From Trichothermofontia sichuanensis B231 (GTDB taxonomy: Bacteria; Cyanobacteriota; Cyanobacteriia; B231): a stretch of DNA of 64,000 nucleotides. Below are positions 1 to 64,000 of this stretch, piece after piece. Under the pieces are notes generated by a model that was given only the letters and a program-made list of their open reading frames with translations, was not told the origin of the DNA and did not search any database. The position numbers were made by a program, and so were the translations under genes. Location of the stretch: positions 498,501-562,500 of the forward strand of contig NZ_CP110848.1 in the NCBI RefSeq assembly GCF_026240635.1, given 5' to 3'. Numbering within the stretch: the first letter of the stretch is position 1; each line of letters starts with the position of its first letter.

Positions 1-2
1 AC

Positions 3-722
3 TACAGCACCCTTCGCCGCCTCATGGCTCTGGAAGATTGTGTGGGTGAGGTGCAATCCCGGCAAGACGATTGCATCCTGATGCTTGACAGTTTCCAACG
101 CAGTCTAGAAATTATCCAGGACTTTTATGGCCACACGACTGACCTGAAGATTGAGGCGGCGATCTCCCAGCACTGGGAGCGGATTGAAGCAGCCCTCAGT
201 GCGTTAGAGCGGCAGGCAGATTACCACTTACTCAAGGGCTATGAGGCTAACCGGACGGCTCTAGTGAGTGCCCTGGAACAGGTAGAAAGCCGGTTGACAA
301 TGGCTTGTCCCTGTCTGGCAGACTCACCGATCGACGAGGCGATCATTGCCAAATTGGAGCAGCTTCTGGCCAACGGTAAACAGATTGAAATTGGTTGGGG
401 GCTAATGCGTGGGATTCACCCCAATCCCCATAGTGAGAGTGAAGGTCCTCTCTACAGTGCCTTACCGAAATTACGGGCTTTACAACACGCCTACCCGACC
501 CAACTGACCCTGAGGTTGATCAGCACTCACGACAAGTTCCTAGTCTGTGATCATCACGTTGCTCTGGTCGGTAGTCATCATTTCCTGGCTTCTAGCAGTG
601 CCTTCCCAGAGCATGAACTGGGTCTCCAGACGACTGATCCAGCGATCGTTCATAACCTGCTGCAATATTTTGCTCAGGCTCCAGAACTCAAACAACTGGT
701 CCGACGGCGATCGGTTGCTTAG
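3..722 (+). CDS. PLD-like domain protein, 3' part (gene begins before the window)
   Basis: The reading frame is open from the left edge, so the start lies outside the window and the first internal ATG (24) need not be the real start. About 240 codons are visible. A phospholipase D-type motif HDKFLVCD (His-x-Lys-x4-Asp) lies about 168 codons after that ATG and is followed by VGSHHF, the usual Gly-Ser after an HKD motif. The part before it is helical and charged and not recognised. One HKD motif suggests either a one-motif protein that dimerises or the second half of a two-motif protein. The substrate cannot be inferred. Repeat A1 follows within 15 bases of the stop. Confidence 0.7.
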   Translation, partial: YSTLRRLMALEDCVGEVQSRQDDCILMLDSFQRSLEIIQDFYGHTTDLKIEAAISQHWERIEAALSALERQADYHLLKGYEANRTALVSALEQVESRLTMACPCLADSPIDEAIIAKLEQLLANGKQIEIGWGLMRGIHPNPHSESEGPLYSALPKLRALQHAYPTQLTLRLISTHDKFLVCDHHVALVGSHHFLASSSAFPEHELGLQTTDPAIVHNLLQYFAQAPELKQLVRRRSVA

Positions 723-734
723 GAGTCAGCATTA

Positions 735-840
735 GTAGTCAATCCAAATAAGAACGATACAGTTTTTCACTCCCCTCTCCCGCTCTGGGAGAGGGGCTGG
801 GGGTGAGGGGGCCGTTTCAGCCTAAATTGCAATGACTATA
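735..840 (-). repeat. Dispersed repeat family A, copy 1
   Basis: About 105 bp. Read on the minus strand it begins TATAGTCATTGCAATTTAGG, then GCTGAAACGG, a C-rich stretch, a hairpin built on CCCCT/AGGGG arms, and ends with GTATCGTTCTTATTTGGATT. The two ends are imperfect inverted repeats of each other. Seven further copies occur in the window. Confidence 0.85.
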
Positions 841-1109
841 GGCTAGGGTTCCCATCACCGAGCGACATCATATTAGGCGCACACATCCCGTCGAGCACCC
901 ATCCGAAGGAATCTCAAACGGGGGGGAACTGTCCCGGCTGTTGTGGAGGCAGGCGGGATACTGGCCCACTTGATGCCAGGTCGATCACGATACTGCAATC
1001 GACGGAGCTTGTGTCGGGCAGACAATGACAGTTGGTAACATTCTGCGGTAATGGGCGTGTGCAACTTTGAGAAAGTGGGTTATCGTAACTCCGTGGCTAA
1101 TGGCCGCAT

Positions 1110-1132
1110 AAAAAAACCCGCCTTTGGGCGGG
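1110..1132 (-). terminator. Rho-independent terminator
   Basis: A perfect 6-bp GC stem (1117-1122 with 1127-1132, loop TTTG) is followed on the minus strand by seven T residues (1116-1110). It closes the candidate small RNA; no minus-strand protein gene ends just upstream. Confidence 0.8.
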
Positions 1133-1180
1133 AGTTGATGTGAGAAGAGAGCGGTTGAACCCTGCATCTGTTCGACCGCT
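1110..1180 (-). ncRNA. Candidate small RNA with Yfr1-like architecture
   Basis: On the minus strand a TATAGA -10-like box (1190-1185) is followed by a roughly 70-nt unit. The unit has an 11-bp stem-loop (arms 1170-1180 and 1150-1160, 9-nt loop), then a 17-nt unpaired pyrimidine-rich segment (1149-1133, CUCUUCUCACAUCAACU), then a GC-rich hairpin with a U run. Two hairpins around an unpaired segment with a UCUCACA-like core is the layout of the cyanobacterial sRNA Yfr1, a regulator of outer-membrane protein mRNAs. The core matches the Yfr1 motif ACUCCUCACAC only in part (8 of 11 by eye). No clear -35 box is seen. Being a transcribed sRNA is likely; being Yfr1 is a guess. It stands alone in a gene-poor stretch. 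Confidence 0.5.
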
Positions 1181-1190
1181 TATTTCTATA

Positions 1191-1866
1191 CTCTTACGTT
1201 TCCCCGTTCTGCGCTAGTCCCCTAGCAACATTTATTTGAAAAATGGCTAGAATTTTGCGGCTACGATCGCCTCTCAACGCGCCCAAGGCGAGCTTTTCTC
1301 CACCTTCTGCCTTCGGCGTCGCCTGCCCCCAATGATTTCCCAGCCACCCTGGCTCAACCTTTCCCGCTAGCAGGATGTCCCACATCACGATCAGCACTGT
1401 TGAGGGGAGCCGATTCCCTGGCGGGAATGTGCAGCAAACGACAATCAGATCCCCTTGCCAAGAGCGTGGGGTCACCGGGAACGGCTCCGTTTGGGTTTTG
1501 GCAGGTCAGCACCCTAATGCTTACCCTTGGCTATCGTCCTAGCCGCGATCGTCCTGCTGGGCCAGGTTTGGCACAAACGCTTGGTGTGCGGGGGAGGCTA
1601 GGCTCATTTGCAGCGGATTCAGAGAGGGGTGCGTCGGGAGCAGGGGGACGGTTGCAGCGATGATCGGGTTCTGGCTGGCGATCGCCAAAATCGCCTGGGT
1701 TTGCCCTGCCCGTTGCGCAAAGAGATCTTCCGGTTGGGAGGTGAGCTGGGGTGAAAAGTGGGTGGCAAACCCCAGGCAATGACAACCTTGCCTTGAGCCA
1801 ACCTTGCCTTGAGCATCCGTTCTGGCCGGCGAGGGAACGACAACCGTTAGGATCAATACCGAAGTT
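1191..1866. other. Intergenic stretch without a recognisable gene
   Basis: Several overlapping open frames of 70-140 codons exist on both strands, but none shows a recognisable family, ribosome binding site or consistent codon use. Contents seen: HIP1-like octamers and one short tandem duplication (1783-1814). Confidence 0.5.
1783..1814. repeat. 16-bp tandem duplication
   Basis: CAACCTTGCCTTGAGC occurs twice head to tail (1783-1798 and 1799-1814). It lies upstream of the hydrolase gene, with no open frame I trust across it. Confidence 0.85.
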
Positions 1867-2571
1867 GTGAACGACCTTACGAAGCTGATGCCGCGACCGA
1901 TTGTCATTCTGCCCGGATATTTTGCCGGCGCCGAGACCTATCAAGCCCTCGCGCAAGACCTGCGCGAGCGGGGTTTTACCCCCACGATCGTGCCACTCCA
2001 GCGCCGCGACTGGTGGCCGACCCTAGGAGGACGCCCGGTCAACCCTATTCTTGATCAGATCGATCGCACGGTCATGCGGGTACTGGAGCAGTCGGGCAGT
2101 GATAAAGTGCACCTGATTGGCCACTCCGCAGGGGGATGGATCGCCCGCATCTACCTGGGAGATCAACCCTATTCCCCCGCCGCTCGTACCTGGAAAGCCA
2201 GACCCCACGTGGCCACCCTTCTCACCCTAGGGACGCCGCACCTGAGTCAGGAACGGTGGACGCGCCAAAATTTAGAGTTTGTGAACACCACCTATCCCGG
2301 CGCTTTTTACCCGGATATCACCTATGTTTGTGTGGCCGGGAAATCGGTCTTCGGACGTCGCCGTTGGGGCACTTGGTTGGCCTACAACAGCTATGAGTTG
2401 ACCTGTGGCCAAGGCGAAACCTGGGGAGATGGGATTACGCCGATCGCCGCCGCCCACCTCGACGGGGCCGAAAATCTCACGCTGGACAATGTGCAGCACT
2501 CCCCTCGGCGCGATCGTCTCTGGTATGGTTCGCCAGAAGTGGTGGCCCAGTGGTGTTCCTATTTAGATTAA
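1867..2571 (+). CDS. Lipase-like alpha/beta hydrolase
   Basis: 234 residues. It begins with a beta strand and oxyanion-type segment (IVILPGYFAG) and carries the nucleophile elbow GHSAGG (Gly-x-Ser-x-Gly) near residue 86, as in esterases and triacylglycerol lipase-like proteins of the PGAP1/lipase group. A late His is expected as the third member of the triad and may be in NVQHSP. There is no signal peptide, so it is probably cytosolic. The substrate is unknown. The GTG start at 1867 has an in-frame ATG at 1888 as alternative, which would leave only seven residues off. Its last 9 bases overlap the 3' end of the convergent phosphopantetheinyl transferase gene. Confidence 0.75.
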   Translation: MNDLTKLMPRPIVILPGYFAGAETYQALAQDLRERGFTPTIVPLQRRDWWPTLGGRPVNPILDQIDRTVMRVLEQSGSDKVHLIGHSAGGWIARIYLGDQPYSPAARTWKARPHVATLLTLGTPHLSQERWTRQNLEFVNTTYPGAFYPDITYVCVAGKSVFGRRRWGTWLAYNSYELTCGQGETWGDGITPIAAAHLDGAENLTLDNVQHSPRRDRLWYGSPEVVAQWCSYLD

Positions 2572-3288
2572 ACTGGCACGATCAGGCAGCCAACATTGTT
2601 CAATGATCGTTCCCCCTGAACCTGCGACGGCAAGGGCACCCCAATAATCCCGATCGGGACGCAGGGGATAAAGCGCGATCCGGGTGAAATCCCCCGCCAC
2701 CGGCCCCGTCAGGGCTGTCTGACAGTCAATGACTTGCGGTTCAACCGTAAAACCCAGGTTAACCCGGGTTGGCGGTAAATGCAGACCCTGCCCAATCGCC
2801 TTGAGCAACGCCTCCTTGCGGGTCCAGAGTTGGAAAAAGGCTGATAATTGGTCAGCCGCCGGTATCGCTGTAAATGCTGCCCGTTCAGCGGGTGAGAAAA
2901 CATGGCGTCCTAGGGATACAAGATTCGCGATCGGGCGAAAGGCTTCAATATCAATCCCCACTGGCATCCCGGTCGTTACCGCGATCGCTGCCCACTGACC
3001 CGCATGGGAAAGATTAAATGCGATCGGCATCCCAGCCACATAGGGTTTACCCAACGCAGTCGCTTGGAGCGGTACCTGTTCCGGGGGAATGCCTAAATAC
3101 TCACCCAGAATTTGACGCAGCGTGCCGTGGGAGATGATGAAGCGCTGGCGATCAATCGCTTGGACAAACTGGTGTGCCCGCTGCTGTTCCTGGGTAGCCA
3201 ACAAAGGCCATAGGGTATCCAGTTCCGTTTGCCAAGGGGGCAGAAAAATATAAAAGACCTGAACCTGATGAGGTAACAGCCGAACCAT
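2563..3288 (-). CDS. 4'-phosphopantetheinyl transferase (Sfp/HetI type)
   Basis: Transfers the phosphopantetheine arm of CoA to carrier-protein serines of fatty acid, polyketide or peptide synthases. The signature GIDIEAF and WTRKEALLKAIGQGL give the Mg-binding Asp/Glu and the conserved Lys-Glu-Ala of the family; the length (241 residues) is normal for the Sfp class. The frame stays open upstream to 3339, but that part runs through tRNA-Leu, so the ATG at 3288 is taken as the start. In cyanobacteria one such enzyme usually serves all carrier proteins (HetI/Sppt type). It may be co-transcribed behind the tRNA gene, 13 bases away. Confidence 0.9.
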   Translation of the reverse strand: MVRLLPHQVQVFYIFLPPWQTELDTLWPLLATQEQQRAHQFVQAIDRQRFIISHGTLRQILGEYLGIPPEQVPLQATALGKPYVAGMPIAFNLSHAGQWAAIAVTTGMPVGIDIEAFRPIANLVSLGRHVFSPAERAAFTAIPAADQLSAFFQLWTRKEALLKAIGQGLHLPPTRVNLGFTVEPQVIDCQTALTGPVAGDFTRIALYPLRPDRDYWGALAVAGSGGTIIEQCWLPDRASLI

Positions 3289-3301
3289 GATCAGCAAATA
3301 A

Positions 3302-3382
<81 letters not shown>

Positions 3383-3608
3383 AAGGTACCAATTGATTTG
3401 GCCTTCCTATCGTAGCATGACCAGCGCTGAATCGTAGCCCGCTAACCTCGGACGAACCCCCATATCCCTGTAACGATCGGCTGGCCCCTGCCCGACCATC
3501 CCATCCGTCTGCGATAATCGCACCACCCCCCTTGCTCCATGTTTAATTGTAAAGAACTGTCAATTCTCACCCTGTCAATTCTCCACTGTCAATTCTGAAT
3601 GGTTGCCC

Positions 3609-6578
3609 ATGTCACCCTCCCCTGCTGATGCGCCTCCGCTGCTGTTGTTAGTCGATGGTCATTCCTTGGCTTTTCGCTCCTACTATGCCTTTGCCAAAAG
3701 TCGGGAGGGGGGCCTACGGACAACAACGGGCATCCCCACTAGCATCTGCTACGGCTTTCTTAAGACTTTGTTAGAGGTGGTGCAAACGGAGGCTCCAGCC
3801 GCGATCGGGGTGGCCTTTGATCGGGGGGAACCCACATTTCGCCATGAGGCGGATGCCACCTATAAGGCAGGGCGTCCAGAAACGCCCGAGGATTTTATCC
3901 CCGATTTAGAAAATTTGCAGGCACTCTTGCAGGCGTTGCAACTGCCGATTTTAACTGCTCCTGGTTATGAAGCGGATGATGTCTTGGGAACGCTGGCGCA
4001 ACGGGCTACGGCAGCGGGGTATCGGGTGAAAATCCTCAGTGGGGACCAGGATTTATTTCAATTGGTTGATGCCGATCGAGGTATTTCGATTCTGCATCTC
4101 AGTGGAGCCTTCGCGCAACGGGGCAAGGCGGTACTGCCCCAAGAGTTTGGCCCAGCAGAGGTGGAGGCAAAACTCGGCATCCGACCCGAACAGGTGGTGG
4201 ATTATAAAGCCCTGTGTGGTGATGCATCCGACAATATTCCTGGGGTACGCGGTATTGGTCCCAAAACGGCGGTACAACTGCTCAAGGAATATGGTTCATT
4301 GGCGCAGATCTATCAATCGTTACCAGCCATTAAACCGGCCCTACGGCAAAAACTTGTCGAGCAACAGGAGGCTGCTCGTCATTCTCAGTATCTAGCCCAG
4401 ATTCAGTTAAATGTTCCGCTGGCAATTGATCTCGAAACCTTGCGACTGACGGGATTTGCCAGTGAACGGGTTGAGCCAATTTTAGAAAAGTTGGAATTTC
4501 GATCGTTCCTCAATCAAATTCAGGCGCTCCAACAGCAATTGGGAGGATCACCCGCAACGGCAGGGGGAGTAGCCTTAACGTCGGCTGAGGCAGCGGCTGA
4601 GGTAACGGCTGCGAATCCCGCAGGGGCCGAGGCAGAAGCTGACGCGATCGCGTTTTTCACCGCGGCTGAGACCTTAGCAGCACAACCGGAAACAGGGGGG
4701 GATTGGTCAGCTTTACCCGTCCCGGTCGAGATTGTAGATACCCCCGAAAAATTAACAGCGTTGGTGGTCCAATTAACTGGTACCGAGTTACCCGTGGCCT
4801 GGGACACCGAAACCACATCTCTGGATCCCCTTAGTGCCGATCTGGTTGGTATAGGGTGCTGCTGGCAGCCGGTTGGGGAAGCGGTGGCTAATAACCTACG
4901 TATTGCCTATATCCCGATGGGGCACCGTCAGGGCAAAAATCTAGACAAGGCGGAGGTATTAACGGCCCTGCGTCCGATTTTAGAAAATGCCACACTGCCG
5001 AAGGTCCTCCAAAATGCGAAGTACGATCGCCTAGTCCTCCGCCGTCAGGGCATTCAATTAGCAGGGGTTGTCTTTGACCCAATGTTGGCCAGTTACGTCA
5101 TTAACCCAGAAGCTAGCCATAACCTGAGTGACTTATCGGCCCGCTATTTGGGTATCCGTACCCAAAGCTATCCTGAGTTGGTGGCTAAGCATCAGACGAT
5201 CGCAGATGTCGCGATTCCCCGTGTCGCGGCCTACTGTGGTATGGATGTATACACCACCTTTTGTCTGGTTGAAAAACTACAGGCAGAACTGGATAAAGTT
5301 CCTGAACTAGCAAGGCTGTTCAAGACAGTGGAATTACCCCTAGAATCGGTCCTGGCTGAAATGGAGTACCGAGGGATTCGCATTGATGCTGACTATCTCC
5401 AACAATTTTCCCAGCAGCTTGAGCAGGATCTCAAAGCGATCGAAGCACAAGCCTATCAGATAGCAGGGACTCCTTTTAACCTCGCTTCTCCTAAACAACT
5501 CAGCCAATTATTATTTGGAACCCTCGGCTTAAATACAAAAAAAAGTCGTAAGACTAAGTTAGGTTATTCTACGGATGCCAGTGTCTTGGAAAAATTACAG
5601 GGAGATCATCCGATTATTGATGCTATTTTGGAACACCGCAGTTTGGCCAAGCTAAAGTCAACCTATGTAGATGCCCTCCCCCATCTCGTACGAGCCAATA
5701 CAGGTCGGGTGCATACGGATTTTAATCAAGTTGTGACGGCAACAGGACGATTGTCTTCCTCAAATCCTAACTTGCAAAATATCCCTATCCGAACGGCTTT
5801 TAGTCGACAAATTCGTCAGGCTTTTATTCCTGAACCTGGCTGGTTGCTTGCCGCAGCAGATTATTCCCAAATTGAGTTACGGATTCTGGCCCACCTCAGT
5901 CAGGAACCTGTCTTGATTGAAGCCTATCAAAAGAATGAAGACGTGCATACGCTTACGGCTCGCCTACTACTGGAAAAGGAAACAGTAACGGTAGAAGAAC
6001 GGCGGCTGGGTAAGGTAATCAACTTTGGGGTTATTTATGGAATGGGTCCCCAGCGATTTGCCCGAGAAACGGGGGTTGATCCGGCTGAGGCGAAGCACTT
6101 TATCGATCGCTTTAATCAACGCTATCCAGCCGTGTTTGCCTATTTACAACGGATGCAAAAACAGGCGATCGCCCAAGGACATGTCGAAACAATTTTGGGA
6201 CGGCGGCGCTACTTCAGTTTTTCGAGTGATACCCTCCGCCGTCTACAAGGTACCGATCCAGCGGCGATTGATCTCGACCGGGTGCGATCGCTCAATGCCT
6301 ATGATGCGGGTCTACTCCGGGCAGCGGCAAATGCACCGATTCAAGGGTCCAGTGCTGACATTATTAAAATTGCAATGGTGCGTTTGCAGGAGGTCCTAAA
6401 GGACTATCAAGCGCATTTATTGTTGCAGGTTCATGATGAGTTGGTACTGGAGGTGCCGCCAGCAGAATGGCCAGTGTTGGCAGCCGAAATTAAGGCAACG
6501 ATGGAGGCGGCTGTAACTTTAAGCGTGCCGCTGGTCGTAGACGTGCGAGCGGGGGAAAATTGGATGGTGGCCAAGTAA
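3609..6578 (+). CDS. polA: DNA polymerase I
   Basis: 989 residues, the usual size. Three domains are visible: an N-terminal 5'-3' exonuclease (from LLVDGHSLAFRSYYAF, with the helix-hairpin-helix segment GVRGIGPKTAVQLL near residue 210); a middle 3'-5' proofreading domain with all three exo motifs (WDTET; NAKYD; YCGMD), so proofreading looks intact; and a C-terminal polymerase with motif A (AADYSQIELRILAHL), the O-helix (RRLGKVINFGVIYG) and motif C (VHDELVLEV). It removes RNA primers and fills gaps in replication and repair. An Ala-rich linker near residues 315-360 separates the first two domains. The ATG at 3609 is preferred to the TTG two codons earlier. Confidence 0.97.
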   Translation: MSPSPADAPPLLLLVDGHSLAFRSYYAFAKSREGGLRTTTGIPTSICYGFLKTLLEVVQTEAPAAIGVAFDRGEPTFRHEADATYKAGRPETPEDFIPDLENLQALLQALQLPILTAPGYEADDVLGTLAQRATAAGYRVKILSGDQDLFQLVDADRGISILHLSGAFAQRGKAVLPQEFGPAEVEAKLGIRPEQVVDYKALCGDASDNIPGVRGIGPKTAVQLLKEYGSLAQIYQSLPAIKPALRQKLVEQQEAARHSQYLAQIQLNVPLAIDLETLRLTGFASERVEPILEKLEFRSFLNQIQALQQQLGGSPATAGGVALTSAEAAAEVTAANPAGAEAEADAIAFFTAAETLAAQPETGGDWSALPVPVEIVDTPEKLTALVVQLTGTELPVAWDTETTSLDPLSADLVGIGCCWQPVGEAVANNLRIAYIPMGHRQGKNLDKAEVLTALRPILENATLPKVLQNAKYDRLVLRRQGIQLAGVVFDPMLASYVINPEASHNLSDLSARYLGIRTQSYPELVAKHQTIADVAIPRVAAYCGMDVYTTFCLVEKLQAELDKVPELARLFKTVELPLESVLAEMEYRGIRIDADYLQQFSQQLEQDLKAIEAQAYQIAGTPFNLASPKQLSQLLFGTLGLNTKKSRKTKLGYSTDASVLEKLQGDHPIIDAILEHRSLAKLKSTYVDALPHLVRANTGRVHTDFNQVVTATGRLSSSNPNLQNIPIRTAFSRQIRQAFIPEPGWLLAAADYSQIELRILAHLSQEPVLIEAYQKNEDVHTLTARLLLEKETVTVEERRLGKVINFGVIYGMGPQRFARETGVDPAEAKHFIDRFNQRYPAVFAYLQRMQKQAIAQGHVETILGRRRYFSFSSDTLRRLQGTDPAAIDLDRVRSLNAYDAGLLRAAANAPIQGSSADIIKIAMVRLQEVLKDYQAHLLLQVHDELVLEVPPAEWPVLAAEIKATMEAAVTLSVPLVVDVRAGENWMVAK

Positions 6579-6602
6579 ACAAACCCATTCATAATGACCA
6601 AT

Positions 6603-6653
6603 CTTTCCTCCTCATCCCTAAATCCCTTCTCCCACCAGGGGCGAAGGGACTTT
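6603..6653 (-). repeat. Dispersed repeat family E, copy 1
   Basis: On the minus strand: AGTCCCTTCGCCCCTGGTGG, then GAGAAGGGATTTAGGGATGA. The CCCTTC...GAAGGG arms form a hairpin. The same sequence ends the peroxiredoxin gene (51108) and the uraD gene (57416). Here it lies just downstream of polA, with no T run. Confidence 0.75.
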
Positions 6654-6688
6654 AACCCCAACCCCTGGCTCGATGAGCACCTCTGCTA

Positions 6689-6793
6689 TGATCAATCCAA
6701 ATAAGAACGATACAGTTTTTCACTCCCCTCCCCCGCTCTGGGAGAGGGGCTGGGGGTGAGGGGGCTGTTTCAGCCTAAATTGTAATCACTATA
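6689..6793 (-). repeat. Dispersed repeat family A, copy 2
   Basis: Nearly the same as copy 1 and in the same orientation: GATCAATCCAAATAAGAACG at the left, the C/G-rich hairpin in the centre, CAGCCTAAATTGTAATCACT then ATA at the right. It abuts family C copy 1. Confidence 0.85.
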
Positions 6794-6796
6794 ATC

Positions 6797-6825
6797 AGGG
6801 TGGGAGCGCTACGCGCTCCCACCCT
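6797..6825. repeat. Palindromic repeat family C, copy 1 (short form)
   Basis: Inverted repeat AGGGTGGGAGCGC-tac-GCGCTCCCACCCT. The flank to the right (AACTCAAGAGAGCCGAT) matches the flank of copies 2 and 3 in reverse. It lies between polA and the pentapeptide gene, the 3' ends of both, so it could end transcription from either side, although no T run follows. Confidence 0.8.
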
Positions 6826-6858
6826 AAACTCAAGAGAGCCGATACGAAGATGTGAAGA

Positions 6859-7581
6859 TTAGCGATCGCGAATCTGACCGTTGGCCATGACGGTATGGCT
6901 AAATCGGGCCGCCCGAAAATTGGCAAATGGGTGGCGGGCTTCCCTAAGCACCGTTCCCTGTAAATTTGCCCCCCCCAAGTTTGTCCAGATTAACCAAGCT
7001 TGGCTCAAATTGGCATTGGTTAAATCGGCCCCCTGTAGGTCTGTGAGCAAGAGATTCGCTCTGCTGAGATTAGCTTGCTTTAAATCTGCGCCCCGTAGGT
7101 GGGCAAAGCGCAGATCAGCCGCATAAAGATTGGCCGATCGCAGATCGAGGCCATCCAGATTAGCCCCCATCAACTTGGCTCGACTCAGGTTAGCCCCCTG
7201 AAGACTGAGATGATGCAGATCATGCCCCTGCCAGACCGTGAATATCATCTGTACTGCCCACCCCACGATCGCGAGGGGAACAACCAGTGCCACCATCATC
7301 AGCCCCAACAGTAGACACTGGTTGATCAGAAACAATAGGGTAACGGCCTTAGGTGCGATCGTTGATCCTAGGCTCCATAACACGAACACAATCACCACAC
7401 TCAAAATCCCCACCTGTGTGAGTCGATTTAAGTAAACGATTAAGGAGCGTAAGCCAGATATAAGACCTACCGGTAAACTCGGTCCCCGCAAGTCAGGGAT
7501 GAGGGTTGGGTGCTGCGATCGCCATTGGTTCCAATGGGGGACACCTTGCCGCAACTGCGCTACGTGTTCTGGGTTGGCCAT
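6859..7581 (-). CDS. Membrane-anchored pentapeptide-repeat protein
   Basis: 240 residues. The N-terminus (MANPEHVAQLRQGVPHWNQW) matches a motif found at the start of many cyanobacterial pentapeptide proteins and of the one at 20955. Two hydrophobic segments follow (about residues 60-77 and 84-112), probably transmembrane. From about residue 125 to 215 come repeats of the A(D/N)Lxx type, predicted to form a right-handed quadrilateral beta helix. No enzymatic residues are seen and the role is unknown; a scaffold or binding function at the membrane is a guess. The start ATG is well placed, and no longer frame exists. Confidence 0.8.
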   Translation of the reverse strand: MANPEHVAQLRQGVPHWNQWRSQHPTLIPDLRGPSLPVGLISGLRSLIVYLNRLTQVGILSVVIVFVLWSLGSTIAPKAVTLLFLINQCLLLGLMMVALVVPLAIVGWAVQMIFTVWQGHDLHHLSLQGANLSRAKLMGANLDGLDLRSANLYAADLRFAHLRGADLKQANLSRANLLLTDLQGADLTNANLSQAWLIWTNLGGANLQGTVLREARHPFANFRAARFSHTVMANGQIRDR

Positions 7582-7626
7582 AGATTTTGCATCTTTTTTG
7601 CGTGTCTATTAATTAGGAAAAATTCA

Positions 7627-9120
7627 TTAGGAAAATTGCGTGCGGAGTTTGACAATAAAAGTTGTCCCTACATCCACCGTACTGGCAAAAAAAATTTCTC
7701 CTTGCTGGAGGTTGACACAACGCAGCACGATTGCTAGCCCCAAACCATAACCCGGGATAGACTCAATATTGCTACCTCGGTAGAAGGATTCAAATATCCT
7801 GGCCTGATCAGCGACGGGAATCCCTCGACCGTAGTCTTCAATCCGAAAGGTTATCATTTGGTTTTTCAAGTCAGCTATGATCTCAAACTGGACAGTCTGA
7901 TCAGAATTTGAATATTTAAGTGCATTCGATAATAAACTATACAAAGTATGATGTAGCAAACGTTCATCGAGATTAACAGTTGTTATACTAGGATCGAAAT
8001 TAAATTGAATTCGTTCCACAGCACGCTCATCCTCTTCTAGGAGAGATTGGAGTAACTCCTCACAGAAATGGCGCAAATCCAGAGGAGCCGGTGCCACAAC
8101 CTGAGTAACCTGTTCGGTTTGGGCGAGCAGTGTGATAGTTTCTAGAACCTGATTCATCTGCTCAACAGCAGCTTCAATCTGAGCAAGTTGTTCTTCATGC
8201 TGAGCTTCTGACCAACGTGAACCATAAAGTTGTAAGAGGCCGGTAGAAGATAGGATTGTATTTAATGGTGTCCGGAATTGGCGAGTTAGTAGATCCGTAA
8301 AGCGATCGTGGAGTTGTTTTAATTCCAGTTCTTTGGCTAGGGATGGTGCTAAGTTAACATGGGCATGGCGTTGACTTAAATCCCAAAATACAATAACGGC
8401 GCCATTGGGTTGCCCCTGACTGGTTAGTGGGCTAACACTATCTCCGATCGCGATCTGATTACCATGACGGGTTACCAAGCTGGCAAATGCCTGAAGGTAG
8501 ACGACCTGTCGCTCACGAATGGCTTGGAGAACCGGGCTAGCAATCGGTTCTTGGGTACGCTGATCCACCAAATTAAGAATATCAGTAATTGACTGACCGA
8601 TGGCTTCCTGGCAAGACCATCCTGTCAGCTCTTCAGCAGCGGGGTTTATAAAGGTAACTTGCCCTTGTTGATCAGTGGCAATCACCCCATCACTCATACA
8701 GCTAAATAAAACATCGAGTGGATCAGGGATGCACACTTCCAGCGTATGATAGTGCTGTGCTAAACCAATTTCCAAGGCAACCTTTAAGTTAAGTTCATTG
8801 ATCGGCTTAACTAAGTAACCAACTGGTTGAGTTTGCTTAGCACGCTCTAAAGTTTGATCATCTGCATAGGCAGTAAGATAAATAATAGGAATTCTCAACT
8901 GATTGTGAATCTGACAAGCTGCATCAATGCCATCAATTTCTGAATCTGAACGTAGCACAATGTCCATTAAAACAATATCAGGACGGGTTTCGGCTGCCTT
9001 TTCGATCGCTTCTCGTCCTGTTGAGAAAATGCCAACTACCTGATGACCTAACTGTCCTAACATCACTGCAATTGTCTGCGCAACAATCACCTCATCTTCA
9101 ACAATCATAACTTTAAACAT
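7627..9120 (-). CDS. Hybrid sensor: receiver-PAS-histidine kinase lacking the phospho-acceptor His
   Basis: 497 residues. The receiver domain (1-125) has the acidic pair, Asp53 in LMDIVL and the Lys of VKPI, so it can probably be phosphorylated. A PAS domain follows (about 130-245; VIATDQQGQVTFINPAAEEL), then a dimerisation helix and an HATPase domain (about 375-495) with intact N box (LLSNALKYS) and G boxes (DYGRGIP, GYGLGLA). The H box reads LLTRQFRTPLN, where the family has S-H-E-[LF]-R-T-P-L: the phospho-acceptor His is Arg280. Autophosphorylation at the usual site is therefore not expected. It lies downstream of a second hybrid kinase on the same strand, with a repeat between them, and could share a pathway with it. 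Confidence 0.88.
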   Translation of the reverse strand: MFKVMIVEDEVIVAQTIAVMLGQLGHQVVGIFSTGREAIEKAAETRPDIVLMDIVLRSDSEIDGIDAACQIHNQLRIPIIYLTAYADDQTLERAKQTQPVGYLVKPINELNLKVALEIGLAQHYHTLEVCIPDPLDVLFSCMSDGVIATDQQGQVTFINPAAEELTGWSCQEAIGQSITDILNLVDQRTQEPIASPVLQAIRERQVVYLQAFASLVTRHGNQIAIGDSVSPLTSQGQPNGAVIVFWDLSQRHAHVNLAPSLAKELELKQLHDRFTDLLTRQFRTPLNTILSSTGLLQLYGSRWSEAQHEEQLAQIEAAVEQMNQVLETITLLAQTEQVTQVVAPAPLDLRHFCEELLQSLLEEDERAVERIQFNFDPSITTVNLDERLLHHTLYSLLSNALKYSNSDQTVQFEIIADLKNQMITFRIEDYGRGIPVADQARIFESFYRGSNIESIPGYGLGLAIVLRCVNLQQGEIFFASTVDVGTTFIVKLRTQFS

Positions 9121-9202
9121 TGAGGGAGGCTCCGAGTAGATTTGATCTTTGAGCTTATTATTTTTCTAGAGCTTCAATTGTTATGATATACACGGGCTAG
9201 CT

Positions 9203-9338
9203 TCGTCTTCTCCCAAAAAAGGCGAAAGGGAGCCAGATTGGCCAATCCCTCTCCCGCTCTGGGAGAGGGATTTAGGGTGAGGGCGGCACCCAGTCTACCC
9301 AGGTAAAACCGTACTTTATGATTGAGGTAAGGCTGTAA
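9203..9338 (-). repeat. Dispersed repeat family B, copy 1 (one end)
   Basis: On the minus strand it starts TACAGCCTTACCTCAATCAT, continues AAAGTACGG, and then a C/G-rich hairpin (CCCTCTCCC/GGGAGAGGG) and GGCTCCCTTTCGCC. It matches copy 2 (11253) and the left half of copy 3 (57487). It sits between the two sensor-kinase genes; copies 1 and 2 flank the second kinase gene in opposite orientation. Confidence 0.8.
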
Positions 9339-9353
9339 AACATCCCATCTTGT

Positions 9354-11207
9354 CTAACTGGAATGGATAGGGAGCAGATAATCATTAACACTGTGTGTGC
9401 CTCCGTTGGCAAACCGAATTTCAAAGGCAGTGCCTGGTTCTGATAATTGTTTGATTGTCCCTCGCAGTTGGGCAGTCACCAATTGATGTACTAGCGGTAA
9501 TCCGAGCGAATGACAGGTGTTCAGATTAAAGTCATCAGGTAAGCCAATCCCTGTATCCCAAATCTTAAGGACTATGATTTGGGTCGATTCCCGATAGATG
9601 TGGATCCCGATCGTTCCAGTTTGCTGATCAGGGAAGGCATATTTAAGTGAATTAGATAGTAATTCGTTAATAATCAAGCCACAGTAAATAGCAAGGTTAG
9701 GATTTAGCTCAATTGAGTCAATTTTTAGCAGTAAATTTATTCTATCTTGGCTAGCACATAAGGAACTATATAGATGTCTAGCTAGAGTTTGGATATAACG
9801 TCCAAGATCAATACGTGATAGATTCTGCGATCGACATAACTGATCATGAATATGAGCCATACTTTCAATGCGATCGCGACTAGCCTTAAGAATACTGGTA
9901 ATTTCTGGATTGTTGAGATGATAACTTTGTAAATAGAGTAAACCAGAAATAATTTGAAGATTATTCTTGACGCGATGATGAAGTTCGCGTAGAAGAACCT
10001 CTTTTTCAGCAAGGGCTGCTTTGATTTGTTGGCTGGCCTGTTTTTGTTCTGTCCAATCCTCAATTAAACCAACAATGCGATAGGGTTGTCCTAGGGCATT
10101 CTGAATCGGAAAACGGCGATCGCGAATCCAGCGTACTGACCCATCAGCACGAATAATTCGATACTCCAAACAAGCATTATAATTTGATTCAGTCCAGGAT
10201 TTGTCTAAAAATAATGGTTGATTGAGAAGATGACGATCGTCGGGATGAACTAATCGAGTCCAATCCCAGGCATGACGATATAGCGATCGTCGGGATAGTT
10301 GAAAAATCTGTTCATAGGCAGGGCTGACATAAACAAACTTCTGGCGGACAAAATCCATAATCCAAAAAGCTTCCCGGATGTTTTCGGCAATATGACTTAG
10401 ATGTAGTTCACTTTCTTTGAGAGCTAATTCTAAACATTTCAACTGAGTAATATCTCGCAAAACAAATACTAACCCAATCGGCTCTTGTTTTTGATTGCGT
10501 AAAACCCTGACCGAGGTAAAAATGCTTAGTACTTGTCCATCATGGCAAACATGTTTATTCTCGCCATACCATTCGCCAATTGTAGCCAGTGATTTAACAG
10601 CGATCGCTTCATCTTCGGGCTGGAGCCAATGAGATTGATAAAGCGTTTTCAAAGGTTGACCAATAACCTTATCGATAGGCATACCATAGAGATTTTCTGC
10701 TTTTTTATTTAGATAGATAATATGATAATCCAGATCAGTCGCAACCACAGCTTCAGGTAGTTTCTTGAGAAGCATTGTTAAAAATTGACATGAATTTGCT
10801 TCACTAGTGATATTTTTTCGTTGTTCTTCTAAATCGAAAGCACCCTTAATCCGTACTAAGCACTCAGCCTTAGAAACAGGTTCAATCATATAGTCGGTTG
10901 CACCTGCCGATAATCCTTTGAGACAGATATCGGCTGCTGCTTCAGTAGCTAGTAATAGCAGAGGTAGCTTTGCCGTCGTTGACGTTTGTCTTATATTTTT
11001 AACCCATTCAAATTGATTAACTTCAGCCAAGGATAATTCAATGATGATCAGATCCGGCTGACAACGGTCAATGATGTCAAGAGCCCGTGGCCGCTTGCTA
11101 ACCACTGTTAAGTGATAGGGAGGGCTAAGCATCTGCCGTAGTTGTGCTTGCACCTCAACACGAGACTCAATCAGTAGGATGTGGTATCGGGGAGCATTCA
11201 ACGGCAT
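9354..11207 (-). CDS. Hybrid sensor kinase with pseudo-receiver, two PAS domains and HisKA_2 kinase
   Basis: 617 residues. The N-terminal receiver-like domain (8-125) has Glu57 where the phosphorylated Asp belongs (PDLIIIELSL) and Glu109 where the conserved Lys belongs (DYMIEPV), so it is a pseudo-receiver. Two PAS domains follow (about 140-260 and 270-395; PAC motifs VFVLRDIT and VGLIEDWTEQK). The kinase is of the HisKA_2 group with ELHHRVKNNLQ (His411 the likely acceptor) and an HATPase domain with NELLSNSLKYAF and DTGIGLP. It is probably soluble, having no membrane segments. It lies upstream of the other hybrid sensor on the same strand. The signal sensed is unknown. Confidence 0.88.
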   Translation of the reverse strand: MPLNAPRYHILLIESRVEVQAQLRQMLSPPYHLTVVSKRPRALDIIDRCQPDLIIIELSLAEVNQFEWVKNIRQTSTTAKLPLLLLATEAAADICLKGLSAGATDYMIEPVSKAECLVRIKGAFDLEEQRKNITSEANSCQFLTMLLKKLPEAVVATDLDYHIIYLNKKAENLYGMPIDKVIGQPLKTLYQSHWLQPEDEAIAVKSLATIGEWYGENKHVCHDGQVLSIFTSVRVLRNQKQEPIGLVFVLRDITQLKCLELALKESELHLSHIAENIREAFWIMDFVRQKFVYVSPAYEQIFQLSRRSLYRHAWDWTRLVHPDDRHLLNQPLFLDKSWTESNYNACLEYRIIRADGSVRWIRDRRFPIQNALGQPYRIVGLIEDWTEQKQASQQIKAALAEKEVLLRELHHRVKNNLQIISGLLYLQSYHLNNPEITSILKASRDRIESMAHIHDQLCRSQNLSRIDLGRYIQTLARHLYSSLCASQDRINLLLKIDSIELNPNLAIYCGLIINELLSNSLKYAFPDQQTGTIGIHIYRESTQIIVLKIWDTGIGLPDDFNLNTCHSLGLPLVHQLVTAQLRGTIKQLSEPGTAFEIRFANGGTHSVNDYLLPIHSS

Positions 11208-11252
11208 CTTGACAACCGTACTATCAATCGGTTAGCTCCAGTATAATTGACC

Positions 11253-11430
11253 CCTACAGCCTTTACCTCAATCATAAAGTACAGCGTGTCTGAGTAGGCT
11301 GGGTGCCGCCCCCGGGTGTGGCCCTCACCCTAAATCCCTCTCCCAGAGCGGGAGCGGGACTGGCCAATCCGGCTCCCCTTCTCCCAAAAAGGGAGAAGGG
11401 GGTGGGGGATGAGGGCTGCCGGTCGGTGGG
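11253..11430 (+). repeat. Dispersed repeat family B, copy 2 (one end)
   Basis: Starts CTACAGCCTTTACCTCAATC and continues ATAAAGTACAG. It contains two successive hairpin-prone stretches: CCCTCTCCC/GGGAGCGGG and CCCCTTCTCCC/GGGAGAAGGGG. It ends near GCTGCCGGTCGGTGGGAGC. The second closely matches the interior of copy 3. Confidence 0.8.
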
Positions 11431-11517
11431 AGCATCCCGGCTGCTCCCGCTGCGAGTCAGCGCTGCCCCTGGTTGCGGCCTTTTGACTCAGGGTCATCAC
11501 TCACAGGGTAATTACTC

Positions 11518-13038
11518 ATGCTGCTTACAGGTAACCGGATGCCTCTGCCACCCTCACGCTCGCCCGTGGTTAGCCTGCCGCCATTTGCTCGTAGTGACCG
11601 ATTTCAATGGTTGGGGGCTGGGGTGCGGCGATCGCTGCCACGGTTCGGGTGTTGGGTGCTGAGTGGGCTGTGCCTGAGCTTGACGGCGTGCGCACGAGTG
11701 ACTTCGCCGGTAGAGGTGATCCCACCCCTGCCCCAAGATCCCCAAATACAAGCCTATTTTAACCATGCGGCCAGTGCCACCTATACGGATCCCTACCGTC
11801 AGCAGCAGCGGTTGGGCGATGACCTAGAGCAAATCATGGTGGCCACGATCGCCGCTGCCCATAGCCGGGTAGATGTAGCCGTGCAGGAATTGCGTCTCCC
11901 CTCGATAGCTGCGGCCCTCGTCGATCGCCACCGAGCTGGGGTCCAAGTGCGGGTGATTTTGGAAAACACCTATAGCCATCCCTGGAGTGAACTCACACCA
12001 GCGGCAGTGGCCAGCCTGGACGAGCGGGAACGTAACCGCTACCGCGAATTTTTCACCCTAGTAGACCAAAACCGGGATGGCCAACTTAGCCCCGCCGAAA
12101 TAGCTGAACGGGATACCCTGATCATGCTGCGTCAGGGGGGAATTCCAGTGATCGACGATACTGCCGACGGTTCCCAAGGGAGTGGCCTGATGCACCACAA
12201 ATTCATTATTGTGGATGGTCAAAAGGTCATTGTCACCTCCGCCAATTTCACCATGAGTGATATCCACGGGGACTTCCAGTCACCCGAAAGTCGGGGTAAT
12301 GCCAACAACTTACTGCTGATCAGTAGCCCCCAACTGGCTACTCTCTTCACCCAGGAATTTGACCTTATGTGGGGGGATGGCCCTGGCGGTAAACCCGATA
12401 GCAAATTTGGGGTACAAAAGCCTCCACGACCCGTGCAAACCATTACTGTTGGCACAGCCCGTCTGAGTGTCAAGTTTTCCCCCACGGGCCGCAAAACCCC
12501 CTGGACCGCCAGTACCAATGGCTTGATTGCCGAAACCCTCACCACAGCGCGGCAGCACATTGATCTCGCTCTGTTCGTCTTTTCCGATCAGGCCCTGGCT
12601 AATACCCTTGCCCGCCAGCGGGGCCGTGGCGTGACCATTCGCGCTTTGATCGATCCAGGGTTTGCCTTCCGTTCCTACAGTGAAGGTTTGGATATGTTGG
12701 GCTTGGCTTTAGCGGAAAAGTGTAAATACGAGTCCGGCAATCGGCCCTGGTCACCCGCGATCACAACCGTCGGCGTCCCCCAATTAGCCCCAGGGGATCT
12801 CTTGCACCACAAGTTCGCCGTCTTAGATGGCCAAACCGTTATCACAGGCTCCCATAATTGGAGTGAAGCGGCCAATCAGCAAAATGATGAAACCCTGCTG
12901 GTTGTCAAAAGTCCAATTGTTGCCGCCCATTACCAACGGGAATTCGATCGCCTCTACCAAAACGCTGCCCTAGGTGCCCCTGCTAGCTTCCAGGCCAAGC
13001 TGAGAGAACAACAGCAACGTTGCCGATCGGGGCGTTAG
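11518..13038 (+). CDS. PLD-like lipoprotein with an internal EF-hand calcium loop
   Basis: 506 residues from the ATG at 11518. Two full HKD motifs, HHKFIIVD (His226, Lys228, Asp233) and HHKFAVLD (His430, Lys432, Asp437), each followed by a Ser/Asn-containing strand, make it a two-domain PLD-superfamily enzyme (phosphodiesterase, nuclease or phospholipase; substrate unknown). Before the first HKD motif, residues 183-194 read DQNRDGQLSPAE, a textbook EF-hand loop with Asp1, Asn3, Asp5, Gly6, Leu8 and Glu12. A lipobox (SLTAC, Cys58) follows a hydrophobic stretch, so the protein is likely exported and lipid-anchored. The GTG at 11623, preceded by a G-rich stretch, would give a standard 23-residue signal peptide and may be the true start. 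The 3' end overlaps psbV2 by 4 bases. Confidence 0.85.
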   Translation: MLLTGNRMPLPPSRSPVVSLPPFARSDRFQWLGAGVRRSLPRFGCWVLSGLCLSLTACARVTSPVEVIPPLPQDPQIQAYFNHAASATYTDPYRQQQRLGDDLEQIMVATIAAAHSRVDVAVQELRLPSIAAALVDRHRAGVQVRVILENTYSHPWSELTPAAVASLDERERNRYREFFTLVDQNRDGQLSPAEIAERDTLIMLRQGGIPVIDDTADGSQGSGLMHHKFIIVDGQKVIVTSANFTMSDIHGDFQSPESRGNANNLLLISSPQLATLFTQEFDLMWGDGPGGKPDSKFGVQKPPRPVQTITVGTARLSVKFSPTGRKTPWTASTNGLIAETLTTARQHIDLALFVFSDQALANTLARQRGRGVTIRALIDPGFAFRSYSEGLDMLGLALAEKCKYESGNRPWSPAITTVGVPQLAPGDLLHHKFAVLDGQTVITGSHNWSEAANQQNDETLLVVKSPIVAAHYQREFDRLYQNAALGAPASFQAKLREQQQRCRSGR

Positions 13039-13553
13039 CGATCGACAGAGCGAGCCTCTTCGCCCCAGAGGGGAGCAACCTGGGCCGCCCGTAAAATAAA
13101 GGCCGCCAGTTGTTCCATCTGTGTGGGCGAGAGCCACTGCTCGGATACCTGCCGACAAATCAACTCAACGTCCGTGCCATCATAGCTCATCGGTTCCCGC
13201 GAGAAGGCCACCAGACTACTGATATTATCGCGGGGGGGCGTTGCGCCGCGCAGAGCCTCCAGTGATAGGGAAATCGGCGGATTGGGTCGTGTGGTCCCGC
13301 CCGGATGGCAGAGAATGCAGTGTTCCTTAAACAGAGCTTTCCCCTGCGCCAGATCCGCCGCAGTAAAGGCTTTGGTCTCACCAGCCTGGTTATAGGGTAG
13401 GTCAACCGTATCCGTAACCTTCAAGTATTTTTTGATGTACAGGTCATCCACCGCGAAGGCTGACGGGCTGGCAATCGTCCAACTGATACAAACCAACATA
13501 ATCACTAGGCAAAGTTGCCGTATGCTCCCCGTCCAAACACACTGACGTTGCAT
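13035..13553 (-). CDS. psbV2: PsbV2-type cytochrome c
   Basis: 172 residues with a signal peptide (cleavage probably near SAFA-VDD, residue 34), so lumenal or periplasmic. One heme motif CILCH (Cys79, Cys82, His83). Over its length it aligns with PsbV, 214 bp upstream (both have the ATPPRxNI segment), but where PsbV has its second axial ligand His (EIH) this protein has Cys133 (LIC). The PsbV2 crystal structure from Thermosynechococcus is known to have His/Cys heme coordination, and that cytochrome also lies next to psbV, which supports the name. Its function is unsettled: low-abundance, low-potential electron carrier. It is probably co-transcribed with psbV. Confidence 0.88.
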   Translation of the reverse strand: MQRQCVWTGSIRQLCLVIMLVCISWTIASPSAFAVDDLYIKKYLKVTDTVDLPYNQAGETKAFTAADLAQGKALFKEHCILCHPGGTTRPNPPISLSLEALRGATPPRDNISSLVAFSREPMSYDGTDVELICRQVSEQWLSPTQMEQLAAFILRAAQVAPLWGEEARSVDR

Positions 13554-13684
13554 GGATATTCCCTTTCTTTATGAGCGCCAATTCCAGCTAAGATAAAAAA
13601 TTTGGTGAGAACAGGAATGCTCTCACCCCAGGAGCTTCAACGCGGTGTTGAGTTCCGTCAAATCCACAATTAAAAGCAATACCG

Positions 13685-13699
13685 AACTGGTAACCAGTT
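13685..13699. repeat. Short palindrome in the psbV-psbV2 gap
   Basis: AACTGGT-A-ACCAGTT, a perfect 7-bp inverted repeat with a 1-base centre. It could be an operator or a weak processing hairpin between psbV and psbV2. No T run follows, so it is not a typical terminator. Confidence 0.4.
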
Positions 13700-13767
13700 A
13701 ATATCAGGCTTCAAGGCAGGCAGGATGCCTACCCCGCAGTTGCAAGCCTAAATTGAGGGGACAAGCC

Positions 13768-14259
13768 TTAGCGATAGGCTTTGCCGCCCCCCCAAGCCTC
13801 ACCCACAATCTTGGGCTGGATCAGAATATGGCCCGCGATCGCGACTAAATCGTCCTCACTCAGGTTCCGCATTTCTGGGAAAATATCACGGCTGCGAACA
13901 CTGGGGTGAATCTCCCAAATTTCCGTTTCACCATCGAAGGTGGTCGGATTTTTCAAGAAGTCTACCAGCCCCTCAATATTGTTACGGGGTGGGGTTGCCA
14001 GCGATAGGGATTTTTCATCCAGATTAATGTTGGGGTCGGTTTTGGTGCCACCCGTGAGATGACATTGACCACAGGCATTGTTGAACAGTAACTTGCCTTC
14101 TTTTACTTGCTTGAGACTCAGCGTGATCGTATCCCCCTTGTCGTTGAGGGGAACTGTCCGGGTCGCTTCGTCGAGTTCAGCCGCAGCCGCCGTACCTACA
14201 AACAGTTGTAAGGTCAGGCACACTGTGACTACAGCCAGCCAAATGAATCTCCTCAGCAT
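13768..14259 (-). CDS. psbV: Photosystem II cytochrome c-550
   Basis: 163 residues. A signal peptide of about 26 residues ends AAA-AELDE, giving a mature protein of 137 residues, the normal size. The heme motif is CGQCH (Cys63, Cys66, His67) and the second axial His118 lies in EIHPSVRS; in mature numbering these are His41 and His92, as in known PsbV. It is an extrinsic lumenal subunit that stabilises the oxygen-evolving manganese cluster and the need for calcium and chloride. Downstream lies psbV2 on the same strand. The roughly 290 bp upstream, shared with the end of accD on the same strand, should hold its promoter, but I do not see a clear consensus. Confidence 0.97.
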   Translation of the reverse strand: MLRRFIWLAVVTVCLTLQLFVGTAAAAELDEATRTVPLNDKGDTITLSLKQVKEGKLLFNNACGQCHLTGGTKTDPNINLDEKSLSLATPPRNNIEGLVDFLKNPTTFDGETEIWEIHPSVRSRDIFPEMRNLSEDDLVAIAGHILIQPKIVGEAWGGGKAYR

Positions 14260-14547
14260 GATTTCCTCAAAATTGCAGCACAGATAAACGCTAAATTGAC
14301 TCGAATCCCACTGTCATCCTTACCGTTAGCCTTCGGAATGAGACGTTCGCAACCGGCATTACTTGGTCTAGAACCAGGCCAGACCCCAAATCCCTGGGGC
14401 GATCGCCTCGATGAATCAGTGTTGGTTAATGAAAACTATCATGCCATTGATGCTGCCACTTTCAGCGTTGGCTTGTGGAATCCACCTGGGGGCTAAGCTG
14501 TGTGCTAAGTGCAAATACTCCCCTTGATTGGGTCAACACCCTTGATG

Positions 14548-15486
14548 CTACCGACTGGCCTCAGGACTGCCGGGACTCAAGGGTTGCGCGTGGGTTAGGG
14601 ACATGGCAGTCGACGGAATCATGCTTGGGGGGGGCTGGTGTAGCCGGATCAACTGGGCCAGCGTGGACTTGAGTTGGGTACGGGGCACAATCACGTCAAT
14701 AAAACCATGTTGCTGGAGATATTCTGAGGTTTGGAAGTTATCCGGGAGTTTTTCCCGCAGGGTTTGCTCAATCACCCGCCGTCCAGCAAACCCGATCGTG
14801 GCATGGGGTTCGGCCAGGATAATGTCACCGAGCATGGCAAAGCTGGCAGTAACACCGCCCGTGGTGGGGTGGGTCAGGACGGGGAGGTAAAGCTGGCGGG
14901 CGGCCCGATGGCGCTCCAGCGCAGCCGAGATTTTAGCCATTTGCATCAGGCTGAGCATTCCCTCCTGCATCCGCGCCCCACCCGATGCACAGACAATCAC
15001 CACTGGAATTTGCTCGGCAGTGGCCCGCTCAATCAACCGAGTCAGCTTTTCCCCGACAACGGACCCCATGCTGCCCCCCATAAAGCGAAAGTCCATCACC
15101 CCCAGGGCAACGGCCAAACCATCGAGTTGACCTAACCCAGTCTGAACTGCATCTTTGAGACTAGTTTTGGCCTGGGTTTCAGCAATGCGATCGCTGTAGG
15201 ACTTACGATCTCGGAATTTCAAGGGATCGACCGGGGCCAGGGTTTCGTCGATCGCGACCCACGTTTCGGCATCGATGAGTTGATGAATGCGCTCATCGCT
15301 GAAGACGGGATGATGGTGCCCACACTCTGGGCAGACCAATTGGTTGGCCCGCAGATCCTTGGTATAGGTCATTACCCCACAGGCCGCACACTTATGCCAG
15401 AGGCCGTCAGCAATCTCTCGCTCCTGGCGTTCTTTGCTGATCGGTGCAGACTTGCGTCGATTATCAAACCAATCAAATAGAGACAT
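14548..15486 (-). CDS. accD: Acetyl-CoA carboxylase carboxyltransferase, beta subunit
   Basis: 312 residues. The N-terminal zinc ribbon is complete (CAAC and CPEC, residues about 34-56), and the carboxyltransferase core carries the oxyanion glycines ([10 protein letters not shown], near residue 165) and [15 protein letters not shown]. With AccA it moves the carboxyl group from biotin to acetyl-CoA, the first committed step of fatty acid synthesis. The length is typical of the bacterial/plastid subunit. It stands alone, not with accA. The last 20 or so residues are Ser/Pro-rich and non-conserved. Confidence 0.97.
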
Positions 15487-15716
15487 TTAACGCTGTTTTA
15501 CCCCACAGGCAGAGACTGACGATCTGACCCCAACTGACCATGACGATCGCGCCCCGCGCTGATTCAAGACCCAATGTTGTGATTGTCATGGCTCTGTTGG
15601 GTATCCATTCTAAACTTTGGGATACTGTCTGAATGAGTCAATCATACTTTACTGAGAAAATGGGTTTCAAGTCCTAGCGCCGGGGAACCGCTTCCGCTAG
15701 CGTTTGCTGAGGAGCC

Positions 15717-15746
15717 TTCAACTGAGACAGTTTCAACTGAGACAGT
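15717..15746. repeat. 15-bp tandem duplication across a stop codon
   Basis: TTCAACTGAGACAGT occurs twice (15717-15731 and 15732-15746). On the minus strand each unit encodes the end of the phosphatase, Asn-Cys-Leu-Ser-stop, so the gene now ends at the first copy and a spare copy of its tail and stop follows. Confidence 0.85.
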
Positions 15747-16350
15747 TCTCAGATTGTTGCAAAAAATGCTGAACAATGTTTAATTGGGCCGTCGTTGGTG
15801 CAACACAGGGGCGGACTTGTTTTAGCCAGTACAGTGCTTCCCATAGGTCTAATTGGTAATAGCGACAGAGGTAGGCAATACACACCAGCGGCGATCGCTC
15901 GATACCGGCTAAACAATGGACATAGATGGGAAGTTGTTGCGTAAGGGCACGATGAACTACATCCACCGCCGTGGCCAGTCGCTCGACGCGCAGTTGCGCT
16001 TCGTAGCGACTATCGGGCAGGGCAACACGGGCACAACGGAAACTGGCAGTAACCTCTGGGGGCAGTTCCGCTTCCATCGGCGCAGTCAGTGATAGGATAA
16101 CCTGGATATTGGCTTGCTTAAAGCGATCGCGATCGCCCGGTTGGGGCAGGCCCCCAACGGCAAGTTTGCCAGGAATAACCCAGTCTAGGGGAGCCACAGC
16201 GCGACGGCTGGAGCGCCGCGGTCGATGTCTGGCAAGCGAACGCGGCCCCGCAGCCACCCGACCCGGCCACACGATAGCGAGTTGTCCCTGGAAAGCCGTG
16301 AGCCAGTTCCGTAACCTTTGCCGAATCTGCTGGCACTGATGTTGTGACAA
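15733..16350 (-). CDS. Dual-specificity protein phosphatase-like protein
   Basis: 205 residues. The cysteine phosphatase signature HCLAGIERS (His-Cys-x5-Arg-Ser) lies near residue 144, and a likely general-acid Asp is in ALPDSRYE (near residue 112). The phosphatase domain spans about residues 60-200. The N-terminal 55 residues are basic and Arg-rich with no recognised domain. It may remove phosphate from proteins or small molecules; the substrate is unknown. It is separated from accD by about 250 bp and is divergent from mnmE. Other starts inside the basic region are possible. Confidence 0.83.
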   Translation of the reverse strand: MSQHQCQQIRQRLRNWLTAFQGQLAIVWPGRVAAGPRSLARHRPRRSSRRAVAPLDWVIPGKLAVGGLPQPGDRDRFKQANIQVILSLTAPMEAELPPEVTASFRCARVALPDSRYEAQLRVERLATAVDVVHRALTQQLPIYVHCLAGIERSPLVCIAYLCRYYQLDLWEALYWLKQVRPCVAPTTAQLNIVQHFLQQSENCLS

Positions 16351-16506
16351 CCTAGCCTCTGCCTCCTTTTGGCATTGTTGTGTCCAGCCTGAATTGCTTG
16401 ATGCCGCGGCCCTAGTGCTTCATATTTTAGCTAATTTCCTAAAAGTCACCGCTAACGGGTTGTCACCTCACAGACCCTTGCTACAAATTGGTTTGTCCGT
16501 ACTGCC

Positions 16507-17874
16507 ATGACTGACACGATCGCTGCCATTGCCACCGCTATTGTGCCCCAGCAGGGTAGTATTGGCATTGTACGGCTGTCAGGTCCCCAGGCATGGGGGA
16601 TCGCGCGCATCCTTTTCGATGCCCCCGGTCGGCAGGTTTGGGAAAGCCATCGCATTCTCTACGGCTATGTGCGCCATCCCCACACCCGCCAGCTTGTCGA
16701 CGAGGCCCTGCTCCTGCTGATGCAGGCACCACGCTCCTACACGCGCGAGGATGTGGTCGAATTCCATTGTCATGGCGGCATTATGGTCGTCCAGCAGGTG
16801 TTGCAGTTGTGTCTGAGCCAGGGGGCGCGGCTGGCCCAGGCGGGGGAATTTACCCTGCGGGCTTTTCTCAATGGTCGTTTGGATTTGACACAAGCGGAAA
16901 GCGTGGCGGATCTCGTCGGTGCCCAATCCCAGCAGGCGGCCCAGGCGGCGCTAGCTGGACTTCAGGGGAAGTTGCAAGCGCCAATCCGCCGGTTACGTGC
17001 CCAGTGCTTAGATATTTTGGCGGAAATTGAAGCCCGCATTGACTTTGAGGAGGATCTGCCGCCTTTGGATGAGGCAGGGGTTCAGGCTCAGATCCACCAG
17101 GTGGCGGAGACGATCGCCGCACTCCTGGCGACGGCGGCACGGGGGCAACTGCTGCGCACGGGCTTAAAGGTGGCGATCGTAGGTCGGCCCAATGTGGGCA
17201 AGTCTAGTCTGCTCAATGCCTGGAGTCGCAGTGATCGCGCGATTGTCACGGATTTGCCGGGGACTACCCGTGATGTAGTGGAATCCCAACTGGTGGTGGG
17301 GGGCATTCCGGTGCAGGTGTTGGATACGGCCGGGATTCGGGCGACGGACGATCGCGTCGAGCAGTTAGGGGTTGAGCGATCGCAACGGGCCGCTCAGGCA
17401 GCCGATCTAGTGTTGTTGACGATCGAGGCCGCGGTGGGCTGGACCGAGGACGATCGCCGCATTTACGAACAGGTTCGCGATCGCCCCCTGATTCTCGTGG
17501 TCAACAAAATCGATCAACTCTCCCCGGAACAGCCCCTCCCGGATGCAGCGGGTATCCCCTACCGTGTGGCTACTGCGGCGCTCAAGGGTGAAGGGATTGC
17601 CGATCTAGAAGCGGCGATTCTGCACGCCGTCCAAGCGGATCACCTGCAAGCGGCCAACCTCGAAGTGGCGATTAACCAACGGCAGGCCGCCGCCCTTATC
17701 CGTGCCCAGGAAGCCTTGCGGCAAGTTGAAGCCACGATCGCTGCAGCCCTTCCCCTAGACTTCTGGAGCATCGATCTCCGGACAGCAATCCATGCTCTCG
17801 GCGAAATCACGGGTGACGAAGTAACTGAATCCGTGTTGGATCAGATCTTTAGTCGATTTTGTATTGGTAAATAG
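16507..17874 (+). CDS. mnmE: tRNA-modification GTPase MnmE
   Basis: 455 residues, full length. The N-terminal tetrahydrofolate-binding domain starts with [20 protein letters not shown]. The G domain (about 220-380) has G1 [10 protein letters not shown]2 GTTRD, G3 DTAG and G4 NKID, and the C-terminal FCIGK holds the essential Cys. With MnmG (GidA) it puts the carboxymethylaminomethyl group on U34 of tRNAs reading split boxes. The ATG at 16507 fits the family start. It stands alone; repeat material follows directly. Confidence 0.97.
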
Positions 17875-17885
17875 GGCATAGAACC

Positions 17886-17915
17886 TACAGCCTTTACCGA
17901 ATTGACTCAGTACAC
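17886..17915 (+). repeat. Isolated end of repeat family B
   Basis: TACAGCCTTTACCGAATTGA then CTCAGTACAC, matching the right end (in reverse) of the full-length family B copy at 57487-57716. No hairpin core or second end follows; repeat A3 begins four bases later. Confidence 0.7.
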
Positions 17916-17918
17916 AAT

Positions 17919-18020
17919 TATAGTTATTTCAGATTAGAAAGAGATGTCTAAGCCCCTCTCCCCCTGTGGGAGAGGGGTTGGAGGTGAGGGGGCTGTTTCA
18001 GCCTAAATTGCAATGGCTAT
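17919..18020 (-). repeat. Dispersed repeat family A, copy 3
   Basis: The left end is the variant TATAGTTATTTCAGATTAGA, the centre is a CCCCTCTCC/GGAGAGGGG hairpin, and the right end is GCCTAAATTGCAATGGCTAT. With copy 6 it shows that the second end of family A can be of two types, both related to the first end. Confidence 0.85.
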
Positions 18021-18178
18021 CAGGTTTGGCGCTTGATCCGAGCGGCAGCCCGCATCCCCCAACCTTTTCTCCCCAGTCAGGAGCAAGGGGCCGGGCTGGT
18101 GGTAAGGGCCATTCTCCTACGGGGATGCGGCGCGATCGCGGCTCGTCCGGTTTAATGAGCACGCTCTACCTAGACCCC
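18021..18178. other. Repeat-like debris between repeat A3 and the broken acetyltransferase
   Basis: GC-rich sequence with motifs also seen in other repeats (CCCGCATCCCCCAACC, TTTAATGAGCACGCTC). No gene seen. Confidence 0.4.
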
Positions 18179-18817
18179 TTAGCGGCAGGATTGGAGAGCA
18201 ACCAGATCCGCTCCCACGATCGCCTCCAAATTACGGCTAATTTTGGCCACATCCCAATGCTACCAGGCAATTGCCAACAATTGCGCAATGACTGCTTCAG
18301 AAAATCGGTAGCGTAGGATCTGGGCCGGATTGCCGCCCACGATCGCGTAGGCGGGAACGTCCTTGGTTACCACCGACTTTGCTGCCACGATCGCCCCATC
18401 GCCGATCGTCACCCCTGGCATAATCACCGCTTCATAGCCCAACCACACATCATTGCCAATGACTGTATTGCCTTTGCTCACTGCCCCGGCATCTGCGGCA
18501 GCAACCCGTTCCCAACCCTGACTAAAAATGAAGAATGGGTAGGTAGAAAACCCAGCCATTGAGTGGTTAGCCCCGTTCATAATAAACTTCACACCCCGGG
18601 CGATTGCGCAAAACTTCCCAATAATTAATTGGTCGCCAACAAACGGAAAGTGGTACAACACATTGCGCTCAAAGTTGACCGAATCTTCTGGATCATCGTA
18701 GTAGGTGTAGTTGCCAATAATGATGTTGGGATTAGTGATCGTATTTTTGATAAAACAAACCTAGGGAAATCCAGCCATTGGGTGTAGGGTACACGGGTCA
18801 GGACCTTGAGTATTCAT
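18179..18817 (-). pseudogene. Broken Vat/CatB-type acetyltransferase with two in-frame TAG stops
   Basis: Read straight through from the ATG at 18817, the frame gives 212 codons, the length of the left-handed beta-helix acetyltransferases that include the streptogramin (Vat) and type B chloramphenicol enzymes. The recognisable blocks are CFIKNTITNPN, NYTYYDD, GKFCAIARGVKFIMNGANHS (with the catalytic His) and the hexapeptide-rich VIGNDVWLGYEAVIMPGVTI. The frame is cut by TAG at 18763-18761 (between GFP and VCF) and by TAG at 18262-18260, where the family has a second Trp (TGG). There are no frameshifts. Other genes here end in TAG, so recoding is unlikely. The central 133 codons are still open and could be translated from an internal GTG, but this would lose the trimer-forming N-terminus. 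Divergent from cobK. Confidence 0.85.
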
Positions 18818-18847
18818 TCTCGATACCTAGAAAAGGGTTGGTGGGAG

Positions 18848-19669
18848 ATGGTCGGACACATCTGGTTGATCGGAGGCACCCAGGAAAGTGCGCAACTGGC
18901 CGCCGCCTTGAGCGTCGCCCAGCTTCCCTGGGTGGTATCGGTGACCACGGAAAATGCCCGTGATCTCTACCGAACCACTCAACTGGCCCACCCTGATGTT
19001 CAAATTTGGGTAGGCCGCCTCAACGATCGCACAATCGATGATTTTCTTGGGCACTATCAGGTTACCGCTATCCTGGATGCTTCCCATCCCTTTGCTGTTG
19101 AAATTTCCCAACTGGCGATCGCGGCGGCCCAACGCCATGTGCTCCCCTACCTGCGCTATGAGCGTCCCGCGATTCCTCCCTCCCCGGATGCTGCGGTAGT
19201 CAGTGGTAATCCAGAAGCGCCCCTATTTCGCCGGGTAGACAGTTTGGTGACGCTACTCCGTAGCGATACCCTGCAAGGAGAACGGGTTTTGCTTACCCTG
19301 GGCTATCGATCGCTACCGGCATTTGCACCCTGGCAATCCCGCGCCACCCTGTTTGCCCGCATTTTGCCCTCACCCATCGCCCTCGAAACTGCCCTAGCGG
19401 CTGGTTTTACCCCCGATCGGATCATTGCCCTGCGTCCCCCCTTGAGTCTGGATTTAGAACGGGCACTCTGGCAACACTGGCACATTTCCCTCGTAGTCAC
19501 CAAGGCATCAGGGGAAGCGGGCGGTGAAACCATGAAACGGCAATTAGCCCAAGCGTTAGGTATTCCCCTGGTGACGATTGCCCGCCCGACGATCGCCTAT
19601 CCCCAGCAGACCCAGGACATCCCAACCGCGATCGCCTTTTGCCAGCAAGCCTACCGCCGTCAAGTATAG
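18848..19669 (+). CDS. cobK: Precorrin-6A reductase
   Basis: 273 residues from the ATG at 18848. It starts HIWLIGGTQES, the nucleotide-binding turn of CobK/CbiJ, and has ILDASHPFA and VTKASGEAGG, both conserved in the family. It reduces precorrin-6A (or the cobalt form) with NAD(P)H in the corrin-ring pathway to cobalamin (or pseudocobalamin). The frame is open from a TTG at 18806, but the ATG is preferred, with GGTGGGAG just before it. The stop codon TAG (19667-19669) lies inside the end of repeat A4, so the last codons were set by a repeat insertion. It stands alone, without other cob genes. Confidence 0.9.
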   Translation: MVGHIWLIGGTQESAQLAAALSVAQLPWVVSVTTENARDLYRTTQLAHPDVQIWVGRLNDRTIDDFLGHYQVTAILDASHPFAVEISQLAIAAAQRHVLPYLRYERPAIPPSPDAAVVSGNPEAPLFRRVDSLVTLLRSDTLQGERVLLTLGYRSLPAFAPWQSRATLFARILPSPIALETALAAGFTPDRIIALRPPLSLDLERALWQHWHISLVVTKASGEAGGETMKRQLAQALGIPLVTIARPTIAYPQQTQDIPTAIAFCQQAYRRQV

Positions 19670-19770
19670 TCATTACAATTTAGGCTGAAACGGAACCCTC
19701 ACCCCCTACCCCTCTCCCGCTCTGGGATAGGGGAGCCAAAAATTGTATCGTTCTTATTTGGATTGACCAT
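19665..19770 (+). repeat. Dispersed repeat family A, copy 4
   Basis: TATAGTCATTACAATTTAGG at the left, a hairpin CCCCTCTCCC/GGGATAGGGG in the centre, TGTATCGTTCTTATTTGGAT then TGACCATA at the right. The left end overlaps the cobK stop codon. Confidence 0.88.
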
Positions 19771-19825
19771 ATCGAGGAAAACACTTGACCCAGGGTGACA
19801 GGGTACCAAGATTTTAATCGTCTCG

Positions 19826-20266
19826 TCAGCGTCGTTCAGTATTGCCCGCTTTTACCCAGCCTTCTTGTTTTGTGGCTTCCACCCGAACCCGCTGCCACAC
19901 CCCATCTGGGCTTTCACTGAGCACAATCACGGGATCATTAAACTCCAGCCCACCAATGGTATTGGCTTGGGCACTAGCCCCGTCCCGCAGGATCAAGCCC
20001 TCTGGCCAGGTTACCCGTGCCTGATAAGCGCCAGGGGGAAGGGGGTCGGGTGTGGGGCTGGGGCTAGGGCTGGGCTGGCTTGCCAAAATCGGGTCAGGGG
20101 CTTTGGCCAAGGGGGAGGGGGTTTTAATTTCCTCTGGATAAATGGGTTTAGGTGGTGGGGCCGTAAATTGGGCCACGAGGTAACGGGCGGCAGCCACACT
20201 CCCCAACGTCAGGAAAGCGATCGCTAGTCCGATCCCAAGGGAGAATTTCAGCAGATTAGCCAGCAT
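19826..20266 (-). CDS. Membrane-anchored SH3-domain protein
   Basis: 146 residues from the ATG at 20266, chosen because a transmembrane helix follows at once (LLKFSLGIGLAIAFLTLG). A Pro/Ser-rich linker (about 35-75) leads to a C-terminal bacterial SH3 fold (about 80-143) with the typical LILRDGASAQANTIGGL and WQRVRV. It is probably anchored in the plasma or thylakoid membrane with the SH3 domain outside, where such domains bind peptides or peptidoglycan. The role is unknown. The frame stays open to 20329, but the extra part is unlike a signal. Confidence 0.75.
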   Translation of the reverse strand: MLANLLKFSLGIGLAIAFLTLGSVAAARYLVAQFTAPPPKPIYPEEIKTPSPLAKAPDPILASQPSPSPSPTPDPLPPGAYQARVTWPEGLILRDGASAQANTIGGLEFNDPVIVLSESPDGVWQRVRVEATKQEGWVKAGNTERR

Positions 20267-20397
20267 AGGACAGCAAATCAGGTAGGAAACGATCGGTGCG
20301 CCTAGTGTAGCGAATGTCCCAACAGTCAACCAGACGCCCCTAAGCCGGATCAGAATTCAGTCACCCTCAAGGGAATTGTGAACCGCAACGGGCTGGC

Positions 20398-20820
20398 TCA
20401 ACAGGGCTGACCAGGTGAGGCGGTTACCAAACGCGGCAGGGGATGCGTCGCCTGCCATTGGGGGAGCCACCCGGCTAACGTGTCTGGCCCTAGGGGTTGG
20501 AGGGCCTGCAACAGAGTGTAACAATCCTCCCGAAAGCGATCGAGATCTAAATTAGCGTAGTCATTGGGATAGTGGCTAAGCCGGTGCAGCCCTTCCCCCA
20601 AAAGGGTGACAGCCCCCTGCCAGTTGTGATTACTCAGGTGGTAAAGCGCAACCGCAATTTGTAAGATCCCTTGATAAAACGTCCGTTGCGGGTCTGCGGC
20701 CTCCAGCCAGATAGCCTCTAGGGTGTCGTGACACGCATAAAACTCCTGCTGATTAAATTGTTCAACCCCTAGCCAAAAGGCTGGCGGCCAGTCGTCAGAC
20801 GACAGATGATCAGGGAGCAT
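20398..20820 (-). CDS. DUF309 protein
   Basis: 140 residues from the ATG at 20820. The DUF309 signature FNQQEFYACHDTLEAIW is followed by FYQGILQIAVALYHL and NWQGAVTLLGEGL, a helical bundle with conserved His, Asp and Glu residues. It is found widely in cyanobacteria and plastids; the function is unknown. A longer frame to 20979 would overlap the divergent pentapeptide gene and is less likely. Confidence 0.85.
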   Translation of the reverse strand: MLPDHLSSDDWPPAFWLGVEQFNQQEFYACHDTLEAIWLEAADPQRTFYQGILQIAVALYHLSNHNWQGAVTLLGEGLHRLSHYPNDYANLDLDRFREDCYTLLQALQPLGPDTLAGWLPQWQATHPLPRLVTASPGQPC

Positions 20821-20954
20821 GGAGGGCAGTCGAGAAGGGAGAGTCAGGGGGTGATTTGATCCTAGCGCGTTGTATCCCGGCTGAATCTTAGATGGAATCT
20901 TGATAGTTTGAAGAAAGGATTTGCCGACAATTTGTCCCAAAGGGATAAGGCCGC

Positions 20955-22142
20955 ATGGCGAATACAACGCATCTAGCACAACTACAGCAGGGAACAGCCG
21001 CGTGGAACGCTTGGCGTGAGGAGCATCCTGAAATTTGGCCCGATCTCAGTGAGGCTGATCTGCGTCAACTAGACTTGAGTGGGAGCAATCTGATGCGGGT
21101 CAACCTGCGGCAAGCTAATTTGATGGCCTGTAATCTCAGTGGGGCTTACCTGAGTGAAGCCATCTGTAGCGAAGCCAGCCTCTTGGGGGCTAATCTGAGC
21201 GAGGCGTACCTGCTGGAAGCCAACCTCAGTCGGGTCAACCTGACGGGAGCGGATCTGCGCGGGGCTTACCTGGGTCGTACCAATCTCCGGGGAGCCTATC
21301 TGGTGGGGGCTAACCTCGAAGGGGCGGATCTCCGGGGAGCCTATTTAGCGGGAGCCAACCTCAGTGAAGCTAATCTCACTCAAGCTACTTTAACTCAGGC
21401 GGATCTACAAAACGCCAACTTGAGTGATACTAAGTTAGTAGGAGTTAACCTTATGGGGGCAAGGTTACTCAAAACTAACCTCCAGGGGGCCAATCTTTGT
21501 GAATGTTGGGTGTATGGAACATCAACCTGGGAGTTAAAGTTAACGGCTGCGCAGCAATCTCACCTGTTAATTACGCCCTACAATGAAACCACGATCGCTG
21601 TTAATAATCTAGAAATGGCCCAATTCCTGGGCTTTTGGCTGAATAGCCATACGTTGAATCATGTGATTGAGACCATTACCAGCCGGATTGTCTTGATTGC
21701 CTGCCCGTTTAACCACCAATCTCGCTACTTCCTCAAAGCCCTAGAGCTACAGTTGGGGCAACAGGAATATGCCGCGATCGCCATTGACGTCACGACTCCC
21801 CTGAATGCAAACTTTGCAAGCACCTTTCTCCGGCTGGCCAAAATTGCTCGTTTGCTCCTGATTGATGTCTTAGGCCCCGATCGGGGTATTCCACCTGAAC
21901 TTCAGGCATTACTGCCGCAATTACACCTGCCAATTCAAATCCTGGTCAGCGGTACAGCCCTGAATAGTCCTGAATGGGATGCACCATTGCGATCGCCTTG
22001 GTTACTACCAATCCAGATGTATCGTGATCCGGATTATTTACTGAGTGTTTTTCAGGAACGGGTCTTGTTGCCTGCTGAAAACCGTGCCCAGGAACTGCGT
22101 GGCAAGGCTAGCCATAGCGCTTACCAAAATGCCACCCCGTAG
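20955..22142 (+). CDS. Pentapeptide-repeat protein with a Rossmann-like C-terminal domain
   Basis: 395 residues. The N-terminus (MANTTHLAQLQQGTAAWNAW) resembles that of the pentapeptide protein at 6859-7581. About residues 30-185 are pentapeptide repeats of the A(N/D)L type. A linker WVYGTSTWELKL leads to a C-terminal domain (about 200-380) with alternating strands and helices: IVLIACPFNHQSRYFLKALE, then LLLIDVLG and IQILVSG. Domains of this layout, seen after pentapeptide repeats in many bacteria, resemble TIR/nucleotide-hydrolase or deoxyribosyltransferase-like folds; that is inference from pattern only. Divergent from DUF309, 134 bp apart. Confidence 0.8.
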   Translation: MANTTHLAQLQQGTAAWNAWREEHPEIWPDLSEADLRQLDLSGSNLMRVNLRQANLMACNLSGAYLSEAICSEASLLGANLSEAYLLEANLSRVNLTGADLRGAYLGRTNLRGAYLVGANLEGADLRGAYLAGANLSEANLTQATLTQADLQNANLSDTKLVGVNLMGARLLKTNLQGANLCECWVYGTSTWELKLTAAQQSHLLITPYNETTIAVNNLEMAQFLGFWLNSHTLNHVIETITSRIVLIACPFNHQSRYFLKALELQLGQQEYAAIAIDVTTPLNANFASTFLRLAKIARLLLIDVLGPDRGIPPELQALLPQLHLPIQILVSGTALNSPEWDAPLRSPWLLPIQMYRDPDYLLSVFQERVLLPAENRAQELRGKASHSAYQNATP

Positions 22143-22299
22143 CGGTTTGTAGGCTCGCTTGAGTTGATAGGGGGAGCGATACGGACCACTCCCATCAACT
22201 CAGCGTTGCGGAGTTCTATGGGACCAATGCCCCCCTGCCCCCTGCCCGCTGTTTTGCCTAGGCCCGCTCCCTGGGCACGAATGTTCCTGTGCAGCCTCG

Positions 22300-22566
22300 C
22301 TAGCTCTCCTCAAGTAAATGCGCGCATCCATGCCTTAAACAATGACGACGATAGGCTTTGACGGGTCGCTTTGCAAGAACCGCTTGGATTTCTGCCAATA
22401 GTTGACGCACAAGTTGCCACTCTGGTGCGTCCTGGTCCTGGCACTTAGCCTCCCAGTCTTGAACGATCGCTTGGACTGCAACACAAGTCCGCCCCTCGTG
22501 AAACTCCCAACCTTGATCCAGCCCGCGGCCAATCTCAAGTAGCTGCTCCTCAAGGGGTTGATCCAC
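22300..22566 (-). CDS. Small hypothetical protein
   Basis: 88 residues, GTG start. Predicted all-helical, with LEEQLLEIGRGLDQGW and WQLVRQLLAEIQAVLA and a Cys/His-rich tail (RRHCLRHGCAH). The composition looks like a real protein. I do not recognise the family. It overlaps, on the opposite strand, the open frame leading into the metallo-beta-lactamase remnant, so one of the two must be a shadow there. Confidence 0.45.
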   Translation of the reverse strand: MDQPLEEQLLEIGRGLDQGWEFHEGRTCVAVQAIVQDWEAKCQDQDAPEWQLVRQLLAEIQAVLAKRPVKAYRRHCLRHGCAHLLEES

Positions 22567-22901
22567 TGCTGGATGATCAGGCCTTGTTCCTAGATGGACC
22601 GGATGGTTGGGTGGTGGTTTTGGGCTGTGCCCACGCAGGGGTGATTAACACCTTGGACTACATTGCCAAGCTCACGGGGGCGACTCAATTCCGGGCGGTC
22701 TTGGGAGGAATGCACCTGCTCTGTGCCAGTCCTGAACGCATTCAGGCGACGATCGCCACCCTGGAGCGCTACCAGGTACAAACTGTGGCGGCAAATCACT
22801 GTACAGGGAGGCAGGCACTGATCGCAATGGCGACAGTGTTGGGCGATCGCTGCTGTGATGGGCGCGTGGGAACCTGCTGGCAGTTTAGTAACGTTACTTA
22901 G
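22449..22901 (+). pseudogene. Metallo-beta-lactamase-fold remnant (C-terminal part)
   Basis: From about 22560 the frame reads DPLLDDQALFLDGPDGW, then LGCAHAGVINTLDYI, GGMHL and NHCTG, the C-terminal half of the metallo-beta-lactamase-fold family that includes the dihydropterin-ribofuranosyl-aminobenzene phosphate synthase-like proteins. The last His ligands are kept (GCAHAG, NHCTG), but the N-terminal half with the HxHxDH metal motif is absent: a TAG at 22446 closes the frame and nothing similar lies before it. The length left (about 110 recognisable residues of 250-300) means a decayed gene. No good start is seen; TTG at 22584 is the first possible one. Confidence 0.75.
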
Positions 22902-22998
22902 ATAACACTTTTGGTTAGCAATTAGGGTGATACACTCATCCATAGCCAATCATAGCGCATCGCTTGTATTGGGATTTGAATCCAGATTAGGCTTTAAT

Positions 22999-24444
22999 AT
23001 GAGTGAATTTTTGGCTGATACCGTTACCCTATCACGGATACAATTTGCCCTGACAGCTATCTTTCACATGCTCTGGCCAGTATTAACAACTGGCATGGCC
23101 ATTTATCTAGTCGTGATTGAGGGCCTCTGGTTAAAAACCCGCAATCTTGACTATTATCATCATGCACGATTCTGGTCGAAATTATATGTGCTCAATTTTG
23201 GAATTGGCGTAGCATCGGGTTTACCAATGGCCTTCCAGTTTGGCTTAAATTGGGCACCCTTTTCTGAAGCCGTTGGCGACTTTTTTGGAAGCATACTGGG
23301 TTTTGAAGGCACGATGGCCTTTATGCTGGAGGCTAGTTTTCTCGGCATTATGTTATTTGGTTGGGATCGAGTTCCGCCGCTGGTTCACTGGCTCTCAACG
23401 ATTCTGGTAGCCTTTGGTGCCAATTTGTCTACCTTTTGGATTCTGTGTGCCAATTCCTGGTTGCAAACGCCGGCTGGGGGCGAATTTATCAATGGCAAGT
23501 TTGTGGTTCAGGACTATTTCCACGCGATCGCGAATCCGTTCATGGTGAATAGTTTTCTCCACATGTTCTTTGCCACCCTTGAAACCTCTCTCTTTGTGAT
23601 TGGGGGGATTAGCGCCTGGTATATCTTTAACCAACGACAGTCAGCCTTTTTTGCACGATCGCTCAAGGTGATTCTGGTGATTGCGATCGCCGTTGCCCCC
23701 CTGCAAATTTTTATTGGCCACTTAAGTGCGGAGCAGGTCTATCATTATCAACCCGCTAAACTTGCGGCGATGGAAGCCCAATGGGAGACCGTACCTGCTG
23801 GTCAGCCTGCTGATTGGAGCCTAATTGCCCTACCAAGTGATCGGGATGAGCGCAACTATTGGGAAGTCAAACTACCGGGTGTCTTGAGCTATCTCCTTGA
23901 ACTAAAACCCACGCTGGATCAACCGGTTCAGGGCTTAAAAACCTGGGATGCTGCCAATCGTCCCCACTTGGTTGGCTTGATTTATTATTCCTTCCGAATC
24001 ATGGTGGCGATCGGCTTATTTTTTGCCGCACTTATGGCCGTTACTGTGGGGCAGTGGTTGCGGGGAAAATTGTCAGATACGGCAATTAGCCAACAAAAGT
24101 GGCTGATGGGCGCTTGGGTTTTAGCAGCTCCCCTTGGGTATATCGCCGTGGAAGCCGGTTGGATCGTTCGGTGTGTGGGCAGACAACCGTGGATTGTCTA
24201 CGGCGAACTGCGCACGGTAGAATCCGCTTCCCATTTACCAGCAGGGGAAGTTCTCTTTTCCCTCGTTGGGTTAACGACGATGTATAGCATTTTTCTGATT
24301 GCTGCCCTTTATTTTGGGAGTCGTATTATCCGCAAAGGTCCCAACCGGGAACTTCCACCGCCTCGCACGGCGTTGCAACCGACCGTTGATATCGAACCGG
24401 CCCAACACGGGCGCGATCGGCGTCCGCTGGAAGCGCAACAGTAG
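22999..24444 (+). CDS. cydA: Cytochrome bd quinol oxidase, subunit I
   Basis: 481 residues, about nine transmembrane helices. It binds hemes b558, b595 and d and oxidises quinol. Present: His23 (FHMLWP), His188 (LHMFF) and Met335 (FRIM) as heme ligands, the Glu pair in GFEGTMAFMLEAS, and GRQPW. The Q loop is short, as in the CioA-like class. The position equal to E. coli Glu445 (GW-x-V-x-E-x-GRQPW) is Cys392 here (GWIVRCVGRQPW). The ATG at 22999 is chosen because MSEFLADTVTLSRIQF matches the family start; the frame is open 24 codons further up. Forms an operon with cydB, 47 bp downstream. Confidence 0.95.
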   Translation: MSEFLADTVTLSRIQFALTAIFHMLWPVLTTGMAIYLVVIEGLWLKTRNLDYYHHARFWSKLYVLNFGIGVASGLPMAFQFGLNWAPFSEAVGDFFGSILGFEGTMAFMLEASFLGIMLFGWDRVPPLVHWLSTILVAFGANLSTFWILCANSWLQTPAGGEFINGKFVVQDYFHAIANPFMVNSFLHMFFATLETSLFVIGGISAWYIFNQRQSAFFARSLKVILVIAIAVAPLQIFIGHLSAEQVYHYQPAKLAAMEAQWETVPAGQPADWSLIALPSDRDERNYWEVKLPGVLSYLLELKPTLDQPVQGLKTWDAANRPHLVGLIYYSFRIMVAIGLFFAALMAVTVGQWLRGKLSDTAISQQKWLMGAWVLAAPLGYIAVEAGWIVRCVGRQPWIVYGELRTVESASHLPAGEVLFSLVGLTTMYSIFLIAALYFGSRIIRKGPNRELPPPRTALQPTVDIEPAQHGRDRRPLEAQQ

Positions 24445-24491
24445 TCGCAAGTGATGATCGTCGCGAGTGATGACTGAATTGAGGTATCAAG

Positions 24492-25508
24492 ATGGAATCC
24501 TTAGAACCGTTGCAATATTTTCTGCCCCAAGTTTGGTTTTTCATTTTGGGACTGTTCCTGTTTCTCTATGTCCTATTAGATGGCTTTGATTTAGGCGTTG
24601 GGATCCTATCATTAACAGCGTCTAGTGAAGAGCGTCGCAGTATTTTAATGACCAGCTTGGGGAACGTTTGGGATGCCAATGAAACCTGGCTGGTGTTAAT
24701 GGGGGGATCCTTGTTTGGCGCTTTCCCCCTTGCCTATGCCACCATTCTCAATGCCCTCTACCTACCCGCCGTGATTATGGTTGTTGGGTTAATTCTGCGG
24801 GCAGTGTCATTTGAGTTTCGGGAAAATGCTGAGAACAAACTGGTCTGGAACATTACCTTTGGCGTTGGTAGTTTCCTGGCAGCGCTAGGTCAGGGGTTTG
24901 CACTGGGCACTGTCTTTGAAGGGATTCACGTCGATGCATCTGGCCATTTTATTGGGGGAATGTGGGACTGGCTCACCTGGCGATCGGTGCTGGTGGCCCT
25001 GACCTTAATCCAGGGCTATGTTCTCATTGGGTCTACCTATCTGATTCTGAAGACGACCGGTGAACTCCAACAGACCCATTACAAAACCGCTACGATCGCA
25101 ACCTGGACAACCTTAATCGGTGCCCTATTCATCACAATCAGTACCCCGATTATTTCTGAGCAGGCACGGGCGCAACTCTTTAGTGCACCCCTGATTTACG
25201 TTTTCGGAGCCGTGCCCGTGTTAGGTCTTCTCCTGATTGGCTTACTCCTGCGGAGTTTGCAACGGCGGGAAGAAAATACACCCTTAATTTACACTTTTCT
25301 GATTTTTGCATTATCTTTTATTGGCTTGGGTTTTATGATTTTCCCAAATATTATTCCGCCAAGTATTACCATCTACCAAGCGGCTGCTTCCCCCAGTTCG
25401 TTGGTTTTCATGCTTACTTTTATTGGCTTTTTGATTCCAATTGTTCTGTCCTACAACATCTATAACTATGTGGTCTTCCGTGGCAAAATTGTCGGTGAAG
25501 CAGAGTAG
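24492..25508 (+). CDS. cydB: Cytochrome bd quinol oxidase, subunit II
   Basis: 338 residues with about eight hydrophobic helices. The family blocks are present: YVLLDGFDLGVG, GNVWDANETWLVLMGG, FGAFPLAYA and the later TLIQGYVLIGSTYLI. It is the structural partner of CydA. The two-gene layout with no cydCD nearby is usual in cyanobacteria, where this oxidase serves as an electron valve on the thylakoid and plasma membranes. Confidence 0.96.
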   Translation: MESLEPLQYFLPQVWFFILGLFLFLYVLLDGFDLGVGILSLTASSEERRSILMTSLGNVWDANETWLVLMGGSLFGAFPLAYATILNALYLPAVIMVVGLILRAVSFEFRENAENKLVWNITFGVGSFLAALGQGFALGTVFEGIHVDASGHFIGGMWDWLTWRSVLVALTLIQGYVLIGSTYLILKTTGELQQTHYKTATIATWTTLIGALFITISTPIISEQARAQLFSAPLIYVFGAVPVLGLLLIGLLLRSLQRREENTPLIYTFLIFALSFIGLGFMIFPNIIPPSITIYQAAASPSSLVFMLTFIGFLIPIVLSYNIYNYVVFRGKIVGEAE

Positions 25509-25527
25509 TATTCAGGTTACCTAACCA

Positions 25528-25680
25528 AACTTGAACTACCCTCACCCCAACCCTGCTCCCAGAGCGGGCGAGGGTTAAGAGGAGTGAGGATAGAGAAGTG
25601 AGCAGTGAGGGTCACTGAGTGACCATCTCTGTTCTCTGTTCTTTCTTCTCAGGTAAGGGGGAAGGCTTGGTCAGTTAATC
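25528..25680 (+). repeat. Dispersed repeat family D, copy 1
   Basis: From CCAAACTTGAACTACCCTCA through AGAGCGGGCGAGGGTTAAGA, GGAGTGAGGATAGAGAAGTG, CACTGAGTGACCATCTCTGT to GGCTTGGTCAGTTAATC. Copy 2 (60107-60297) has the same blocks in the same order. It fills most of the cydB-ureC gap. Confidence 0.8.
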
Positions 25681-25754
25681 AGGAGTAGTATTTTAGCCAG
25701 CGCTAGATTACATTACCCTAACAGTCGCCAGTCCATCATCGGGAGAGTCCAACC

Positions 25755-27464
25755 ATGAGCTATCGCATGGATCGCCGTGCCTATGCCGAAACCTATGGCC
25801 CCACTGTGGGGGATCGCGTGCGCCTTGCGGATACGGACTTGATTATTGAGGTGGAACGGGATTTCACGACCTATGGCGATGAGGTGAAATTCGGAGGTGG
25901 GAAGGTGATCCGGGATGGGATGGGTCAGTCCCCGATTCCAAATGCGGAGGGGGCGGTTGATCTAGTGATTACCAATGCCTTAATCCTAGATTGGTGGGGG
26001 ATTGTGAAGGCTGACATTGGCATCAAGGATGGCCGTATTGCCCAAATTGGGAAAGCTGGCAATCCCTACATTCAAGACAATGTTGACATTATCATTGGGC
26101 CGGGCACGGAAGCGCTGGCGGGGGAAGGGATGATTCTCACGGCTGGCGGCATTGATGCCCATATTCACTTTATTTGTCCGCAGCAAATTGAAACGGCGAT
26201 CGCCTCTGGCATCACGACGATGATCGGTGGTGGCACGGGACCCGCTACAGGAACGAATGCCACTACCTGCACGCCGGGACCTTGGAACCTTTACCGAATG
26301 CTCCAGGCGGCGGATGCGTTTCCGGTGAATTTGGGCTTTTTGGGCAAGGGGAATAGCAGTTTGCCGGCAGCCCTCCAGGAGCAGGTGGAAGCGGGGGCGA
26401 TCGGTCTCAAGCTCCATGAGGATTGGGGCACCACGCCCGCGGCGATCGATACTTGCCTGAGTGTGGCCGATCGCTACGATGTTCAGGTGGCGATTCACAC
26501 CGACACCTTAAACGAGTCTGGGTTTGTCGAAGATACGATCGCGGCCTTCAAAAACCGGGTGATCCACACCTACCACACCGAAGGCGCAGGCGGGGGCCAT
26601 GCACCCGACATTATCAAAGTGTGCGGCGAACCGAATGTGTTGCCCTCGTCGACCAACCCCACCCGACCCTATACGGCCAATACCCTAGAAGAGCACCTGG
26701 ATATGCTCATGGTCTGCCACCATCTGGACCGCAGCATTCCGGAAGATGTGGCCTTTGCTGAGTCCCGGATTCGCCGCGAAACGATCGCCGCCGAAGATAT
26801 CCTGCACGATCTGGGGGCCTTCAGCATGATTTCCTCCGACTCCCAGGCAATGGGTCGGGTGGGGGAAGTGATTCTGCGTACCTGGCAGACGGCCCATAAG
26901 ATGAAAGTGCAACGGGGACCGCTCCCGGAGGATTCCGATCGCAACGATAACTTCCGGGCCAAACGGTACGTGGCCAAGTACACGATTAATCCGGCGATCG
27001 CCCACGGTATTGCGAGTCACGTCGGTTCTGTAGAAGTGGGGAAACTGGCGGATCTGTGTCTCTGGCGTCCGGCCTTTTTTGGTGTGAAACCGGAAATTAT
27101 CCTCAAGGGCGGCCTGATTGCCTGGTCCCAGATGGGCGATGCCAATGCCAGTATTCCCACCCCCCAGCCGGTGCATCCGCGACCGATGTTTGGCAGTTTT
27201 GGCGGCGCGATCGCGGCGACGTCGCTCACCTTTATGTCCCAAGCCGCGATCGACAAGGGGATTGCCCAACAGTTGCAATTACGGAAACCCGCGATCGCCG
27301 TCGGTAATATCCGCCAGTTGAGCAAGCGAGATATGAAACTGAATGATGCCCTACCCCGAATGGAAGTCAATCCCGAAACCTATGAGGTGCGGGCGGATGG
27401 GGTGTTATTAACCTGTGAACCGGCCACCGTCCTGCCAATGGCCCAGCGGTATTTCCTGTTTTAA
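25755..27464 (+). CDS. ureC: Urease alpha subunit
   Basis: 569 residues. It starts with [20 protein letters not shown]. The nickel-site residues are all visible: HIHF, the Lys that becomes carbamylated (GLKLHEDWG), the His pair around residues 245-275 (AIHTDTLNE and [10 protein letters not shown]) and the flap His (VCHHLD). With UreA and UreB it hydrolyses urea to ammonia and carbamate in the cytosol. No ureA, ureB or accessory gene is in the window: upstream lies cydB with a repeat between, and downstream a cyclase. Scattered urease genes are common in cyanobacteria. No clear NtcA box was found upstream by eye. Confidence 0.98.
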
Positions 27465-27540
27465 CTGCCTGTTTTAACTGTTTGACGGATCGGATAGACG
27501 GGGCGCTCCTACCCTCACCAATGAAGGGAGGGAGCACGGT

Positions 27541-27648
27541 TATAGTCATTGCAATTTAGGCTGAAACACCACCTTCATCCCCAGCCCCTCTCCCGCTCTG
27601 GGAGAGGGGAGTGGAAAACTGTATCATTCTTATTTGGGTTGATCATAT
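27541..27648 (+). repeat. Dispersed repeat family A, copy 5
   Basis: TATAGTCATTGCAATTTAGG, then a CCCCTCTCCC/GGGAGAGGGG hairpin (about 27585-27609), then TGTATCATTCTTATTTGGGT and TGATCATA. Same orientation as copy 4. Confidence 0.88.
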
Positions 27649-28011
27649 CGATCAACGATTGGCCACGCCTGAGCATAGAGGCTGCCCCTTGCCAGAAGAA
27701 CCGCCAAAATTCAGAGATTTATCCTGTCTTCGTGGCTAAGAGACGAATAACTAGGAAAGGTGTCACCCTCTGGACGGAGATCTCGCTGTTATCGGTTGCT
27801 CGTGAGGGGCACTCGTGACGGGTAAACAGGGTAAATCCCTGGACGGCCTGGGAACGGTGGGGCGACAGAGGTGAGCAAGGATCGCGATAATGGGGGAATA
27901 TACTGTGTCAAAACAGGGAAACGCTCAATCCTGACAAAACCCATCCGCTAGGGCGTGTCCGAGTCAACCGCGTGAGTCAGGCCCCAGTCCACGAACATCT
28001 GGCAGGAATTG
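27649..28011. other. Upstream region of the PAS cyclase
   Basis: About 360 bp with no credible gene. An AGGA ribosome binding site precedes the ATG at 28012. No clear promoter box or riboswitch seen. Confidence 0.4.
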
Positions 28012-31000
28012 ATGGCATCGATGAGAGACGAAGATAAAACCAGAGAACAACTCCTGGAAGAGTTAGCCACACTCCGCCAGCGTCTACACGACTTGGAAGC
28101 GCTCCTTCATCCCGCCACACCCCAAGGGGCCTACTGCCAGATCCCTGACAATGCCGTCGAAGGCCATTACCAGACAACGCCCACCGGCCAACTCTGCCGA
28201 GTTAACGCTGCCTTTGCCCGCCTCCTGGGCTACGACTCCCCTGATGAGTTAATCGAGCGCATCCCGACGATCGCCCAACTCTACTGGGATGCCCAGGACT
28301 GGCCAGACCTCGCTCAGCGTTTGGCCCAGACTGGCGAAGTTATTGGGCGAGAAAGCCAGATGTGCCGTCGGGATGGCCAACCGATTTGGGTAGCGGAATA
28401 TATCCGCCTTCAGCACGACCCCGACAGTGGTCGTCTCTACTACGAAGGCTCCTGCATCGATATTAGCCGCCGCAAACAGGCTGAACTGGCTCTCCAACAG
28501 GCCAACCTTGCCCTAGCCCAGGCAAACGCGGAATTAGAGCACCGCGTCATAGAACGAACAGCAGCCCTCCAGGCAGCCAACGATGATCTGTTGGCTGAGA
28601 TCGTGGAACGCACTCGAGCTGAAGCCAATCTGCGGCAGGCGAAGGAGCAACTGGAGGCAATCCTGGAAGCCGTGCCGGGGATTGTTTCGTGGGTGAGCGC
28701 CGATCGCAAGTACCTAGGCGTCAATCGCCGGTTGGCCGAATTATTTCACCTGCCCAGGGAGGCGTTTGTCGGCCAAGATATCGGCTTTTTAGGCGTCAGT
28801 CCTGATTTTGAACAGTTTGTGGCTGACTTTTTTGCCCAGCCTGCTGCGGAGGCCTACCAGGAGATTCGGGCTTGGGTAGACGGCGAAGTCCACACTTTTC
28901 TAATCGTAGCCCAAAAGTACGATCACGCTCGTGCCGCGTTTGTTGTCGGCATTGATATTACCGAGCGGCGGCGCGCTGAGGCGGCCTTACGGGAGTCGAA
29001 GGAACAACTGGAGGCAATCCTAGAAGCCGTGCCGGGGATTGTTTCCTGGATTAGTGCCGAACAGCGGTATTTGGGGGTCAATCGTCGGCTCGCCGAACTC
29101 TATCAACTGCCACGGGAAGCCTTTGTGGGACAGGATATTGGTTTTCTGGGCAGTAGTAATGAGTTTAATCAATTCGTGCGTGAGTTCTTTGCCAGCCCTG
29201 ATCAGGATGCTTTCCGGGAGATTGCCGCGATCGTCAATGGTGAGACGCGTAGCTTCCTGATCGTTGTCCAGAAGTACAACCAGGGACAGGCCGCGTTTGC
29301 CGTTGGCATTGATATTACCGAGCGGCGGCGGGCTGAGGCGGCTCTCCATACCACCAAAGATCAGCTAGAAGCCATTCTGGAAGCAGTACCGGGGTTTGTC
29401 TCCTGGATCGGGGATGATTTGCGTTACCTCGGCGTCAACCGTTACCTGGCTGAAATGTTTGGTCTGCCACGCGAAGCCTTCATTGGGCAGCCGATCGGTT
29501 TTCTGGGAAGCAGTCACGATTTCAACCAATTTGTGCGGGACTTTTTTGCCAGTCCCAGTTGGGAAACCTCCCAGGAAATCTCGGCCCTTGTTCGGGGAGA
29601 ACAACGCCATTTCCTCATGGTGACCCAGAAATATAACGGCGGTAAAGCCGCTTTCTTTATTGGCATTGATATTACTGAGCGGCTGCAGATGGAAGAGGCG
29701 CTGCGCAAAGCGGAGGAGAAATATCGCGGCATTTTTGAAAATGCGATCGAAGGGATCTTCCAAACCACCGTCGATGGTCGCTACCTCAGTGCGAACCCAG
29801 CCCTAGCCCGTATGTACGGCTTTGAAACCCCGGCTGACCTCATAGCCTACTTGACGGATATTGAGCAGCAACTCTACGTTGACCCTAAGCGACGGGCGGA
29901 ATTTTGCCGTTTAATGCAAACACAGGGGGCTGTCGCCGACTTTGAGTCTGAGGTTTACCGTCGTGATGGCACGCGCATCTGGATATCGGAAAATGCCCGT
30001 GTAGTAACTGATGAAACCGGACGCATTCTCTATTATGAAGGGACCGTAGAGGATATTACCGAGCGCAAACGTGCCCAAATGGCGCTGCAACAAGCCAATG
30101 AACGCCTAGAAGAACGGGTGGAAGAGCGCACCGCTGCCCTACGAGAAGTTAACCATCGCCTGCGGGTGGAAATCGCCGAACGGCGACAAGTAGAATTGGC
30201 CCTGCGCAATTCTGAAGCTGAACTCCGTGCTCTGTTTGCCGCCATGACGGATGTGATTGCCGTCTTTGATGCCGAGGGTCGTTATCTCAAGATGGTGGCT
30301 ACCAACTCCACCTTGCCCTACAATCCTCATCAGGAGCGGGTTGGGCGCACTGTTCATGAGGTGTTGCCGCCGGAGTTGGCCCAATGTTTCCTGACCTACA
30401 TCCGCCAGGTCTTGGCAACGAAAACGACCTATAGCCTGGAATACAGTATGCCGATGGGCAGTTTCCCCCACCCGCCTACGATCGAGCCGGATGGCACAAC
30501 CACGCCACCAGCAGAAATGGCCTGGTTCTCAGCAAATGTCTCGCCGATGAATGACAACATGGTGGTGTGGGTGGCCCGCAATATCACCGAACGCAAGCGC
30601 TCGGAGGAGGCGCTGCGCCAGGAGCAGCAGAAGTCGGAGCGGTTGTTGCTCAATATTTTGCCTCAGCCAATCGCAGAACAACTGAAGCAAAAACAAGATC
30701 AAACGCTGATTGCTGAACGGTTCGAGCAGGCAACCATCCTGTTTGCTGATATTGTTGATTTTACCGGTTTGGCCAGCAATATCCCCCCCGTGCGTCTGGT
30801 TAGCATCCTGAACCAGATTTTCTCAACCTTTGATCATTTGGCCGAACGTTATGGGTTAGAAAAGATTAAGACGATCGGCGATGCCTATATGGTTGTTGGG
30901 GGCCTACCCGCCCAGCGCGAGGATCACGCGGAAGCAGTAGCGGATATGGCTCTAGCCATGCAACAGGCAATCGCCTGTTTCCTGCGCGATAATCGGGAAC

Positions 31001-31314
31001 CTTTCAAACTGCGAATTGGCGTGAATACCGGTCCTGTTGTCGCTGGGGTGATTGGCCTCAAGAAATTCGCCTACGATCTCTGGGGTGATACGGTCAACGT
31101 TGCCAGCCGGATGGAATCCCAGGGTATCCCAGGGAAAATCCAGGTGACGGAGGCCATCTATCAACGGTTACACGATCGCTATATATTTGAATGCCGGGGT
31201 GAAATTGACGTCAAGGGTCGGGGACCGATGACCACTTACTGGCTGGTAGGCAAACGTAATCTTGCCCCAAACGACCCACTCCTCTCCCCTGCCTGCAAGT
31301 TGCAGCAACTTTAG
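28012..31314 (+). CDS. Multi-PAS adenylate cyclase
   Basis: 1100 residues, soluble. Order: a short coiled coil, a PAS domain (about 45-160), a coiled coil, three tandem PAS domains of about 120 residues that are near copies of one another (starting near 208, 327 and 447, each with QLEAILEAVPG(I/F)VSW and ending GIDITER), a further PAS (about 565-690), another PAS-like domain (about 740-865) and a class III cyclase (about 900-1080). The cyclase has both metal Asp residues (FADIVDFTG; TIGDAYM), the adenine-selecting Lys of EKIKTIGD and Asp of YDLWGD, so it should make cAMP. Start: ATG 28012 behind AGGA. The ligands of the PAS domains are unknown; no Cys/His heme or flavin motif is evident. Confidence 0.92.
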   Translation: MASMRDEDKTREQLLEELATLRQRLHDLEALLHPATPQGAYCQIPDNAVEGHYQTTPTGQLCRVNAAFARLLGYDSPDELIERIPTIAQLYWDAQDWPDLAQRLAQTGEVIGRESQMCRRDGQPIWVAEYIRLQHDPDSGRLYYEGSCIDISRRKQAELALQQANLALAQANAELEHRVIERTAALQAANDDLLAEIVERTRAEANLRQAKEQLEAILEAVPGIVSWVSADRKYLGVNRRLAELFHLPREAFVGQDIGFLGVSPDFEQFVADFFAQPAAEAYQEIRAWVDGEVHTFLIVAQKYDHARAAFVVGIDITERRRAEAALRESKEQLEAILEAVPGIVSWISAEQRYLGVNRRLAELYQLPREAFVGQDIGFLGSSNEFNQFVREFFASPDQDAFREIAAIVNGETRSFLIVVQKYNQGQAAFAVGIDITERRRAEAALHTTKDQLEAILEAVPGFVSWIGDDLRYLGVNRYLAEMFGLPREAFIGQPIGFLGSSHDFNQFVRDFFASPSWETSQEISALVRGEQRHFLMVTQKYNGGKAAFFIGIDITERLQMEEALRKAEEKYRGIFENAIEGIFQTTVDGRYLSANPALARMYGFETPADLIAYLTDIEQQLYVDPKRRAEFCRLMQTQGAVADFESEVYRRDGTRIWISENARVVTDETGRILYYEGTVEDITERKRAQMALQQANERLEERVEERTAALREVNHRLRVEIAERRQVELALRNSEAELRALFAAMTDVIAVFDAEGRYLKMVATNSTLPYNPHQERVGRTVHEVLPPELAQCFLTYIRQVLATKTTYSLEYSMPMGSFPHPPTIEPDGTTTPPAEMAWFSANVSPMNDNMVVWVARNITERKRSEEALRQEQQKSERLLLNILPQPIAEQLKQKQDQTLIAERFEQATILFADIVDFTGLASNIPPVRLVSILNQIFSTFDHLAERYGLEKIKTIGDAYMVVGGLPAQREDHAEAVADMALAMQQAIACFLRDNREPFKLRIGVNTGPVVAGVIGLKKFAYDLWGDTVNVASRMESQGIPGKIQVTEAIYQRLHDRYIFECRGEIDVKGRGPMTTYWLVGKRNLAPNDPLLSPACKLQQL

Positions 31315-31437
31315 CTAGACCCAGGCCGGAGCAGGACCGGCACTGACGGCTTCGCTGGTTGTTTTTTGCATTTTTTATGATTGAGTAGCGATCGGGTCAT
31401 TTCCTGTGTTACTATCGAGTACCAGTGGCAACGAAAT

Positions 31438-31522
31438 GGGTCGGTGCCTGAGTGGTTAAAAGGGGCGGACTGTAAATCCGTTGGCTATGCCTACGCTAGT
31501 TCGAATCTAGCCCGGCCCACCA
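31438..31522 (+). tRNA. tRNA-Tyr (GTA)
   Basis: Acceptor stem GGGTCGG/CCGGCCC, anticodon loop CTGTAAA (GTA), long variable arm and T-arm with TTCGAAT. The 3' CCA is encoded (31520-31522). It is followed 53 bp later by tRNA-Thr on the same strand. Confidence 0.95.
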
Positions 31523-31575
31523 CCTATCACAGGCAAGTCGAATCTGGGTGAGTCATTTTCGACCAGTCATCTACT

Positions 31576-31647
31576 GCCCGTGTAGCTCAGTGGTAGAGCA
31601 CACCCTTGGTAAGGGTGAGGCCACGAGTTCAATCCTCGTCACGGGCT
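31576..31647 (+). tRNA. tRNA-Thr (GGT)
   Basis: Acceptor stem GCCCGTG/CACGGGC, D-arm with AGCTCAGTGGTAGAGC, anticodon stem CACCC/GGGTG with loop TTGGTAA (GGT), T-arm with GTTCAATC. CCA is not encoded. Probably co-transcribed with the tRNA-Tyr gene. Confidence 0.95.
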
Positions 31648-31666
31648 TTCTAGGTTAATGCTTTAG

Positions 31667-31772
31667 TATAGTCATTGCAATTTAGGCTGGCACAACACCC
31701 TCACCCCCACCCCTCTCTCCCTCTGGGAGAGAGGCTTAGACATCTCTTCCTAATCTGAAATAACTATAATCA
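31667..31772 (+). repeat. Dispersed repeat family A, copy 6
   Basis: TATAGTCATTGCAATTTAGG at the left and, in reverse at the right, TATAGTTATTTCAGATTAGG; the two ends are near-perfect inverted repeats. The centre has CTCTCTCCC/GGGAGAGAG. This is the clearest copy for seeing the element as an inverted-repeat unit. It begins 20 bp after tRNA-Thr. Confidence 0.9.
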
Positions 31773-31893
31773 ATGAGAACTGCCCTAGCACTGTGACAAT
31801 ACTTGATACTCCTTATGATTGCTTATGATTGCGGGCGAGGCTGTATACGGCCATTATCCGGAGCCGCACTGAGTAGTTTTTGGTTGAATGCTA

Positions 31894-32958
31894 TCAACAA
31901 ATTCGTGGCAATTGTTCCCCACTGAAGCGGGTCACCACCCGACTCACGCCAATCTGAGTGGTGAGCGTCACTAGCGCTGGACTCGCCGGACCGACGACAT
32001 GACCAATGCACTGAGCCTTCCCGCCGGGGGCGTGATCCCGGAGAATAGCCACTGCTCGATCGGCCTCAGTGGCCGGTACAAAGACCACAAACCGTCCCTC
32101 ATTGGCCACATAGAGCGGGTCCAAGCCTAAAAACTCACAAGCCCCCCGCACGGCTTCCTCGACAGGAATCTGGCGTTCAGCGATCGCTAACTGCAAGCTG
32201 GCTGCCTCAGCAATCTCCACTAGGGCACTCGCCAACCCCCCCCGGGTAAGGTCGCGCAAACAATGGACGGTAACCCCCGCCTGTAATAATGCCTGCACGG
32301 GAGCCGCTAGAGGAGCACAGTCACTCAGAATTGGACTTTCAAAACTCAAACCTTCGCGCACGGCCATAATCGCCATACCGTGCCGTCCGAGATCCCCGCT
32401 CAAAACGATCGCATCTCCCGGTTGTACCTGATTAGGAGCAATCTCAAGGGTGTCAGCCTCGATGACGCCGATTCCCGCCGTGTTAATGAAAATGCCATCA
32501 CCCTTGCCGCGATCGACAACCTTAGTATCCCCGGTAACCAGGTGCACCCCGGTTTCCAGGGCCGCTGCCTGCATCGACTGCACCACCTGAGCCAACGTCG
32601 CCATCGGTAGCCCTTCCTCCAGGATCAAGCCTACACTTAGGTAACAGGGACGGGCACCACACATTGCCAGATCATTGACTGTGCCATACACCGCCAACTT
32701 ACCGATATCACCACCGGGGAAAAACAGCGGCTGCACCACATAGGAGTCTGTCGTAAAGGCCAAGCGTGCCCCTGGTGTCGCAAACACAGCCCCATCCTGG
32801 CGGGCATTCAGCCATTCATTATTGAATGCCGGCAGAAACATCTGCTCAATTAACTGAGCCATGAGACTCCCACCGCCACCGTGGGCCAGTTGGACTGTAG
32901 CCCGATCACTCTGGGGCAGGGGACAATTCAGGTTTGCCGGATTGGGGGCAACATTCAT
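31894..32958 (-). CDS. hypE: Hydrogenase maturation protein HypE
   Basis: 354 residues. It has the AIR-synthase-like fold with ATP-binding HGGGG and DLARGG-like [13 protein letters not shown], and ends in the Pro-Arg-Ile-Cys tail whose last Cys carries the thiocarbamate that is dehydrated to thiocyanate and passed on as a CN ligand for the NiFe hydrogenase iron. It works with HypF and HypC/D. No other hyp or hydrogenase gene is in the window. Length and ends are normal. Confidence 0.96.
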
Positions 32959-33085
32959 ACCGTCTGAGCCTCGTTGATTCAGAGAAACCGGGCGGAAGCT
33001 AAAGGCCGATCAGTCCTCGCCGCAGCATTGGCAGTTCAAATCACTCTGATAAATGACTCTACTCAAGAACATTTTTGTCAAGCAC

Positions 33086-33115
33086 TTGACACCAAACTTA
33101 ACAATGCGTTACATT
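33086..33115 (+). promoter_or_regulatory. Sigma-70-type promoter of psb34
   Basis: TTGACA (33086-33091), 18-bp spacer, TACATT (33110-33115). About 40 bp before the start codon, on the right strand and at the right distance. Confidence 0.6.
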
Positions 33116-33154
33116 GTGTAACAACAAGACAGACAACACCCGGAGGCAACGACG

Positions 33155-33325
33155 ATGTATACCACCCAACTTGACAACGGCATCCTTAACAACTATGCCA
33201 AGGAGCCGGAAATGTACTACGCCACCTATCCTTCGGCGTTCGAGCAACAGCGGTATGCGTTGCAAGGCGGGCTGGCGACGCTGTTTGTAACGGCTCTAGT
33301 ACTGTTCTCTTTCGGAATTCACTAA
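33155..33325 (+). CDS. psb34: Photosystem II assembly protein Psb34-like
   Basis: 56 residues. A soluble N-terminal stretch with LNNYAKEPEMYYATYP is followed by one membrane helix (LATLFVTALVLFSFGI). The LNN(F/Y)AxEPxxY block and size match the ssl1498/Psb34 family, small proteins related to high-light-inducible proteins that bind the CP47 side of photosystem II during assembly. The name rests on memory of the motif, not an alignment. A strong ribosome binding site (CGGAGG, 33141-33146), a clear promoter and a terminator make it a well-bounded single gene. Confidence 0.75.
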   Translation: MYTTQLDNGILNNYAKEPEMYYATYPSAFEQQRYALQGGLATLFVTALVLFSFGIH

Positions 33326-33398
33326 ATCGAGGGTTTGGTTGATTAGACTGCTCCTCATTCAGTTTCTCCCTTTTCGTTTTTTGGAATTGAGGCTAATC

Positions 33399-33428
33399 GC
33401 TCTGGCGGGTAACGTCAGGGCTTTTTTG
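33399..33428 (+). terminator. Rho-independent terminator of psb34
   Basis: GCTCTGGCG-ggtaa-CGTCAGGGC, a 9-bp stem with two G-T pairs, followed by TTTTTT. It lies 75 bp past the psb34 stop. Confidence 0.8.
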
Positions 33429-33467
33429 TTGAGGAGATTTGTTAAGGAGAAGCTTTGGAAATGCCGC

Positions 33468-34403
33468 CTAGGTAGGGGTTACCTGGGTTTGTATCCACCT
33501 TTGAATTAAGGGATTGACTACCTCCGGCACCTCGTCTTGGGGACAATGGCCCGCCTCTGGCAGTTCAATAAATTGCTGAACGGCGGGAAACCTGGCTAAT
33601 TGGCGACCGAGGGCGATCGGCTCCCAGGGGTCCTGCGCTCCCCACAGGATCAGGGCGGGACAGGGCAAAATGGGTAGCAAATCCTCTGGTAGGGGGCCTT
33701 GGGAATAGCGGGTAAAGGCCAGGAACACGTCCACAGCCCCTGGCTCGCGGGCTGGTGCCATCAGTAATTCAATCAATTCATCGGTAACAGCTTCAGGGTT
33801 ACCATAGGCTTGCAATAGAATCTTACGCACGGTGGCAGGACGGGCAAATTGGCGGAAAAAGAGTTGGCCCAGCCAGCGGGAGGTGAACAACTGTTGCAAC
33901 AGGGGTGCCCCGAATCGTTGCAGCCAGGGTAAGTTGGCCCGCTTACGATCGTGCAATAACCGCAATGAACAATTGATGAGCACTACCCCCCGTACCCAAT
34001 CTGGGGCCGACACCGCCGTTTGCATTACGGCTATACAACCGATCGAATTGCCCACAAAAAACGCGGGACTGCCCACCACCTCCCGACAGAAATCCGCCAA
34101 CTGGGCAGCCCAGGTTTCAAACGTATAGCTCACTTCCCCCTGGGGTTTCGGTTTTGCCGAGCCGCCGAAGCCCAGCAGATCGATCGCGTACACCCGGCAA
34201 CTACTGGCCAGAGCCGGCACATTCTTGCGCCAGTGTCCCAAGGAGGCCCCAAAGCCATGTACTAGGACCAACGCTGGCCCCGTTTCGCCCTGGCTTTGGT
34301 AAGCGATCGGCAACCCGCGCCACAGCCAGGTTTGGACATTGAGGACCGGAGACTGAGGCGAATACCCTGTGGAGGTTGCCGGAACTGGTGAAAGCGAAGT
34401 CAT
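33468..34403 (-). CDS. Alpha/beta hydrolase
   Basis: 311 residues from the ATG at 34403. It has the oxyanion turn VLVHGFGASLGHW, the nucleophile elbow VGNSIG (Ser in Gly-Asn-Ser-Ile-Gly), a late acid (WGAQDPW) and the catalytic His (AGHCPQDE), so a complete triad. The Trp-rich opening and GHWRKNVPALA are typical of the cyanobacterial/plastid subgroup related to pheophytinase-like hydrolases; the actual substrate is not known. The frame is open to 34616, but the upstream part is unlike the family. Confidence 0.85.
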   Translation of the reverse strand: MTSLSPVPATSTGYSPQSPVLNVQTWLWRGLPIAYQSQGETGPALVLVHGFGASLGHWRKNVPALASSCRVYAIDLLGFGGSAKPKPQGEVSYTFETWAAQLADFCREVVGSPAFFVGNSIGCIAVMQTAVSAPDWVRGVVLINCSLRLLHDRKRANLPWLQRFGAPLLQQLFTSRWLGQLFFRQFARPATVRKILLQAYGNPEAVTDELIELLMAPAREPGAVDVFLAFTRYSQGPLPEDLLPILPCPALILWGAQDPWEPIALGRQLARFPAVQQFIELPEAGHCPQDEVPEVVNPLIQRWIQTQVTPT

Positions 34404-34633
34404 GACAACACAAGCAATAGGAGGGCCTACCTCTAGGTTAAAGTACCCGGCAGGCGATCGCGAGCCGTTCTGGCCCCTGATCGCCATTGTCTGTTTAGCA
34501 AGCCGGAGCCGGTGTAGGCATTTTTCAGCCTTTATTTCAGCCCTATCGGCCATAACTATTGAAACATTAAAACTTAACCTGATGATAAATCCAGGATAAC
34601 TTCCGTTAGAAAACAAACTTAAATAAAACTTAA

Positions 34634-34679
34634 GTCTGGATCAGAAGTTAAGAACTCCAGACCACAATTTCGATATACT
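34634..34679 (+). promoter_or_regulatory. Inverted repeat and -10 box upstream of glgP
   Basis: GTCTGGA (34634-34640) and TCCAGAC (34656-34662) form a perfect 7-bp inverted repeat with 15 bases between. A TATACT box (34674-34679) follows. A 7-bp repeat just upstream of a -10 box is where an activator or repressor might bind. No factor can be named. Confidence 0.4.
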
Positions 34680-34710
34680 CCAAGCATATGAATTTCAAGA
34701 TGGTATTGAT

Positions 34711-37260
34711 ATGATCTCCCTGTTCAATAAACCAGAACAAGCCAACTTAAAAATTGAAGACGATCGCACCGGTTTAGAAATTGACACCCTGCGGCGAGCA
34801 CTGGCCGATAACCTGTTTTACAACCAAGGCAAGTTTCCGGAGATCGCCACCAAGAATGATTACTATATGGCACTGGCCTATACCGTGCGCGATCGGCTAT
34901 TACAGCGGTGGTTGAATACCACCCAGACCTATCTGGACAAAGATGTTAAGTTGGTTGCCTATCTGTCAGCGGAGTTTTTGCTAGGGCCACACCTGGGTAA
35001 TAATCTCTTAAATTTGGGGATTTACGATCAGGTCAAACAAGCAGTTACAGCCTCAGGGCTGGATCTGGACGAACTCCTAGCCCAGGAAGAAGAACCTGGT
35101 CTTGGCAATGGCGGCTTGGGGCGTTTGGCAGCCTGTTATATGGAGTCGTTAGCCACGCTGGAAATCCCGGCGATCGGCTATGGAATTCGCTATGAATTTG
35201 GCATTTTTGATCAGGAGATTCGGGATGGTTGGCAGGTGGAAATTACCGATAAATGGTTACAATTTGGTAATCCCTGGGAACTGGCTCGTCCGGAAGCTGC
35301 TGTAATGGTTAAATTGGGAGGACGTACGGAATCCTACATTGATGAAAATGGTCATTACCAGAGTCGTTGGATTCCCGATCGCGTCGTCAAGGGGATCCCC
35401 TACGACACCCCGATTGTGGGCTACCGCGTCAACACTGCTAATACCCTGCGCCTCTGGCGAGCCGAAGCCCCCGAATCCTTTGACTTCCAGATGTTTAATG
35501 TGGGGGATTATTACGGTGCGGTAGATCAGAAGGTCTATTCTGAAAATCTCACTAAAGTTCTTTACCCCAACGATGAACCGATTCAGGGGAAACAATTGCG
35601 CCTGGAACAACAATACTTCTTTGTGTCTTGTTCACTCCAGGACATGATTCGTATGCACTTGTACACGGGTAAAAATCTTGATACCTTCCACACCCGTTTT
35701 GCGGTACAGTTGAATGATACCCATCCCGCGATCGGCATTGCCGAACTCATGCGTCTCTTGGTAGATGAGCATCACTTCCCGTGGGAAACAGCATGGGAGA
35801 TTACCCAACAAACTTTTGGGTTTACCAATCACACTCTTTTGCCAGAGGCTCTGGAAAAGTGGCCGATCGATTTATTTGGCAGTTTGCTACCGCGCCATTT
35901 GGAAATCATTTATGAAATTAACCGGCGGTTTTTGGATCAGGTCCGCCTCAAGTATTTAGGAGATGACGCACGGCTGGCCCGCCTCTCGCTAATTGATGAA
36001 TCAGGGCCACGCTATGTGCGGATGGCACACCTCGCCTGTGTGGGTAGTCATGCCATCAATGGGGTTGCGGCGCTACACTCGGAACTGTTAAAGCGGGATA
36101 CCCTGCGCGATTTTTATGAACTTTGGCCTGAAAAGTTCAGCAACAAGACCAATGGGGTAACCCCGCGTCGCTGGATTGCCCTTAGCAATCCCCGCATGAC
36201 TGCATTGATTACCCAAAAAATTGGCGATCGCTGGCTCACACACCTGGAAGATTTGCGACAACTGGAACCCTTCGCTGAAAATGCCAGTTTCCGGCAGGAA
36301 TGGCGACAAATTAAACGAGCGATCAAACAGGATTTGGCCGCCTATATTCTGGCAAAAACGGGCATCGCCGTTAACCCAGACTCCCTCTTTGACATTCAGG
36401 TTAAACGGATTCACGAATACAAGCGGCAACACTTGAATGTCCTGCATATTATAACCCTCTACCATCGTCTCAAACAGGATCCCAATTTAGATATCCCACC
36501 TCGGACCTTTATCTTTGGCGGCAAGGCAGCACCGGGTTACTTTATGGCCAAGTTGATCATTAAATTGATTACCAGTGTTGCCGATGTTGTGAACCATGAT
36601 CCGGATATGCGCGATCGCCTGAAGGTGGTGTTCCTGCCCGATTACAACGTAACCCTAGGGCAACGGGTATACCCAGCCGCCGATTTATCTGAGCAAATTT
36701 CCACCGCCGGGAAGGAAGCGTCTGGGACGGGCAATATGAAGTTTTCCATGAATGGTGCACTGACGATCGGTACCCTGGATGGAGCCAACATCGAGATTCG
36801 CGAGGAAGCCGGAGCCGAGAATTTCTTCCTCTTTGGTCTGACCGCCCAGGAGGTGTATGACCTGCAAGCTAGGGGCTACCATCCGTGGGATTATTATCAG
36901 GGGAATGGGCAACTCAAAACGGTCTTAGATCTCCTAGCCGGTGGATATTTCTCCCACGGCGATACGCAATTGTTCCGTCCTTTAATCGATTCCCTGCTTT
37001 ACCATGATCCTTTCCTACTCCTAGCCGACTACCAGTCCTACATTGATTGCCAGGAAATGGTCAGTCAAGCCTACAAGGATCAGGAAAAATGGACCCGGAT
37101 GTCGATCCTCAATACTGCCCGCATGGGTAAGTTTTCCTCCGATCGCGCGATCCGCGAGTACTGTGAGGAGATTTGGCATACCCAAGCGGTACCAATTACC
37201 CTGAAAGCCTATGTACAAGCGGATGCGGGCCTGAGGGTGCCCAATTCAGGCGTGAAGTAA
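34711..37260 (+). CDS. glgP: Glycogen phosphorylase
   Basis: 849 residues, the usual length. It releases glucose-1-phosphate from glycogen. Family blocks: GNGGLGRLAACYMESLATL, the pyridoxal-phosphate Lys in EASGTGNMKFSMNG and GTLDGANIEI, and VQLNDTHPAI. No regulatory N-terminal extension of the animal type. Start ATG at 34711. It stands alone, with a possible operator upstream. Cyanobacteria usually have two such genes; the second is not here. Confidence 0.97.
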   Translation: MISLFNKPEQANLKIEDDRTGLEIDTLRRALADNLFYNQGKFPEIATKNDYYMALAYTVRDRLLQRWLNTTQTYLDKDVKLVAYLSAEFLLGPHLGNNLLNLGIYDQVKQAVTASGLDLDELLAQEEEPGLGNGGLGRLAACYMESLATLEIPAIGYGIRYEFGIFDQEIRDGWQVEITDKWLQFGNPWELARPEAAVMVKLGGRTESYIDENGHYQSRWIPDRVVKGIPYDTPIVGYRVNTANTLRLWRAEAPESFDFQMFNVGDYYGAVDQKVYSENLTKVLYPNDEPIQGKQLRLEQQYFFVSCSLQDMIRMHLYTGKNLDTFHTRFAVQLNDTHPAIGIAELMRLLVDEHHFPWETAWEITQQTFGFTNHTLLPEALEKWPIDLFGSLLPRHLEIIYEINRRFLDQVRLKYLGDDARLARLSLIDESGPRYVRMAHLACVGSHAINGVAALHSELLKRDTLRDFYELWPEKFSNKTNGVTPRRWIALSNPRMTALITQKIGDRWLTHLEDLRQLEPFAENASFRQEWRQIKRAIKQDLAAYILAKTGIAVNPDSLFDIQVKRIHEYKRQHLNVLHIITLYHRLKQDPNLDIPPRTFIFGGKAAPGYFMAKLIIKLITSVADVVNHDPDMRDRLKVVFLPDYNVTLGQRVYPAADLSEQISTAGKEASGTGNMKFSMNGALTIGTLDGANIEIREEAGAENFFLFGLTAQEVYDLQARGYHPWDYYQGNGQLKTVLDLLAGGYFSHGDTQLFRPLIDSLLYHDPFLLLADYQSYIDCQEMVSQAYKDQEKWTRMSILNTARMGKFSSDRAIREYCEEIWHTQAVPITLKAYVQADAGLRVPNSGVK

Positions 37261-37385
37261 AAGCCCTCTTCGAGGCTAATTCCCTGGTATCCCTCTATCC
37301 TGAGCGGGCGGCAGGGGTGAGAGAACCAGGGATCCCCTATCTGCCAGCCCAATAAACCCGCCCTACACGATCCATGGGGGGGATC

Positions 37386-38489
37386 CTAAGCACGATAGTT
37401 GCCCCCCGTTTTCCGGTTATATTCCTCGCGAATACGGGCTTCGGCTTCGCCATACAAGAATGAAGTCAGGGCAAAACGGTTACCCTGCTCGATATCTGTC
37501 ACTTCGTGCAAGATTGAGCAGGAGAAAATGACCGCACATCCCGTTTCTGGACGATACAGGTGGGGGGCATATTCCGGAAAACGCAGATACCCCCCCTCAT
37601 ATTCTTCGGTATTGAGATTTATCGACATCGCCCACCGCCGATGGGCCGTTGCATCCGTCGTATTGTCCCGATGGGGCCGGAAATATCCCCCCCGCTCTGA
37701 CTCGTAGCAAATAATCCGAAAATCTTCAAACCGGGTTACTTCGTATTGAAATGCCTTGCGGATTTCGGGAGAAACCCGGTCAGAAATGAGGGTTTTGAGT
37801 TGAGCAATCAGGTTGGGATCTTTAATAAAGTGATCTTTACGGATTTTACGATCGTAATTATAAACACCAATCGTCTTACCGTCTCGTTGCACCATTGACC
37901 CGGAATCCTCGTGGCCCTGGGTTTCCCAAACGTGGATCAGATGGCGGCAAAAATCGCGATCGAACACATCTGGGATAATCAACACCGGCGCTTGCATGGG
38001 GATATAGCGGGGCGGTTCAAAACGAATATGGGTTTGGATATCCGCCAGTACCTGGGGAACCAACTGATCAGGGGCGATCGGGTCATAAACCTTGAGTACC
38101 CGATAACTAGGCCGGAACAACACAGCCTTATTCGCAATCCCGCCTGGACCGATGCCAAAATAGTGCATCATCTTGTCCCGCTCCAGGGATAACAAGGTGA
38201 AGGGAATGGCCTGTTGTTGGGCAAATTGGGCGTTATCCGCGATCGGGTGGCTGTTGATGGCGGTAACCGTAATTTTACGGTTGGACAATTCGGCATAATG
38301 ATCCCGGAGCGTGTGCAGGATGCGCATGGTGTGGGGGTCATCATGCCGATCGTACAGGAAGAAAACCAGGGGCCTACCGATGAAGTCAGCCGTTTTCAGG
38401 GTTTCCTGGGACTGCGATTGTAGGGCAAAGGTGGGTCCCGTATCACCGATACGAAAACGAATCTTTGGACGTGCCGCAGTTGCCTGCAT
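37386..38489 (-). CDS. Redoxin-like / prolyl-4-hydroxylase-type dioxygenase fusion
   Basis: 367 residues. Residues about 10-155 resemble the AhpC/TSA-type redoxin fold (FIGRPLVFFLYDRHDDPHTM, AINSHPIADN), but there is no Cys where the peroxidatic Cys should be and none in the first 180 residues, so it cannot be a working thiol peroxidase. Residues about 165-350 are a 2-oxoglutarate/Fe(II) dioxygenase of the prolyl-4-hydroxylase class with His273-x-Asp275 (FRPHRDN), His328 (SILHEV) and Arg338 for 2-oxoglutarate. It probably hydroxylates a protein or peptide. No signal peptide. The start ATG has CAGGAGGTTT in front of it. Confidence 0.85.
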   Translation of the reverse strand: MQATAARPKIRFRIGDTGPTFALQSQSQETLKTADFIGRPLVFFLYDRHDDPHTMRILHTLRDHYAELSNRKITVTAINSHPIADNAQFAQQQAIPFTLLSLERDKMMHYFGIGPGGIANKAVLFRPSYRVLKVYDPIAPDQLVPQVLADIQTHIRFEPPRYIPMQAPVLIIPDVFDRDFCRHLIHVWETQGHEDSGSMVQRDGKTIGVYNYDRKIRKDHFIKDPNLIAQLKTLISDRVSPEIRKAFQYEVTRFEDFRIICYESERGGYFRPHRDNTTDATAHRRWAMSINLNTEEYEGGYLRFPEYAPHLYRPETGCAVIFSCSILHEVTDIEQGNRFALTSFLYGEAEARIREEYNRKTGGNYRA

Positions 38490-38927
38490 GTCAAACCTCC
38501 TGTCAACAGCGTAACGACTTAGGTGCTAGATCAAGGTTGTCTCCAGTGCGCGGAATGCGCATTTCTCAAAAGAAACACACGCGTTCGGCTGAATTCCCGT
38601 GATTAAGCTCGTAAAAACAACCCGCTCGGGAGAGGGGACGGTGATCATCGTGAACGATAGTCATTAGTCATTGCAATTTAGGCCGAAACAGCGCCTTCAC
38701 CCCCAACCCCTCTCCCGCTCTGGGAGAGGAGAGTAAAAGCTGTATCGTTCTTATTTGGATTGACCATAAGAGCTTGGGGAATTCAAGCGGAAACCCCACC
38801 CCAAGAGGGGCTTGGGTGCTTCCTCAACGCTCCTATGATACCGGAGAGGCTGATAGCGCGCTCACACAGTCAGCCAACGAGTGCCGTTATCTGAGCTTGC
38901 CCCGGCGAGACACCCCTCCCACGTTCC
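38490..38927. other. Gene-free stretch between the dioxygenase and ribBA
   Basis: Holds the dioxygenase promoter region, repeat A7 and about 160 bp of unassigned sequence. No open frame is convincing. Confidence 0.5.
38664..38768 (+). repeat. Dispersed repeat family A, copy 7
   Basis: TTAGTCATTGCAATTTAGGC, then a CCCCTCTCCC/GGGAGAGGA hairpin, then TGTATCGTTCTTATTTGGAT and TGACCATA. Same orientation as copies 4 and 5. Confidence 0.87.
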
Positions 38928-40628
38928 TCATGCAGGCTCGACCCTGACGCTATAGATTGTTTGCGTGGCGAGTTGGGGCCACCAAGCAGGGAGCAGTTGC
39001 TGCGGTGCGAGGCTTTGACGGTTGATCTGCCCCCCCAGACTGGTCATGGGGTTGGCCCCCGTTGCCAGCATAAACTCTAGCTTTTGGACCTGGGGCCAAG
39101 TGGTTAATTGGGTCAGTACCGCCGCAATCGCCTGGGCATAGGGATGGTCACTTTGTTGATACCAATCTGGCGTGGCGACGTTTTCCTGATCAAAGCCCAA
39201 ATGCACAATCAGGGGGGGAGCCGGGTTGGCCCGTCCAGGATCAAACAGGGCGATCGCCAGCGATCGAGTTTCCTCCTGGAGAAGTAAATCATGGGGTTGG
39301 ATCAAATACCGGAGCTTTTCCAGGCGTTCGTAGCGCACCTTCAGCGGGAGGGGTTCATCGCGCCAGTGCACAGCCAGGAGCAGCAAATGGGTTTGTAGGA
39401 GGAGGTGGCCCAACTTTTTGGCTTTGGTCGTCAGGTAACCGACGTTATAGGACGTGGCCTCGATAATCAATGGGACGCGATCGACCACCTCCAACCCATA
39501 GCCCTTGAGACCTGCAATTTTACGGGGATTATTGGTAATAAGCCGGATCTGCTTAACCCCCAAGTCATTCAGAATCTGGGCACCGACCCCATAGTTGCGC
39601 AGATCGGCAGGAAACCCCAAACGCTCATTGGCTTCCACCGTATCCAGACCCATGTCTTGCAACGCATACGCTTTTAACTTATTAATTAACCCAATCCCTC
39701 GGCCCTCCTGACGCAGGTAGACCACCACCCCCTGCCCGGCACTGTCGATCATCTTGAGCGCAGCCTGTAACTGCATCTGGCAGTCGCAGCGCAAAGATCC
39801 CAAGGCGTCCCCCGTCAAGCATTCCGAGTGCATCCGCACCATGACCGGGCGATCGGCGAAGGTGGCGGGGTCTCCCTTGACGATCGCGACGTGTTCTCCT
39901 TGGTTCAGGGTATCGCGATAGGCATAGATGCGAAAGTTGCCAAACTGGGTGGGTAGATCCGCCACGGTCTCCCGGCAGATGAAGCGCTCGTGTTGCAGCC
40001 GATAGCTAATCAGATCGGCAATACTGATCAGCCGCAAATGGTGCTGTTTGGCATAGTCGATCAACTGGGGCAGACGCGCCATCGAGCCATCGGGATTTTG
40101 GATCTCGCAGATAACCCCGGCTGGATACAGGCCAGCTAAGCGGGCCAAGTCTACCGCCGCTTCCGTATGTCCCGCTCGTTTGAGCACCCCGCCCTCGCGA
40201 CTCCGCAGCGGGAAAATATGTCCTGGACGCCGCAGGTCGTGGGGACGGGTCATGGGGTTGATGGCAACCTGAATCGTACGGGCACGGTCTTCAGCGGAAA
40301 TCCCCGTGGAAACCCCCAGATGGGGCGCAGCATCGATGCTGACCGTAAACGCAGTCTGGTTGCTATCTGTGTTGTTGCTCACCATGAGGGGGATGTCTAA
40401 CTCATCCAACCGTTCCCCAGTCATGGCTAGACAGATCAACCCCCGTGCCTCCACAGCCATGAAATTGATCATATCTGGGGTGGCAAATTGGGCTGCACCG
40501 ATCAGATCCCCCTCATTCTCGCGGCTCTCATCGTCCACAACGACAATCATCTTGCCCGCTTTCAAATCCTGAAGGGCCTGCTCGATCGAGTCAAATTCTG
40601 GTGAAACCAGGGGAAGTTGCGTTACCAC
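38928..40628 (-). CDS. ribBA: Bifunctional DHBP synthase / GTP cyclohydrolase II
   Basis: 566 residues. RibB (about 8-205) makes the 4-carbon precursor from ribulose-5-phosphate: RENEGDLI and [15 protein letters not shown]. RibA (about 210-405) opens GTP: zinc ligands in [17 protein letters not shown] and the catalytic [11 protein letters not shown]-terminal extension of about 160 residues follows, common in cyanobacterial RibBA and of unknown role. Both halves look active. First steps of riboflavin synthesis. Divergent from argC. No FMN riboswitch was recognised in the 230-bp gap. Confidence 0.96.
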
Positions 40629-40860
40629 AGAGGCTCTCTTATTTATCCAGACGTTCAGCTAAAACGCATTGATCTCGCAGTCGCCTGCGCTCTCCCTAAA
40701 TTCTAGCGAGATCAGGCCCAGTGCCTAGGTCCAATCCTTTCGCCCCTGGTGGGCAATGGCATTCACGCATGGTAATTTGGCAACCGTGATTGGGCGAAGA
40801 TGGCCCCTAGCCAATTACTTTGCTAGATTACAGTAGCGTCGTTTGCAAAGGTCAATGGTC

Positions 40861-41919
40861 ATGGGTGACTCAGGACGTGTGCCGGTAGGGATTGTCGGGG
40901 CTTCCGGCTACGGGGGTGTCCAATTAATGCGGCTGCTGCTGGCCCATCCTCAGGTGGAGGTGGTGTATTTAGGCGGTGAGGGTAGTGCCGGTAAGGCGTT
41001 CGCGGAACTCTACCCCCACTTCACTCAAGCGACGGATTTGGTGATTGAGCCGGTGGATGCGGCGGTGATCGCCCAACGGTGTCAGGCGGTTTTCCTGTCC
41101 CTCCCTAACGGCATTGCCTGTCAGTTGGCCCCCACGCTGCTGGCTCAAGGCTGCAAAGTTTTGGATCTGTCGGCAGACTATCGGTTTAATGATCTTGACA
41201 CCTACCGGGCCTGGTACGGGGGCGATCGCAATGATGTTGCCGTGGCGGAAACGGCTGTCTATGGTCTGCCAGAACTGTATCGCGATCGCATCCGGGGCGC
41301 GAATCTCATCGGTTGTCCGGGCTGCTATCCCACAGCGAGCCTACTTGCCTTGGCTCCCCTGCTCAAACAGGGCCTAGTGGTACCGGAGAGCGTCATTATC
41401 GATGCTAAGTCAGGCACCTCTGGTGGTGGACGGCAGGCTAAAACCCATTTACTGCTGGCGGAAGCCGATAGTTCCGTTGCCGCTTATGGGGTCGCTCGTC
41501 ACCGCCACACCCCAGAGATTGAGCAAATTTGCCGCGACCTAACCGGCAGTGAAATGACCGTGCAGTTCACGCCCCACCTAATGCCAATGGTGCGCGGAAT
41601 TCTGGCCACCGTCTATGCCACCCTGCGCGATCCGGGCCTAGTGCGGGAGGATCTGCTCACGATTTATCGCGCTGTGTATCGCACCTCTCCCTGGGTGAAG
41701 GTGCTGCCGGGGGGGATCTACCCCCAAACCAAGTGGGCCTGTGGCAGTAATCTTTGCTATATCGGGATTGAAACGGATGAGCGGACCGATCGCGTGATTA
41801 TTATGTCAGCGATCGATAATCTGATCAAGGGACAGGCGGGGCAAGCGGTGCAATGCCTCAACCTGATGATGGATTGGGACGAAACCTTGGGATTGCCGCA
41901 ATTGGGCTTCTATCCTTAG
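40861..41919 (+). CDS. argC: N-acetyl-gamma-glutamyl-phosphate reductase
   Basis: 352 residues from the ATG at 40861. It has the NADP-binding [10 protein letters not shown] at the start and the catalytic Cys in GCPGCYPTA, and ends typically. It catalyses the third step of arginine synthesis. The frame is also open from TTG 40843 and ATG 40855; 40861 is chosen since the family starts MG(D/N)S, with AAAGG nine to ten bases before. Confidence 0.97.
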
Positions 41920-42492
41920 GTAGGATAAGTTCCAGCAAACGATTTCCGGCTAAAGCCTGGGATGATTTACAGCTTTTCCCAAGTCTCTGAAGGACAGAAG
42001 CACCTAATGAACAATTGGCTCAAGCCAATTGCCTGCCCCTCACTGAGGTGATAAAGGCTGTATATCAATGGCTAAGTATTGATAATTTTCGGACTGGGTG
42101 GGCGTCTAACTCGGTTTGACAGCAAGGATTTAGGGGGCGATCGCGATTTTATATCGATTTCTGTATCAATTTCTAGGTCCCGATCGCCCAACTGCTAAAC
42201 TAGGGACAGGTCAGCGTTAGAAAATACGACCGTCGCCATTGTCACAGCCAAGATAGCCCACCTTAACATCAACTCACTACCCAGACAATTGATTCCAAGA
42301 TTCAAAGCTTGTTGGTTATAGGGTTGCTAAGGTGCCTCTAGCTAGGCTAAGCCGCTGGCTAGGCAATGGGATCACCCAGGGTGCGATCAAGGGTGCGATC
42401 CGCCGCTGGCGTCGCGAAGCTATCGCACGGCCAATGCCCATCATGACACCCAGCAGTTAGCGACCTCAGCCCACCCAGGAGCATGACTGCGT
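41920..42492. other. Gene-free stretch between argC and DUF928
   Basis: About 570 bp with no credible gene. It has an inverted repeat CAATTGGCTCAAGCCAATTG (42013-42032) and a short direct repeat GGGTGCGATCAAGGGTGCGATC around 42370-42405. The part near 42100-42180 is AT-rich and may hold the promoter of the cyclase operon. Confidence 0.5.
42013..42032. repeat. 20-bp perfect inverted repeat downstream of argC
   Basis: CAATTGGCTCAAGCCAATTG: 8-bp arms CAATTGGC/GCCAATTG around TCAA. No T run follows, so it may be a protein-binding site or a hairpin. Confidence 0.6.
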
Positions 42493-43317
42493 ATGAAACC
42501 TTCCACCGGGTTACGATCGGCTTTCCCCCTGATCCTGAGCCTCACCTTAGGGCTTAACGTCCCCATTGCCTTAGCCCAAACTGATAGCAGCGGGGCAGTT
42601 CCTGCGCCAACTTTACTGAGTTCTCATTTCCAAACGAATAGTCGCCCCCGACAAACCGCCGGTGGGGCTAAGCGCGGTATTAGCGAACCCAGTGCCCCTC
42701 CTTGTTCGGTTAACCCAGGGAAAGAGGGGACTGCTGCCCTACCGCCAGAGGGGTTGCTCATGTTGCTGATCCCCCCGCCGTTACCGGGTACCGCAGCCAC
42801 CCCAGAAGTGACGATCGCACAACGACCGACTTTACTCCTACACGTGCCCGATGGGGGGGGGTATACCGTCGATGTGAGTCTGACGCTCGATATAGCGGTG
42901 ATCTATCAGGGAACATTTACCCTCCCGCCAACGGCCGGGATTGTGCAGCTACGGTTACCCGATTCCGTGCCTGCCCTTGCGATCGGTAAACCCTACGATT
43001 TGGCCTTAACTATTTTTTGTGATCAGCGGGATTGGCAAAAAGTCCGCACGCTCAGTTACCCCATTACCCGGGTAGCGGTGCCGTCAGCGGTTCATCCGCA
43101 GGCCACGGGTGACCCCTTACAATTTGCCAATGACCTAGCGACGGCAGGGATTTGGTTTGATGCCGTATCCTCCCTCGCCGCCTTGCGACAAACCCAACCC
43201 CAAAGCCCGGTTATCCAAAGGGAATGGCGCGAACTCCTACAATCGGTGGCCCTCGATGGCCTCGCCGATCAACCCCTGCTCGACTGTTGCCAACTGCCGG
43301 AGCCAGTCTCACGCTAA
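42493..43317 (+). CDS. DUF928 exported protein
   Basis: 274 residues with a signal peptide (FPLILSLTLGLNVPIALA, cleavage near residue 28). A Pro/Ser-rich spacer follows, then a domain (about 90-265) with strand-rich sequence and the DWQKV block, typical of DUF928, a cyanobacterial family commonly found next to CHASE2-domain genes. The stop is 7 bp before the CHASE2 cyclase start, so the two are one operon. Its role may be to modulate the extracytoplasmic CHASE2 domain; that is inference from gene order. Confidence 0.85.
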   Translation: MKPSTGLRSAFPLILSLTLGLNVPIALAQTDSSGAVPAPTLLSSHFQTNSRPRQTAGGAKRGISEPSAPPCSVNPGKEGTAALPPEGLLMLLIPPPLPGTAATPEVTIAQRPTLLLHVPDGGGYTVDVSLTLDIAVIYQGTFTLPPTAGIVQLRLPDSVPALAIGKPYDLALTIFCDQRDWQKVRTLSYPITRVAVPSAVHPQATGDPLQFANDLATAGIWFDAVSSLAALRQTQPQSPVIQREWRELLQSVALDGLADQPLLDCCQLPEPVSR

Positions 43318-43324
43318 TGCGGTC

Positions 43325-45322
43325 ATGTGGCAAAAGTTCTACGCTAGCCTACGTGCCCATCTACACCACAAATTCACCGCCAACCCCACGGCATGGCGAG
43401 GGTTCTGGCTGGTCATCCCAACCGTTAGCGGCGTAATCTGGGGGCTGCGGTTCCTGGGATTGTTGCAGATGTTGGAATGGGCCGCCTTTGATCAATTGTT
43501 TCGCGTCCGTCCCCAGGAGGGGATCGACACCCGGATTGTCATTGTGGCGATCGATGAGGTGACAATTCAGCAAGTGGGCTGGCCAGTTCCGGATGCCACC
43601 TTAGCAAGGGTGTTAGAGCATATCCGGCAGCAACAACCACGGGCGATCGGGCTGGATATCTACCGCGAGCTACCTGTAGAACCAGGTCATCAGGATCTGG
43701 TCGCCATCTTCCGCTCAACCCCCAATCTGATCGGTGTCGAAAAAGGGGTCGGGGCGGTAGCGGGACCCGCCGTCAAGGCTTCCCCGATTCTGAAAGCGCA
43801 ACAGCAGGTCGCGGCTGCCGATGTTGTCATTGATGCGGATGGCAAGGTTCGCCGGGGCCTATTGGCACTCACCACCGCAGCGGGGGAACTGCTAGAGGGC
43901 TTAGGGGCAGCCCTCGCCTTACGTTATCTCGAACCGGAAGGAATTGTCCCGATCGCGCTCAACCATAGGTCTCAATCGTCACCGAGCTATCGACTGGGGC
44001 AAGCTGTGATTAGACCCTTCCACGCCAATCAGGGGAGTTATGTGCGGGCAGATGCCGGGGGCTATCAGATTTTGATCAATTTTCGTGGCTCTACCGATCG
44101 CTTTGTGCAGGTATCTATGGCGGATATTGTAACGGGTCAAGTCCCCCAGAATTGGGCACGCGATCGCTTGGTCCTGATTGGCATTACGGCGGAGAGCATT
44201 AAGGAATTCTTTTTTACTCCCTACAGCAGTACCCTATCCCAGTTTCCGGAGCCGATGCCGGGCGTTGTCCTTCATGCCAATATTGCCAGTCAACTGCTGA
44301 GTGCAGCCTTGGAGGGGCGGCCCTTGCTGCGGGTTGGGCATCCGCTGGGGGAATGGCTATGGATTGTGACCTGGGCTAGCCTAGGGGCACTGTTGGGTTG
44401 GCAACTGCGATCGCAGAAACTCACCCAGCCCTACCCCAGCAGTTACCGCATCCTTCTCGGACTGGCGATCGGTACCCTCACCCTGGCAGGCACTGCCTAT
44501 GTCGCGTTTTTACACGGTTGGTGGATTCCCACCGTGCCACCGCTGTTGGCCCTGGGGGGAGCCACCGTTGTGATGACCGGCTATGTGGCTAGCTTAGAAC
44601 GGGCCGATCGCCAAACGATGATGCAATTATTCGGTCGCCACGTGAGCCCCAAAATTGCCGAGGTGATCTGGCTGTCTCGCTATCAGCTCTTACGCAACGG
44701 CCAGCTGGTGGGTCACAAACTGATCGCGACTGTTCTGTTCTCAGACCTCCGTGGGTTCAGTACCCTCGCCGAGCACATGGACCCGGCAGCCCTTATGGTC
44801 TGGCTGAATGAATATATGCAGGCGATGGCCCAAATCGTGCTGGATCACGATGGCGTCGTTGATAAGTTTATTGGCGATTCAGTGATGGCGGTCTTTGGGG
44901 TCCCGATCCGACGCACCACTTCCGCCGCGATCGCCGCCGATGCGAAGCAAGCCGTCACCTGTGCCCTGGCAATGGCCGAACGGTTGCGATCGCTCAACCA
45001 GGCGTGGCAGCGATCGGGGCGGCCCACAGTTACCATGCGCATTGGCATTGCCACGGGCCCCGTCGTCACGGGCAGTCTCGGCAGTGCCCAACGGCTGGAC
45101 TACACCACCCTCGGTGATACCGTTAACGTCGCCGCCCGCCTCGAAAGCTACGATAAAACCTTTGGAATGGGGTTGTGCCGCATTTTGATTAGCGAGGCGA
45201 CCTATCAATACACCCAGGGCCAATTCCCCACGACTTGCATTGGTACCGTACACCTGCGTGGACGAGAGCAACCCCTCCGGGTCTATCAGGTGCAAGTGGG
45301 CACGGCTGGCAACCCCAGTTAA
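43325..45322 (+). CDS. CHASE2-domain adenylate cyclase
   Basis: 665 residues from the ATG at 43325. A membrane helix (about 20-40) leads to an extracytoplasmic CHASE2 sensor (about 45-320: GIDTRIVIVAIDE, PRAIGLDIYR, NFRGST). Then come three transmembrane helices (about 330-420) and a class III cyclase (about 455-640) with metal Asp residues (FSDLRGFSTL; KFIGDSVM). The substrate pair is Lys (VDKFIGD) and Thr (DYTTLGD), the IIIb type that makes cAMP and in known members responds to bicarbonate. The frame is open further up inside DUF928, but that is not CHASE2-like. Confidence 0.93.
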   Translation: MWQKFYASLRAHLHHKFTANPTAWRGFWLVIPTVSGVIWGLRFLGLLQMLEWAAFDQLFRVRPQEGIDTRIVIVAIDEVTIQQVGWPVPDATLARVLEHIRQQQPRAIGLDIYRELPVEPGHQDLVAIFRSTPNLIGVEKGVGAVAGPAVKASPILKAQQQVAAADVVIDADGKVRRGLLALTTAAGELLEGLGAALALRYLEPEGIVPIALNHRSQSSPSYRLGQAVIRPFHANQGSYVRADAGGYQILINFRGSTDRFVQVSMADIVTGQVPQNWARDRLVLIGITAESIKEFFFTPYSSTLSQFPEPMPGVVLHANIASQLLSAALEGRPLLRVGHPLGEWLWIVTWASLGALLGWQLRSQKLTQPYPSSYRILLGLAIGTLTLAGTAYVAFLHGWWIPTVPPLLALGGATVVMTGYVASLERADRQTMMQLFGRHVSPKIAEVIWLSRYQLLRNGQLVGHKLIATVLFSDLRGFSTLAEHMDPAALMVWLNEYMQAMAQIVLDHDGVVDKFIGDSVMAVFGVPIRRTTSAAIAADAKQAVTCALAMAERLRSLNQAWQRSGRPTVTMRIGIATGPVVTGSLGSAQRLDYTTLGDTVNVAARLESYDKTFGMGLCRILISEATYQYTQGQFPTTCIGTVHLRGREQPLRVYQVQVGTAGNPS

Positions 45323-45346
45323 GCGCTCCCGCGAGGCCTCCCCCGA

Positions 45347-45871
45347 TTAAAAGCGGTTGGTTTCCCGCGGAGGCGGCGTAATCCCGCCACTTCCCGGTTG
45401 ACTGAGGAAGAGGTTTCCCGCTGCCGTATTCTGGTACACACAGTCAATTTCGGGCGATCGCTCCAACTCACCCACAAAGCCAAAGGTATTCATCCGCTGG
45501 CGGCAATTCCGCGACTCCTCCGCCGTAATTAAATTGCGCTGCTCCAGAATGCTCCAGTTTGCACTCCGCAACACACAGGCCGGTTGTAACTTGGGTTGGG
45601 TGACATAGGCGTTGAAGGGATTCAGCGTGATAAACATCCGCACATCCATTGCCATGGCGCTGGCACCAAATTGGGCACACAGTTCCGGATTGGGGGCACT
45701 TTGATCAATGAATTCCCTGGAAGCGACATTTTCCGGGCTGAAGGTCGCGGTCGAGCTAAAGGCAATGCCAATCCCAACGCCCAACACGAAAACCCCCCCC
45801 AGGATGGCTAGGGAGGTGTAGTTAAAGGGCAGGGCATTGCCTGGAGTTGTTGATCTGCTACGCCGTTTCAT
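45347..45871 (-). CDS. DUF3172 membrane protein
   Basis: 174 residues. A basic N-terminus (MKRRSRS) and one membrane helix (about 20-42, LAILGGVFVLGVGIGIAF) precede a conserved soluble domain with NPELCAQFGASAMAMD and PACVLRSANW and paired Cys residues, typical of DUF3172, a family found in cyanobacteria and plastids. Function unknown. The ATG at 45871 is preferred to the longer frame to 45955. Convergent with the CHASE2 cyclase, 24 bp apart. Confidence 0.85.
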   Translation of the reverse strand: MKRRSRSTTPGNALPFNYTSLAILGGVFVLGVGIGIAFSSTATFSPENVASREFIDQSAPNPELCAQFGASAMAMDVRMFITLNPFNAYVTQPKLQPACVLRSANWSILEQRNLITAEESRNCRQRMNTFGFVGELERSPEIDCVYQNTAAGNLFLSQPGSGGITPPPRETNRF

Positions 45872-46076
45872 AGTTGTCTTGTTAGAATCCTTGCCAACAT
45901 CACACCGCGATCGACGGACTCCCTCCCCGCCCCGGCGACCGATCGCGGGATTCACCTACTCACCCGATCGGTCAACCCTTCTCTCTAGTATGCCGAATCC
46001 ATAACTGTTATGGTTGGCGATAGTTGGCGACGGTTAGGGGCGGGTGGCTGGCTAGGGCTAGCGGCCAGACCCAACC

Positions 46077-46859
<783 letters not shown>

Positions 46860-47043
46860 TTATCTTACGGTGATTTGGGATCAGGGACAGTCCGCCTCGC
46901 AGAGAAGATTGAGACAGCAGCAGCGTTGAGGGACAAAGTTTGGATTAGGGATGCCAGGTGCCCCCATTCTGGTTAGGATCAAACATAGGCGTAACAATAA
47001 CCGATGTATTGTAGACACCCAGTGTCAAGGTAGGTTTAACCGC

Positions 47044-47361
47044 ATGGCGATCAAAAAGGAATTTAGCAACTTTCAGGAAATCCTGGATACAGTGGAGGGG
47101 CCTCTCTTGGTGGATTTTTATGCTCCCTGGTGTGGGCCTTGTCAGCTAATGGCTCCCATTTTGGAAAAGGTGAGTAAGCAGATGCAACAAAGACTGAAGA
47201 TCGTCAAGATCAATACGGACACCTATCCCCAATTGGCCAGTCAATACCAGGTCCATGCACTGCCCACATTTGTCCTCTTCAAGCAAGGGCAAGTCGTCAA
47301 CCGGATCGAAGGAGCGCTACCAGCGGATCAACTGCTGCGGTGGCTGGAACCCCAAGTCTAG
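47044..47361 (+). CDS. Thioredoxin
   Basis: 105 residues from the ATG at 47044, with the WCGPC active site (residues 28-32), cis-Pro in ALPTFVLF and the usual fold. It reduces disulfides of target proteins in the cytosol. By sequence it is of the standard bacterial type, but I cannot say which of the several cyanobacterial thioredoxins it is. The frame is open to 46951, a stretch not like thioredoxin. Confidence 0.93.
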   Translation: MAIKKEFSNFQEILDTVEGPLLVDFYAPWCGPCQLMAPILEKVSKQMQQRLKIVKINTDTYPQLASQYQVHALPTFVLFKQGQVVNRIEGALPADQLLRWLEPQV

Positions 47362-47942
47362 GCCCACTGGCCAGAAGCATAGGCTATAGTTGGGTGATGG
47401 CATCGATGATTGAGACAATGGCGCGATCGGCAAATTCTGCCCCTGGCAAGTTGTGCTATAACTGATCATCTTCCATAACATCCCTTGTCTAATAGATTTC
47501 GTGATTATTCTATGACCTAAACTATGACCTAAACTCGTAAAACCCTTATACAATCAAGCCGTTCTTAGGAGCTAGTACGCTGTCAAACTTCGTTTAGGCA
47601 GGTTAAATTCAGCTCTGTGAAACCCAATCAATCAGCACATTAAACCTTGCTATCTCGATGCCAGCCAAAATATGTACTTTGTTAGCCGGACAAGTGTGCA
47701 TTACAACTGAATAAGGCCAGTTGAGTGGTGGGGCATCCTAGTTGGGCACCAGCTAGCCCTGATCCCCCAACCCTTTCTCCCAGCCCCCCTAGCCTCCGGT
47801 TTGCGGGGGGATGGGGCGAAATTGAGTTGAGTAGGGGCACGGGATTGAGCTAGCTTCCTAATGAGCGGCTGTGCTCTGGGCCTTTATACAAGCTTTTTCA
47901 GAGTATCCTCTTATTCAGAAAATAAACAACATAGGTTTTTTT
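47362..47942. other. Gene-free stretch between thioredoxin and the NYN gene
   Basis: About 580 bp with no credible gene. It contains a short tandem repeat (CTATGACCTAAA twice, about 47510-47533) and a stretch with repeat-like CCCCCAACCCTTTCTCCCAG (47766-47785). Confidence 0.5.
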
Positions 47943-48464
47943 ATGGCTAATTCGCTCAGCCGTCTGTCTATTTTCGTGGACGGTAATAATATGTTCTACG
48001 CTCAGCAGAAAAATGGTTGGTTTTTCGACCCAAAACGGGTTTTAACCTATTTCAAAAATGAAATAGCGGGGATAGAACTGGTCAATGCTTTCTGGTATAC
48101 AGGGATCAAAGATGCTCAGGATCAACGGGGGTTTCGCGATGCCCTGATTAGTCTGGGCTATACGGTGCGCACGAAAATTCTCAAGGAATACTACGATGAC
48201 ACTTCGGGTCGCCTGTCCCAAAAGGCGAATCTGGATATTGAAATTGTCATCGATATGTTCAATACGGTTGAACAGTACGATCGCGTAGTCCTCTTTAGCG
48301 GGGATGGTGATTTTGAACGGGCGATCGAACTCCTGCGATCGAAGAATACGCATATTACGGTGGTTTCTACCGAGGGGATGATTGCCAGGGAGTTGCGCAA
48401 TGCCACCGATCGCTATATTGATCTCAATGACATTCGCTCGGAGATAGAAAAGCTTGATTACTAG
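47943..48464 (+). CDS. NYN-domain protein, LabA/DUF88 family
   Basis: 173 residues from the ATG at 47943. The NYN (PIN-like) nuclease fold has its acidic residues in place: FVDGNN, LDIEIVIDM and SGDGDFE. LabA of Synechococcus (a circadian output factor) and related proteins have this layout and length. Ribonuclease activity is possible but unproven for the family. The frame is open to 47871, but the ATG here fits the family start. Confidence 0.88.
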   Translation: MANSLSRLSIFVDGNNMFYAQQKNGWFFDPKRVLTYFKNEIAGIELVNAFWYTGIKDAQDQRGFRDALISLGYTVRTKILKEYYDDTSGRLSQKANLDIEIVIDMFNTVEQYDRVVLFSGDGDFERAIELLRSKNTHITVVSTEGMIARELRNATDRYIDLNDIRSEIEKLDY

Positions 48465-48499
48465 GCTCTTCTGAGATTTTGGCGTAACAGTGCAAAATG

Positions 48500-48544
48500 C
48501 TGGGTTTATGGTGGGGGCGCTACGCGCCCCCACCATAAACCCAG
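48500..48544. repeat. Palindromic repeat family C, copy 2 (45 nt, perfect)
   Basis: Perfect inverted repeat with 21-nt arms and a 3-nt loop (TAC): CTGGGTTTATGGTGGGGGCGC and its complement. It lies in the 133-bp gap between the NYN gene and the P-loop gene; the downstream frame runs through it, which is why the start of that gene is placed further on. Confidence 0.92.
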
Positions 48545-48597
48545 CAGAACCGATTACTAGGTTTCGGAACTTCAGCCCTAGGGAATTGCTAGATACT

Positions 48598-50904
48598 ATG
48601 AACGTCCCGGAGAACGTCCCGGAAACTGGCCTCAGCCCCCGGCTGCGAGCCGGCGCGGGGGAAACCTCAGACGCCCGATCGCTGACCTCTCTCTGGATAA
48701 CTGGCCCCACGCGCAGTGGCAAGACAACGGGCTTATTAACGGAACTGCGCCGTTGGGTGGAACAGGACTGGCCAGAGGCCCTGCGTCAACCTCACTGGCC
48801 ATCTGCTAGTCCCCATCCTGCCGGAACTCGATCGGCATCGACACCGACAACCCTACCTATTCTGGGATCAGAAACTGCTAAGCGCCAATACCGCGCTGGT
48901 AAAGTCCTGGTACTGACTGCCAATCGGGACAATCGCCTGGATCTGAGCGATCGCCTGGATGCCGTGACGGGGGGGCAATATCCCATTCGCCTGACGACGC
49001 CCGTGGGGTTTTTCCAGGATGAGGTTTTCCTCTTCTGGCCTCTGCTGATCCAAACGCTCCACTTACGGGCGCAGTTTCCTATCCGTTTGCGTCCGGAAAA
49101 TGAACAGGAACTCGCTACCCGTCTCTGGCGATCGCGGCTATTGTCTACTCACCTAATTCCCGGTAGCCCGAACGAGGCCCGTCAGGTCCGCCATTTGCTG
49201 GATCTGTTGCAACTTGCGGCCCTCAGTGGCACGCCGATAGAGGCCATTCCTACCCGCCTGAGCCAGGGGCTGGCACCGGGGGGGGAAGATCACCTGGTGG
49301 TTTCCTGGTCTGAGGTCGGGGAACTGCTTCAGACATGGCGCACCTGGTGCTTGGCGCGGGGGGTGTTGACCTATGGTCTGATCTGTGAACTGTATGGGCG
49401 GTACCTGTTGCCCCTACCAGCTTATCGCGATCATTTGCGCCGTCGATATCGGGTGGTGCTGGCGGATGATGTGGATGAGTATCCAGCGATCGCTGCCCAG
49501 TTATTCCAGGTTTTGCATGAACAGGGGGCGGTGGGGGTGTTTACCTTTAATCCAGACGGAGCGGTGCGCCTGGGGCTGGGGGCTGATCCGGACGCGTTTG
49601 CGGCGGTGAGGTCTTGGTGTGAGGAAGTCCGCTTGACACAACCCGTCGTGCCCTGTTTGGGACAGGCTTGGGCAGCGCCGATCCTCCAGATGGTAACGGA
49701 CCCCAGCACAGCCGTGTCTTTACCGGAATCTGTGCAGGCATTGCAAACGGTGGCGCGATCGCAGCTACTGCGTCAAACGGCAGAAATCATTATCCAGGCG
49801 GTGCAGGCAGGTGACGTGGCCCCCCAGGAGATTGCCGTGATTGGGCCGGGGATGGACGCGATCGCCCGCTACACCCTAACGGAAATTCTGACGAAGCAGG
49901 GGATTGCGGTGGAATCGCTCAAGGAGCAGCGCCCCCTGGCGAGTTTACCAATGATTCGGACCTTGCTGACCCTATTGGCTCTGGTGTATCCAGGTCTGGG
50001 GCGACTGGTCGATCGCGATGGGGTGGCGGAGATGCTGGTAGTGCTGGGGCAAGGACGAGGGGTGGGCAATGGTGGCCACATTGATCCGGTGCGGGCCGGT
50101 TTAATTACCGACCATTGTTTTGAACCCCATCCCGAAACCCCTCGCTTACTCCCCGTGCAGGCATTTCCCCGTTGGGATCGCTTGGGGTATGCAGCCACGA
50201 CGGCGTATGAAGCCATCCGCGCGTGGGTGACGGAACAACAGGCTCAGCAGGCCCAACGGTTGCTGGCCAGCCCGATCGTGCTGCTCGATCGGGCGATCCA
50301 GACATTCCTCTGGCCGGGGCGAGAGCAATCCTATGCCCAACTGGCTGCCCTGCGGGAATTGATGGAAACGGCGCAACACTACTGGGAGGTGGCCGCCCGC
50401 CTCCAGGCCGATACAGCGCTTCTCACCCCGCTGCCCACTGCTCGCCTGCCACTGCCCGCTGCTGTGCAGGTGTTGGGTAACTTTATCCAGCTTCTGCGCA
50501 GTGGCGCAGTGACGTCCAATCCCTATCCCGTGCGGCAGGGGGGGCTGGCGCAGGGGGCGGTTACCCTGGCAAATGTGTTTCAATATCGTTCCAGTCGGCG
50601 ATCGCACCGCTGGCAATTCTGGTTAGATGCGGGGTCGCCGCGCTGGCTGACGGGTTCGGATGCCCTCTACGCCGCGCCTCTCTTTCTGAGTACTTGGTCA
50701 GGGGAAACTTGGACGACGGCGGATCAGTTAGCTCTGTATGAGCAGCGCCTCCAGCGGATCTTACGGGATTTACTGAGTCGGACGGGGGAACGCCTGTTCC
50801 TCTGTCACAGTGATTTAGCAACCAACGGTCAGGAACAGATGGGGCCATTACTAACGTTGGTCAATGCGGCGTTGCCAGTGACTGTGTTGCAGCCCATACC
50901 CTAG
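48598..50904 (+). CDS. P-loop protein related to UvrD/AddB-type helicases
   Basis: 768 residues from the ATG at 48598. A P-loop GPTRSGKTT lies at about residues 36-44 and a Walker B-like VVLADDVDEYP near residue 285. A segment DVAPQEIAVIGPGMDAIARY followed by LTEILTKQGIAVES resembles the later half of superfamily I helicases/AddB. Such proteins are common in cyanobacteria, often annotated as recombinase-family or helicase-like. Other helicase motifs are weak, so the function is not certain: DNA repair is the best guess. The frame is open upstream to 48490 through a repeat, which is not part of the protein family. Confidence 0.7.
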   Translation: MNVPENVPETGLSPRLRAGAGETSDARSLTSLWITGPTRSGKTTGLLTELRRWVEQDWPEALRQPHWPSASPHPAGTRSASTPTTLPILGSETAKRQYRAGKVLVLTANRDNRLDLSDRLDAVTGGQYPIRLTTPVGFFQDEVFLFWPLLIQTLHLRAQFPIRLRPENEQELATRLWRSRLLSTHLIPGSPNEARQVRHLLDLLQLAALSGTPIEAIPTRLSQGLAPGGEDHLVVSWSEVGELLQTWRTWCLARGVLTYGLICELYGRYLLPLPAYRDHLRRRYRVVLADDVDEYPAIAAQLFQVLHEQGAVGVFTFNPDGAVRLGLGADPDAFAAVRSWCEEVRLTQPVVPCLGQAWAAPILQMVTDPSTAVSLPESVQALQTVARSQLLRQTAEIIIQAVQAGDVAPQEIAVIGPGMDAIARYTLTEILTKQGIAVESLKEQRPLASLPMIRTLLTLLALVYPGLGRLVDRDGVAEMLVVLGQGRGVGNGGHIDPVRAGLITDHCFEPHPETPRLLPVQAFPRWDRLGYAATTAYEAIRAWVTEQQAQQAQRLLASPIVLLDRAIQTFLWPGREQSYAQLAALRELMETAQHYWEVAARLQADTALLTPLPTARLPLPAAVQVLGNFIQLLRSGAVTSNPYPVRQGGLAQGAVTLANVFQYRSSRRSHRWQFWLDAGSPRWLTGSDALYAAPLFLSTWSGETWTTADQLALYEQRLQRILRDLLSRTGERLFLCHSDLATNGQEQMGPLLTLVNAALPVTVLQPIP

Positions 50905-50964
50905 GTCGGTCAGTGTGATGTCCCTCATCTCCTCACCCCTACTCCCAAGCTGAGAGCAGGAGAA

Positions 50965-51066
50965 CTATAGTCATTGCCATTTAGGCTGAAACAACCCCCT
51001 CACCCCTAGCCCCTCTCCCAGAGCGGGAGTGAAAAACTGTATCGTTCTTATTTGGATTGACCATAG
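50965..51066 (+). repeat. Dispersed repeat family A, copy 8
   Basis: CTATAGTCATTGCCATTTAG, then C-rich core CCCCTCTCCCAGAGCGGGAG (without the full second arm), then TGTATCGTTCTTATTTGGAT and TGACCATAG. It abuts fragments of families D and E. Confidence 0.85.
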
Positions 51067-51105
51067 TTGCTGAGTTCCCCTCACTGCTCACTCCTCTATC
51101 TTCAC
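51067..51105 (-). repeat. Fragment of repeat family D
   Basis: On the minus strand GTGAAGATAGAGGAGTGAGC then AGTGAGGGGAACTCAGCAA, matching the middle block of family D copies 1 and 2 (GGATAGAGAAGTGAGCAGTG). It sits between repeat A8 and repeat E2: three repeat fragments in a row. Confidence 0.65.
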
Positions 51106-51140
51106 GCCTAAATCCCTTCTCCCACCAGGGGCGAAGGAAC
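51103..51140 (-). repeat. Dispersed repeat family E, copy 2, forming the end of the peroxiredoxin gene
   Basis: Minus strand: CCGTTCCTTCGCCCCTGGTG then GGAGAAGGGATTTAGGCG. It gives the last codons and the TAG stop of the peroxiredoxin gene. Confidence 0.75.
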
Positions 51141-51764
51141 GGCTGTGGTGCCAGCTTGCAGTGCCTCTAGGCGGGCGAGGACCTCCTGGCTATGGATAGC
51201 AGGCCGCACCGCCACAAACGCCGCCCGCAGAATACCCTGGGGATCGATAATAAAGGTATGGCGCAGGGAGCGATAGCCTAACCAGGACCCATAGGCTTTA
51301 CTGACGGTTCCCGTCTCATCCGCCAAGAGCGGAAACGTCAGCCCTTCCGCACTGCAAAATTCCGCGTGGGAAGTGACATTATCGGCACTGACCCCTAAAA
51401 TTTGAGCATTGCGTGCCCGATAGGCAGGCAGATCTCGCTGGAAGCGTTGGGCTTCCAGGGTACAGCCAGCGGTGAAGTCTTCCGGATAAAAGTAGAGGAC
51501 TACCCACTGCCCGCGATAATCGGCCAGAGAAATTTCGCCATCACCTGTATTGGTGGGCAGGGTAAATAAAGGTGCGGGTTGGTCCAGAGGGGGGAGGGGG
51601 CCACCGAGAGCAAGCGCTGGCGCGATCGCCCCAGTTAACGCCAGCCAGAGGGCCAAGCTCCAGCAGAGGCAAACGAGAACCCCCCGCACCCACGGTTGGG
51701 CCGTATCGCCGCTAGTGCAGCGTGCCGCATGGTTGCCAAAGAATCGCACCTTAACTGACCTCAC
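51108..51764 (-). CDS. Exported peroxiredoxin Q-type protein
   Basis: 218 residues. A long N-terminal signal (about 27-52, VRGVLVCLCWSLALWLALTG) is followed by a BCP/PrxQ domain (about 60-205). The peroxidatic Cys is in FTAGCTLEAQ (near residue 102); a second Cys five residues on, usual in PrxQ, is absent (the helix reads CTLEAQRF), so it may use another partner Cys (AEFCSAE). It should reduce peroxides in the lumen or periplasm. The last residues (VPSPLVGEGI) are encoded by repeat E2 and are not part of the fold. The start may be further in; the first 20 residues are basic. Confidence 0.87.
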   Translation of the reverse strand: MRSVKVRFFGNHAARCTSGDTAQPWVRGVLVCLCWSLALWLALTGAIAPALALGGPLPPLDQPAPLFTLPTNTGDGEISLADYRGQWVVLYFYPEDFTAGCTLEAQRFQRDLPAYRARNAQILGVSADNVTSHAEFCSAEGLTFPLLADETGTVSKAYGSWLGYRSLRHTFIIDPQGILRAAFVAVRPAIHSQEVLARLEALQAGTTAVPSPLVGEGI

Positions 51765-51800
51765 GCAAGAAAAACAACATCGGGTTGCAGGGAAGAGGCG

Positions 51801-52364
51801 TTAGCAGGGAACCGGTTCAAATAAGGCTGCTTCCAGCGCTTGGAGTGCCTGGGTCAAATCATCATTGACGATCTGAATATCAAATTCATCGGCGGCGGCC
51901 ACTTCCTCCTTGGCCCGGGCTAACCGTTTCGCGATCGCAGCTTCCGAATCTTGTCCCCGCTGCCGGATCCGTTGTTCTAGGGCTTCGAGGGAAGGGGGGA
52001 GAATGAAGATCTGGAGCGCATCCGGGAACGATCGCCGCACCTGGCGTGCCCCTTCCAGTTCAATTTCCAGAACCACCCAGTGGCCTTCCTGGATATGGCG
52101 TTCGACGGCTTTGCGCGGCGTTCCGTAATAGTTTCCTGCAAACTCGGCCCATTCCAGTAGCTCCCCTTGGGCCACCATGCGTTCAAACTCCTCGCGACTC
52201 ACGAAGTAGTAGTGTTGACCGTGGATTTCACCCGGACGGGGCGATCGGGTGGTAGCCGAAACCGACACAAACAGTTCAGGATGAAGTTGGCGCAGGGACG
52301 CAAGTAGAGTCCCTTTGCCCACCCCACTCGGTCCTGTGAATACGATTAATCTGCCTGCCCTCAT
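51801..52364 (-). CDS. gmk: Guanylate kinase
   Basis: 187 residues. P-loop [12 protein letters not shown]-binding TTRSPRPGE and [10 protein letters not shown], lid region [15 protein letters not shown]. It converts GMP to GDP. The gene order remA-like/gmk is widespread in bacteria. The two are on the same strand, 162 bp apart. Confidence 0.97.
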
Positions 52365-52525
52365 ACTCCCAAGCTATCCCGTATAGCGCGATACAACTAA
52401 TAGTTATTAAGTTTAATCATCTTTTCCTAGAAACTCAAAGGTATCTGGACGTAGTATCTGAAAGTTGGGCCAACTGTGGGCTTTGGTAGTTTACCTGCGA
52501 TCAGAACAGAGGGGGAATTCGTCCG

Positions 52526-52786
52526 CTACTTTTCACTCACCTCTCTGGGTAGGAGGAAGCGATTGGCAACTGTTTCTGGCTGCATGGCCGATAGAATGAC
52601 GTGGCCAGAGTCAGCAATGAGAACAGCGCGGGTTCGGCGTCCGTAGGTGGCATCGACCAATTGGCCGCGATCGCGGGCATCACTGATGATACGCTTAATG
52701 GGGGCCGACTCTGGGCTGACGATCGCCACTACCCGATCAGCCGCAACGATATTGCCAAAGCCGATGTTGATGAGTTGCATGGCCAT
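52526..52786 (-). CDS. RemA-like protein (DUF370)
   Basis: 86 residues. It opens [20 protein letters not shown], the hallmark of DUF370; the Bacillus member RemA is a DNA-binding regulator of biofilm matrix genes that forms rings. In cyanobacteria its targets are unknown. Next gene on the strand is gmk, as in many bacteria. The start could be the Met two codons further on (52780). Confidence 0.92.
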
Positions 52787-52871
52787 ACGGCTGACTGAGC
52801 GGTTGGCTCAGGAATAAGGCTGATATGTCCCATAGTATCGATAATTCTCTTAGCCTACAAGAATTGGAACT

Positions 52872-54668
52872 TTGCAAGCCGTCGACTTTACTACCTTAAC
52901 TGCCACCTGTCAGGAGTTGCGTCGGGACTGGGTTCCCGCCCGCCTAGAGACGGTCTATCAGCGCGATCGCTACACGATTTTGCTGGCCCTGCGTACCCTC
53001 AATCGGCGGGGCTGGCTCAGTATATCCTGGCATCCCCAGGCGGCCCGCCTCTGCCTGAGTCAACCGCCGCCACGCACGCCGGATACGTTTACGTTTAGTG
53101 AACAACTGCGGCACCAGTTGGTGGGCTTAGCCCTAGTGGATCTGGTGACCATTGCCCCTTGGGAGCGGGTCATTGATCTGCAATTTGCCCGCCGTCCGGG
53201 AGAGGTGATCGTCTGGCATCTCTACAGCGAGATTATGAATAAATACAGCAATGTTTTATTAGTGAACGCTGAAAATACGATCGTCACTGCTGCTCACCAA
53301 GTCAGTAACCAGCAATCGCGCGTTCGCCCGATCCAAACCGGCCAACCCTACGAATGCCCGCCTCCCCTCCTGGCAACGATCCCCCGTTTGGATGAATCAT
53401 TAACCGCCTGGCAGGAGCGCCTGTGTTTAGTCCCGAAGTCCCTGAAACAAAATCTGCTGCAAACCTATCGAGGTCTCAGTTCCCCTTTAGCAATTGCCTT
53501 GATTCAAACGGCTGGTCTCAACCCCGATCGGGCCACCAATAGCCTAACGGCAACGGAGTGGCAGGCTCTTTTTACCCAATGGCAAACCTGGTTAAGCTGC
53601 TTACAAACCGGTGAATTCACCCCTGGTTTTACTGAGACGGGCTATACCGTCCTAGGTTGGCAAATGAGGGAGAGAGCTAACTCAGTTCAAGAATTGCTCG
53701 ATCGCTACTACACAGCCCACCTGAACGACCAGGAATTCCAGCAACTTCAACATCGGATTCAGCAAAAGTTAGACAATTTACAACACAAACTGGCCCTGAA
53801 AATTGCTGGACATCAAGCTCGTTTAGCTGAAGCCAATCGTGCTGAAGCCTATCGTCAGCAGGCTGATTTGCTCATGGCTTATCAACACCAGTGGCAACCG
53901 GGAATGCAGCGTATCACCCTTGCCGATTTTGCCACTGGCCAACCTGTTGAAATTAGCCTTGATCCGGAAAAGTCAGCGATCCAAAATGCCCAAAAGCTCT
54001 ATAAACAACACCAGAAACTCAAACGGGCACAATCGGCGATCGCACCCCTCCTAGTCGCCGATCAGGCAGAATGGGCCTATCTAGAGCAGGTCGCAACGAT
54101 CGTCGCGCAAATGACCCCTGCCAGCCCAGCCGATCTCCAGGCATTGCAGGAGGTGCGGGATGAATTAATTCAACAGGGCTATCTTGACGATCCCCTGGCC
54201 ATCAGTCGTCAAGCCCGTACCGTGACAAAAGCCGCTAGTAGAAGTGAAAGTCTCGCTCAACTCGACTGCCATCGCTACCAAACACCCCAGGGGTTTGAAA
54301 TCCTCATTGGTCGTAACAATCGCCAGAATGATTATCTCACCTTTCGCCTAGCGAATGAATACGATCTCTGGTTCCATACTCAGGAGATTCCAGGTAGCCA
54401 CGTTCTCCTGCGTTTACAACCCGGTGCGGTACCTGACGAGCAGGATTTACAGTTTACGGCTGATTTAACAGCCTATTACAGCCGTGCGCGGGAAAGCGAT
54501 CGCGTTCCCGTTATTTATACGGCCCCTTGCCATGTTTATAAACCGAAAGGGGCAAAACCGGGCATGGTTATTTATAAACAGGAGACGGTAATCTGGGGAC
54601 AACCCCAACGGGCTAAAGCACAAATCATACTAAAGAGCAAATCATTAGGAAGATATCCGCATCTTTAG
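52872..54668 (+). CDS. NFACT / RqcH-type ribosome quality-control protein
   Basis: 598 residues from a TTG codon (no ATG fits; the family opens MQPVDFTTL). An NFACT-N domain (about 5-130, with APWERVIDLQFARR and NKYSNVLLVN) is followed by a helix-hairpin-helix and coiled-coil region (about 200-430) and the C-terminal NFACT-R domain (about 460-590, LANEYDLWFHTQEIPGSHV). RqcH proteins bind split 60S/50S subunits with tRNA and add Ala tails to stalled chains. The Asp-Arg motif that is important in the N domain of RqcH appears as Glu-Arg here. The 3' end overlaps the convergent regulator by 24 bases. Confidence 0.9.
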   Translation: MQAVDFTTLTATCQELRRDWVPARLETVYQRDRYTILLALRTLNRRGWLSISWHPQAARLCLSQPPPRTPDTFTFSEQLRHQLVGLALVDLVTIAPWERVIDLQFARRPGEVIVWHLYSEIMNKYSNVLLVNAENTIVTAAHQVSNQQSRVRPIQTGQPYECPPPLLATIPRLDESLTAWQERLCLVPKSLKQNLLQTYRGLSSPLAIALIQTAGLNPDRATNSLTATEWQALFTQWQTWLSCLQTGEFTPGFTETGYTVLGWQMRERANSVQELLDRYYTAHLNDQEFQQLQHRIQQKLDNLQHKLALKIAGHQARLAEANRAEAYRQQADLLMAYQHQWQPGMQRITLADFATGQPVEISLDPEKSAIQNAQKLYKQHQKLKRAQSAIAPLLVADQAEWAYLEQVATIVAQMTPASPADLQALQEVRDELIQQGYLDDPLAISRQARTVTKAASRSESLAQLDCHRYQTPQGFEILIGRNNRQNDYLTFRLANEYDLWFHTQEIPGSHVLLRLQPGAVPDEQDLQFTADLTAYYSRARESDRVPVIYTAPCHVYKPKGAKPGMVIYKQETVIWGQPQRAKAQIILKSKSLGRYPHL

Positions 54669-55373
54669 GGTTTCTGGGGGAAGACAGATCAAGTTGTCGT
54701 TATCGACGCGAATGAGACCTCGTTGGCGTAATTTACCCATCAGTCGCGTCACGGTGACACGGGTAGACCCGATCGCGCTGCCAATTTGGGCGTGGGTGAG
54801 CGGCCACGGTAAGCAATAACCATATTCATGGGCTTCCCCGTATTCTTCAATTAACAGCGTCAGTAACCCCAAGAGGCGATCGGCGGTACGGCGTTGGCCT
54901 AGGGCACTCAGCCACAATAACTTGCGCTGATGCTGATAGCGGAATGCCTCCATGACTTCACGCCGGAAGTGGGGCCAATTATCCATTTCATGCCAGTACA
55001 TCCAGAAAATACTGGTTTGATCGACATGGGCATAACTTTGCAGGGTAAAGGGAGACTGCACCAAAATTTCAAAGGGTTCGCCCGCCCCCACAAACCCGAG
55101 AAAGGCATCTTCTAATTCTGATTGCTGAGCGAGGGACGGGGATTTACGGGTTTTGAGTTGAGTATTGCCAACCAGCCGTACTGTTCCTCGTTCGACAAGA
55201 TAGAGGAGACCCGGACGAGCGGGAACGCGTTCATCTTTAGCAAAGACTCGGCAGCGATAGTGACTTTGTGCCCAATCAATGAGCCGTTGCCAGGTTAAGA
55301 AAGGCCGGGTCACCATTGGGGCTAGGGCATCGGGGGAGAGGGAGGAATCTTTCATGGCTCCTAATAGGGTCAT
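54645..55373 (-). CDS. Crp/Fnr-family transcription regulator
   Basis: 242 residues. A cupin-like cNMP-type domain (about 25-140) precedes a winged helix-turn-helix (about 165-235) with LTHAQIGSAIGSTRVTVTRL as the DNA-recognition part. The phosphate-binding FGExx(L)xxxxR-type cassette of true cAMP receptors is not clear, so binding of cAMP is not assured. It does not look like NtcA by its end or recognition helix. The start could be at 55373 or the Met at 55355. It has a long upstream region (about 460 bp) that may be regulatory. Confidence 0.88.
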   Translation of the reverse strand: MTLLGAMKDSSLSPDALAPMVTRPFLTWQRLIDWAQSHYRCRVFAKDERVPARPGLLYLVERGTVRLVGNTQLKTRKSPSLAQQSELEDAFLGFVGAGEPFEILVQSPFTLQSYAHVDQTSIFWMYWHEMDNWPHFRREVMEAFRYQHQRKLLWLSALGQRRTADRLLGLLTLLIEEYGEAHEYGYCLPWPLTHAQIGSAIGSTRVTVTRLMGKLRQRGLIRVDNDNLICLPPETLKMRISS

Positions 55374-55903
55374 AATTGAGAGAAAGCAGGTGTTTTAACC
55401 GGGTTTATGAACTAGGTTCGTAAACGGGGTCTGTCAACTCAACACCGGGGTCTGGGTAGATACAGTGACGATGCAGCAATTACGGTACAGAAGCAAAACG
55501 ATCAAGCCGCTTGAGGCGCAGGCGATGCTAACACCCTAGCACCTGGCTATTCGATTTCACGACGACATCACCTCGCACCTCTCCTTTGGGTTGGGGACAG
55601 TTGCCCCCTGATCGGGTGAATTGGTAAATTTTCCTACCCTGTCTTAAGGATAGGGAAAGGACGTATCAATTGCCTCATCCCCAAGAGAGAGGTTCCTCCG
55701 GTAATGGGGCATCAGTGATGCGGAGACAGGGACCTGCGACGCGCGACCTCCCGCTAGAGCGTGTCGAAAGTTCCAGAGTTAGGTTAAGCTCTACCTACAA
55801 TTGCGTGAATTTGAATGCTACTAAGGGGGCTCTGCGGTGATTCTGACTACTGATAAGGACCGCACAGCCCCTACCCTTGCCTTGCCCCTAGCGGTCAATT
55901 GTG
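55374..55903. other. Upstream region between the Crp/Fnr gene and the next gene
   Basis: About 530 bp with no credible gene of its own. An inverted repeat CCTACCCTGTCTTAAGGATAGG lies around 55634-55655. A Shine-Dalgarno-like AAGGGGG (about 55823-55829) precedes GTG at 55837, which opens a 106-codon frame different from the following gene. Confidence 0.5.
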
Positions 55904-56794
55904 ATGAATGTCTTAAGCCCCTCGACCCCGATCGCGGCTGCTTTGTCTCCTGTCGCGGTTGCTCCTGTGAAATATCTACGGTTCCAGTGGGGACCCCAGG
56001 TGCAGATATTGGCGTGCGACGATCAGGTCAGTCAATTCCAGGGTACACCGGTGACCGAACCCTCCCACGACCTAGCCCACCTGATCATTGCGGCCTGTGG
56101 GCAATTGCCCTGGCAACCAGCAGGCCCACGGGAAAGCCTCTGCATGGCGGAATATAATGCTGTGTTGCTCGAAAATCTATTTGATAAAACCTGTAATGCG
56201 GTTGTGTTTGGCACCACTTCTGATCCCAATTCCCTCGCTGCTGCGATCGTTCACATGGAGTGGTTTGTCAATCAGCATTACGCCCCTTTCCCCATCTCGG
56301 CGGCAGCAGCGCTGCAACGGTTCTGTCGGTTCATTGATCCTTTTGTGGTTTCCCGCCTGTTTCCCTACTACCTGGTGGTTAAGCGCTACGAGCGGACCCA
56401 TGCTGACTACCGGCAAGCCAAGTATGAGTTGCACTTTACCTCCCAGGATCAGCCCACGGTGGACGAGGTTGGCTGGTTAGCCCAGTGGTCGATTTACCGC
56501 CAGTTGAAGGCGGTCCAATGTGCAATGGGTCTAGTGAGTTCCCCTCAGGAATTCCGAGTGGAGCAGGTGCTCAAGCAACTTGACCAACTGCAATCGGTGA
56601 CGACTCCGGCAACGCCGATCGCTGACGATCCGGCTGGCGATGTGACGCAGCGTCTCACCGCGATCGAAGCCCAATTGGCCCAGATGGTGCAACTGCAACA
56701 ACGGGTTAGCGCCCTCGAAAGCCAGGTATCCTCCCCGTTAGACGGGGTAGGGATGTCCAGCGTACCTACCCGTGCTGCCCCGATCGCGGATTGA
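55904..56794 (+). CDS. Conserved-looking protein of unknown function
   Basis: 296 residues from ATG 55904. The core (about 25-205) has YLRFQWGPQVQILACDDQVS, then helical segments with MAEYNAVLLENLFDK and FCRFIDPFVVSRLFPYYLVV; the tail (about 245-285) is a predicted coiled coil (RLTAIEAQLAQMVQLQQRVS). I do not recognise the family. The start is unsure: the GTG at 55901, the ATG at 55904 or the GTG at 55967, which begins at the conserved-looking VKYLRFQWG, are possible, and a different frame with a better ribosome binding site overlaps the first 150 bases. It is 37 bp upstream of uraD. Confidence 0.6.
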   Translation: MNVLSPSTPIAAALSPVAVAPVKYLRFQWGPQVQILACDDQVSQFQGTPVTEPSHDLAHLIIAACGQLPWQPAGPRESLCMAEYNAVLLENLFDKTCNAVVFGTTSDPNSLAAAIVHMEWFVNQHYAPFPISAAAALQRFCRFIDPFVVSRLFPYYLVVKRYERTHADYRQAKYELHFTSQDQPTVDEVGWLAQWSIYRQLKAVQCAMGLVSSPQEFRVEQVLKQLDQLQSVTTPATPIADDPAGDVTQRLTAIEAQLAQMVQLQQRVSALESQVSSPLDGVGMSSVPTRAAPIAD

Positions 56795-56831
56795 TCCAGA
56801 GCGTATTGGCTAGCAAGTATTGGGAAGACCT

Positions 56832-57416
56832 ATGTACACGATCGCCGATCTGAATCAAATGGACATTGATACCTTTGCGCAGGTTCTGGGGGGTGTTTTT
56901 GAAGCGACACCAACGATCGCGCGTCTGGCTTGGTCCCAGCGTCCCTTTACGGATGCAGGCGATCTCTATCGAGTCCTGATTGGGATAGTCCAGGCAATGG
57001 AACCCGCGGCCCAATTGGCCTTAATTCGGGCGCATCCTGATTTGGGTAGTCGGGCGAAAATGACGGACGCCTCGCTGCAGGAGCAGGCAAGTGTGGGCCT
57101 CGATCAGCTAACGGCGGCTGAATACGATCGCTTCCAAACCCTCAATCAGGCGTATTGGGATAAGTTTGGTTTCCCCTTCATCATTGCTGTGCGCAATCAC
57201 ACCAAAGCCAGTATTCTTCAGGAATTTGAGCGCCGGTTACAGCACACAGAAGCAGCAGAACGCCAGAACGCTTTAGCAGAAATTTATCAGATCGCTCGCT
57301 TCCGTCTTGCGGCGATCGTTCAACACGGTGAAAGTCCCTTCTCCTCTGGTGGAAGAAGGGATTTAGGGATGAGGGGCAAAGATGGGGCGGAAAACCAGAA
57401 GGATGAGGGCCTTTAG
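56832..57416 (+). CDS. uraD: OHCU decarboxylase
   Basis: 194 residues from the ATG at 56832. The OHCU decarboxylase fold with AHPDLG and FGFPFI is clear through residue about 165. It decarboxylates 2-oxo-4-hydroxy-4-carboxy-5-ureidoimidazoline, the last step from urate to S-allantoin. The other two steps (urate oxidase, HIU hydrolase) are not in the window. The last 26 or so codons (after the fold, from SPFSSGGRRD) come from repeat E3 and give a non-native charged tail. GGGAAG stands before the start. Confidence 0.9.
   Translation: MYTIADLNQMDIDTFAQVLGGVFEATPTIARLAWSQRPFTDAGDLYRVLIGIVQAMEPAAQLALIRAHPDLGSRAKMTDASLQEQASVGLDQLTAAEYDRFQTLNQAYWDKFGFPFIIAVRNHTKASILQEFERRLQHTEAAERQNALAEIYQIARFRLAAIVQHGESPFSSGGRRDLGMRGKDGAENQKDEGL
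57341..57395 (+). repeat. Dispersed repeat family E, copy 3, inside the 3' end of uraD
   Basis: AGTCCCTTCTCCTCTGGTGG then AAGAAGGGATTTAGGGATGA, then GGGGCAAAGATGG. Matches copies 1 and 2 (both read on the minus strand). Confidence 0.78.
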
Positions 57417-57782
57417 TTGCGAAACACCTACCCACTGGAGTGTTTCACCGTCTCCTGAATACTGAAAGTGGGACCAGCCCGATCAGGCACAGCCTTTACC
57501 TCAATCATAAAGTACAGTTTGACAGGGGTAGGCTGGGTGCAGCCCACAGATGTGGCCCTCACCCTCAATCCCTCTCCGGCTCTGGGAGAGGGATTGAGGG
57601 TGAGGGTTTGCTTCCCCCCACTTGGGAGAAGGGGTTGGGGGATGAGGGCTGCCGGTCGGAGCCAGAGCCAAACCTTAACGGTGTACTGAGTCAATTAGGT
57701 AAAGGCTGTAATTGGGCCGGTCCCTCCTTTAGAGTCTTTTAGCGTCTTTAACGAGTAGTATTTCTGAGGGTAGAGCGAACCT
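57417..57782. other. Gene-free stretch between uraD and htpG
   Basis: Almost all of it is repeat B3 (57487-57716). No gene seen; the 3' ends of both neighbours face it. Confidence 0.6.
57487..57716 (+). repeat. Dispersed repeat family B, copy 3 (full length)
   Basis: The left end reads CACAGCCTTTACCTCAATCA, then TAAAGTACAG. The right end, read in reverse, gives TACAGCCTTTACCTAATTGA, then CTCAGTACACC. The two ends are imperfect inverted repeats of about 30 bp. Between them lie two hairpins: CCCTCTCC/GGAGAGGG and a longer CCCTCACCCTCAATCCC with its complement GGGATTGAGGGTGAGGG. It contains no open frame of note. Confidence 0.85.
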
Positions 57783-59771
57783 CTACTTCGTGGCCTGTTC
57801 GGTCAAATGGGTCAAGACCCGATTCGATCGCTCCACAAAAGCTTTCATTGCATCGGCATCAAATGCCTTCTGCGACATCAGCGCCAGGTCATAAACATGC
57901 TGACAAACGAGCTTAGCCATCTCGGCTGCTGGTGATTCACCACTGCCTTGGATAATGCCGCCCTGGCTCAACCGCACCAAGTTCTGGATCAGGGGATGGG
58001 CCGTATTGACCAGCAAAATATGCTCATCGGGAAACTCCATCTGTTGCTGTTGCATCAGCGCATTCATCTCCCGCAGGCGGCGCAATACTTCCGGTAACAG
58101 CACCATTGCTGGAGGAGACGCTTCTGCGTGATCGGCCTTCAGAGCCTCTGTGCGGATATTGACCTTGGGTTTATTAAGGGCCTTCTCGAATAGCTCCTTA
58201 ATCAGTTGACTACGGGTTTTATTAGTCGCGGGATCAATAATTTCATTAGCCTTATCCTGATCAATCAAGGTATCGTCTAGATCCGAGTCTACCCGCGAGA
58301 ACTTGACATCAGTATATTCCCGCTCTAGAAAACTGATGAAGTGGGTATCGATGAAGGAGTCCATGTAGAGGACTTCCAGCCCTTGATTTTTGTGTAAATC
58401 CACATAGGTGGCCTGGGAGGCGGGATCAGTGCAATAAAAGACACGGTTTTTGTGACGCTCCTTATTCCGCTCTAAGTATTCCTTCAAGGTGGTGTAGAAT
58501 GGCCCTTCACTAGAGGATGTTGCCGGTGTTGCCGTTTCCCAAACATCCCCTGACTCAGACTGGACTTCGATCGCCGGATTGGTCGCCGTTCCTTGACGCA
58601 GATCCGCTGTCGTGCGATAGATGAGGATATCCTCAACTTGCTTTTTAAACTTGTCGTCGTTGAGGGAGCCAAACTTGACAAAAGTCCCCAGATCTTGCCA
58701 ACAGCGAATGTACTCAGCCCGATCGTCGCGGTAGAGTTCCTTAAGGCGATCGGCGATCTTCCTAGCAATGTAGTCAGCAATCTTGCGCACCGTGCGATCG
58801 TGTTGCAGGAAGCTGCGCGACACATTTAGGGGAATATCTGGGCTGTCAATCACTCCCCGTAATGGCAGTAAGAACTTGGGAATAATCTCTTCACAATTAT
58901 CACTGACAAATACCTGATTGCAGAAAAGTTTAATCTGGCCCTTAGTGACATCAATATCCGGCCTTAATTTCGGAAAATACAGAATCCCGTTAATCACGTA
59001 GGGGTAATCTGTATTCAGATGGACCCAGAGCAACGGTTCTTCTTGGAAGGGATAGAGATAGCGATAGAACTCCAGATAATCTTCCTTAGTGAGGCTGCTG
59101 GGGGCTTCCTTCCAGGGAGCCTTCTGACGATTGATCTGCTCGCCATTGAGCTTGATTGGGACCGGCATAAAATCGCAGTAGTTTTTCACCAACTGGCGAA
59201 TGCGGCCCGGTTCTAGATATTCCAATTCCTCGTCTTGGAGGGTTAGCGTAACCGTGGTACCCCGTGTGGTGCGATCGCTATCGGTGAGTTGAAATTCCGT
59301 CGTGCCATCACAACTCCAGTGGACTGCCGTTGCTCCCTCTTGGTAGGAAAGGGTATCAATTTCTACCCGTTTGGCCACCATAAACGAGGAATAGAACCCC
59401 AACCCAAAGTGACCAATAATCTGCTCTCCTCCCGCAGAAGCAGCGTACTTCTGGACAAACTTTTCCGCACTGGAGAAGGCTACCTGGTTGATGTATTCCT
59501 TAACTTCATCAGCGGTCATCCCAATGCCGTTATCGGTGACCGATAGGGTATATTTATCTTTATCGATCGCGATCGTAATTTCGGGATCCCCCAGTTCACC
59601 GGAATATTCCCCAGCACGGGTAACCATCCGGAGTTTTTGGATGGCATCCACCGCATTGGAGATCAATTCGCGTAAAAAGATCTCATGATCGGAATAGAGC
59701 CACTTTTTAATAATGGGGAAAATGTTCTCAGTATGGATGGAAATATTCCCCTGTTCCAGAATTGTTGTCAT
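57783..59771 (-). CDS. htpG: Chaperone protein HtpG (Hsp90)
   Basis: 662 residues. The N-terminal ATP site has ELISNAVDAIQKLR, DNGIGMTADE and GHFGLGFYSSFMVA. The middle domain has GVIDSPDIPLNVSRSFLQ with the catalytic Arg. The C-terminal dimer domain is shorter than in eukaryotes and has no MEEVD. Cytosolic chaperone needed under heat and oxidative stress in cyanobacteria and linked with phycobilisome/tetrapyrrole proteins. Length and ends are normal. An htpG heat-shock element was not found by eye. Confidence 0.98.
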   Translation of the reverse strand: MTTILEQGNISIHTENIFPIIKKWLYSDHEIFLRELISNAVDAIQKLRMVTRAGEYSGELGDPEITIAIDKDKYTLSVTDNGIGMTADEVKEYINQVAFSSAEKFVQKYAASAGGEQIIGHFGLGFYSSFMVAKRVEIDTLSYQEGATAVHWSCDGTTEFQLTDSDRTTRGTTVTLTLQDEELEYLEPGRIRQLVKNYCDFMPVPIKLNGEQINRQKAPWKEAPSSLTKEDYLEFYRYLYPFQEEPLLWVHLNTDYPYVINGILYFPKLRPDIDVTKGQIKLFCNQVFVSDNCEEIIPKFLLPLRGVIDSPDIPLNVSRSFLQHDRTVRKIADYIARKIADRLKELYRDDRAEYIRCWQDLGTFVKFGSLNDDKFKKQVEDILIYRTTADLRQGTATNPAIEVQSESGDVWETATPATSSSEGPFYTTLKEYLERNKERHKNRVFYCTDPASQATYVDLHKNQGLEVLYMDSFIDTHFISFLEREYTDVKFSRVDSDLDDTLIDQDKANEIIDPATNKTRSQLIKELFEKALNKPKVNIRTEALKADHAEASPPAMVLLPEVLRRLREMNALMQQQQMEFPDEHILLVNTAHPLIQNLVRLSQGGIIQGSGESPAAEMAKLVCQHVYDLALMSQKAFDADAMKAFVERSNRVLTHLTEQATK

Positions 59772-59842
59772 GGGTTTCGGTTGGCTGACTGCTTACTAAC
59801 GGCTTACTAACGGGCTGAACTAACGGGTACCTTCCCCTTCTG

Positions 59843-59950
59843 CAACCCTCACCCTAAATCCCTCTCCCAGAACGGGAGAGGGATTTAAACATCTAACCTC
59901 CCCTTTGGCCCATTTGGGGGAAGGGATTGGGGGATAAGGGCCTGCCGGTT
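59843..59950. repeat. Composite hairpin repeat similar to family B interior
   Basis: CCCTCACCCTAAATCCCTCT, then CCCAGAACGGGAGAGGGATT, then AACATCTAACCTCCCC and ATTTGGGGGAAGGGATTGGG, then GGATAAGGGCCTGCCGG. The blocks match the interior of family B copies and the end GGCTGCCGGT, without the family B ends. Confidence 0.65.
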
Positions 59951-60106
59951 GCTAAGCCGGGATCCGCCCGTACTAACGGGCTGAACGGTCGCGTAGGCGT
60001 TCGTCCTTTTAGGCTACCCTGTTTTACCTTATAACGGACCGCTTCCCTTCCACTGGGGGAGGATATAGCGGCGATCGAGATACGGATTTCCCTACTGTTC
60101 CCTAAT

Positions 60107-60297
60107 TGGCTGACAAAACTCGGACTGCCCTCACCCCCACCCCTCTCCCAGAGCGGGCGAGGGTTAAGAGGAGTGAGGATAGAGAAGTGAGCAGAGATGG
60201 TTACTGAGTGACCATCTCTGTTTTCTGTTTTCTGTTTTCTGTGCTCTGTTCCCTGTTTTCTCTCCTCGTGAAGGGGGAACAGCCTGGTCAGTCAACC
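60107..60297 (+). repeat. Dispersed repeat family D, copy 2
   Basis: Left end TTGGCTGACAAAACTCGGAC; middle AGAGCGGGCGAGGGTTAAGA, GGAGTGAGGATAGAGAAGTG, CTGAGTGACCATCTCTGT; a run of TTTTCTG units (about 60221-60250), absent in length from copy 1; right end CCTGGTCAGTCAACC. Read in reverse the right end (TTGACTGACCAGGCT) resembles the left end. Confidence 0.8.
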
Positions 60298-60408
60298 TAC
60301 TACTGCCCCTCATCGATGGGTACATTGCCTGCCTCTAACGGTGCATCACCCAAGCTATGATTAGGACCGATTAGGGTGTTACGTTTTGTATCTTAAATTT
60401 TGTATCTT

Positions 60409-60978
60409 ATGACGAAATTTGTAGATCCAGACGCCAGTCTCGACACACCGCGGTTGACCAACTCAACGGTAACCATTGCCTGGATCAGTGCTGACCATCG
60501 GGATTTTGCCCACGCTGTTGCGATTCGACAACAGGTCTTTCAGCAAGAACAGGGGGTAGACGCGGCCCTGGATTTTGACGGTCGCGATCGCACCGCCCAA
60601 CATCTCCTCGCCTGGGTAGGGGCAACACCGATTGGGACGGCCCGCATTCGCTCTTTGGATGCCTATACGGTCAAGTTAGAACGGCTGGCGGTAATTCCTA
60701 GCTATCGGGGGCGGGGTATCGCCTCACAGATGCTACGCTGGGTACTCCAGCACCTCGATCGCGCTAGGGTGCAAACTGTGCTCCTCCATGCGCAACTGTA
60801 CGTTGAGGATTTGTACCTAAAATTAGGCTTTGAACCGATCGGAACCCCCTTTGTAGAAGCGGGTATCCCCCACCGCAAAATGCAACGGCGATCCCCAGGA
60901 ACCAGTAGGATGGAGAGTGATGTGCCGCAAACGGGGGTTACCAAATCGGGCTATGCGAGTCTATGTCTTACTGTTTAA
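60409..60978 (+). CDS. GNAT-family acetyltransferase
   Basis: 189 residues from the ATG at 60409. The GNAT acetyl-CoA motif is VKLERLAVIPSYRGRGIAS (about residues 86-104), followed by HAQLYVEDLYLKLGF, the usual C-terminal helix of the fold. It acetylates an unknown amine or protein. The last 26 bases overlap the start of the DUF3110 gene, so the two are likely translated together. The tail past residue 155 is not conserved-looking. Confidence 0.85.
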   Translation: MTKFVDPDASLDTPRLTNSTVTIAWISADHRDFAHAVAIRQQVFQQEQGVDAALDFDGRDRTAQHLLAWVGATPIGTARIRSLDAYTVKLERLAVIPSYRGRGIASQMLRWVLQHLDRARVQTVLLHAQLYVEDLYLKLGFEPIGTPFVEAGIPHRKMQRRSPGTSRMESDVPQTGVTKSGYASLCLTV

Positions 60979-61369
60979 CGCTGGGACGGATAACGAGGGT
61001 ATCCATACCCTCCAGATTGGGGGACGCAACTTGGTCCTGATGTTTGAATCGGAGGATGACGCCACTCGCTATGCCCTTTTGCTAGAAGCCCAAGACTTTC
61101 CCCTGCCGTCAGTCGAACCGATCGACCAGGCAGAAGTGGAAGCGTTCTGTGCCGAGGCAAACTACATCTGTCAACTGGTACCAGCGGGCTATATTCCCCA
61201 AGGGGAGGACGATCGCCTGCTCCTGACGCCGCCGGAGACGAATGTTGAACAAACGGATTGGTCCCCCGATCAGCCGCTCCGCCAGAGCACACCCGACGAT
61301 GAGGCAGCATCTGACTTATCGTCCGCTGATCTCGATCGCATTCGTCGCCAACTTGAAGGATTGCTATAG
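60953..61369 (+). CDS. DUF3110 protein
   Basis: 138 residues from the ATG at 60953. It starts MRVYVLLFNAGTDNEGIHTL and has VLMFESEDDATRYALLLEAQ and FCAEANYICQLVP, typical of DUF3110, found in cyanobacteria and plastids. The C-terminal third is Asp/Pro-rich and likely disordered. Function unknown. It overlaps the GNAT gene at its start and ends 12 bp before murQ. Confidence 0.87.
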   Translation: MRVYVLLFNAGTDNEGIHTLQIGGRNLVLMFESEDDATRYALLLEAQDFPLPSVEPIDQAEVEAFCAEANYICQLVPAGYIPQGEDDRLLLTPPETNVEQTDWSPDQPLRQSTPDDEAASDLSSADLDRIRRQLEGLL

Positions 61370-61381
61370 TCATCCCCCCTC

Positions 61382-62329
61382 ATGGAAACGAGCTTGCCCT
61401 TGCCCGAACGGGGTCACCTGCTAACGGAACAGACTAATCCTAATAGCTACAACCTCGATCAACTGAGTTCCTTGGAAATCGTGGATCTGTTCAACCAGGA
61501 GGACGCCAAGACCATCGCGGCGATCGCGGCGGCGCGAGAACCTCTCGCCGCTGCCATTGACACGATCGCTGCCGCCCTTGCCCAAGGAGGCCGCCTGTTT
61601 TATATCGGGGCGGGGACCAGTGGTCGCTTGGGAGTTCTGGATGCAGCAGAATGCCCCCCCACCTTTTGTACCCCACCGGAATGGGTCCAGGGGATTATTG
61701 CCGGGGGACCTTCAGCCTTGCTACGCAGTGCGGAGGGACTGGAGGATGATGTCGAAGCCGGCGCCAGTGCGATCACCCACCATGCGATTACGGCCCAGGA
61801 TGTAGTGGTGGGGATCACAGCAGGGGGAACCACCCCCTATGTAGCCGGTGCCTTGCAAGCAGCCCGGCAACGGGGCGCAACCACGATTTTTATCGCCTGT
61901 GTTCCGGCAGAACAAGTGCCGTCGCACGCGGATATCGATATTCGGCTGCTGGTTGGACCGGAGATCCTGGCTGGTTCCACCCGGCTCAAGGCAGGAACAG
62001 CGACCAAACTTGCTCTGAATATTCTCTCCACGGGGGCAATGGTCAAACTGGGTAAAGTTTATGGTAACCGCATGATTGACGTGGCGGTCACGAACCAAAA
62101 GCTGCACGATCGCGCCCTCCGGATCTTGTCAGACCTGACCGGCCTCGATCGCGAAGCTGCCCATCAACTCCTCGAACGCAGTGGCAAATCGGTAAAACTG
62201 GCACTCCTGATGCATTGGACGGGCCTTGATGCGGCTGCGGCCACCACCCTGCTGACGGCCCACCACGGCCACCTGCGAGCAGCCCTCAACCACCCAGCCA
62301 GTAGTACCTACACCGGCCCAACACTGTAA
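61382..62329 (+). CDS. murQ: N-acetylmuramic acid 6-phosphate etherase
   Basis: 315 residues. It has the SIS-domain signature GAGTSGRLG, the following DAAECPPTF, and EGLEDD, characteristic of MurQ. It cleaves the lactyl ether of MurNAc-6-phosphate to give GlcNAc-6-phosphate in cell-wall recycling. Full length. Third gene of the GNAT-DUF3110-murQ operon, so its regulation is probably shared. AnmK (anhydro-MurNAc kinase), the usual partner, is not in the window. Confidence 0.96.
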   Translation: METSLPLPERGHLLTEQTNPNSYNLDQLSSLEIVDLFNQEDAKTIAAIAAAREPLAAAIDTIAAALAQGGRLFYIGAGTSGRLGVLDAAECPPTFCTPPEWVQGIIAGGPSALLRSAEGLEDDVEAGASAITHHAITAQDVVVGITAGGTTPYVAGALQAARQRGATTIFIACVPAEQVPSHADIDIRLLVGPEILAGSTRLKAGTATKLALNILSTGAMVKLGKVYGNRMIDVAVTNQKLHDRALRILSDLTGLDREAAHQLLERSGKSVKLALLMHWTGLDAAAATTLLTAHHGHLRAALNHPASSTYTGPTL

Positions 62330-62638
62330 GGGTTCTTAAATTTGTACTTTAAATAACTGACAAAATGGGTTAATCTCCATCACGATAATAGATAGCGTAT
62401 TTGCCAATACTTTTTACCTCTGAGGGTAAGACAAATCCCCTAAAATATTTAATGCTTTTTTAAGATATTTGGCCTGCATCCTGCACAAACCGATGATCCT
62501 TGTGCATAGAAACGTTTAACTCCGTAGCAATGTGGTGTTGGCCTGGATAATCTCTTGATTTTTACTAGGAACGTTCACAAGATTTTCACCTTCTGCGGTG
62601 AAAGTGAAGCTAGGGTATCCAGGGACTGAACGAGCATT
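62330..62638. other. AT-rich gap upstream of the small conserved protein
   Basis: About 310 bp, richer in A/T than its surroundings. It contains a short hairpin TTCACCTTCTGCGGTGAA (about 62584-62601), 38 bases before the start codon. No gene seen. It probably holds the promoter of the following gene. Confidence 0.5.
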
Positions 62639-62971
62639 ATGGAAATGCTGCCACTGTTGCTGAACAAATTAAATCTGCGAACCTTCAAGTTTTGGCAGAA
62701 TGGCAAACTGCATGACGGATTGTGCCATAATAACGAGCTATTCTTTGCCCTTCGGGTCTTTGATTCAGACCGTCGCGTTTGGGTGCAGGAGCAGGCGGCT
62801 CAGCTCAGCCAACAGGGAATTCCGGTAATTGTCACCTATGAAGGAAACAGCTATACGATCTGGGTTCGCTTGCGATCGTCCGCCCAGGTGGAGGCATTTT
62901 TAAACCTGCCGTCCGAGGTGGCTGATTCAACCGTGATCCTTTGGGATCAGGCATCGGCGTGTTCGGCTTGA
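62639..62971 (+). CDS. Small protein of unknown function
   Basis: 110 residues. Strand-rich after a short helix: FKFWQNGKLHDGLCHNNELF and GIPVIVTYEGNSYTIWVRL are the striking parts. No signal or membrane helix. I do not recognise a named family, although proteins of this kind (about 100 residues, similar opening) are seen in cyanobacteria. The start ATG has no strong ribosome binding site. Confidence 0.65.
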   Translation: MEMLPLLLNKLNLRTFKFWQNGKLHDGLCHNNELFFALRVFDSDRRVWVQEQAAQLSQQGIPVIVTYEGNSYTIWVRLRSSAQVEAFLNLPSEVADSTVILWDQASACSA

Positions 62972-63339
62972 TCGGGATCATCCCCTCGCTACGAGCGATA
63001 ACGTTTGGAGTGATCATTTAATGATCATTTCGGGATCACTCTAGGAAAATCGGCTCTTCTGAGTTTATGGTGGGGGCGCTACGCGCCCCCACCATAAACT
63101 CAGCATTTGCGATCGTTTATTTGTAGCTGCTGATACTGCTTACCCCAAAATCCCAGAAGAACCGGAAAATCATTGAGAGAGTATGGAGAGCATTGAGGAC
63201 GATTCAGGAATTGGGAACGTTAGGGTGCTGAGTCCAGTCAGATACCAGCGGTGTTGTTTGCGCTAGGGCATAATGGGGTAATGCTCCCTAGCGTATTGCG
63301 GTTGTCCGTGCGGTCTCTACCTTTCCCCACTCGATTTTG
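62972..63339. other. Gap holding repeat C3
   Basis: About 370 bp with no gene. A short inverted repeat GAGTGATCATTTAATGATCATTTCGGGATCACTC (split over 63009-63042) precedes the family C palindrome and could be a terminator-like hairpin for the preceding gene. Confidence 0.5.
63059..63103. repeat. Palindromic repeat family C, copy 3 (45 nt, perfect)
   Basis: Perfect inverted repeat with 21-nt arms and a 3-nt loop: CTGAGTTTATGGTGGGGGCGC, then TAC, then the complement. It differs from copy 2 by one base in each arm (A/T against G/C), a paired change that keeps the hairpin. Confidence 0.92.
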
Positions 63340-64000
63340 ATGACGCGACTGCCCAGTCAGGAGGATCTTGGTCAGGGGCGTGAGTGCGCCCTAGGAACAT
63401 TGGTGGCTATCCAGCAAGCGGTGTTTGCCCATCCCCGCATTGAAGATAGCTGGAGCGAGATCTTAGAAGCTTTGGGGCTGGCGATCGCGGCTCAGCGAGT
63501 GCTTTACTGGCAAGGCAAGTCGGTGCCGCTGCAAGGGGCCTCTCTTTATTGCCAAGCGCATTGGTTGCGATCGACCGTTACCCGTCCGGTTGATTCCGTG
63601 CCCGCTTCGGTACCCAGCTATTGGCAGGTGTCGCGATCGGCCTTGCGCCGTCTGCAACAAGGACAAACCCTGAACGGTCGTTTAGCGGATTTTTCTCAGA
63701 TCCGGTCAGCCAAGGGAGAGACCTGTCGTGATCTCTGGGTTTTGGTTAGCCCGATCGTGGTGCAGGGACAGTGCTGGGGGGTTTTACGCTGCGACCATCC
63801 GGCCCATAAATGGCGAGAGGCGAGTGTCTTCGCAGTGGTGCAGGCTGTGGCGGCTACGATCGCGCTGAAACTGAGTCAGCGTGACAGGGAAGGTGTGCCG
63901 CCTGCGGTTACTGCCCCGTCCTTACCTGTCACCCTCCAGTCACTTGAATGCCTATCCTCTTCCCCCCTGACCACCGCCATGAGTGATGTGGCCTGCTTTC
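63340..64000 (+). CDS. GAF-domain protein, N-terminal part (runs off the window)
   Basis: 220 codons from the ATG at 63340 to the right edge, with no stop. Residues about 18-180 look like a GAF domain: helices around IEDSWSEILEALGLAIAAQ, strands around DLWVLVSPIVVQGQCWGVLR, and a last helix VFAVVQAVAATIALKLSQR. Such domains stand at the front of sensor kinases, cyclases or GGDEF proteins, so this is probably a large signalling protein, but the effector part lies outside. No chromophore Cys is evident in the usual place. Confidence 0.7.
   Translation, partial: MTRLPSQEDLGQGRECALGTLVAIQQAVFAHPRIEDSWSEILEALGLAIAAQRVLYWQGKSVPLQGASLYCQAHWLRSTVTRPVDSVPASVPSYWQVSRSALRRLQQGQTLNGRLADFSQIRSAKGETCRDLWVLVSPIVVQGQCWGVLRCDHPAHKWREASVFAVVQAVAATIALKLSQRDREGVPPAVTAPSLPVTLQSLECLSSSPLTTAMSDVACF

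What the first reader, a model, noticed from the sequence alone, without database searches (positions are those of the whole stretch)
9354..11207. Partner kinase with a pseudo-receiver (Asp to Glu, Lys to Glu)
Its receiver-like domain has Glu57 at the phosphorylation site and Glu109 at the Lys site, while its HisKA_2 kinase core is normal. Together with the neighbour (normal receiver, dead H box) the two proteins have one working kinase and one working receiver between them, which fits a split phosphorelay.
Basis: inference. Interest (0 to 1): 0.55.

Follow-up and report, generated by a model that had tools for sequence, protein, structure and literature searches.

The report
Sensor pair with two disabled domains
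Two neighbouring genes of a photosynthetic bacterium form a signalling pair of a kind found across many relatives, but here each protein has lost one of its signal-passing sites, so only one working sender (in the kinase) and one working receiver (in its partner) remain.

Summary
Gene A (9354-11207, minus) is pseudo-receiver-PAS-PAS-HisKA_2-HATPase. Its receiver-like domain has lost four of five catalytic residues (Ser15, Glu57, Ala87, Glu109; Glu14 kept); its kinase core is intact. Neighbour B (7627-9120, minus) is receiver-PAS-HisKA-HATPase with an intact receiver and a dead H box (His280Arg, Glu281Gln).

In cyanobacteria 28 of 29 kinase loci found with A alone have a B-like gene next, and 25 of 29 loci found with B alone have a HisKA_2 kinase upstream. 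The misses are contig ends. In the widest set, 70 of 73 kinases have the neighbour.

The 'one working kinase, one working receiver' reading is only partly right. In relatives the kinase usually has no receiver and B keeps both its receiver and its His (49 of 49 full-length). The two losses are later, local changes, not complementary halves of one relay. B's loss is confined to the DHp domain (1 of 7 conserved positions kept; 16 of 16 kept in the ATP-binding domain). That suggests a pseudo-histidine kinase kept in use.

Most likely: A phosphorylates B at Asp53, and B signals without phosphotransfer.

The parts
9354..11207 (-). Gene A, 617 aa: pseudo-receiver, PAS, PAS, HisKA_2, HATPase_c
   Evidence: ORF; Pfam
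10851..11183 (-). A pseudo-receiver domain (residues 9-119)
   Evidence: sites E14 S15 E57 A87 E109
11037..11039 (-). A Glu57 codon (GAA on the coding strand) at the phospho-Asp position
10881..10883 (-). A Glu109 codon (GAA on the coding strand) at the conserved Lys position
10443..10775 (-). A first PAS domain (about residues 145-255)
10068..10337 (-). A second PAS domain (residues 291-380)
9765..9989 (-). A HisKA_2 domain (residues 407-481)
   Evidence: HRVKNN motif in all 66 aligned kinases
9975..9977 (-). A His411 codon, predicted phosphorylated His
   Evidence: sequence; that this His of the HR.KN motif is the acceptor is recalled, not tested
9414..9680 (-). A HATPase_c domain (residues 510-598)
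7627..9120 (-). Gene B, 497 aa: receiver, PAS, degenerate HisKA, HATPase_c
8773..9111 (-). B intact receiver (residues 4-116)
   Evidence: sites EDDTK
8962..8964 (-). B Asp53 codon, predicted phospho-acceptor
8362..8697 (-). B PAS domain (residues 142-253)
8113..8328 (-). B DHp region (residues 265-336), below the Pfam HisKA cut-off (25.4 vs 26.9 bits)
8278..8283 (-). B Arg280-Gln281 codons where 49 of 49 full-length relatives have His first
7642..7968 (-). B HATPase_c domain (residues 385-493), 16 of 16 conserved positions kept
9121..9353 (.). 233-bp A-B spacer holding a copy of a dispersed repeat

Best explanation
A and B are one signalling unit. A is a soluble HisKA_2 sensor kinase (two PAS domains, no membrane segment seen) that autophosphorylates on His411 and passes the phosphoryl group to Asp53 in B's receiver. 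A's own receiver-like domain cannot be phosphorylated and serves as a fixed or ligand/partner-responsive input module on the kinase, as pseudo-receivers of ShkA and CikA do. In relatives B's phosphorylation would switch B's own HisKA kinase. Here B has lost that phosphorylatable His but kept its ATP-binding domain, so B most likely acts as a phosphorylation-switched pseudo-histidine kinase that signals by binding (DivL-like logic) and not by phosphotransfer. Shown: domain content, residue changes, conservation of the gene pair, and where conservation is lost. Inferred: the phosphotransfer, the role of the pseudo-receiver and B's output.
For: Pair conservation: 28 of 29 A-found loci and 25 of 29 B-found loci carry the partner next door; the five misses are contig ends; 70 of 73 kinases in the widest set. 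The genome's second HisKA_2 kinase also has a receiver-kinase gene after it. A core keeps 36 of 38 conserved positions; B keeps 27 of 30 in the receiver, 9 of 10 in PAS, 16 of 16 in HATPase but 1 of 7 in DHp (6 of 7 against 4 of 56 changed, Fisher p about 2e-5). DHp identity to its group is 30% against a median of 67% among members; the other domains are 49-57% against 61-71%. Precedents: ShkA and CikA pseudo-receivers inhibit their own kinase (PMC12632262, passages); DivL is a His-less kinase core that reads a phosphorylated receiver (PMC4211667, section 15).
Against: No biochemistry. Only one genome of this order is held, so the two losses cannot be shown to be conserved over time; they could be recent. 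A and B are no longer tightly abutted (233-bp spacer with a repeat hairpin), which could weaken co-expression. The tree does not place A's core firmly with the partner cores of B's closest relatives, although it does not reject that (AU p 0.43).
Confidence: 0.55

Rival explanations
1. True split phosphorelay: A phosphorylates B Asp53, and the phosphoryl group moves on to a His elsewhere (an HPt or another HisKA protein) and then to a further receiver.
For: One live His and one live Asp remain between the two proteins. A relay from a kinase through a stand-alone receiver to a His phosphotransferase is known in Sphingomonas (Pak-SdrG-PhyT-PhyR; PMC5898713, abstract).
Against: B is not a stand-alone receiver; it carries PAS and a kept ATP-binding domain, which a mere shuttle would not need. 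No HPt gene was identified by eye in the ORF list of the window (no HPt profile was run). Relatives show the cassette works with B's own kinase present, so no onward His is implied by ancestry.
Confidence: 0.15
2. B's disabled kinase core is now only a phosphatase: with His gone but Thr284 kept, and ATP/ADP binding kept, B removes phosphoryl groups from another regulator under control of its own receiver.
For: The conserved His is not essential for HisKA phosphatase activity (PMC12632262, section 6). Thr284 is kept in RQFRTPL and the HATPase domain is intact.
Against: The neighbouring Glu is also changed (Glu281Gln) and most DHp positions are altered, which argues against a conserved catalytic surface. 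The same review finds His loss more frequent in HisKA than HisKA_3, against phosphatase being the general role of such proteins.
Confidence: 0.12
3. Decay: the receiver domain of A and the DHp of B are relics drifting after loss of need.
For: Both proteins have long tree branches (A 1.0 against a median of 0.13, B 1.37 against 0.18) and the pair is split by a repeat.
Against: Both frames are open and full length. Loss in B is confined to DHp while receiver, PAS and HATPase keep 52 of 56 conserved positions, and A's core keeps 36 of 38. Long branches also fit an organism without close relatives in the set.
Confidence: 0.13
4. Constitutive-on module: Glu57 mimics phospho-Asp, so A's receiver is locked in an active form that keeps the kinase on.
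For: Glu is the commonest replacement at this site (26% of Asp-less receivers) and Asp-to-Glu can activate some receivers, often only with further changes (PMC4395418, passages).
Against: The conserved Lys, Thr/Ser and second acidic residue, which hold the active pocket together, are also gone, so a faithful mimic is unlikely.
Confidence: 0.05

Closest known systems
Bacterial pseudo-receivers inside kinases: ShkA (Caulobacter) and CikA (Synechococcus elongatus)
   Same: A receiver-like domain lacking the phospho-Asp is carried by a histidine kinase and controls it (PMC12632262, passages)
   Different: A has it at the N-terminus of a HisKA_2 kinase with PAS domains; no bound ligand is known. 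That CikA carries the domain at its other end is recalled
DivL, pseudo-histidine kinase of Caulobacter
   Same: Kinase fold without the phosphorylatable His, PAS domain(s), retained structure (PMC4211667, outline and section 15)
   Different: B carries its own intact receiver and Arg, not Tyr, at the His site; DivL reads a separate receiver protein
HstK-type Ser/Thr plus His kinases of cyanobacteria (Alr2258 of Anabaena)
   Same: Several partners of B's closest relatives have Ser/Thr kinase, AAA, GAF and HisKA_2 domains, a layout like the Ser/Thr-plus-His kinases of that paper (PMC2176072, passages); the match to HstK itself was not tested
   Different: A has a pseudo-receiver and two PAS domains instead
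Pak-SdrG-PhyT-PhyR relay of Sphingomonas
   Same: A kinase, a receiver and a His protein working in steps (PMC5898713, abstract); that Paks are HisKA_2/HWE kinases is recalled
   Different: There the relay passes through a His that is present; in B the His is lost

Membership tests
Pseudo-receiver (Asp-less receiver, PF00072) | Recognised as a receiver by profile | tested here: met
   36.0 bits against cut-off 30.2, profile 1-110 of 111
Pseudo-receiver (Asp-less receiver, PF00072) | Lacks catalytic residues including the phospho-Asp | tested here: met
   S15, E57, A87, E109; four of five changed
Pseudo-receiver (Asp-less receiver, PF00072) | Five-fold beta-alpha fold kept | tested here: inconclusive
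   AlphaFold2 with two sequences, mean pLDDT 60.2, first four strand-helix units seen, last one poor
HisKA_2 histidine kinase (A) | HisKA_2 and HATPase_c domains with HR..NN motif | tested here: met
HisKA_2 histidine kinase (A) | Autophosphorylation | not testable with these tools
   no assay
Pseudo-histidine kinase (B) | Kinase core recognisable but phospho-His absent | tested here: met
   H280R; HATPase_c 80.7 bits, HisKA 25.4 bits, just under its cut-off of 26.9
Pseudo-histidine kinase (B) | Still integrated in a signalling pathway | tested here: inconclusive
   kept next to a HisKA_2 kinase and conserved in three of four domains; no function shown
Cyanobacterial HisKA_2 kinase / receiver-kinase gene pair | Receiver-kinase gene directly after the kinase on the same strand | tested here: met
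   B follows A on the minus strand with a 233-bp gap; most relatives abut or overlap
Cyanobacterial HisKA_2 kinase / receiver-kinase gene pair | Second protein keeps its phospho-His | tested here: not met
   49 of 49 full-length others have His, B has Arg
Multi-step phosphorelay | His-Asp-His-Asp chain | tested here: not met
   within the pair only one live His and one live Asp; an onward His elsewhere in the genome was not searched for
DivL-like pseudokinase | Binds a phosphorylated receiver through the kinase core | not testable with these tools
   no binding data

The most novel reading that the evidence does not exclude
The pair has been rewired into a phosphorylation-switched, ATP-binding pseudo-histidine kinase: A-His to B-Asp is the only phosphotransfer left. 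A's pseudo-receiver pairs with B's receiver (a dummy and a live receiver forming a heterodimer that sets transfer or dephosphorylation), and B's kinase core has become a binding module. That would be a two-gene system in which a pseudo-receiver and a pseudo-kinase, in different partners, evolved in the same lineage. The same N-terminal position has at least one other Asp-less receiver in the set (L232, Asp to Gly).
Probability: 0.2. Interest if true: 0.62.

Novelty: new variant of a known kind. Interest (0 to 1): 0.42.

Why it matters
How bacterial pseudo-receivers are switched is described as a mystery in a 2025 review (PMC12632262, abstract). Missing Asp occurs in 2.0% of receivers and missing His in 0.9% of HisKA domains (same review, section 6); here both sit in a single conserved pair, with intact counterparts in many relatives and an intact second cassette in the same genome as natural controls. 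That gives a clean test of what a pseudo-receiver and a pseudo-kinase do to a two-component pair. The wider cassette (a HisKA_2 kinase with interchangeable sensors followed by a receiver-kinase) may deserve a description of its own; my ten answered paper searches listed none that I recognised, from titles and starts of abstracts.

Tried and rejected
Considered a chance receiver match: rejected (full-length profile match). Considered that Glu57/Glu109 are usual for this receiver type: rejected; the 29 nearest receivers from other genomes all read D-D-D-S/T-K. Considered that the dead H box is a family trait: rejected. Considered a single sequencing error in the H box: unlikely, since two adjacent codons and most other conserved DHp positions differ. 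Considered that A was recruited from an unrelated kinase: not shown; the tree leaves A's core unresolved outside the 17-row partner clade, but an AU test does not reject it there (p 0.43). Structure prediction of the pseudo-receiver with two window sequences gave pLDDT 60.2; not used further and no fold search was made. The search for related loci in genome contigs gave only three distant kinase-core matches. The PDB sequence search with the pseudo-receiver listed the best 60 of 120 matches, receiver proteins by their names, PleD best; I did not check which of them lack the Asp. Search in NCBIfam gave no model over its cut-off among the 25 of 100 (A) and 25 of 162 (B) matches shown, apart from the generic PAS-box domain model TIGR00229 for A.

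Rows dropped before counts: 71 B-like hits were cut to 49 distinct ones that span from before residue 25 to after residue 380, so shorter PAS-less B-like proteins are not in the H-box count. Two read by eye keep His. The kinase counts use one row per distinct core sequence, with 7 of 73 possibly cut at the N-terminus. Loci came from the best 30 matches per search, out of 54 and 55 genomes with a match among 388. The receiver HMM used included A's own receiver, so A's score in it is circular; the Pfam score is not.

Full report
What was checked. The ORF at 9354-11207 (minus strand, 617 aa, 'A') exists and contains Response_reg, two PAS, HisKA_2 and HATPase_c. Glu57 and Glu109 stand at the phospho-Asp and conserved Lys positions. 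The alignment adds two more losses, Ser15 for the second acidic residue and Ala87 for Thr/Ser, so only Glu14 of the five active-site residues is kept. The downstream neighbour 'B' (7627-9120, minus, 497 aa) is receiver-PAS-HisKA-HATPase_c, with a complete receiver site and TRQFRTPL in place of SHEFRNPL, that is His280Arg and Glu281Gln.

How unusual it is inside the genome. The genome (4.44 Mb, one contig) has 87 Response_reg places; A scores 40.1 bits and ranks 78th. After alignment of 91 stretches, 80 have Asp at the site, 8 another residue (L164 and L223 may be the same place) and 3 a gap; A alone has Glu at both the Asp and the Lys site. The closest receivers listed from 388 genomes of the class are 23-33% identical and the 29 examined all have canonical residues. 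Published rates are 2.0% of receivers without Asp and 0.9% of HisKA domains without His (PMC12632262, section 6).

Do the two genes belong together? Searching the class with A alone gave 54 of 388 genomes with a match at 1e-60; of the 29 non-self loci handed out, 28 have a B-like receiver-kinase gene next to the kinase, and the other (L016) lies at a contig edge. Searching with B alone gave 55 of 388 genomes; of 29 non-self loci, 25 have a HisKA_2 kinase directly upstream, and the other four (L050, L057, L061, L062) end within 200 bases of B. In a larger set of 73 distinct kinases, 70 have the B-like gene next on the same strand, mostly abutting or overlapping. The three others are L247 (contig edge), L249 and L250, the last two real exceptions. 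Among 40 B-centred stretches, 38 had the kinase; L096 and L102 did not. The genome itself has a second such unit, with its receiver-kinase 939 bases after the kinase and its His in place (L176).

What the relatives look like. The sensor part of the kinase is interchangeable: PAS and GAF domains, Ser/Thr kinase plus AAA plus GAF, or an ethylene-receptor-like N-terminus, and CBS domains in the genome's second unit. The Ser/Thr-plus-His layout resembles HstK (Alr2258), named in PMC2176072 (passages); I did not test the match. Receivers in the kinase are rare: 5 of 73, of which L247, L255, L237 and L248 look canonical and L232 has Asp changed to Gly and an Asn in the acidic pair. So a degenerate receiver at the N-terminus of this kinase type occurs at least twice in the set, but A's changes are its own. 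B-like proteins are uniform: 49 of 49 full-length ones keep the receiver Asp and Lys and the His of the H box.

Where conservation is lost. Against positions at least 95% identical in the 49 others, B keeps 27 of 30 in the receiver, 9 of 10 in PAS, 16 of 16 in the ATP-binding domain, but 1 of 7 in the DHp region that carries the His. Six of 7 changed in DHp against 4 of 56 elsewhere gives Fisher p of about 2e-5; this treats positions as independent. Mean identity of B to the 17 closest relatives is 30% in DHp, where members share a median of 67%, and 49-57% elsewhere, where members share 61-71%. One other protein, L110, also departs at 7 of 9 DHp positions but keeps a His. A's kinase core keeps 36 of 38 conserved positions. 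This pattern is what a pseudo-histidine kinase kept in use would show, and not general decay.

Trees. B falls in a fully supported group of 23 rows that holds the 17 relatives above (100/100); its exact place inside is weak (86/48). A's core falls outside the 17-row clade of those relatives' partner kinases but in an unresolved set, and holding it with that clade is not rejected (AU p 0.43). Both A and B have long branches. Shared descent of the pair is therefore compatible, not proven.

How it most likely works. A, apparently cytosolic, senses through PAS domains and its pseudo-receiver, autophosphorylates on His411 and phosphorylates B Asp53. B then changes conformation and, lacking the His, signals through binding by its PAS and ATP-binding core. 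The kinase-to-receiver step follows from gene pairing and intact residues; the rest is inference with precedents: ShkA and CikA pseudo-receivers inhibit their own kinase (PMC12632262, passages), and DivL reads a phosphorylated receiver with a His-less core (PMC4211667, section 15).

Relation to known kinds. A meets the definition of a pseudo-receiver by sequence; fold was not confirmed (AlphaFold2 mean pLDDT 60.2). B meets the definition of a pseudo-histidine kinase by sequence. The pair meets the neighbour criterion of the cyanobacterial cassette but fails the criterion that the second protein keeps its His. I call it a new variant of a known kind.

Limits. Only one genome of the order is held, so the persistence of the changes cannot be tested. 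No assay, expression or phenotype exists here. Genomes other than the window's are unnamed; 'cyanobacterial' rests on recall: the GCGATCGC motif (62 copies in the window) and cyanobacterial family names among weak matches.

Noticed in passing
9221-9337 and 11255-11384: Gene A is bracketed by inverted copies (79% over about 130 bp) of a dispersed repeat with 42 listed places (one part) and 40 listed places (another part) in the genome; one copy sits between A and B and can form a strong G+C-rich hairpin. Recombination between them could invert A relative to B.
   Followed up: partly
6859-7581 (minus): A pentapeptide-repeat-like protein gene with hydrophobic N-terminal stretches starts 45 bp after B on the same strand and may share its transcript; its only match among the fetched relatives is a repeat protein in L248, upstream of the kinase there and not after B.
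   Followed up: partly
L232:2370-5306 (minus): A related HisKA_2 kinase with an N-terminal receiver that is also degenerate (Asp to Gly, Asn in the acidic pair, Lys kept), followed by a receiver-kinase gene with His in place.
   Followed up: partly
L090, L092, L094: Some kinases of this cassette carry an ethylene-receptor-like N-terminal domain (ETR1_N, E about 1e-43), so the receiver-kinase may be the response partner of bacterial ethylene-receptor homologues.
   Followed up: no
G000 places L218, L219, L220, L223, L228, L230: Other Asp-less receivers of the same genome (Ala, Glu, Ala, Gly, Ala, Pro at the site); L230 (Pro and Glu) lies in a 649-aa frame and was not identified.
   Followed up: no
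L110:4947-6515: A B-like protein whose H box reads SHILPPPV, with most DHp consensus positions changed but His kept.
   Followed up: no

Follow-up and report, generated by a model that had tools for sequence, protein, structure and literature searches.

A conserved predicted EF-hand calcium loop in an exported two-HKD protein of cyanobacteria, very probably the ComA/ComEA orthologue

The window analysed here is a stretch of 64,000 nucleotides from Trichothermofontia sichuanensis B231, within which one forward-strand gene encodes a 506-aa product with two PLDc_2 domains (Pfam, 1.2e-44). Both HxKxxxxD motifs of the PLD superfamily are intact in this protein, and the presence of the lipobox LTAC identifies it as a predicted bacterial lipoprotein. 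The gene and the features of its product are located as follows:

11518..13038, + strand: gene for an exported two-HKD PLD-superfamily protein, 506 aa, probable ComA/ComEA orthologue (ORF and profile matches)
11680..11691, + strand: lipobox LTAC, residues 55-58, with cysteine 58 predicted to be lipidated (sequence)
11839..12372, + strand: PLDc_2 domain 1, which houses the EF-hand (profile match; genome coordinates 510339-510872)
12022..12135, + strand: EF-hand helix-loop-helix (residues 169-206), whose exit helix continues into alpha-2 of the PLD fold (AlphaFold2)
12064..12099, + strand: EF-hand calcium loop DQNRDGQLSPAE, residues 183-194, predicted Ca2+ site (PS00018 and conservation)
12193..12216, + strand: HKD motif 1, H226, K228 and D233 (invariant in 51 orthologues; entropy 0 in 135)
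12529..12954, + strand: PLDc_2 domain 2, Nuc/mitochondrial-PLD-like (profile matches)
12721..12723, + strand: cysteine 402 (conserved in 135/135)
12805..12828, + strand: HKD motif 2, H430, K432 and D437 (invariant across orthologues)
13021-13023, + strand: cysteine 502 (conserved in 132/135)

The initial annotation had described an exported lipoprotein with two HKD motifs and an EF-hand loop at residues 183-194, placed ahead of an HKD motif in the first domain and preceded by a helix. Each of these elements was recovered: the lipobox and the H226/K228/D233 and H430/K432/D437 triads are in place, DQNRDGQLSPAE occupies exactly the named residues and fits PROSITE PS00018, within the first PLDc_2 domain the loop follows the strand at 143-148 and precedes HKD1, and AlphaFold2 predicts a helix at 169-182. 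By a crude rule, 70 of the 135 orthologues that we aligned are lipoproteins and another 56 appear to be anchored by a transmembrane segment or signal peptide, which suggests that an export or anchor signal is common to the whole family. A disulfide between C402 and C502 in the exported protein is possible, although this is a guess. The frame of psbV2, which with psbV (cytochrome c-550) forms a tandem on the opposite strand (window 13035-14259, -), overlaps the end of the gene by 4 bases. The window neighbours (sensor kinases, psbV2, psbV and accD) were considered as a guide to function and rejected, as none could be linked to the gene and their arrangement is not conserved.

DQNRDGQLSPAE is the sole PS00018 match in the 25,810 residues of the 110 window ORFs that have 100 or more codons, and shuffling the protein produced such a match in 19 of 20,000 shuffles. 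The Pfam EF-hand models match the window protein at E = 0.015-0.08, under their curated cut-offs (15.2 bits against a cut-off of 25.4), which a lone short motif seldom reaches; automatic annotation would therefore miss the EF-hand in this protein. Among 51 orthologues, EF-hand_5 matched 29 at E-values up to 0.1 (best 2.7e-5). No further PS00018 match, and hence no second EF-hand of this pattern, was seen in any of the 135 orthologous proteins. Pairing with a second EF-hand is usual but not universal, and lone EF-hands are known elsewhere.

The AlphaFold2 model of the window protein, built with 51 sequences, has a mean pLDDT of 87 and places the loop between the helix at 169-182 and helices at 192-198 and 200-206, with a local pLDDT of 93-98. 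The two flanking helices by which the EF-hand was to be recognised are thus predicted, as a helix-loop-helix. In the model, the EF-hand appears as an insertion at the start of the helix that follows strand 2 in other PLD proteins, before HKD1. Since this beta2-alpha2 segment leads to HKD1, the topology suggests that the loop lies near the active site.

Of 59 relatives sampled from the class, 55 have a single orthologue. In the 135 aligned orthologues, the loop ligands, whose loss from orthologues had been named as evidence against an EF-hand, are almost completely kept: position X is Asp in 134/135, Y is Asn or Asp in 135/135, Z is Asp or Asn in 135/135 and -Z is Glu in 134/135, with a full PS00018 fit in 111/135. 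The entropy of the ligand positions is 0.06-0.74 bits, against 2.3-3.0 for the non-ligand loop positions and a protein mean of 1.31. Low ligand entropy amid variable neighbours is the pattern expected under selection for metal coordination. Because of this conservation the loop cannot be put down to chance, and a chance match was rejected as its origin. The exception is a Trichodesmium MAG (L135) with a degenerate loop in which X and -Z are both lost. Broken copies of the gene also occur, one with a split frame (L183) and one with an N-terminal truncation (L196). Judged on sequence, the EF-hand is a real and conserved feature of an exported, membrane-anchored protein of nearly all cyanobacteria, and, as so many orthologues fit PS00018, protein databases may already flag it.

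Two groups of genomes have dispensed with the loop while keeping the HKD core intact. Six genomes of family f34 lack about 36 residues spanning the EF-hand, and four genomes of family f2 (genera g78 and g86) lack the loop alone. In a tree computed without the insert residues, they fall into two clades with support of 0.97 and 0.99, both nested in loop-bearing cyanobacteria. Automated scoring also gave L196 and L191 as loop-less, but the first is a truncated gene and the second has Ser at position Z of its loop, and neither was taken as a loss. The AlphaFold2 model of a loop-less protein has the same core (mean pLDDT 89). The loop is also absent from the sister class and from a Vibrio relative, so that in a search that was thin outside the phylum no EF-hand was seen in PLD lipoproteins of these two groups. 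The simplest history would be that the photosynthetic class gained the loop once, at its base, and that at least two losses followed. Because the loop-less clades retain the HKD core, the family in general does not depend on Ca2+ for catalysis; with the predicted core also unchanged in the loop-less protein that was modelled, Ca2+ was ruled out as a catalytic metal.

The closest non-cyanobacterial relative found was WP_043011803.1 of a Vibrio coralliilyticus plasmid (L202:3929-5380), with 36% identity. The replicons that carry this relative are large plasmids. A phage or plasmid origin of the gene was considered and rejected; a single weak phage match was seen. Two strong matches to viral contigs (L204 and L205) are loop-bearing cyanobacterial sequences, 59-63% identical to the window protein, and are likely to be host contamination or a prophage edge.

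The best relatives by sequence are NucT, DrmC and mitochondrial PLD/Zucchini, and the second HKD half shares with NucT, Zucchini and mitochondrial PLD the signature HHKF...TGSHNWS...NDE. Membership of NucT or of DISARM DrmC was ruled out, since the NCBIfam scores (70.9 of 297 bits for NucT, 72.4 of 133 bits for DrmC) are far under the equivalog cut-offs, and these proteins are relatives only. In a fold search, the first matches were a bacterial phospholipase D (7e0m, best E-value) and the PLD3/PLD4 exonucleases. On balance, the PLD half looks more like a nuclease than a phospholipase.

Several lines of evidence make it very probable that the window protein is orthologous to ComA/ComEA of cyanobacteria (Slr0197, All3087), an identity drawn from gene neighbourhood, C-terminal domain and comEC co-occurrence. 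A divergent NifS-type cysteine desulfurase gene lies upstream in 60 of the 74 loci having enough upstream sequence, although this adjacency is not conserved at the window locus itself. We take CyanoBase numbering and strand letters to imply the same divergent arrangement for all3087/alr3088, and the shared neighbour thus supports the orthology. All3087 of Anabaena is the orthologue of Slr0197 (PMC3976300), and Alr3088 is a cysteine desulfurase (PMC8300815). A C-terminal extension of the helix-hairpin-helix type, for example VNLNTASLQEIESLPGVGPTLAQGIIQAR, is found in 77/135 orthologues and is missing from the other 58, the window protein among them. HHH_3 matched 15 of 51 orthologues (best 8e-21), and the C-terminal part of one orthologue (L136) matched the NCBIfam comEA model TIGR01259 at 4e-14, as well as TIGR00426.

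The presence of the gene is also tied to comEC, which was detected in all 29 genomes that carry the gene and in 2 of the 21 that do not (Fisher 7e-12, or 3e-4 once family f2 is excluded). These p-values, from a comparison of comEC alone, are inflated by shared descent and by genome reduction, a partial confounder. Outside f2, the gene has been lost in at least three families (f14, f30 and f38), and one of the two comEC-bearing genomes without it (G199) holds an N-terminal remnant (G199:C55:54947-55096). The gene is absent from small Prochlorococcus-like genomes, in agreement with the report that most Prochlorococcus are without comA (PMC5101192). Slr0197 is needed for natural transformation (PMC7690421), as is ComEA in S. 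elongatus (PMC7125226), and an endonuclease character of ComA was proposed by Yura et al. 1999, as relayed in PMC7690421. The protein would thus already be named in model strains, while the EF-hand in it is apparently new: within the partial coverage of our literature search, the EF-hand went unmentioned.

The window strain itself may not be transformable, as its ComA orthologue is without the helix-hairpin-helix and the comEC of its genome, though present, is split by an insertion sequence (G000:C1 about 1734736-1738131; L233 1236-4632). The insertion is IS5/IS1031-like, with inverted repeats matching at 15/16 positions, a TTA target duplication and a transposase in two overlapping frames.

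Because of the helix-hairpin-helix and the link to comEC, a DNA-related role is indicated, and we consider the protein a putative extracytoplasmic nuclease of the DNA-uptake pathway, possibly the one that makes the single strand; it may instead serve in scavenging, or as a DNA receptor whose nuclease activity is weak. The account that we favour, and regard as probable, is that of an anchored HKD nuclease for transformation, orthologous to ComA/ComEA, in which the Ca2+ of the EF-hand is mainly structural. The membrane-anchored, extracytoplasmic PLD-superfamily nuclease would take part in processing DNA for natural transformation, its two HKD motifs forming one active site that would cleave DNA without a catalytic metal, like other HKD nucleases. 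The EF-hand would bind one Ca2+ after the protein leaves the low-calcium cytosol, and the bound ion would lock the beta2-alpha2 segment beside the HKD motif in its folded form. Ca2+ would thus act mainly as a structural stabiliser after export, rather than as a catalytic ion or a dynamic sensor. We judge this role the most likely because the site lies beyond the cytosol, where Ca2+ is plentiful, because the lone EF-hands known from exported bacterial enzymes such as Slt35/MltB are structural, and because the site is evolutionarily dispensable. A caution that Ca2+ may be structural had accompanied the first description of the loop, which did not recognise the probable ComA/ComEA identity of the protein. 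This caution has become the better-supported reading, since entire clades lack the loop through deletion but retain the catalytic core.

A more active role for the ion is unlikely. Were the EF-hand a switch, Ca2+ would turn the nuclease or its DNA handling on or off across the natural Ca2+ range, and environmental Ca2+ would gate DNA uptake or the breakdown of extracellular DNA. The position of the loop in the segment that leads to HKD1 in the model would suit this, as would ligands conserved almost as strongly as the catalytic residues. HKD nucleases, moreover, need no catalytic metal, as is established for Nuc, BfiI and Zucchini, which would leave a bound Ca2+ free to regulate. However, the Ca2+ level of the periplasm usually suffices to fill an EF-hand, lone EF-hands of the Slt35/MltB type are structural, and two clades have lost the loop. 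It is similarly doubtful that Ca2+ gates the entry or breakdown of foreign DNA through an EF-hand switch restricting enzyme activity to the space outside the cytosol or to environmental Ca2+ above a threshold, in which case the loop-less lineages would have lost this control. Still less likely is a latch for safe export, in which the Ca2+-free enzyme would stay unfolded or inactive in the cytosol, sparing the cell's own nucleic acid, and Ca2+ would complete its folding after export. An export or anchor signal in the whole family and an almost universal EF-hand are consistent with such a latch, but Sec-exported proteins are kept unfolded anyway, and the Vibrio relative and both loop-less clades manage without the EF-hand.

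The remaining alternatives question the DNA or the metal itself. We think it very unlikely that the protein acts on lipids as a phosphodiesterase in the cell envelope, with no tie to DNA uptake: its lipoprotein location and the annotation of the top fold match, 7e0m, as a phospholipase D would fit, whereas the sequence matches favour NucT, DrmC and mitochondrial PLD, and ComEA-type DNA-binding domains in 77/135 orthologues together with comEC co-occurrence point to DNA. A chance match, or a dead relic unable to bind anything, is hardly credible as an explanation of the loop, even though the window protein falls under the Pfam cut-offs and the loop is degenerate in one Trichodesmium; nearly invariant ligands among variable neighbours across the 135 orthologues and the predicted helix-loop-helix argue against it.

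Only for a few transformable bacteria is the nuclease known that converts incoming dsDNA to ssDNA, and in reviews this step is described as poorly understood in cyanobacteria. The present analysis offers a probable enzyme, with an intact two-HKD site phylum-wide and an almost universal predicted Ca2+ site beside it. Both the enzyme and a role for Ca2+ can now be tested directly in the usual laboratory strains, with the loop-less clades as natural controls.

Compared with known systems, the protein is most like ComA/ComEA (Slr0197, All3087), with which the family shares the divergent desulfurase neighbour, the combination of anchor, nuclease and helix-hairpin-helix in many orthologues, the tie to comEC and the absence from small Prochlorococcus-like genomes, whereas the helix-hairpin-helix is gone from the window orthologue. 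The HKD motifs and the second-half signature are also found in NucT, Nuc and Zucchini/mitochondrial PLD, but these have one HKD per chain and act as dimers, unlike the window protein with its two HKD motifs in one chain, EF-hand and export anchor. The lysosomal exonucleases PLD3/PLD4 likewise consist of a single chain with two HKD motifs, membrane-anchored and outside the cytosol, and gave a significant fold match, yet are only ~16% identical to the window protein. The Vibrio protein shares the two-HKD layout, a signal peptide and a weak C-terminal helix-hairpin-helix match, but not the EF-hand. For the calcium site, the lytic transglycosylase Slt35/MltB offers a single EF-hand, with stabilising Ca2+, in an exported lipoprotein enzyme, although its fold and substrate are unrelated. 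A relation to CSE or CcbP was ruled out, as these are different proteins. CSE (Asr1131), described in PMC7065334 as the sole Ca2+ sensor known in Anabaena, is also a cyanobacterial EF-hand protein, but it is small and has two EF-hands (PMC7065334), whereas the window protein carries one EF-hand in an exported enzyme.
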